Source: a virus
Reading direction: 5' to 3' (one strand)
DNA length: 26,331 nt
Virus record (IMG/VR): IMGVR_UViG_3300027836_000036
Coordinates: 1-26,331 of that record
Both the position numbers and the translations under genes were made by a program. Below the pieces are notes generated by a model. That model saw nothing but the letters and a program-made list of their open reading frames with translations, did not search any database and was not told the DNA's origin. Position 1 is the first letter of the stretch. The number at the start of each line of letters is the position of its first letter. Below are positions 1-26,331 of the stretch, in pieces.

Positions 1-3000
1 CTGCGACAAATATATTATTGACACCGCCAAATGCTAATGTTGTCCAAGTTCCTGCTGGCAGATTACCCCCAGCGGTCCAGTCGCTCCCAGTTAGTGAATA
101 CACTGAAGTTCCGGCGGTTGAAATGCCAACAAATCTTCCGTTACCAAAGGCTACTGATTTCCAGTTACCGACCGGCATTCCTTTTAATTGCGCTTGAAAC
201 GGTGGTTCTACAAATCTAATACTTGGCTCAATTGAGTATACAGTAGTTGAATCTAGAGGCGCCACCGCCGCTGTTCCTGCTACAATGTTTTCCCATCCTA
301 CAGCATGAACAGTCATAAAACTACCTACAGTTTGTGTAGTGACTGTTGCAGCGGTACCACCCGGTACAGTACTAACCGCAAATCCTATTAACGAGTAGTT
401 TGCAGCAATAACGTAGTATAGTTGTCCTGCTGTTAGTCCACCTAACATGCCACCTGCAACAACTGACATAGAACCAGTAGCATTTGCTAGTGTAAATACG
501 CTCCCACCTGATGTTGCGCTTATAGCAACGGTTGATCCTATAATATTATTAATATAATATTGAGTGCCACTTACAATATTTCCAAAAGTTGACCCGCTAA
601 ACACAATTAGCTCTCCAACATACATGTTAGCAGTTGATGTTAACGATACTAAATTGTTAACTCCTGTAATAGCAACTGGTGCTAGTACTGTTCCGACTGT
701 TTGCCCAATGCTAACTCTCCAAGTACTGTTGGCACTAAAGCCTGAAATATTTGCTTCAATTCTAGTGTTCCCAAGAATAGTTGATCCGGATAACACCATT
801 CCTACAGCGATTGCTCCACTTGTTACTGAAACGACATATAACGTAGTTCCTATAATATATCCAGCTGATATGTTAACAACAGTCCTTGACGTTAAAAATC
901 CTGTAGTGTTCTGTTGGTTTGGAACCATCACTACTGCGGTGCCTATTGGGAATAACGTTGCGTCTTGGACTGAAATTATGTTATTTGTAGCAGAAGTTGC
1001 TGAAGATGTTAGCGCAGTAGTACCTTCTTTTGCTACTGTAACTATTTTACCTACAGCATCGTAATACGCAATATATCCGTATTGTCCAACTCCAGTACCG
1101 CTGGTAATAATTACTCGCATGCCGTAATATTCGTCAAACGTATTTTGATCATTTGACGCAATTGTAATTGTTTGAGTATCACCGGCCTGGGCCTGGTTGC
1201 CAGAAGTTAAATATCCGCTTCCGCCTGCTTCAAAATCTGATCCTAAAATTCGAGATTCAAAAATACCGTTATCTCTAAATTCGTCAGCAATTACACTAGC
1301 ACCTGTACCCGCACCTGTAAACGCAAACGATGCGCCTGTATAATTTTGACCAGCATTGCTAAATTCTAATTTAAGAAGCTTATTAGTGGCCTCTCCAATA
1401 AATGCTGATGCTATCTGAGCGTGTTGATTTCTATTATTAACAGTGCCAGTAATAGGAACTTCAGTAAGGTCAAATCCTTCAGCCACGCATCCGTAATCCC
1501 CATAAGATGTATTTCCGTTAGTAGCACGGATTCTTCCACCGTTTTCTGCTAGATACCCGCAGTGACTATAGTAGGCAAACACCGATACTAATTCTGTTAG
1601 TGAAGACGGGCCGGTACACCACACACCAATGCCTTCGCTAATCAGTGTAGTATAATCGTTAGCAACAATAGATCTATTTCCACCGTTATGTAAAGTTCCA
1701 TCAATCTTTAATCCAACGCATCCTTTTCCAAATAATGTAACGTTTTGAGTGTACGGTGACTTGGTAATAATGTGTACCGATGCGTCATCTGGACCAGTTC
1801 CTGGATCTAATGACGTATATGCGCCGCCGGTTGGTCGCTTAGAACCGTATGAATTTGCGGGGCCTAATCCGCCAAGTAACCCAGTTAACGTCATATTGCG
1901 AATTCCGCAAGCGTTACGAACGTAAAACATATCTTTAATTGCGTCACCGCCGTATATTGCCGCTGATTGATCTACAGTATCTGTTAAGGTTAGTGGAATA
2001 GTACCATTTGAGGTAAATGATACTTGAAATGTTGTCGGTGTGATTGACGAGCCGATTACATAATATGTTCGTCCGGAGTCAAGACCTGCAAATCCGCCAA
2101 GCGTTGCTGTCATTGCGCCTGCGGCGTCAATTTGAGTAACAATTATTGAGCTGCCGTACGCGGCACTTACTGTGATTGTTGCAGTTACAGAATCGTATGA
2201 TTGTATATAGTACGTTGTTCCTGCTACAATATTTCCAAAAGACGATGGACCAGTAAACACTACTGGCATATTAATATATGCTCCAATAGTAAAGCCTAAC
2301 GTAATTTTATTACCAGCTGCCGATGTTGATGTGGCTGTGGTAATAATTGTAGGCGTTACTACTTGTATGTTTATATTTGGTGTAATTCCAACTGTGGTAT
2401 TTACAGTGATTCTATTAGTAGTCGAACTTGAGGCTGTAGCAACACAATTAATAATAACTGCTGGTTGAATAACTGTGCCTCGTAACTCGTCACCTACTAA
2501 GGCAACACCTGCTGGAATTTTAATCGGTAGTGTTTCATTGTAAGTACCAGTTTTAATATTAATAGTTGCCGGGCCCACTAGTGGACCGTTTGGCTCACCA
2601 GGAGCCGGAGAGCCGCCGCCCTGCTCACACGCATACTTGACCGTTTTCCATGCTGTTTGAATTGTTAATCCGTAATCTGGTCGGTCGGTTCCTGTTGGGG
2701 AGACATAATAAACTTTTCCAATGATCCCCCAACTGTCCCATGCTGGGACAGATAGTGAAGTGCTTGACGAAATTTTTGCTTTTAATAAAGCGCCGTCTAC
2801 GCCAATTGGAATAGCAGCCGGAACACCCTGATCAAACGATTGTATATCACCTTGTGATTGCAAAGTTTCAAACTGCTCGCCTCTAATATAGATGTCCCAG
2901 TTACCATTAGGAGTTGTAGGCGGAAGTGCTGACAGGTGAGTGTTTGTACAAATGTATGCTGTTGAATAATACGTTACCACATCGCCGATAGTGAACGTTG

Positions 3001-4198
3001 TACTAATTACCCAACGATTCATCCACTTCATACTTGGAATAACAATTTCCCAGAACGTGGCATTATTTAATGTGTCTTGATTTATACTGTCGGCAACCGC
3101 AACATACAAATAGCCGCCACGTCTTACTAGGTCGCCAGTTCTATACGCAACACCGGCGTTCCATTCATTACAAATATTATAATTCTTTACAAGTAGAGTC
3201 CAATTTGCTGTGCTTGTTGAGGGAATATTTGCAATATTGTTTGTAGTATTACTAGTGTATTGGTAACCACCATAGGTAACTATGTCGCCTTTGATATAAT
3301 AGACTGTAGCGTCCCATGCGTTAACAAATTCTAATCCTGGTAGCCACACAGAAAAGTTATTAGTGTCAAATCCAATGTCAGATGTATGTGAAGTTACACA
3401 AATATATAGATCAGCACCATATTTTACAATGTCATTTAATTTATATCGAGTACTTGCGGTCCAGTATGTTTTGTATTCTATACCGTTGTGTAATACACTC
3501 CACTTACTAATATCAGGATCAATCCCGGTAGCAAGGGTGGCAGCAGATGTATGATTTAGTGTACAAGTATATACAATTCCGCCATATCTAACAATGTCGC
3601 CAATTTTGTATCTAGTACTAATAGCCCAGTCGGTCTTCCACTCGTATCCGTAACTTAGTAAAGTCCAGTTACCACTGTCTGCTTCTAATCCTAACGTAGA
3701 TGTCGCCGCGCTGGTGTGACCATTTATACATTTATAAATTCTACCACTATAGCGCACAAGATCATTTAATTTATATCTACGGGATGTTGTCCAATCAGTT
3801 GTCCAATTTTCAGAAATAGCATAAGCTGTCCACTTGCCTTGATCAATTTCTAGCCCTAGTGCTACTGTTGATGCGCTAGTATGGCTGTCGTTACAGATAT
3901 AAACTATTCCGTTATATCTAACATAATCACCTAGATCATAAAACGTACTACGTTGCCAGTCACCCTTCCACTCATATCCGTCAAACCATAATACCCATTT
4001 TGGATCAGCAAGGTCTGGTTGCGTCGCAGTATTAATAAATTCTAAATCAGTATTAAAATCAGCTGAGGAAGTATGCCCTACTAAACATACATAAGATTTT
4101 CCGCTGTATCGAACGATGTCGTCTTTAGTATAGACGGTGGCGGTTGCCCAGTCTGATTTCCAAGTAAATCTAATTCTGTTTAATTTAAATTCTGCCAT
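1..4198 (-). CDS. Giant adhesin-like virion protein with carbohydrate-binding-like repeats and beta-helix (C-terminus off the edge)
   Basis: The frame is open from the ATG at 4198 to base 1 without a stop (1399 codons), so the C-terminus lies outside the window. A GAGGT Shine-Dalgarno sequence sits 5 nt before the ATG, and a perfect late promoter lies just upstream. Residues about 10-437 hold eight tandem repeats of about 50 residues with the pattern W-x-Y-x2-GD-x-V-x-Y-x-G-x2-Y-x-C-x3-HTS, resembling ChtBD3/CBM5-12 carbohydrate-binding modules. From about residue 496 a YYVSPTGTD...AWKTVKYA...IPAGVALVGDELRGTVIQP-like segment opens a right-handed beta-helix (pectate-lyase-like fold). The same motif occurs in the two other large proteins of this window. 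The last visible residues (GNWKSVAFGNGRFVGIST) look like a beta-propeller-type repeat. I infer a tail-fibre or other surface structure that contacts host glycans. Enzyme activity is not shown. Confidence 0.85.
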   Translation of the reverse strand, partial: MAEFKLNRIRFTWKSDWATATVYTKDDIVRYSGKSYVCLVGHTSSADFNTDLEFINTATQPDLADPKWVLWFDGYEWKGDWQRSTFYDLGDYVRYNGIVYICNDSHTSASTVALGLEIDQGKWTAYAISENWTTDWTTSRRYKLNDLVRYSGRIYKCINGHTSAATSTLGLEADSGNWTLLSYGYEWKTDWAISTRYKIGDIVRYGGIVYTCTLNHTSAATLATGIDPDISKWSVLHNGIEYKTYWTASTRYKLNDIVKYGADLYICVTSHTSDIGFDTNNFSVWLPGLEFVNAWDATVYYIKGDIVTYGGYQYTSNTTNNIANIPSTSTANWTLLVKNYNICNEWNAGVAYRTGDLVRRGGYLYVAVADSINQDTLNNATFWEIVIPSMKWMNRWVISTTFTIGDVVTYYSTAYICTNTHLSALPPTTPNGNWDIYIRGEQFETLQSQGDIQSFDQGVPAAIPIGVDGALLKAKISSSTSLSVPAWDSWGIIGKVYYVSPTGTDRPDYGLTIQTAWKTVKYACEQGGGSPAPGEPNGPLVGPATINIKTGTYNETLPIKIPAGVALVGDELRGTVIQPAVIINCVATASSSTTNRITVNTTVGITPNINIQVVTPTIITTATSTSAAGNKITLGFTIGAYINMPVVFTGPSSFGNIVAGTTYYIQSYDSVTATITVSAAYGSSIIVTQIDAAGAMTATLGGFAGLDSGRTYYVIGSSITPTTFQVSFTSNGTIPLTLTDTVDQSAAIYGGDAIKDMFYVRNACGIRNMTLTGLLGGLGPANSYGSKRPTGGAYTSLDPGTGPDDASVHIITKSPYTQNVTLFGKGCVGLKIDGTLHNGGNRSIVANDYTTLISEGIGVWCTGPSSLTELVSVFAYYSHCGYLAENGGRIRATNGNTSYGDYGCVAEGFDLTEVPITGTVNNRNQHAQIASAFIGEATNKLLKLEFSNAGQNYTGASFAFTGAGTGASVIADEFRDNGIFESRILGSDFEAGGSGYLTSGNQAQAGDTQTITIASNDQNTFDEYYGMRVIITSGTGVGQYGYIAYYDAVGKIVTVAKEGTTALTSSATSATNNIISVQDATLFPIGTAVVMVPNQQNTTGFLTSRTVVNISAGYIIGTTLYVVSVTSGAIAVGMVLSGSTILGNTRIEANISGFSANSTWRVSIGQTVGTVLAPVAITGVNNLVSLTSTANMYVGELIVFSGSTFGNIVSGTQYYINNIIGSTVAISATSGGSVFTLANATGSMSVVAGGMLGGLTAGQLYYVIAANYSLIGFAVSTVPGGTAATVTTQTVGSFMTVHAVGWENIVAGTAAVAPLDSTTVYSIEPSIRFVEPPFQAQLKGMPVGNWKSVAFGNGRFVGISTAGTSVYSLTGSDWTAGGNLPAGTWTTLAFGGVNNIFVA

Positions 4199-4226
4199 TT
4201 TCTACCTCAATATTTTTAACTTAGTG

Positions 4227-4234
4227 TATTTATA
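4227..4234 (-). promoter_or_regulatory. T4-type late promoter, perfect TATAAATA
   Basis: The minus strand reads TATAAATA, the T4 late consensus recognised by a gp55-type sigma factor. By T4 spacing the transcript would start near 4221. This gives a leader of about 23 nt with a Shine-Dalgarno sequence before the ATG at 4198. The TAA stop of the upstream 119-aa gene lies inside the motif (4230-4232). Confidence 0.75.
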
Positions 4235-4589
4235 TGCCGGCTGGGTACGGATATTTTGTATCGGTTCTTACACACAATTGCCCGTTCGCATCAATATAAT
4301 AGTATAAATTTCTGTTGTCCCAACGCATTTGCTCATATTTTAAATTATCATATGTCAATTCGTGGGTAACATCGCGTCCTTCAAAAAAATCTACACCTAC
4401 TTCAAACTCAAGATAGTCACCGTCAACAGTGCCGTCGTTGTTAATTTGTACGCTATCTTCTCTGCTCAGTTGATTGACTCGAACAAAATATACTTCTCCG
4501 TCGTCAGTTCTACGTAATGCGTAAAAATATTTTGGTGATCCGCCAAGTAAGTCGTCTGCTGATCTTCCAAATTCATAATTATCTGCCAT
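4230..4589 (-). CDS. Conserved T4-superfamily virion protein, 119 aa
   Basis: This 119-aa protein has a strong AAGGAGAT Shine-Dalgarno sequence before the ATG. It starts MADNYEFGRSADDLLGG and contains a YFYALRRTDDGEVYFVRV stretch, an EGRD motif and a YEQMRWDNRNLYYY segment, ending YPAGI. From memory this matches a small family found among the structural genes of marine T4-like phages, usually annotated only as a virion or structural protein. No catalytic motif, signal peptide or membrane segment is visible. It lies between the 108-aa beta-sandwich protein and the giant adhesin, in the same orientation. I infer a small fibre-associated or decoration protein. The molecular role is unknown. Confidence 0.8.
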   Translation of the reverse strand: MADNYEFGRSADDLLGGSPKYFYALRRTDDGEVYFVRVNQLSREDSVQINNDGTVDGDYLEFEVGVDFFEGRDVTHELTYDNLKYEQMRWDNRNLYYYIDANGQLCVRTDTKYPYPAGI

Positions 4590-4600
4590 GTTAATCTCCT

Positions 4601-4927
4601 TTATATAATCTCAGCATAGCTGATGACTGCGTCAACGCTGGCTGCGGTATCACTAACAATACGTAGTGTACAATTTTCAGCAAGAATAATTTTCTCACCA
4701 TTAGTTACTACTTTAGCACTAGTATAAGGCGCAATTACTAATTGTTTAACGTAATACCCTTCAACGGCGGTGTCGTCTATTATTTTAATATCAACAATCA
4801 CATCCTCATCTTTTGTGTTTGCGAGATTACAACCGATGATTGTAAATCTACTTGCAGCCCCTGCAACTAAATCTACAGGAGTTGTTCCAATGTTTTTACT
4901 TACTGTTGTTCTAAAAAAGTTTGCCAT
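4601..4927 (-). CDS. Small beta-sandwich-like virion protein, 108 aa
   Basis: The protein is 108 residues long and rich in alternating hydrophobic residues. It contains a FTIIGCNLAN segment, an APYTSAKVV turn and a GEKIILAENCTLRI strand pair, ending in DAVISYAEII. The same arrangement occurs in the 116-aa protein at 13333-13683, with a CN motif, a Y-x2-P or I-x-P turn, a GE-x2 hairpin and an alternating C-terminal strand. The two are therefore probably distant paralogues with an Ig-like or jelly-roll fold. The start lies 6 nt after the stop of the preceding beta-helix gene and has only a weak GGA as ribosome-binding site, so translation is probably coupled. A role in virion decoration or fibre attachment is inferred from context. 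Confidence 0.75.
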   Translation of the reverse strand: MANFFRTTVSKNIGTTPVDLVAGAASRFTIIGCNLANTKDEDVIVDIKIIDDTAVEGYYVKQLVIAPYTSAKVVTNGEKIILAENCTLRIVSDTAASVDAVISYAEII

Positions 4928-4933
4928 AATTTA

Positions 4934-7900
4934 TTATCCAAATATCAATGCTGATGCGATTCCAAGGCTGTTGGCTTCAATGGTTGTAACACCGCCAGAC
5001 GCACCTGCTACGCTAGTCCAAGTAACACCGTCAAATACTTCAACAAGTTGTCCAGTGGTATTAAATCTAGTCATACCTATTTCAGTAGTAAGTGGTCGAT
5101 CAAGAGAACCGTTGCCAGATGGTATCACTACTCCGTTTGTTCCAGCAAATTTTACATACCCTGTTCCAGTGCTGGTAAATTCTGTAACGGCATTTGTTGC
5201 TACGTTAGTAATAGAATTATTATAAATTCTTAAATTTCCTAATCTAACACCACCAGTTCCTGTTGCTGTTAAATTTAAATCTGTCCCTGAGGTAATACTA
5301 GTAATTGTACTGCCATTTAAATCTATATTGCTTGTTTGAATTCTTTCAGCAAACAACTTAGTACTATCAATAGTTACCATTAAGCTGCCGTCGGCATAAA
5401 AATATAAGGTATTATCGTTTGCGCCCGGAGTTGCCTCAGCAATGATCTTTGTGTTGCCGTCAGTATCTTCAACACCGCTTAGTGTTTGCCAATAACTACC
5501 GTTGTACCCTTCGTAACGATTTAAATCCGTATTAAATCGTAACATACCACTATTCGGTGTGCCTGGTCTTTCTGATGTTCCGTTACCTACTGGAATTTGT
5601 AAACTTTGTGTGTTATTAATAATTACATTGCCAGTGCCTTGCGGAGTAAGAATAATGTCGCTGTTAGTAGAAATACTTTGAATATTATTATCACTAACTT
5701 TGATATTTTCAATTACTACATTACCTAACCCATTAGCTTGTAATTGTAAATCTGTTCCAGTTGTCGATACTACGTTATTTTCAATTCTTACTTGCGGTAA
5801 TTGCAAATACCCAGTACTAGTAATATGTCCAGTAATATCTAAATCGCCACTAGAAGTAAAATTACCAGTTTGAATAATATCGCCAGTTTGTGTAATAGTG
5901 CCAACTACTGTAGTATCTTTTAAGTAGGTTGTTCCTGTAGTAACTGTTAAATCATTGCCAACAGTTAAGTTTTGATCAAACTCAACATCATTACTTGGAA
6001 CAACAATCTTTCCAGTGCCGTTTGCTGACAAGGTTAAATTATCATTACCAATAGTGGTGCTAATTGTGTTACTGTCAATAACTAGGCCGTCAACTTCTAA
6101 TCTGCTTAGATATGCGTTGTTCCAGCGTAGGCTGGGAGTACCTAAATCATAAAATGCTGTTGTAGCAGGTACAAGGTTACTATTAATTCCGGCAACAAAA
6201 CTAATAGTGTCAGTGGTCTGATCACCAATTTGTATATTGCCGCCAATATTTATATCACCAGTTACGTCTAAGTTACCTGTAACAAAAGTATTATTTTGTA
6301 AATTAATTGCGCCACTGGCAGCCGTTACAATAATGTCGCCAGTTAAGCTGTCAATATTATTATCGTGAATTCTAATATTGCCAGTTGTGATATCTGACGG
6401 AGTAATTGTTGTAGTATATACACCGTCAGTAAATATTACACCGGTAGCACTGGTAATTGTTAAAAGCTGTCCGTTGAATACTACTTCGCCTGTTTTTTGA
6501 TTAACGGAAAACCCATCACCGACTGTAAAATTACCTTCGTTATCTACCGCAGTATGATAAATCTTTGCGCCGTTTAATTGTACAAATTCGTTAGCGGCAA
6601 TTCGATCATTAGGATCGTTAGTTATTAATTTTCCAGCACCTACATACGCAACGTTATGGCTTACAAAATAGCCAATAACTCCGATACCGTCACCGTACAC
6701 ACCATAATCGCCATAGATACTTGCTGAACCAATTGATCGAACTTCAACTCCAAAGTCGCCGTAGTCAGCAAAGTTGATAATAGTTGCTGTTCCGCCGTCG
6801 CTTGTTCTTAAATCTTGATACGTATTGCCATCATCAAAAAATGTTGTACTATTGTTTGTACCATTAAAATGTAATAACACTACAGTATCTAAGTCACTAA
6901 ACAATGTGCTTGTCGGAACTGTCACTGAAGTTGTGTATTTTGCTACACCTTTGACCACGCGAACTTCATCAATGTATCCTGTACTCGGTGCTCCGCCGGT
7001 CCAGCTAGCCCCCATTCTAAATGGTCGTGCTGGATAGTTAGTAGAGTCTGTCCACGTTGTTGGTGTTAGCGTCCCGTTGACTGCTAATTTAGTGACGCCA
7101 CCGACTCTAAATAGTGCTATGTGATTAAATGTGCCTGCTGTACAAGCTACTGATGATGTTATTCGATATGCGTTGCTAACAAATAATCGAATATTACCAG
7201 CAGTATTCATTTCTAAATACAATGCTGTATCGTTACTGGCAGTTCTACAGTCTAATAAAATTTGTTGAGTTCCGAGAGCAGTTGGCCTCCAAAAGAACTC
7301 AAAGGTAAAATCTCCAGTACCATATTCAAAATCTGGTTGCGACGTTATAGTAATATAGTCGCCGTCACCATCTAAAACTAAACTTGCTGTTCCAAATTTC
7401 TTCTGTGCGGTTGATAACTTAGCATCGCCTTGCGGGTATACTGTTTTGCCAATACGGTCTGTTAATGTTTCAAAGCCTAAACACCGCCCAGTAAGATTAA
7501 CATAATTGCTGTCAATACTGTCAATAACGCCGCTGGCTAAAAGTGTTGTACCGTCAGTATCATAATAACTTAAGGTATTTCCAACAGCCCAAGTACCAAC
7601 ACGAGTATTAATACGTAGTCGTGTTAACCCTGCGCCGGCAAACCCTGAAGCACTTGAATATAAATTAAATCCTTTGTCAGCAAAATAACTAAATGAGTTT
7701 AACCACTCGATGCGCACACCGTTTGTTGCTGTAACTGTTTCTTGATTAGGTGTAAAAAATGTAACGCTGTGGAATAGTATACTAGCTTCTTTACTTAAAA
7801 CAGTTGCTACGCTACCATCAGCAAACACCCCTTTACCTGCGTCATTTTGATCAAATCCATACGGGTCACTTGGACTTGTCACGCTACCGCGAGTTAATAC

Positions 7901-8983
7901 TGTTATATTTTTAATGTAGGGACTACGAGTAGATACTGTAAATCCTGTAGCAAAACGGAAGCCATATCCGGTATCATTTGTACCGTTGTATCTAAATCCA
8001 GTAACAGTTAAATCTTCAATAGTAGTTTCGCCGTTGAGTAAGAACGCATCTTTATCAACCGTTCCGACAGTAGGTTGAATAGTAACAGCGCGGATTCCAG
8101 AGCCTTTAACTGCTACTCCAGCAGGAATAGTTAAGGGAAATATTTCAGTATATACACCAGGATAGATATAAACAGTGTCGCCAGTGCCTGCTAAACTTAA
8201 CGCATATTTTAGAGTAAGTACCGGATTATTTTCGTGTTCACCTGCGTTAGAGTTGCTACCTGTAGTAGCAACATAATAGATATTGCCCTGTGGTAATTCT
8301 AAATTAATTCCATTAATTGTAATGCCAGCAGTAGTAATGCTAGTAGACTGAATATCAGTAGTATAAACATTTGCCCATCGTTTAGAAGTAGATCCTAAAT
8401 TATAAAGCGGAGTATATAACGGAGATTGATTGTCTGGAATAATGTTACTAGCAACATCAGCTTTGAAATCAACGGCGTCTGTATTAGCATCACCAATTGT
8501 AATCTGTCCGGCAGAGTCGCCGTCAACTTGTAAATTACCAGTTACGTGTAAATTACCGTCAATAAATGTATTGCTGTTAATATTTACTTGACCCGTGCCT
8601 AGCGTATTAAATGCTAAATCAGCATCGGTAACTGTTGTACTAATTGCGTTAGATGTTAGTTGTAAGTTACTATTAACTTGAAGTTTACCTTGATAAACTA
8701 CAGCGTTTGCTCCGCTTGGTTCTAAGTTAATAGTTGAGTTTGAACTTGCTATTGTATTGCCGCTTACTGTAAAAGTAGCAATTGTTGTTTGTGTATCTAC
8801 TATAGCATTTGTTGAGCGGACTGTTCCGTTGACGTCTAAATCGTAGTCAGGTGTGCCAGTGTTTATACCAACGCGGCCATTAATAACATCAAGATAGAGT
8901 AGGTCTGTCTCAAAGGCTAAATCAACTCCGTCACGAAGAAGATTGGACTTTAAGAGCGGACCTGAAATGCGACCAACAGCCAT
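4934..8983 (-). CDS. Beta-helix fibre-like structural protein with LamG-like insert, about 1349 aa
   Basis: The ATG at 8983 is chosen over an in-frame GTG at 9001. A strong AAGGAG lies just upstream of 8983, and the paralogue at 9105-12776 begins at the equivalent place (GRI-x-GP...LLRDG-x-DLAFETDLLYL). The N-terminal region carries repeated TGNLxVxG strands and an SNIIPD...LGSTSKRWANVY module. A beta-helix follows (YYVATTGSNSNAGEHENN, then IPAGVAVKGSGIRAVTIQP). Residues about 515-720 form a LamG/concanavalin-A-like domain (FGTASLVLDGDGDYITI, FTFEFFWRP, YIDEVRVVKGVAKYT, DTVVLLHFNGTNNSTTF), which the paralogue lacks. The C-terminal third repeats the SNLVP...LGTPSLRWNNAY module and ends with GMTRFNTTGQLVEVFDGVTW. 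I infer a trimeric, surface-exposed virion protein that may bind glycans. Confidence 0.88.
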   Translation of the reverse strand: MAVGRISGPLLKSNLLRDGVDLAFETDLLYLDVINGRVGINTGTPDYDLDVNGTVRSTNAIVDTQTTIATFTVSGNTIASSNSTINLEPSGANAVVYQGKLQVNSNLQLTSNAISTTVTDADLAFNTLGTGQVNINSNTFIDGNLHVTGNLQVDGDSAGQITIGDANTDAVDFKADVASNIIPDNQSPLYTPLYNLGSTSKRWANVYTTDIQSTSITTAGITINGINLELPQGNIYYVATTGSNSNAGEHENNPVLTLKYALSLAGTGDTVYIYPGVYTEIFPLTIPAGVAVKGSGIRAVTIQPTVGTVDKDAFLLNGETTIEDLTVTGFRYNGTNDTGYGFRFATGFTVSTRSPYIKNITVLTRGSVTSPSDPYGFDQNDAGKGVFADGSVATVLSKEASILFHSVTFFTPNQETVTATNGVRIEWLNSFSYFADKGFNLYSSASGFAGAGLTRLRINTRVGTWAVGNTLSYYDTDGTTLLASGVIDSIDSNYVNLTGRCLGFETLTDRIGKTVYPQGDAKLSTAQKKFGTASLVLDGDGDYITITSQPDFEYGTGDFTFEFFWRPTALGTQQILLDCRTASNDTALYLEMNTAGNIRLFVSNAYRITSSVACTAGTFNHIALFRVGGVTKLAVNGTLTPTTWTDSTNYPARPFRMGASWTGGAPSTGYIDEVRVVKGVAKYTTSVTVPTSTLFSDLDTVVLLHFNGTNNSTTFFDDGNTYQDLRTSDGGTATIINFADYGDFGVEVRSIGSASIYGDYGVYGDGIGVIGYFVSHNVAYVGAGKLITNDPNDRIAANEFVQLNGAKIYHTAVDNEGNFTVGDGFSVNQKTGEVVFNGQLLTITSATGVIFTDGVYTTTITPSDITTGNIRIHDNNIDSLTGDIIVTAASGAINLQNNTFVTGNLDVTGDINIGGNIQIGDQTTDTISFVAGINSNLVPATTAFYDLGTPSLRWNNAYLSRLEVDGLVIDSNTISTTIGNDNLTLSANGTGKIVVPSNDVEFDQNLTVGNDLTVTTGTTYLKDTTVVGTITQTGDIIQTGNFTSSGDLDITGHITSTGYLQLPQVRIENNVVSTTGTDLQLQANGLGNVVIENIKVSDNNIQSISTNSDIILTPQGTGNVIINNTQSLQIPVGNGTSERPGTPNSGMLRFNTDLNRYEGYNGSYWQTLSGVEDTDGNTKIIAEATPGANDNTLYFYADGSLMVTIDSTKLFAERIQTSNIDLNGSTITSITSGTDLNLTATGTGGVRLGNLRIYNNSITNVATNAVTEFTSTGTGYVKFAGTNGVVIPSGNGSLDRPLTTEIGMTRFNTTGQLVEVFDGVTWTSVAGASGGVTTIEANSLGIASALIFG

Positions 8984-9000
8984 ATGCGCTCCTTTATACA
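8984..9000 (-). promoter_or_regulatory. Shine-Dalgarno sequence that fixes the start of the 1349-aa gene
   Basis: On the minus strand TATAAAGGAGCGCAT precedes the ATG at 8983. AAGGAG is well placed for 8983 but would lie inside the coding frame if the GTG at 9001 were used, so the shorter form is preferred. Confidence 0.75.
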
Positions 9001-9084
9001 CCGAGTTTCACGGATAACCACCTTGCATTGCGGGTTTACCACAGTCGAATATCGTAAAAGTTTGGTCAACTCTTACAGTAATAG

Positions 9085-9092
9085 TATTTAGT
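9085..9092 (-). promoter_or_regulatory. Weak late-promoter-like motif
   Basis: The minus strand reads ACTAAATA, 6 of 8 matches to TATAAATA, in the 103-bp gap between the two beta-helix genes and about 100 nt upstream of the ATG at 8983. The gap is the longest intergenic space in the left transcription unit, which makes an internal promoter plausible, but the match is poor. Confidence 0.25.
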
Positions 9093-9104
9093 GGATTTTG
9101 GCTT

Positions 9105-12100
9105 TTAGCCGAGGATGAGGCTCCAGAAGTCCATAATGTCAAGGACTTCGCCAAGCGGTGCGGCGCCTAGTGTGCCTACAGCAGGGATCCAGATTGTACC
9201 GTTATACACTTCCATATAGTTTAATGAAGTGTTATGTCGCACTTCACCAATTTCTGCGGTCACTGGTCTTTGATTTTCTGGAGTGCCTGGAGCATACGCA
9301 GGGTTACCTGTTCCTGTAGGAATTACAACACCATAAGTGCCGCCAAATTTTACATAACCAACACCGGTGCTGTTAAATGTTAGGGCGCCGTTTGTATTGT
9401 TTCTAATAGTATTTTCTGGAAACGATAGATTATTTAAATTGATTGCGCCGGTAGTGTTAGGAGCAAATATTAGATCATCGCCTGTGATACGATTATTAAC
9501 AGTATTTCCACTTAGTTGAATATTGTCAATATGAATTAGATTATTCAACAAGGCAGTAGTATTAATTCTAGTAGTAAGAGTGCCGTTGTTAAAAAATCTT
9601 AAAGTATTATCATTTGCGCCAACCGTTAGTTCAGGCGTTATATATGTATTTCTATCAGAATCGTAAATGCCTTTTAGAGGAATAATTCCGCCAGCAATTT
9701 TACCTTCAAATACTAATGTTGTTGAATTTAATCTAACTTCACCTAATGCTGTTAACACCCTATTTGAGTCATTACTTGTCGGTAACTGTATTGCTTTTGT
9801 AGAATTAATAACTACATTACCAGTGCCGTTAGGAGTAAAATATATACTCTTTTGTGCGTTAGTAGTCGCTCCGCTCCATACGTTGCTAATGGTGTTGTCA
9901 GTGATTTTAAGACGACTATCAAGTATAACACCATTACTTCCACCTGCTGTAAAGTTAATGTCTGCGTCTAAATCAATAGCACTAATGTAATTTCCGCTAA
10001 TCTGAATGCGTGAAGATTGTAGGTAATCATACCCAGTAATGTTGTTAACACTAGTAATATTACCAGTGATACTAGTACTGCCAGTTTGTAACAAATTACC
10101 AGTTTGTGTTAATGTTTTTGGACCGTAAGTTAAAATATCACCAGTGAACGAATATGTGCCACCTGACGCAAAAGATCCACCTGTTATGGTAATATCATAG
10201 TTAGTAACGCCGTCGCCTACAGTGCTGACTACCCAAGTAGGTTGCCCAACCACAGTCCATCCCGGTTGAATTACACCAAACGTAGGTACTGTTTGTCCAG
10301 GATTTAGTATTTGCCAACCGTAGAAGAAAAATCCAGTCGGGCCACTTGTGCCTGATAAGTTTTGATTAACCTGTGTAGTAGTTGGTATTAACGTTTCGCT
10401 ACGGATTATTGTATTCTTTAAGCTAGTAATACCGTTAACTGTGGTAGTTCCAGTAACTTGTAAATTGTTTGTAATGTCTACAGATTTTAACGGCGCTGAT
10501 ATAACTCCAGTGCCAGATGCGACTAACTGTAAGTTAGTGTCAGTGGTAAGAGTAGTAATTGTATTAGATGCTAACTGTGTAACGTTATCAACATTTACAG
10601 AAGTTAAATACGCAGTATTCCATACTTTAGGCGTAACTCCGCCGGTACCTAATGTAAATGTATTATGTAGATTAGGTTTAATTGTTTGAGTTAATAACGG
10701 AATAACACTTACCGTGTCTAGCGGATCGTTGCCTAGATATACATTACCTTTAACTAACACATCTCCGCTTACGCCTAATGAACCAGTTACTGTAACATCA
10801 GTGTTTAACGTAGTAACGCCTGTTTGTGCTAAAAAATTAACTGGGCCTAATACTGAGTCAATATTATTATCGTGTATTACAATATTGCCTGTTGATATTA
10901 ACTGAGCGGTAATCTCTGTTCGTCCACTGGCACCTTCAAGAACAATACTGCCGCCTGCGGAAAAATCTAATGCTTGTGCGTTAAATGTTATTGCGCCAGT
11001 TTGTTGATTTACATAAAATATATCACCAATACGATAATCGCCTTTGTGATCCATACTATCATAGTACAATTGGCCGCCGTTGATCGCAACTACTTCGTTC
11101 GCCTGTATAACCAAATCGTAATCGTTCTGACTATCAGCGCCTGTGCCAATATACGCAAAATTATGCCCAACTAAGTACCCTAATGTGCTAGCACCATCTG
11201 CCACTGCACCAAAAGTGCCATATACGTTTGCTGAGCCAATGCTTCGAAACTCAGCGCCAAAGCGGGTGTTTAGACTAGCAAAGCCTGCGGTGCCTTCGGT
11301 TAGATATATGCCCCTGTTAGCAAAGTAAGTAAACGAATTTAACCACTCTACTCTTGCGCCGTTAGTGGCAGTAACCCCATTTGCGTTTGGTACAATAAAT
11401 GTTACGCTGTGGAATAGTATTGATGCTTCTTTACTGTCAGGATGTACTGTTGATCCGTCGACTAGTGCTCCGCGGCCAGCATCGCCTGACGCAAATCCTA
11501 AAGCAGGATCAATATTAGCAAAGCCACCATTAATGCTGTCAATATATCCTGGAAGAACTTCACCACCGTCTAGAATAAGATCAAAAATTATGGTTGCCAA
11601 TTCACCTCCATCAATTGTATCTCGAAGGTCAATTGCTGTTCCTTTGTTTAAAATTGAAATATTCTGAACATACGGACTGCGAGTTGTTACTAAACAATTT
11701 GGTGCTAATCTAAATCCGTAACCCGTATCATTTACACTGTTGTAAAAAAAACTGCCAACTGTTAAATGCGATACGGTAGTTTCACCGTTTAGTAAAAACG
11801 CATCATTGCTGTTTGTTCCGCTTGACGGATATATTGTAACTGCACGGATACCTGTGCCGGTTACTGATACACCTTGTGGAACAGTTAAAGGAAAATCTTC
11901 AATGTACGTTCCAGGAAATACTACAATATTATCTCCAGCAACTGCTTGACTTAACGCATGTTTTACTGTTCTATATGTGTTATGTAGATGTACACCATTG
12001 TTAGTATCATTACCGTTTACACTAACATAGATAGTGTTACCTTGGGGCAACAACATGTCGATGCCATTAAGTGTTAATGCGGCTGCTTCTAAGGTTAACG

Positions 12101-12776
12101 TATTAATATTGGTTGAATATACGGTATTCCACTTTTTAGTTGTTGATCCTAAGGTATATAAGTTATTAACATCAGGAAGAATATTACTATTAATATCCGC
12201 ATTAAAAATTACTCGATCAGTATCATCACTACCAATAGTAATAGTGTTGCCGTCCCATTGTAAATTTCCAGTAACTGCTAGGTTGCCATTAATATTAACA
12301 GTGGTTGTATAAAATTGAGTTTGGCCAAGGCCGTTAGCAGTAATTTCAATGTTGTCGTCAGCAAGCAGAGTGCTGATACTTGAATTAACTAATTTTAGTT
12401 TTGCTGTGCGTATTTCATTTGTTACAATCTTTGGATCTACAGATTGGTCTGGCTGAATGAAAATTCTGCCCCCAGTACCACCAACTGTATTTTGAATCTT
12501 GTATGTAAGGAACGATAAATCAGCAAGGTCAGCTTGCGTATCAATTATCCAGTCAGTAGGGAACAGTGGATCTGATTTGGCAAAGTGACTAGTGCCGGTG
12601 ATTTGTAATTTTTGACTTGGACTGTTGTTATTAATACCAAGTCCAACAGTTTTTAACGGATTAGATAAATCCGCAACTGAGAGGTATAATAAGTCTGTTT
12701 CAAATGCTAGATCGCTACCGTCCCTTAGCAAGTCTGCTGAAAGTACCGGACCGCCAATTCGACCTATTTGTGACAT
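9105..12776 (-). CDS. Beta-helix fibre-like structural protein, 1223 aa, paralogue of the downstream gene
   Basis: This 1223-aa protein starts MSQIGRIGGPVLSADLLRDG and shares its whole architecture with the 1349-aa neighbour. The shared parts are an N-terminal GVGINNNSPSQKLQITG element, an SNILPDVNNLYTLGSTTKKW module, a beta-helix (IYVSVNGNDTNNG...VPQGVSVTGTGIRAVTIYP), a SKEASILFHSVTF segment, a second LGTGGVTPKVWNTAY module and a C-terminal GEVRHNTSLNYMEVYNGTIW tail. It lacks the LamG insert. It carries two extra stretches instead: an FDLILDGGEVLPGY region near residues 395-435 and a FFFYGWQILNPGQTVPTFG region in the C-terminal half. No clear Shine-Dalgarno sequence precedes the ATG, and a small hairpin overlaps the upstream stop. 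The role is probably structural or host-contacting. Confidence 0.87.
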   Translation of the reverse strand: MSQIGRIGGPVLSADLLRDGSDLAFETDLLYLSVADLSNPLKTVGLGINNNSPSQKLQITGTSHFAKSDPLFPTDWIIDTQADLADLSFLTYKIQNTVGGTGGRIFIQPDQSVDPKIVTNEIRTAKLKLVNSSISTLLADDNIEITANGLGQTQFYTTTVNINGNLAVTGNLQWDGNTITIGSDDTDRVIFNADINSNILPDVNNLYTLGSTTKKWNTVYSTNINTLTLEAAALTLNGIDMLLPQGNTIYVSVNGNDTNNGVHLHNTYRTVKHALSQAVAGDNIVVFPGTYIEDFPLTVPQGVSVTGTGIRAVTIYPSSGTNSNDAFLLNGETTVSHLTVGSFFYNSVNDTGYGFRLAPNCLVTTRSPYVQNISILNKGTAIDLRDTIDGGELATIIFDLILDGGEVLPGYIDSINGGFANIDPALGFASGDAGRGALVDGSTVHPDSKEASILFHSVTFIVPNANGVTATNGARVEWLNSFTYFANRGIYLTEGTAGFASLNTRFGAEFRSIGSANVYGTFGAVADGASTLGYLVGHNFAYIGTGADSQNDYDLVIQANEVVAINGGQLYYDSMDHKGDYRIGDIFYVNQQTGAITFNAQALDFSAGGSIVLEGASGRTEITAQLISTGNIVIHDNNIDSVLGPVNFLAQTGVTTLNTDVTVTGSLGVSGDVLVKGNVYLGNDPLDTVSVIPLLTQTIKPNLHNTFTLGTGGVTPKVWNTAYLTSVNVDNVTQLASNTITTLTTDTNLQLVASGTGVISAPLKSVDITNNLQVTGTTTVNGITSLKNTIIRSETLIPTTTQVNQNLSGTSGPTGFFFYGWQILNPGQTVPTFGVIQPGWTVVGQPTWVVSTVGDGVTNYDITITGGSFASGGTYSFTGDILTYGPKTLTQTGNLLQTGSTSITGNITSVNNITGYDYLQSSRIQISGNYISAIDLDADINFTAGGSNGVILDSRLKITDNTISNVWSGATTNAQKSIYFTPNGTGNVVINSTKAIQLPTSNDSNRVLTALGEVRLNSTTLVFEGKIAGGIIPLKGIYDSDRNTYITPELTVGANDNTLRFFNNGTLTTRINTTALLNNLIHIDNIQLSGNTVNNRITGDDLIFAPNTTGAINLNNLSFPENTIRNNTNGALTFNSTGVGYVKFGGTYGVVIPTGTGNPAYAPGTPENQRPVTAEIGEVRHNTSLNYMEVYNGTIWIPAVGTLGAAPLGEVLDIMDFWSLILG

Positions 12777-12787
12777 ATTTTATTAAA

Positions 12788-12804
12788 TTCGATTATTGAT
12801 CGAA
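12788..12804 (-). other. Small intercistronic hairpin over the stop of the 178-aa gene
   Basis: A perfect 6-bp inverted repeat (TTCGAT/ATCGAA) with a 5-nt loop contains the TAA stop of the upstream gene. It ends 11 nt before the ATG at 12776, which lacks a Shine-Dalgarno sequence. It could influence coupled translation. There is no proper U-tract, so it is not called a terminator. Confidence 0.35.
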
Positions 12805-13329
12805 CCCATGTAGTATAACGATAGGAGTTAGTAATCCCGGAGTTGTTGATGTAAATTGAATGTAAAATTTGGCAGCGTTAGGCCCTGTGTCGTAAGGTGC
12901 TCCAAGTTGTACACCAGTTTTAATGAAGTAATTATCACTCCATGTTTGAAAAACGTTACCCACTATAACGATTAAATTATCACCGGTCCAAGTTTTTCCA
13001 TTCTCTACAGTAGTCGGAGGCTGTGGTGCCAACGGACCATACACCTGAGTAGCGTTATCGCCGACGTAAGTTTCTCTATCAATGCCAGTTGCTTCTTTAT
13101 ATCGCAGGGTTCTCCAACTAGCTGGATTGCCTGAGAACACTTCAATTTCATAAGTAGTTGTATTATAGCGTATCATGCCTTCTACTTGAACCGCGGCTAA
13201 TGAACTATTACTCTTAGGCAATATCATATCAGTTGTTGTAGCCACTGTAAATGTATTATTAACATCTACTGCCGCACGAGGATCATATATTGATCTGCGA
13301 TTTAGTGTTAAAGTTTTTAAAAATCTCAT
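12793..13329 (-). CDS. Virion protein with fibre-tip-like module, 178 aa
   Basis: The protein has 178 residues. The N-terminal half contains GMIRYNTTTYEIEVFSG followed by SWRTLRY. This is the same short module that closes both large beta-helix proteins (GMLRFNTDLNRYEGYNGSYW and GEVRHNTSLNYMEVYNGTIW). The C-terminal half (VIVGNVFQTWSDNYFIK, then AAKFYIQFTSTTPG) is predicted beta-rich. The ATG at 13329 lies 3 nt after the stop of the 116-aa gene and has no clear Shine-Dalgarno sequence, which suggests translational coupling. I recall similar small proteins among marine T4-like structural genes but cannot name one. I infer a fibre-tip or connector protein sharing an attachment module with its large neighbours. 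Confidence 0.75.
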   Translation of the reverse strand: MRFLKTLTLNRRSIYDPRAAVDVNNTFTVATTTDMILPKSNSSLAAVQVEGMIRYNTTTYEIEVFSGNPASWRTLRYKEATGIDRETYVGDNATQVYGPLAPQPPTTVENGKTWTGDNLIVIVGNVFQTWSDNYFIKTGVQLGAPYDTGPNAAKFYIQFTSTTPGLLTPIVILHGFDQ

Positions 13330-13332
13330 AGC

Positions 13333-13683
13333 TTATACCGGTAATGTGCTTACTACTACGCTAATACCTGTTCCTGAATATGTTGAACTTGCTATTGCGC
13401 AAATTATATCGTTGTTACCTAATACTAATTTTTCTTGATCAAAGCTAACAGTTTCGCCAGCTGGGATTGATAACACACTAACAATAGTACACTCTGGATT
13501 TGCGTAAGCAGTTTTTCCGTTTGGTACAGCAAACAACGAAAGATTAATTGCGCCAGTACTATTGTTACACGCAATCATACTAGTAATAGCATTATTGCCA
13601 CTACTAGTATAGATAGGTGTACCATTTGCTCCGCCGCCGCTGGTTAGTGCTGTTACTGTAATTGCTGTTGCTGTCAATGCCAT
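13333..13683 (-). CDS. Small beta-sandwich-like virion protein, 116 aa
   Basis: This 116-aa protein has an AAGGA ribosome-binding site. It is rich in Thr, Ser, Ala and Val. It carries ITSMIACNNSTGAINLSLF, then an IPAGETVSFDQEKLVLG turn-strand segment and a final alternating strand ISVVVSTLP. The arrangement parallels the 108-aa protein at 4601-4927, so both probably share an Ig-like or jelly-roll fold. There is no signal peptide or enzyme motif. It sits between the 339-aa and 178-aa structural genes with short gaps, in one operon. A decoration or fibre-accessory role is inferred. Confidence 0.72.
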   Translation of the reverse strand: MALTATAITVTALTSGGGANGTPIYTSSGNNAITSMIACNNSTGAINLSLFAVPNGKTAYANPECTIVSVLSIPAGETVSFDQEKLVLGNNDIICAIASSTYSGTGISVVVSTLPV

Positions 13684-13694
13684 AATATTTTTCC

Positions 13695-14714
13695 TTATAG
13701 TAAGATACTAAGCAATACTGCTCTGTTCTTACTGATTAATTCATCTGATGTTAAACTATTTACGAAGTATAATCCTGTTTTACCCGGAGTTCCGATGCCA
13801 GTTCCCGGATCTTTTGCGTAGACTAATCCGTAGCTACTTACTGAGCTAGGATCACTTGCTTGTTGTTTAAGATTTACAATAGAATCAACATTAATTTGAT
13901 TTGTTGTACTAGTTAACACTAGATTATTTAATGCGCTAGTATTTGATATTGTATCTTGATATAATGTAATATTGTCAACTACTAGTCCAGTTGGCGTAAT
14001 TTTTGCTCGCTCTTGACTCAATACTGTAAACTTGATATAATTAGAATACGCTTGACCTCTAGTAGAACTAGGGTTGCTAAGATAGTGAAAATTATCTACG
14101 TTAGCAGTGCCGCCAGTGGCAGAAACATAACTAGTTACGTATTTTTTATTTGGAATAAAATTGTCTTCAGGGGTGTCAGGGCTTAACGGAATAGTGTTGT
14201 CCAGTAACGAAACATAGTTAGCTGGAGTAATATTAACAATCTTTAATTTTGTAAGACTGTTGTTCATATCGAACACCATGTCATAAGAATCCGGAGGACT
14301 AATACTTGCTAGGCGTAACCCGCTTAAAATTCCGTCAGCTGTTCTAATAATAAACGTTCCAGGTATACTAGTTGTTAATATTGGATCATAGTGACTTACA
14401 TTTTCATCAAACAATAATTGTGCTTTTGAACTAGTTCCTCGATTAATTTCAATACCCGACTGACGGAGGCCGCCGATGTCAAGAATACCGGCAGCAAGAT
14501 TTTGAGCATCATTGTCAGTACTTTTGTTTAAAGTAATAATTCTATCTTCAATAGTAGTTTGTGAAGTATTAATTGTGGTCGTTTCACCTTTAACAACTAA
14601 GTTACCAGTTACGTATACCGTGCCTACAGCCGTGCCAGTATCTAAAGTAATTGATCCAGTGTCTTTTACTTTAATTCTATAATCACTATTGCTAACTTTT
14701 AAAACTCTTGACAT
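13695..14714 (-). CDS. Fibre-like structural protein, 339 aa
   Basis: The protein has 339 residues and an AAGGAT Shine-Dalgarno sequence. The N-terminus MSRVLKVSNSDYRIKVKDTG leads into a VYVTGNLVVKGETTTINTSQ segment followed by TIEDRIITLNKS. This motif recurs in tail-fibre-like proteins of marine T4-like phages, where it forms repeated beta-structure. The middle contains GIEINRGTSSKAQLLFDE. The C-terminal part has short strand repeats (ITPTGLVVDNITL, LNNLVLTSTTNQINVDS) and GKTGLYFVNS. It belongs to the same strand-rich family style as the large beta-helix proteins but lacks the beta-helix core. I infer a fibre or fibre-base protein. No enzyme motif is seen. Confidence 0.75.
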   Translation of the reverse strand: MSRVLKVSNSDYRIKVKDTGSITLDTGTAVGTVYVTGNLVVKGETTTINTSQTTIEDRIITLNKSTDNDAQNLAAGILDIGGLRQSGIEINRGTSSKAQLLFDENVSHYDPILTTSIPGTFIIRTADGILSGLRLASISPPDSYDMVFDMNNSLTKLKIVNITPANYVSLLDNTIPLSPDTPEDNFIPNKKYVTSYVSATGGTANVDNFHYLSNPSSTRGQAYSNYIKFTVLSQERAKITPTGLVVDNITLYQDTISNTSALNNLVLTSTTNQINVDSIVNLKQQASDPSSVSSYGLVYAKDPGTGIGTPGKTGLYFVNSLTSDELISKNRAVLLSILL

Positions 14715-14728
14715 GTGTTATCCTTAAT

Positions 14729-14746
14729 AGGGGACCGAAGTCCCTT
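14729..14746 (-). other. Intercistronic UUCG hairpin without U-tract
   Basis: In the mRNA sense a 7-bp stem (AAGGGAC/GTCCCCT with one G-U pair) encloses a C(UUCG)G tetraloop, an unusually stable loop. It lies between the stop of the 231-aa gene and the Shine-Dalgarno sequence of the 339-aa gene. No run of U follows, so it fits an mRNA-stabilising or processing hairpin better than a terminator. Confidence 0.55.
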
Positions 14747-14749
14747 ATA

Positions 14750-15445
14750 TTATTGGTTGGCAATAGTAACTTGTGAGTTTACTACTGTTGTAGTGAACGA
14801 CCACTTAGCAGTTTCACCGCTGTCAAACTGTGTGCCGTCAATAGGAACAAGTGTAACTTTATGTGCTGTTAGTTTCTTAACAAAGTAAGTTCCGCCTACA
14901 CTGTCAGTAGCTGTAATACTCATTTCGTTTTCGCCAAGATCTGATGTAGTAACTAACTTACATACTGCGATGCCGTCACTTGTTTGAACTTTATAACGTC
15001 TTGCGCTAGACTGTTTAATAATGTCACCTGTAGTAACTTCACTACCTGCTCCAATTTGTGCTTCGACTAGAATACCGTTTTGACGAGCAGTAGCACCAGT
15101 AGTCATTGTTGCTGTTAGTACAATAGTACCTGTACCTGCGCCACCTAATGCTTGTAGGGCTGCGCCACTGATTGTTACTGTGCCGGTATAACCAGAACCT
15201 GCTGTAACAACTGCAACTGTAGCGGTACTAGCAGTCACATATGTTAAAGTCATTGTTGGTTTTGCGCCACCGGTAATTTGTGGAGCACTAATTACACTTG
15301 CTGGAATATCATATGTACCTGGTGTTTTGCCATCAAATGTACCAGTAACTGCTACGCTGGCAACTGATTCACCGCCAACGTTTGCTGTACCAAAGTCTTG
15401 ATAGTTTGTGTTAGCGAAATATTTTTTATTTAGAGGACGTCCCAT
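14750..15445 (-). CDS. Capsid-decoration-like structural protein, 231 aa
   Basis: This is a 231-aa protein with a strong AAGGAG Shine-Dalgarno sequence, starting MGRPLNKKYFANTNYQDFG. The MGRPLNK-KYF start is, from memory, typical of a structural protein encoded just after gp23 in marine T4-like phages. The centre contains ATVAVVTAGSGYTGTVTISG, a glycine and threonine-rich beta motif. The C-terminal half (DIIKQSSARRYKVQTSDG, VTLVPIDGTQFDSG) is also beta-rich. It is the first gene of the unit driven by the late promoter at 15534-15541. It sits where coliphage T4 has the vertex gene 24 but shows no resemblance to gp24 or gp23. I infer a head surface or decoration protein. Confidence 0.75.
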   Translation of the reverse strand: MGRPLNKKYFANTNYQDFGTANVGGESVASVAVTGTFDGKTPGTYDIPASVISAPQITGGAKPTMTLTYVTASTATVAVVTAGSGYTGTVTISGAALQALGGAGTGTIVLTATMTTGATARQNGILVEAQIGAGSEVTTGDIIKQSSARRYKVQTSDGIAVCKLVTTSDLGENEMSITATDSVGGTYFVKKLTAHKVTLVPIDGTQFDSGETAKWSFTTTVVNSQVTIANQ

Positions 15446-15533
15446 TTTGTTTTCTCCTTAAGAAATAATGGCGTTTTAGGCCGTACGCGGTTGGATTTCC
15501 GCATAAAACTTACCCTGTGTAAGTCATACAAAG

Positions 15534-15541
15534 TATTTATC
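15534..15541 (-). promoter_or_regulatory. T4-type late promoter, GATAAATA
   Basis: The minus strand reads GATAAATA, 7 of 8 matches to the T4 late box, with only the first base different. It lies directly after the gp23 terminator and about 88 nt before the ATG at 15445. It is positioned to restart transcription for the decoration and fibre operon. Confidence 0.65.
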
Positions 15542-15544
15542 TGA

Positions 15545-15573
15545 TCAAGAGAAAGGGCTCCGAAGAGCCCTTT
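15545..15573 (-). terminator. Rho-independent terminator after gp23
   Basis: A perfect 9-bp stem (AAAGGGCTC/GAGCCCTTT at 15552-15560 and 15565-15573) has a UUCG loop closed by C-G. On the minus strand it is followed by a pyrimidine-rich TTTCTCTT tail. It starts 28 nt beyond the gp23 stop and ends the head-gene transcript. Confidence 0.85.
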
Positions 15574-15600
15574 GTAATAAACAACCTCTCGGTATGTTGA

Positions 15601-16773
15601 TTAGCTAAACTTAACGTTTCCGTAAGTTGTGCTTAGACCAACTTTACCTAGGTAGTCAGCTGCATTACCTAAAGAAGAAGCTGTATTTGATAACTCAACA
15701 TAACCATAACGTGTCATGAATGATACGACTGGTTCGAATGTTGATGGATCTAAAACAACACCACTGCTCATCAATGGAATGTATGGGCAATAGAATGCTG
15801 CCGCATCAGACTCTGATGAACCTTTGTAACCGATCAATACGTCTGTACTGTCGTTTGCGTAGCTGTTTACATAGATCTTCATTGCTGAGTTCAATGTACC
15901 AACAAACTTAGTGTTTGTAGGAGCTTCGAATGTACCTTCTGTTGTACGAGCAAATGCGCTTGTAGTAGCAGATTGTAGAATGGTTAAAGCAAATGGACTT
16001 ACTACTGCCCAGTTACCAGCACCACGACGTGTACGCTGAGCGATTAAGTTAGATACACGGTTGATTTGAACTGCCAATGCGGCATGCTCGTCACCAACGA
16101 ATGTAGCTGTACCGCTAACGTTTGCTTGGTCATAAACTTCTGTTGCTGAACCAGCTAAACTTGCTAATGAAGCAAGAATTTCTTGGTCGATTTCAGCTGT
16201 GATTTCTTGTGCCAATGCAGCCATAACTTCAGCTTCGATATCAATACCTTGCTGAGCTTGAGCATCTTGTGCAGCTTCGAAAGTCCAACGAGCACTTAAC
16301 TTACGTGTCTTGGCTTCAACAGTCTGTTTCAAGATCTGAATTGACATACGCTTACCTGCAGCACCTTCAAGAGTTGCTGTAGAAGCGGCTTTCGCTGGAT
16401 CTGCGTTGTTACCTGAGTAACTTTCAGCAATTTTGAATGGGCTTAGAGCCTCTTCACCAGCTACAACGCCATTGCCATTGTCTGCGTAACGAACACGTAG
16501 AGTATGGATTTGGCCAACTGGTCCAGTCATTGGTTGTACACCAACTAACTCGTTAGCGATAACGGTTGGCATAACGCGACGGATTACTGGAAGAATCACG
16601 CGATTTAGTGTTGCGACGTTGCCGGCAGAAGTGGCACCAGCAGTTGGGGATTCCATCAAATACTTGCGAGTATTGTCAAGTGTAACACCCATTACTGATT
16701 TTTTAGTGCCTGATAAGCCTTCTAATAGGGCTTCTTTAGTTTCTGCCCAACGGCCATTAAGTAGTTCTGACAT
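15601..16773 (-). CDS. 23: Major capsid protein, gp23 family
   Basis: This is the HK97-fold major head protein of the T4 superfamily, which forms the capsid hexamers. Diagnostic segments are ATLNRVILPVIRRVMPTVIA, then NELVGVQPMTGPVGQIHTLR (about residues 55-94), GKRMSIQILKQTVEAKTRKL and RWTFEAAQDAQAQQGIDIEA, and the C-terminal SFMTRYGYVELSN. A strong AAGGAG precedes the ATG. At 390 aa it is clearly shorter than coliphage gp23 (521 aa) and the usual cyanophage versions. A plausible gp21 cleavage site is L39-M40-E41, matching the T4 (L/I)-x-E rule and removing a 41-residue propeptide. It is the last gene of the head operon and is followed by the terminator. No second gp23/gp24-like copy is present. 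Confidence 0.97.
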   Translation of the reverse strand: MSELLNGRWAETKEALLEGLSGTKKSVMGVTLDNTRKYLMESPTAGATSAGNVATLNRVILPVIRRVMPTVIANELVGVQPMTGPVGQIHTLRVRYADNGNGVVAGEEALSPFKIAESYSGNNADPAKAASTATLEGAAGKRMSIQILKQTVEAKTRKLSARWTFEAAQDAQAQQGIDIEAEVMAALAQEITAEIDQEILASLASLAGSATEVYDQANVSGTATFVGDEHAALAVQINRVSNLIAQRTRRGAGNWAVVSPFALTILQSATTSAFARTTEGTFEAPTNTKFVGTLNSAMKIYVNSYANDSTDVLIGYKGSSESDAAAFYCPYIPLMSSGVVLDPSTFEPVVSFMTRYGYVELSNTASSLGNAADYLGKVGLSTTYGNVKFS

Positions 16774-16784
16774 TTAATTTCTCC

Positions 16785-17882
16785 TTAAAATTTTAGTCCA
16801 GCTAGGCGACGGATATCAACGATATTGTTGTCTACCTCGCTGCTACGGTTGCTGTTGGAAACTTTGTTTCCGGTAATTTCTTTAGCCTCTACTAGTGCCT
16901 GTTTCTTCTGCGGAGCTTTACCACCAGAAATAACTGATGGAAGATACTTCTCAAAACTTTCGTTAAGTTTAGTAGTCTTTACACTCTCCATTAATTCACC
17001 CATGATATCACGTTGCTCTGTGTTTAGAGGAGCAAGTAATTCACTCATGATTTGTTTTCTTGTCTGTGCTTCTTTCAAAGACACAATTTCTGCTTGTTTA
17101 CTTTCTACTAGAGCAACAGCGTCTGCGGCAGCTTGCGCGGCTTCAGCAATTGCTAACTCTTTCATGTCTATGACCTTGAGTAATTTTGCAGTTTCTGATT
17201 TCTCAGAAAGGTAACTAGTTTGATATTCAGAAGCAAAAGCTTCGAATAACTTACGACCGAAGTCGTTTCTACGAGCGGCATCAATGTCTTCTTTCAATGA
17301 TGATAGTTCAGCGTTTAGGCTTTCACTAACAACACGATCAACCATTCCTGCTGCACGTTCTACAAACTGGTGTTTAACTTTCTTAAGTTGTTCGCGACCT
17401 TCACGAACTAAACGAACTTTGGTGTGAGCCAAGTCTTGTTTGTCTTTGTAAAATTCTGTAATTTCTTGAGCAAGAGCTTCTACTACGAATTGTTCTAATT
17501 TACCAAACTTGCTAGCCATTGCCTTTTGATCTTCATGTAACTCAGATACTTCAGAAGCTAGTTGACGTGTTACGAATTGCTTCATAACTGCGCTTTCTGT
17601 CTTCATCTTCTTAGCATACTTGACTTTCATTTCGGCTAATTGCTTGCGGTCGTCAGCAAATTCAACAAGTTCACTAGCTAATTGGTCTGTGATCATGCGA
17701 TCAACAGCTTCAATCATAGTGTTCTTGTCATGCTCGTACTTCTGAGCAAATTCTTCGCGTAATTGAACAGCCACTTGTTCACGAGCTTCGTTGATACGAC
17801 CCTCGAAAGCGGTTTCAATTGACTCTTTGATCTCTTCTGAAATCACATTGTTCTCAAATAACGATTTTAGTGCATCCAACAT
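16785..17882 (-). CDS. 22: Prohead core scaffold protein, gp22 family
   Basis: This is the main scaffold of the prohead core, degraded by gp21 during maturation. The 365-aa protein is almost entirely helical and charged. About four degenerate coiled-coil repeats lie between residues 60 and 210, each with the pattern LA-x-E-(L/I/V)-x-E, a Lys/Asp-rich turn and K-hydrophobic-x-K. An Ala/Glu-rich helix then follows (KELAIAEAAQAAADAVALVE) and an NVISEEI-like start precedes them. I14-S15-E16 is a candidate gp21 site. It is longer than T4 gp22 (269 aa). A strong AAGGAG precedes the ATG. It sits 13 nt downstream of gp21 and 11 nt upstream of gp23, which is the canonical 21-22-23 order. Confidence 0.92.
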   Translation of the reverse strand: MLDALKSLFENNVISEEIKESIETAFEGRINEAREQVAVQLREEFAQKYEHDKNTMIEAVDRMITDQLASELVEFADDRKQLAEMKVKYAKKMKTESAVMKQFVTRQLASEVSELHEDQKAMASKFGKLEQFVVEALAQEITEFYKDKQDLAHTKVRLVREGREQLKKVKHQFVERAAGMVDRVVSESLNAELSSLKEDIDAARRNDFGRKLFEAFASEYQTSYLSEKSETAKLLKVIDMKELAIAEAAQAAADAVALVESKQAEIVSLKEAQTRKQIMSELLAPLNTEQRDIMGELMESVKTTKLNESFEKYLPSVISGGKAPQKKQALVEAKEITGNKVSNSNRSSEVDNNIVDIRRLAGLKF

Positions 17883-17895
17883 GTGATTCTCCTTA

Positions 17896-18537
17896 TTATT
17901 GGAGTTTGCTTATTATATTTAATAAGCTCTCTTTGAGATATTTCTGTGCCTTAGGATCACCTTTCACCTCTTGCGCTATGCGTAAGGCATTTAATCCACC
18001 GCGACTATTCATCAGGTGTTCATAAATTGGTGTTGGGTATGCGCCAGGCGCACTGGGTTGAGCTACCATATCTACTGTGATAATCTCAAAATCCGATACT
18101 TCACCGGAGCCGTCATCTTTGACGTTTCCGGATCCGCGACTGCTAACTCCTAATTTCACTCCGCTTTCCAGCATTGTGCGAATTAGTTGTCCCATTGGGG
18201 TAGGAAGTATTTTCAACTTCCCGTAACCGTTAGGGCCGTCCATCCACATATTTGTTATCATGTGGCTGACTCGGTCCAGGTTAATTTTTAGATCATCTGG
18301 ATGATCTACTTCTCCGAGAACTGAATAACCGTTTTGAATCTGATCGTTTAGGGTTTTGACAGCCTTGCCAATCTCATTCACAGGGTAGACACGCTGGTTA
18401 GCGTTACGTATACCGCCCTGGATACAAATCCCGGACATGTATAAGCTCTTCCCGTCTTTGTCATCAGACTCAACGATCATTTTTGCTTCGTTGAAACTGA
18501 GATTCTCTCGGAGATATAACATATTTTTCAATGTCAT
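17896..18537 (-). CDS. 21: Prohead maturation protease, gp21 family
   Basis: This serine protease of the herpesvirus-assemblin-like fold is packaged in the prohead core; it trims the capsid and core proteins. The 213-aa length is close to T4 gp21 (212 aa). The catalytic His is in GEVDHPDD (H79), and the catalytic Ser is in KLGVSSRGSGNV (S132 or S133). The segment NANQRVYP and the region ITVDMVAQPSAPGA are also typical of the family. L9-R10-E11 near the N-terminus fits the enzyme's own cleavage rule and may mark self-processing. The ATG lies 7 nt after the upstream TAA with only a weak AGAAG, so coupling to the core gene is likely. Confidence 0.95.
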   Translation of the reverse strand: MTLKNMLYLRENLSFNEAKMIVESDDKDGKSLYMSGICIQGGIRNANQRVYPVNEIGKAVKTLNDQIQNGYSVLGEVDHPDDLKINLDRVSHMITNMWMDGPNGYGKLKILPTPMGQLIRTMLESGVKLGVSSRGSGNVKDDGSGEVSDFEIITVDMVAQPSAPGAYPTPIYEHLMNSRGGLNALRIAQEVKGDPKAQKYLKESLLNIISKLQ

Positions 18538-18544
18538 CTTCTAA

Positions 18545-19417
18545 TTAATTGCGCCCGCCAATAAGACTTCTCTTATCAACGCCGCCTACTTCGCCCTTAC
18601 CTTTTTTCTCAGCACCATGACCTGGTTCACTTTTCTTGAACGCTGTCTTGCCTGCGTTTGAGTCTTTACGGTTGTGGATCTTGCCTAAGCCGCTTGTCAA
18701 GTCACCTGATTTAGGACTTGCTAAACCACCTTCAGTGCCGCCTTTCTCTGTTGAGAATGACTTAGCAATGTTAGCACTTGTGCCACCCATTCTGTTTGGC
18801 TTAGCCACGATTGAACGTGCGTTAGCACCGTTGTCGCCGTGTTTTGGAAGACCAACTTTCTTTGTGTATTCCATCATAGCCATTGGATCTTCTTCGCTAT
18901 CTAGTTCGTCGCCGCCCATGTCGTCCATTCCGCCCATGTCGTCCATTCCGCCCATGTCGTCACCGCCCATGTCGTCACCTTCTTCGTCAGCCATTAACTG
19001 TTCAAATTCAGCTTTTAATTCGTCTAATGCGTCTTCTAGGTCCATAACACGGTCTTCCATGTCACCGCCTTCTGCGTCATCTTCTCCGCCGAATGGGTCT
19101 TCTTCGCTGTCGGCGTCCATGTCATCTTCTTCGCCTTCTGCGTCATCAGCTTCTGCGTCATCTTCAGAATCATCAGCACCAAATGGATTTGCTTCTGTAT
19201 CTTCTTCGTCATCCATTGACTCATCTTTTTGTTCGTCTTCGTCATCACTAAACGGGTTCTTTTCTTTTTCGTCTTCCATAAAGTCACTTTCTAAAAGTTC
19301 TTCATAGATTTCGCGTGATTTTGCTACTACGATATTGTGGAAAATTTCTTTTGCTGTTTCTTGATCTTCATTGATCAATGCCTCAAGCATGGCTTCAAAT
19401 TGGGTACGGTCAGTCAT
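18545..19417 (-). CDS. Acidic prohead core protein, gp67-like
   Basis: The protein has 290 aa and an AGGAG Shine-Dalgarno sequence. Residues 1-45 are a short helical domain (MLEALINEDQETAKEIFHNI, then VVAKSREIYEELLESD) resembling the start of T4 gp67. A long Asp/Glu-rich tract follows to about residue 180, as in gp67 but far longer. The acidic region contains DPFGG-type repeats and a tandem MDDMGG repeat. The C-terminal third changes character: it is basic and Gly/Lys-rich (GANARSIVAKPNRMGG). I15-N16-E17 is a possible gp21 cleavage site. Position between the portal and gp21 matches gene 67 in T4. I infer a core component that the protease degrades to acidic internal peptides. T4 gp68 is not seen separately. 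Confidence 0.75.
   Translation of the reverse strand: MTDRTQFEAMLEALINEDQETAKEIFHNIVVAKSREIYEELLESDFMEDEKEKNPFSDDEDEQKDESMDDEEDTEANPFGADDSEDDAEADDAEGEEDDMDADSEEDPFGGEDDAEGGDMEDRVMDLEDALDELKAEFEQLMADEEGDDMGGDDMGGMDDMGGMDDMGGDELDSEEDPMAMMEYTKKVGLPKHGDNGANARSIVAKPNRMGGTSANIAKSFSTEKGGTEGGLASPKSGDLTSGLGKIHNRKDSNAGKTAFKKSEPGHGAEKKGKGEVGGVDKRSLIGGRN
18915..18980 (-). repeat. Short tandem repeat in the acidic core gene
   Basis: Near-identical 15-18-bp units encoding GDDMGG/MDDMGG repeat about four times in a row. The repeat is in frame and expands the acidic Met-Gly tract. Such repeats change copy number easily. Confidence 0.7.
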
Positions 19418-19530
19418 TGTTAGATCTCCTGTGAATGATGGTTATACAAGGCTGTATTATATTTACACTTTAATTACAAAAGCGGTACGATATAGCCTAA
19501 AAACGACTAGTTTTTATTAAATCGAGTTAT
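19418..19530 (-). promoter_or_regulatory. Intergenic leader with two late-promoter-like boxes
   Basis: This 113-bp gap precedes the acidic core gene. On the minus strand it contains CATAAATA at 19528-19535, sharing its TAA with the stop of the 78-aa gene. It also contains TGTAAATA at 19460-19467, each 7 of 8 matches to the late consensus. The nearer one would give a leader of about 37 nt. An A/T-only hairpin (AAAAAC/GTTTTT) lies between them and is too weak to call a terminator. Confidence 0.5.
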
Positions 19531-19767
19531 TTATGCCGCCGGTGCCGGCGTTGCATACATTGTGTTAATAAAACTTAATTCTGTTTCTTGTTCTAAGATG
19601 TGTGCTTCGCTTGATTTGCGAAGTTGGTTTATTTGACGTAGTGTCAATCTAGTTTTACGAGTATCACTTCTCTTAACTACACCTGAGTCGCGTTTAGGAT
19701 CATACCGCATGTCGTTAGCGGTATGTCTAGTATCAGGGTCAATATAAAATAATTCTCTAAGGATCAT
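19531..19767 (-). CDS. Conserved 78-aa head-region protein following the portal gene
   Basis: This small, charged, probably helical protein begins MILRELFYIDPDTRHTANDM. A KRSDTRKTRLTLRQINQLRK core and an Ala/Pro-rich end follow. From memory this is a well-conserved small protein found directly after gp20 in marine T4-like phages, sometimes labelled hypothetical and sometimes prohead-core-like. The ATG lies 7 nt after the portal stop with no Shine-Dalgarno sequence, so translation is probably coupled to the portal. A late-type box (19772-19779) sits so close that its transcript would start at or inside this ATG. I infer a head-assembly factor or core protein. The biochemical role is unknown. 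Confidence 0.8.
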   Translation of the reverse strand: MILRELFYIDPDTRHTANDMRYDPKRDSGVVKRSDTRKTRLTLRQINQLRKSSEAHILEQETELSFINTMYATPAPAA

Positions 19768-19771
19768 GATG

Positions 19772-19779
19772 TATTTATG
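19772..19779 (-). promoter_or_regulatory. Late-promoter-like box overlapping the portal stop
   Basis: The minus strand reads CATAAATA, and the TAA in it is the portal stop codon (19775-19777). By T4 spacing the start point would be about 19766, at the ATG of the 78-aa gene. A transcript from here would be leaderless for that gene, or would mainly serve the genes further downstream. Confidence 0.45.
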
Positions 19780-21520
19780 CGGCAGGTGGTGTAGCAGGGC
19801 CTGGAGCCACTGCTGGAGCCATTCCGCCAGCGGCGTCTGCTCCGTCTATATCGCCTTCCATACCGTCAGGTGCTGTTAAATCTCCTGACATACCCAAGTC
19901 ACCTTCAATACCTGCGGCACTTAGTCCTGCTGAACGTAATTCTCCAGCGGCATCGGTGTATGTAGGTTGGCCTTTTCCGCTTTCTTCGCCCCACATGCGT
20001 TCATTTTCTGCTACTTCTTCGTCTGTTAGACCTAAGAATCGTTTCAACGCAAAGCGTTTTGACATGTAAGGCACTGCTTGAATGGTATTAAATGTGTTGA
20101 TACGTTCACCATCAAGCGCACTTTGACGTGTACTTGCGAAGTTTAAAGGTGGATTAAACTTCAATTCAAACAAACTTGAATCAATGTTTAAGCCTTTTGC
20201 GCTCATATACATTTTAAATTCTTCATCAAACACTGATGTTACAAGACTTTGTAAGCGTTCACAGTACTTGTTAAAGCGTAGTTCTTGAATATATGCTGTA
20301 CCTACTCGGCCGTCATTATATGACGCTTGCGAGTCGTCTGCGCCTGTTGGCAGATAGGAACTTGGAATGCGCAGACCACGGAATAACTTGTTAGTAAAGT
20401 ACTTTAAGTCATCAATTTCACCTAAATTGGTTCCGCCTGGCAGTGTTTCTACTTTTGAACCACGACCTTCTGCTGTTTGCGGAAAGAAATAGTCTTCGTT
20501 AATACTTAAAGGGTTATATGCTGAGTCAATAACGTTTTGTCCACCACCACTTTGGCTTGGAATACGTCTTTGATGTATTTCATTCTTAACACGTTCTACA
20601 AATGCCATAGCTAAATGGCTTGGCATGTTGCCCACGTCAATGTGGAATACACGTCTTTCTGGAGCACGTTGTATACGATAGATTAAAATAGCATCTTCTA
20701 ATAGTTCTTTTTGTTTATAAACTTTAAAGATGTTCTCCAATAAGCTGTTGCCAAATGGAAAGTTATTGTCTAAACCTTCGCTTAAACTTAAATGTACAAT
20801 ATGTTCAGCATCAATTGCGTGTTCAGTTTCGGTTGTACCAAAGCGACTACCACTAGAACTGCTAGGATAAGGGCCGCTTGACCCTTTTTGTGCGCCTTGT
20901 TGGCCAAGATATCCTGCTCCGCTAGTGATGCCGCCACCTGATTGACGTGGATTAATATTAGGAGTAATTTGTGTAGCAACTAAATTTTCAAAGTTAGGTG
21001 CTAGATCTTTAATAACATATTGCTCGGGGCTTTTACCATTACTTTCGTTTACAATGATTTTAACAATTTTACTTGGATCAACGTAAGACCATTTTTGAGT
21101 TTCTGGATCACGAATAAAGAAAGCATCACCGTATTTGAATGTGTTACGCATAATACGGAAGATACGTGTGTCAAAGAGTTGTATTTTAGTCCACTGTTGC
21201 ATGTATTCGGCTAGAATACGTATTTCGGCATTAGTAGCACGATGTCTCCAGCTGACACTAAATGGAGTTTTACCGTCTTTTAATTTTTGTGTACAGAATT
21301 CAGCTAGAATATCTAGGGCCGCATTAACTTCCGGATCACTATCCATTACTTCGTACTGCTGATAACGTTCAATACGATTAGGGCTACCTGAATAAACATC
21401 GGGAAGATAGCTACTATAGTTTGATTTAGCAGGCCCAGCTTTGCTGTTATTTTCAGAACCAGAGATTGGACTTAAAGAAGACCCTACTGGTACTGGCGTA
21501 AAATACTTTTTCCAACTCAT
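19775..21520 (-). CDS. 20: Portal vertex protein, gp20 family
   Basis: This is the dodecameric portal through which DNA enters the head, also the nucleator of prohead assembly. The 581-aa protein begins MSWKKYFTPV. Family segments include RYQQYEVMDSDPEVNAALDI (51-70), FRIMRNTFKYGDAFFIRDPE (121-140), LLEDAILIYRIQRAPERRVF (273-292), NEDYFFPQTAEGRGSKVETL and LPGGTNLGEIDDLKYF. Two parts are unusual. One is a Gly/Ser/Gln-rich linker at residues 191-228. The other is an Ala/Gly/Pro/Asp-rich tail after about residue 520. T4 gp20 has 524 aa, so these account for the extra length. An AAAGGAT Shine-Dalgarno sequence lies between the upstream stop and the ATG, 11 nt apart. It starts the head cassette. 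Confidence 0.96.
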   Translation of the reverse strand: MSWKKYFTPVPVGSSLSPISGSENNSKAGPAKSNYSSYLPDVYSGSPNRIERYQQYEVMDSDPEVNAALDILAEFCTQKLKDGKTPFSVSWRHRATNAEIRILAEYMQQWTKIQLFDTRIFRIMRNTFKYGDAFFIRDPETQKWSYVDPSKIVKIIVNESNGKSPEQYVIKDLAPNFENLVATQITPNINPRQSGGGITSGAGYLGQQGAQKGSSGPYPSSSSGSRFGTTETEHAIDAEHIVHLSLSEGLDNNFPFGNSLLENIFKVYKQKELLEDAILIYRIQRAPERRVFHIDVGNMPSHLAMAFVERVKNEIHQRRIPSQSGGGQNVIDSAYNPLSINEDYFFPQTAEGRGSKVETLPGGTNLGEIDDLKYFTNKLFRGLRIPSSYLPTGADDSQASYNDGRVGTAYIQELRFNKYCERLQSLVTSVFDEEFKMYMSAKGLNIDSSLFELKFNPPLNFASTRQSALDGERINTFNTIQAVPYMSKRFALKRFLGLTDEEVAENERMWGEESGKGQPTYTDAAGELRSAGLSAAGIEGDLGMSGDLTAPDGMEGDIDGADAAGGMAPAVAPGPATPPAA

Positions 21521-21531
21521 TCATTTATCCT

Positions 21532-23859
21532 TTAGCCAAATCTATTGCCACTTAACCCGTCAATGCCACCTGCTGTCTTTTCAGCGTGACCTGCGGTTCG
21601 AACAAGCGCATCAAGACTTTGTGCTGTTAGCTTATTTAAGTTATTTAAAGCATTTAGTACGTCACTATTGAATGAATCTGTAGCTACTGGTGGAGCAATA
21701 TTAGTTGGTTCTTCTGTGGTTACCGATGTTGGTGCCGCTGATTCAGGAGGTTTGGACGATTGAGCCATAGAGGATGTAGCATTTTTTAAGTTACTAATCA
21801 TATCTCTCGATGCTGATGCCGCTGAATTGTCAGCTGGTGGTATCATAGACTTAGCCATATTGGCCAACTGTCCCGGATCAGGCTGTTTAATATTACCAAT
21901 CATGCTGGTAAGTTTCTTATCATCAAAGCCGCTTGGCATCTTCATATTGCTAAACGTACTAGACATCTGCTTTTGCATGTCGCCCATCATAGGTGTCATT
22001 TGCTTCTGCATGTTTTCCATCATAGGACTCATTTGCTTCTGCATGTTTTCCATCATAGGTGTCATTTGCTTCTGCATGTCCCCAAACATCTTACTTGGAT
22101 CCATTCCTCCAGTTAATGATTTAACATCAATAGCTGGCGGTTTCATTCCAGCCATCATTTTGTCTAAGCCTGCTTCACCGCCAATAGCATCATATTTTTT
22201 AGCCTTTGACGGATCTAATACATTCTCACCTTTGGAAATACTCAGTATTGCATCTTTTGGTTCAAATCTTGAATTAATTTCACCTTCGGTTCCAGTATGA
22301 CGCTTTGGTGGATATAAGTTCGGAACCCTCGGAGTGTTTTCTGTTTGCTGTTGGCCTAATGGTTTTTGTCCGGTAGCAGGATTACCTGCAATGTCTCCTG
22401 ATGTGTATCTACCGCCGCCGACTTTTCCTGATACTTCATTTAACTTGCTAGCAAAATTATCTAATCCTTTGATAACTCCGCCAATAGCTTTAACTTCGGC
22501 GTTGATCATCTCGTCTCTAACTCGAGTATTTGCTTGATTACCTGCGGCCAATGCTTCATCACCGGCTCGTCTATTACCATTAGCATCAACACCTGCTATG
22601 GCTCTATTTGTTTGTTCTTTACTGTATGCCGCTACTTGCTGAGGATCGCCTGATAAACCTTGACGTTGAAGATCAATAGATTGTGCTTTTTCTTTTTGTA
22701 AGTTTGGCATCCTTTCTTTCATTAGTTCTAACATTGCTCCGTTAGTACCGGATGGTCCGCCTCTGCGTTCAACTTCTGCCATCTGCGTAAATTCTCTTGA
22801 ACGCATCAAAGTGTTAACTTCCATCTTTGCCGTTTCAAGACGCATTTCTGCTGCCTTTTTCTCTTCTGGTGACCCGCCACGTTCAGTTACATCTTTTAAG
22901 TTTCTAATAGCGTCACTAAACTCGACACCTTGCGATCCTAGGGCGCCCTGAGTCATGGCTGCTTTATCGCCAGTAACACCCATATCAGATGCCGCTTCAA
23001 GCGCAAGATTCTGTAATGCTGGACCAAGCCCAACTAACTGGGGCATGAGATCACTTAGTGCTTCATTTTGTTTTTCATCACCTTCCAAACGCATTAGCTG
23101 CATTTGAAGACTTTCATTCATCGCACGATTTTGCTTGTTAATTACATCTGTACTTTGGCCTGTTGCTTGACTTTGCTGAATAGTACTTTCCGTCATTTTC
23201 TCAAGAGATCTTAGTGCAGCATCTTTTGCTTTTTTATCGTTTAAGTCTATATTTCCGTTTTGCGTAATCCAAGTATTAGTATAGGTAGCCAGCTGTTCCG
23301 ATGATAGACCAAATGTCGATTGTAGTTGTTTAGCAACATCTGTCTTTTTAAACTCGTCCTGGAAGCTGGTTAACTTTTTCATAGCTTCGCCACTTTGGCC
23401 GCTAACGCTAATCAAGTTCTTAGCCATATCCTCTTGCTGTTTAGCAAACTGCTCTTGTGATAATCCACTTCGAGCACGAGTTTTTTCCATGTCTAGCAGG
23501 CCACCAGTAAAAGCAGTACCAGCATTTAATTGCTTTTGATAACTGTCAACTGACCCTGTTACAACTTTATCTACAGCTCCAAACGCTGCCACCGCGCTGT
23601 TTGCGCCAATTGGTAGTTTTCCTAGTGCCGCTCCAACTAACCCAACAGCACTAGCAGTGGCTGAGCTTGAACTGCCAAGTTTACTAACACCGGTTATGCC
23701 TTCCGCAAGTGCTTTGTCCCAGCCGGCTGTAAAGCCAAATGTAGTGGCCGCTGGTGTAGCAGAAGGAGTGGGAGTAGGAGATCCACCTTTTCCGCCTATT
23801 GCTTTAGCAATAGATTCCGAGAATTCGTCAACCGTCATGTCAGCAACTTTTGTTACCAT
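21532..23859 (-). CDS. Large virion protein, tape-measure-like
   Basis: The protein has 775 aa, and AGGA precedes the ATG. The N-terminal 50 residues end in a Pro/Thr-rich linker. A hydrophobic Ala/Gly/Val segment at about 68-105 (ATASAVGLVGAALGKL) could span a membrane. The middle (110-480) is long, helical and rich in Gln, Glu, Lys and Met. Residues 590-632 carry an 11-residue repeat, MQKQM(T/S)PMMEN. The extreme C-terminus (LNALNNLNKLTAQSLDALVR, then a T-x2-GIDGLSGNRFG end) resembles the C-terminal signature of many tape-measure proteins, as does an upstream FEPKDAILSISKGENVLDP segment. It is adjacent to the gp26-like tail gene. I infer a tape measure or another large internal tail protein, by style only. 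Coliphage T4 has gp19 at this place upstream of the portal. Confidence 0.6.
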   Translation of the reverse strand: MVTKVADMTVDEFSESIAKAIGGKGGSPTPTPSATPAATTFGFTAGWDKALAEGITGVSKLGSSSSATASAVGLVGAALGKLPIGANSAVAAFGAVDKVVTGSVDSYQKQLNAGTAFTGGLLDMEKTRARSGLSQEQFAKQQEDMAKNLISVSGQSGEAMKKLTSFQDEFKKTDVAKQLQSTFGLSSEQLATYTNTWITQNGNIDLNDKKAKDAALRSLEKMTESTIQQSQATGQSTDVINKQNRAMNESLQMQLMRLEGDEKQNEALSDLMPQLVGLGPALQNLALEAASDMGVTGDKAAMTQGALGSQGVEFSDAIRNLKDVTERGGSPEEKKAAEMRLETAKMEVNTLMRSREFTQMAEVERRGGPSGTNGAMLELMKERMPNLQKEKAQSIDLQRQGLSGDPQQVAAYSKEQTNRAIAGVDANGNRRAGDEALAAGNQANTRVRDEMINAEVKAIGGVIKGLDNFASKLNEVSGKVGGGRYTSGDIAGNPATGQKPLGQQQTENTPRVPNLYPPKRHTGTEGEINSRFEPKDAILSISKGENVLDPSKAKKYDAIGGEAGLDKMMAGMKPPAIDVKSLTGGMDPSKMFGDMQKQMTPMMENMQKQMSPMMENMQKQMTPMMGDMQKQMSSTFSNMKMPSGFDDKKLTSMIGNIKQPDPGQLANMAKSMIPPADNSAASASRDMISNLKNATSSMAQSSKPPESAAPTSVTTEEPTNIAPPVATDSFNSDVLNALNNLNKLTAQSLDALVRTAGHAEKTAGGIDGLSGNRFG
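21964..22090 (-). repeat. 33-bp tandem repeat encoding MQKQM-x-PMMEN
   Basis: Nearly four copies of a 33-bp unit lie in frame, each encoding a Met/Gln-rich 11-residue repeat. Eleven residues is three helical turns, so the repeat would extend a helix with an unchanged face. Copies differ by a few bases. Confidence 0.8.
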
Positions 23860-23883
23860 TATATTTTCCTAAAAATATGCGTA

Positions 23884-23891
23884 TATAAATA
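23884..23891 (+). promoter_or_regulatory. T4-type late promoter, perfect TATAAATA
   Basis: TATAAATA lies on the plus strand, 29 nt before the gp26-like ATG at 23921. The predicted start is near 23897. A GGAG Shine-Dalgarno sequence lies in the leader. Confidence 0.8.
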
Positions 23892-23901
23892 CTATATGAT
23901 A

Positions 23902-23909
23902 TATTTATC
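23902..23909 (-). promoter_or_regulatory. T4-type late promoter, GATAAATA, facing the plus-strand promoter
   Basis: The minus strand reads GATAAATA, 42 nt upstream of the ATG at 23859. The predicted start near 23896 abuts that of the opposing plus-strand promoter. The two boxes form an inverted repeat separated by 10 bp. Confidence 0.65.
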
Positions 23910-23920
23910 CGGAGTCAAAT

Positions 23921-24748
23921 ATGGCCAATAATCCACTACAGAAGTTCTTTCGTCAACCTAAAATCTTTATTAATTTACCCAGTAAAGGTCAGTACAATAA
24001 TCCCGGAGAAATTACCGGGGATGTTACTAAGTTGCCAGTATACGGTATGAATGGCATGGACGAAATACTAATAAAAACTCCAGATGCGTTACTCACTGGC
24101 GAAAGTACCGTTAAAGTCATTGAAAGTTGTTGCCCATCGATTACCGACGGGTGGACAGTTAGTAACTTAGATTTAGAATTAATATTAGCGGCTATACGTA
24201 TTGCTACCTATACTAATTCTATTACGGTTGGCCATACATGTGAGCATTGTCAAACAGAAAATGAATATGATCTTGAACTTTCAAAAATTATTGATTACTA
24301 TAATCATATTACTTTTGATAGCCGTGCTGTATTAAAAGATGTAGTTGTAAAATTGAGACCGTTGTGCTATAAAGAAGTTACAGAATTTAGTCAACGTAAT
24401 TTTGAATTACGACAAAAATTAGAATCAGCGGCTACTATTGAAGATAGTGTTGAAAAATCTAAAGAAATGTCAAGATTATATGAAGCATACGGATCTTTAC
24501 AAGTAGAAGTATATTCAGCTAACATCACTGCTATTGAAGTAGGATCTACTATTGTTAATGAACGAGCATTTATTAATGAGTGGTTAGTTAATACTGAAAA
24601 ATCCACGTTTGATCAGATTAAAGTCCACATTGATAAGAACACACAACTATGGGAAACTCCTCCGCAACTAGCGCAGTGTGAAAGTTGTGGTAAGGAAAAC
24701 ACACTTCGTGTTGCGTTAGATCATTCATCTTTTTTCGCAACAGCCTAA
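23921..24748 (+). CDS. 26: gp26-like baseplate or tail-assembly protein (T4_baseplate family), zero-frame product
   Basis: This 275-aa protein fits the T4_baseplate (PF12322, gp26) family. Family features are the N-terminal NPLQKFFRQPKIFINLPSKG, the TPDALLTGESTVKVIESCCP block, and the ILAAIRIATYTNSITVGHTC segment. Two zinc-ribbon-like CxxC pairs, C107/C110 and C253/C256, follow. It ends LDHSSFFATA. In T4 gp26 acts in baseplate hub assembly; proteins of this family in other large phages are often annotated as tail-assembly chaperones. It is the only clear gene on the plus strand here. A GGAG Shine-Dalgarno sequence precedes the ATG and a perfect late promoter lies upstream. The codons for S-F-F form a slippery heptamer. 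A -1 shift there would add a 77-residue tail to give a 349-aa protein. Confidence 0.85.
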   Translation: MANNPLQKFFRQPKIFINLPSKGQYNNPGEITGDVTKLPVYGMNGMDEILIKTPDALLTGESTVKVIESCCPSITDGWTVSNLDLELILAAIRIATYTNSITVGHTCEHCQTENEYDLELSKIIDYYNHITFDSRAVLKDVVVKLRPLCYKEVTEFSQRNFELRQKLESAATIEDSVEKSKEMSRLYEAYGSLQVEVYSANITAIEVGSTIVNERAFINEWLVNTEKSTFDQIKVHIDKNTQLWETPPQLAQCESCGKENTLRVALDHSSFFATA

Positions 24749-24791
24749 CTAGATTATCCACCCAGGAAATTGAAGAGTATCTAGTTAGGCT
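24730..24791 (+). promoter_or_regulatory. Candidate -1 programmed ribosomal frameshift signal
   Basis: The heptamer T TTT TTC (24730-24736) is in the correct phase, with zero-frame codons TCT TTT TTC. A 5-nt spacer follows. Then comes a perfect 13-bp inverted repeat, AGCCTAACTAGAT at 24742-24754 and ATCTAGTTAGGCT at 24779-24791, with a 24-nt loop. The zero-frame TAA (24746-24748) is inside the 5' arm. The -1 frame has no in-frame stop from 24694 to 24966. It has no ATG, GTG or TTG before 24823. No pseudoknot partner for the loop is obvious. Confidence 0.8.
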
Positions 24792-24969
24792 TGATAAAGA
24801 AGCAATCGACTTTAAAGAAGAATTGTTTAGAATTAGTTGGTATATGCGAGGTGGCGTTAGTATTAATGATCTAATGCATACCTACAGCTATGAAGACCGA
24901 ACACTAATGTATAAAATTATTTCAGATAATATGGAATTATCTAAAGTAATGCAACAACCGTTTGTTTAA
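24736..24969 (+). CDS. Tail-assembly-chaperone-like extension read in the -1 frame of gp26
   Basis: The -1 frame encodes 77 residues after the slippery site. They begin RNSLTRLSTQEIEEYLVRLD and contain KEELFRISWYMRGGVSINDL, then SYEDRTLMYKIISDNMELSK, and end PFV. The pattern of Glu/Lys-rich helix, F-R-I-x-W-YMRGG, and YEDR-x-L-x-x-KII-x-(D/E)N-x-E is one I recall from small proteins next to gp26-like genes in large phages, sometimes called tail-assembly chaperones. The first ATG in this frame is within YMRGG and would delete half of the conserved part. No Shine-Dalgarno sequence or usable start precedes it. The stop at 24967-24969 overlaps the stop of the opposite gene. I infer expression as a 349-aa gp26 fusion. 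Initiation at a non-standard codon is the alternative. Confidence 0.8.
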   Translation, partial: RNSLTRLSTQEIEEYLVRLDKEAIDFKEELFRISWYMRGGVSINDLMHTYSYEDRTLMYKIISDNMELSKVMQQPFV

Positions 24970-25991
24970 TTAATGCCTTTAAACATTGGATTACCTTTAT
25001 AAGTTGAAGTACTAGGTACTTCTGATTTATAAGGTGATGTGTTCGTACTAGCAGGTGTTTCTGGTTTAGCAGTTGACGTTGCATCTTTTTCTGCTGGAGC
25101 TGCAGGATCACTAGTTGTGTCAGCCGGCTGTCCGGTAATTTTTTCTCTAGCTTTTGTTTCAGCCGCTTTAAATAAACTAGTAACACCATCGTATGTCATT
25201 CTTCCAACAGTGTCCATCATACTACCTGCCCACATATCAGACCAAAGTTCTCTAGCTTCTTTAGTATTTAATGATGAGATAAGTGCTGCACGGGCAACTG
25301 AACTCATTGATCCCATATTGGCACCAAGTTTTTGCGCGAATGAAGACCCACTACCCCTAAGCATTGCTCCCAGGGCAGTCCATCCGGTTGAATGTTTTAA
25401 TATAGAAAATATAGGCCCAAAAGCGGCAATTTGAAATACTAATGTTGATTTTAAATGAGCAACACCAGCATTGTATTTTTCTTGAGACATTCCGTTTTTT
25501 AATTGCTCATCAAAATAATCCATACCTTTGTTGTAGTCTTGAACCATATCATAAATTCCATATACAGAAATAGCCTTGGCCACTAGTCCAGTTACTGGAA
25601 TTTTACTTATTAAAGATGTTGCAGCAGGAAGTATCGGTGGAGTCGGTCCTGGCGGAGTTGGTCCCGGCGGAGGTGGTGGTGGGCCTCGTTTTGCAAGTCT
25701 ATCAGCGTGAAATTGCTTAAGAACTTTGGCCATGAAGTTAGGATCTTTAGAATATATCTCTGCGGCACGTGGGCCATATGTTGCTTCAATTTGAGCAACA
25801 GTGGGCTGAGTTCCACGTAGTGTGTTACGGATGATCTGACTATTTTGTGACATCATATTAACTAGGTCTCTGCGTGATCCAGTTTGCGCTACCCATTTAG
25901 CTCCGGAAGCAATACCCCTACCCGCCAGCTTTAATAGATCAACAGCACCTTCTTGAACTGCATCCTCGCTAATTATGTCGTAAATCTTCAT
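24966..25991 (-). CDS. Unrecognised protein with capsid-targeting-like N-terminus, 341 aa
   Basis: I do not recognise the family. The N-terminus MKIYDIISED resembles the capsid-targeting peptides of T4 internal proteins (which begin MKTYQEFI-E) and contains I7-S8-E9, fitting the gp21 cleavage rule. A helical region follows. Then come a polyproline/PPG hinge (residues 104-122), two hydrophobic segments (132-147 and 183-197), a helical Ala/Ser/Met-rich region, and a disordered Thr/Pro/Ala/Ser-rich tail from about 285. An AGAGGAT Shine-Dalgarno sequence and a late promoter precede the ATG. Its stop overlaps the stop of the converging gp26 extension. I infer an internal head protein, possibly one that is ejected and contacts membranes. 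A minor tail protein is the alternative. Confidence 0.8.
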   Translation of the reverse strand: MKIYDIISEDAVQEGAVDLLKLAGRGIASGAKWVAQTGSRRDLVNMMSQNSQIIRNTLRGTQPTVAQIEATYGPRAAEIYSKDPNFMAKVLKQFHADRLAKRGPPPPPPGPTPPGPTPPILPAATSLISKIPVTGLVAKAISVYGIYDMVQDYNKGMDYFDEQLKNGMSQEKYNAGVAHLKSTLVFQIAAFGPIFSILKHSTGWTALGAMLRGSGSSFAQKLGANMGSMSSVARAALISSLNTKEARELWSDMWAGSMMDTVGRMTYDGVTSLFKAAETKAREKITGQPADTTSDPAAPAEKDATSTAKPETPASTNTSPYKSEVPSTSTYKGNPMFKGIN

Positions 25992-26010
25992 TTGTATATC
26001 CTCTATGTGA

Positions 26011-26018
26011 TATTTATC
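26011..26018 (-). promoter_or_regulatory. T4-type late promoter, GATAAATA
   Basis: The minus strand reads GATAAATA, 19 nt before the ATG at 25991. The predicted leader is about 14 nt and carries the Shine-Dalgarno sequence. It follows a hairpin at 26029-26048, repeating the hairpin-then-promoter arrangement seen after gp23. Confidence 0.65.
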
Positions 26019-26028
26019 AACCTTATGA

Positions 26029-26048
26029 AGAAGAACTAACGTTCTTCT
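26029..26048 (-). terminator. Possible terminator hairpin upstream of the 341-aa gene
   Basis: A perfect 8-bp stem (AGAAGAAC/GTTCTTCT) with a 4-nt loop is followed on the minus strand by TCATAAGG. The 3' arm is pyrimidine-rich but no true U-tract follows. It could end transcripts arriving from the right. Confidence 0.35.
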
Positions 26049-26244
26049 GTGTTATCGCTATCGCTCTAACACATATTGTTTCTTTTTTATAAGAACTATT
26101 AAGTGCGAAGCACTGTAAATATTATCTAGATTGTTCAGTCACACTTTGCCCTGGCGGGCAAAAAATGAACATTATCTGAGTTGATCAGTTCACTTAACGT
26201 TACAGCATTACAGTGGCGGTTGTCCGGTACCACGAGCTGAGTCT
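26049..26244. other. Non-coding edge region with hairpins and an imperfect direct repeat
   Basis: I see no convincing gene here. The region contains a GTGTTA/TAACAC hairpin (26049-26072) followed by a T-rich run and a 5-bp AGTGC/GCACT hairpin (26102-26114). A perfect 7-bp TTTGCCC/GGGCAAA hairpin lies at 26145-26162. An imperfect repeat of about 24 bp (26119-26143 and 26168-26193) flanks that last hairpin. A minus-strand frame open from 26329 to 26135 exists, but its codons are unlike those of the phage genes. Confidence 0.5.
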
Positions 26245-26331
26245 TTATACAACGGCGGGTCTCAAAGCATACGTTAACATGCGATAAGCCGTGGGTATTT
26301 CTCCCTCTTTTAGCCTTGTTAAAATTTTCTC
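26245..26331 (-). CDS. Possible C-terminal end of a gene cut by the right edge
   Basis: The minus-strand frame is open from the edge to a TAA at 26245-26247, giving 28 codons. The peptide (LTRLKEGEIPTAYRMLTYAL, then RPAVV) looks like an amphipathic helix, and its third codon positions are more AT-rich than those of the competing frame. The fragment is too short to identify and could be chance. The start lies outside the window. Confidence 0.25.
   Translation of the reverse strand, partial: EKILTRLKEGEIPTAYRMLTYALRPAVV

Follow-up and report, generated by a model that had tools for sequence, protein, structure and literature searches.

Architecture of the locus

The window, by which we mean the whole 26,331-nucleotide stretch of DNA analyzed here (positions 1 to 26,331 of the IMG/VR virus record IMGVR_UViG_3300027836_000036), contains a gene related to bacteriophage T4 gene 26 that ends in a T-rich heptamer, a stem-loop and an overlapping open -1 frame (Table 1). 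Because the window also carries T4-type portal, prohead protease and gp23 capsid genes, its source is a T4-like phage.

Table 1. Coordinates of the features at and next to the gp26-like locus (window positions; TAC, tail-assembly chaperone)
Feature	Position	Strand	Basis
gp26-like gene, 0-frame product of 275 aa (TAC-N, short form)	23921..24748	+	PF12322, phrog_150, AlphaFold
-1 slippery heptamer T TTT TTC	24730..24736	+	phase check, conservation
-1-frame tail, 77 aa and stop (TAC-C)	24736..24969	+	conservation, AlphaFold, substitution pattern
Spacer between heptamer and stem, 5 nt	24737..24741	+	
Left arm of putative stimulatory hairpin, holding the 0-frame stop TAA (24746-24748)	24742..24754	+	folding, covariation
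Right arm of hairpin	24779..24791	+	folding, covariation
Divergent neighbour, 775 aa, candidate tape measure protein	21532..23859	-	weak BLASTP match

The product of the gp26-like gene, whose 275 codons are followed by TAA, matches the family PF12322 (T4_baseplate; E=3.7e-12, exceeding the curated cut-off) and phrog_150 (baseplate hub; 5.8e-13). PF12322 was also matched in all aligned relatives of this gene (31/31), and the AlphaFold model of the 0-frame protein has a mean pLDDT of 89. The initial annotation had proposed a heptamer in the right phase at codons 270-272, a perfect 13-bp stem 5 nt downstream with the 0-frame stop inside it, and a product of 349 amino acids (272 + 77), all of which we could reproduce. 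TTTTTTC begins on the last base of codon 270 and continues through codons 271 and 272 (TTT TTC), which is the phase of the X XXY YYZ class of slippery sites. The stem pairs perfectly across 13 bp. Reading -1 from the heptamer joins codons 1-272 of the gp26-like gene to the 77-codon tail (stop at 24967-24969), yielding, by coding capacity, the predicted fusion that we denote TAC-NC, or the long form.

The adjacent gene had been described as a divergent, tape measure-like neighbour. Its divergent orientation stands; for its identity, sequence comparison offers a weak hint, namely a BLASTP match of the 775-aa product to GAP32_244 (E=6e-4), which itself matches tape-measure PHROGs at 1.2e-5.

Elsewhere in the window, a candidate for the Rfam cis-regulatory RNA RF02980 ('freshwater-2') was detected at positions 15443-15524 on the minus strand (67.3 bits against a cut-off of 49.9), in the interval separating the gp23 capsid gene from ORF 14750-15445, which would place this motif within a T4-like phage structural operon. 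Positions 2-4198 (minus strand) encode a large protein (at least 1399 aa) in which eight carbohydrate-binding stretches of the CBM_5_12 type were recognized (E=3.2e-48), and the neighbouring gene at 4934-9001, also on the minus strand, encodes a Laminin_G_3 domain (6e-18); both products are probable adhesion or fibre proteins.

Conservation of the slippery heptamer

Relatives of the locus were found by searching viral contigs with each half of the gene, and dozens were recovered. The in-phase heptamer is present in 43/43 distinct loci, the window included, whereas as a chance control the window itself holds a single copy of TTTTTTC in the -1 phase among its 18 genes and 8,393 codons. Being the sole such copy and kept in every locus, the heptamer is not a chance occurrence. 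It is still in phase in the jumbo phages 121Q, GAP32, PA5oct and Phosso, at 27-31% identity.

The pattern of codon choice around the site is equally regular. Among 27 representatives, the residue ahead of the two phenylalanines varies (N, S, H, A, D, R or G), with the third base of its codon always T (27/27), and the phenylalanines themselves are encoded by TTT TTC in all 27; elsewhere, FF pairs in these genes are encoded by TTCTTT or TTTTTT. Because the preceding codon always ends in T and the pair is always TTT TTC, the constraint acts on nucleotides and not on the protein alone. The codon-usage probability of this pattern is ~1e-29 if the representatives are taken as independent, a value that is overstated given that they are related. 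Cyanophage-type loci follow the same rule, with TTTTTTC in 59 and TTTTTTT in 2 of 61 distinct loci. Among named phages, TTTTTTC lies ahead of the stop in the cyanophages P-SSM2 and S-PM2, in KVP40 and in PhiW-14, and TTTTTTT occupies this position in pf16, phiM12 and HTVC008M.

A covarying hairpin that encloses the stop codon

Downstream structure at about 5-9 nt, which the -1 frameshift class demands, is present in the window as a hairpin with a minimum free energy of -21.0 kcal/mol (z ~ -5 against dinucleotide shuffles). An alignment of 26 sequences from the window's group was used to follow its 13 pairs: standard pairs filled 89.9% of the cells, as against 15-50% in partner-slid controls; 6 of the 13 pairs had changed on both sides in a compensatory manner, and the covariation score was reached by none of 500 shuffles. 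A separate consensus fold of the same group agreed with this hairpin. In two relatives (L017 and L043), the 0-frame stop is displaced to +3 and the GCCTAA arm is retained; since the arm persists where the stop has moved, it is kept as structure and not merely as a stop. No loss of the heptamer or of the stem was seen in close relatives.

Hairpins of unrelated sequence at nearly equal spacing occur in loci L028 and L033, in PA5oct, and in P-SSM2 and S-PM2; no convincing hairpin was found in L025, L027, GAP32 or PhiW-14. A scan of Rfam returned no family matching the frameshift element, and a covarying, stop-enclosing hairpin that is kept in position without conservation of its sequence may be a new detail of such sites.

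The -1-frame tail

The -1 frame is open from position 24694 through to its stop. In the IMG/VR relatives whose tails are complete, the tail is 77 aa long, with R1, W35, M37, R38 and G39 invariant, and conservation extends from codon 1 onward. In tail codons 21-77, substitutions at the first, second and third positions of the -1 frame number 204, 140 and 325, respectively. Because substitutions concentrate at third positions of that frame, the tail is, by its substitution pattern, a protein evolving under coding constraint.

An AlphaFold model predicts that the tail is an all-helical domain (pLDDT 89.5). A tblastn search of cultured phages with the 77-aa tail gave no match, scans of the tail alone against Pfam, PHROG and NCBIfam found no family, and searches of the PDB by fold with both models and by sequence gave nothing convincing. 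The best PDB sequence matches of the tail were ferritins (E about 0.01), which look like shared helical composition and were set aside. A viral fold search gave weak matches only, including the 'baseplate hub assembly catalyst' of Acinetobacter phage ZZ1, a member of the gp51 family (E=3.8, TM 0.48), which we take as a hint from modelled structure.

Frameshifting and its alternatives

The small frame could instead be an independent gene whose translation depends on re-initiation or coupling once ribosomes have reached the gp26 stop, in which case no frameshift would take place. In 121Q, Phosso, P-SSM2, KVP40 and others, an ATG lies at or just past the stop and annotation treats the frame as a gene in its own right, and an ATG within the first tail codons is found in 121Q, Phosso, the cyanophages and some IMG/VR loci (L025, L052 and L061), so that a contribution of independent or coupled initiation is possible in them. 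In the window, however, no ATG, GTG or TTG precedes tail codon 30, a TTG deep in the part of the tail that is conserved from its first codon, and the first ATG is codon 37, the invariant methionine of the WYM motif; the earlier description of this frame as lacking a start codon thus holds in the sense that no usable start is present. In PA5oct, the -1 frame has no start codon of any kind. Furthermore, the relatives that do carry an ATG retain T TTT TTC, and in the cyanophages the early tail ATG is buried inside the hairpin. Since 121Q, Phosso and the cyanophages keep the heptamer in spite of their ATG, frameshifting and separate initiation might both operate in these phages; as an account of the locus in general, a separate gene without frameshifting is improbable.

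Transcriptional slippage on the T run, altering the number of T in the mRNA, would also produce a fusion, and the site is indeed T-rich. A run of about nine T or more is the usual requirement for such slippage, and here only six are present, followed by C; a conserved hairpin at ribosomal spacing and a strictly kept phase fit ribosomal slippage, and we consider the transcriptional route very unlikely. An artefact of sequencing or assembly, or a decayed gene, is refuted by the relatives, dozens of metagenome contigs and finished phage genomes, that share the same break and heptamer, as well as by the coding constraint on the tail; no support for it was found, and its probability is negligible.

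We conclude that one gene very probably makes two tail-assembly chaperones, TAC-N and TAC-NC, by -1 programmed frameshifting. This reading, already put forward in the initial annotation, is well supported by a heptamer, a phase and a -1-frame tail that are kept across relatives and by a hairpin kept in the close group. That ribosomes slip in vivo, how often they do so and what the products bind we infer as follows. Most ribosomes would translate codons 1-275 and terminate at the TAA inside the hairpin, giving the short form, a relative of T4 gp26. A minority would pause at the hairpin 5 nt past the heptamer, slip back one base, bypass the stop and read 77 further codons to yield the 349-aa long form. 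If the two forms act as lambda G and GT do, the tape measure protein would be coated by the short form and the tail-tube subunit recruited by the tail of the long form, with the efficiency of slippage setting their ratio.

Relationship to T4 gp26 and gp51

PF12322 was found in 17/17 named phage genomes, in one of them (P1) only below the cut-off. Both T4 gp26 and T4 gp51 belong to this family (8.8e-64 and 3.9e-52, respectively), and the 0-frame part of the window gene is, by sequence, homologous to both. At its C-terminus, gp51 has about 48 extra residues that share about 30-35% identity with the cyanophage tails, and the KVP40 record itself notes a small ORF resembling the gp51 C-terminus. 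Direct hhalign comparison of the window tails with the cyanophage/T4 tails gave a weak result, for which reason the jumbo-phage tails were used as a bridge: window against jumbo tails yielded E=7e-19, and jumbo tails against the cyanophage/T4 set E=1e-5. A transitive chain of profile matches through the jumbo and cyanophage tails thus gives moderate support to homology between the window and gp51 tails.

T4 gene 26 has no slippery site, and the T4 long form appears to be the separate gene 51. Frameshifting is reportedly conserved in several T4-like groups, and T4 is said to use genes 26 and 51. On this point, the proposal that gp26 and its small partner are the T4-type equivalent of lambda G and GT needs correction. 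One evolutionary scenario is that frameshifting at gp26 is ancestral in the T4 superfamily, with a hairpin fixed in position and fully turned over in sequence that encloses either the 0-frame stop (in the window's group) or an internal ATG (in cyanophages), and that the frameshift was subsequently replaced in T4 by a duplication, giving the separate genes 26 and 51; we regard the chances that this scenario is correct as even.

Several more distant loci depart from this arrangement. In Rhodothermus phage RM378 (L098), the tail-like frame is in +1, not -1, at TCC TTT TTT TGG, and in Sphingomonas phage PAU (L099) it is likewise in +1, with a Shine-Dalgarno-like AAGGAG and an ATG; slippage of the +1/-2 type, or separate starts, may operate in these two lineages. 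Salmonella phage Vi01 (L089) has a plausible -1-frame tail, with neither a canonical slippery heptamer nor an early start codon. Campylobacter phage NCTC12673 (L097, L102 and L103; record positions 15536-16650) has tandem PF12322 matches, the second broken by an in-frame TAA, which are possibly a gp26/gp51-like pair as in T4.

Comparison with known tail-chaperone frameshifts

The initial annotation had considered a frameshift at a gp26 locus of the T4 superfamily to be undescribed, which is not the case. Vladimirov, Gautam and Davidson (2022, Virology 566:9-15), cited by PMC10885494 and PMC12846349, announce in their title the identification of T4-like TAC genes and suggest there a mechanism other than frameshifting, and PMC12846349 attributes to the same work the finding that T4-like TAC-N genes contain poly-T -1 signals. 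As T4-like TAC genes and poly-T slip sites have thus already been described, novelty cannot be claimed, and the window locus is a well-supported new example of a known principle. It shares with the T4-like TAC-N/TAC-NC genes PF12322, the pairing of a short form with a long form extended by a C-terminal domain, and a poly-T slip site. T4 itself differs in that both forms are separate genes without a slip site; in the window, by comparison, the tail measures 77 aa and includes an additional N-terminal helix, and the stop lies within a strong, covarying hairpin.

In lambda, G and GT are produced at a 30:1 ratio, the G part binds the tape measure, the T part binds the tube protein and neither product stays in the virion (PMC5009743). 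The analogy drawn earlier with lambda G/GT is well supported as one of logic by the conserved heptamer, phase and -1-frame tail: here, as in lambda G/GT and P2 E/E', a second domain is appended when ribosomes slip into the -1 frame close to the 3' end of a chaperone gene. The lambda slip sequence differs from that of the window, however, and the candidate tape measure gene of the window is divergent and not downstream. Profile comparisons with lambda G and T detected no similarity (E=0.07 and 0.44); with none in sequence or fold, the locus can be said to work like G/GT, not to be a member of that family. A conserved -1 frameshift at a GTTTTT motif has also been proposed in the TAC gene of the Vandenendeviridae and Andersonviridae (PMC12846349), which resembles the present locus in having a T-rich -1 site in a myovirus TAC gene and differs in the phage group and the site used.

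Implications

These observations add an uncultured T4-like lineage to the known range of the tail-chaperone frameshift and show that jumbo phages and cyanophages carry the same site; in those phages the small frame has been annotated as a separate gene or not at all. The covarying hairpin provides a concrete element for finding further sites of this kind. For T4, the comparison supports the view that gp26 and gp51, which are essential and poorly understood, represent a single chaperone in its short and long forms, so that their roles become testable through the lambda model.
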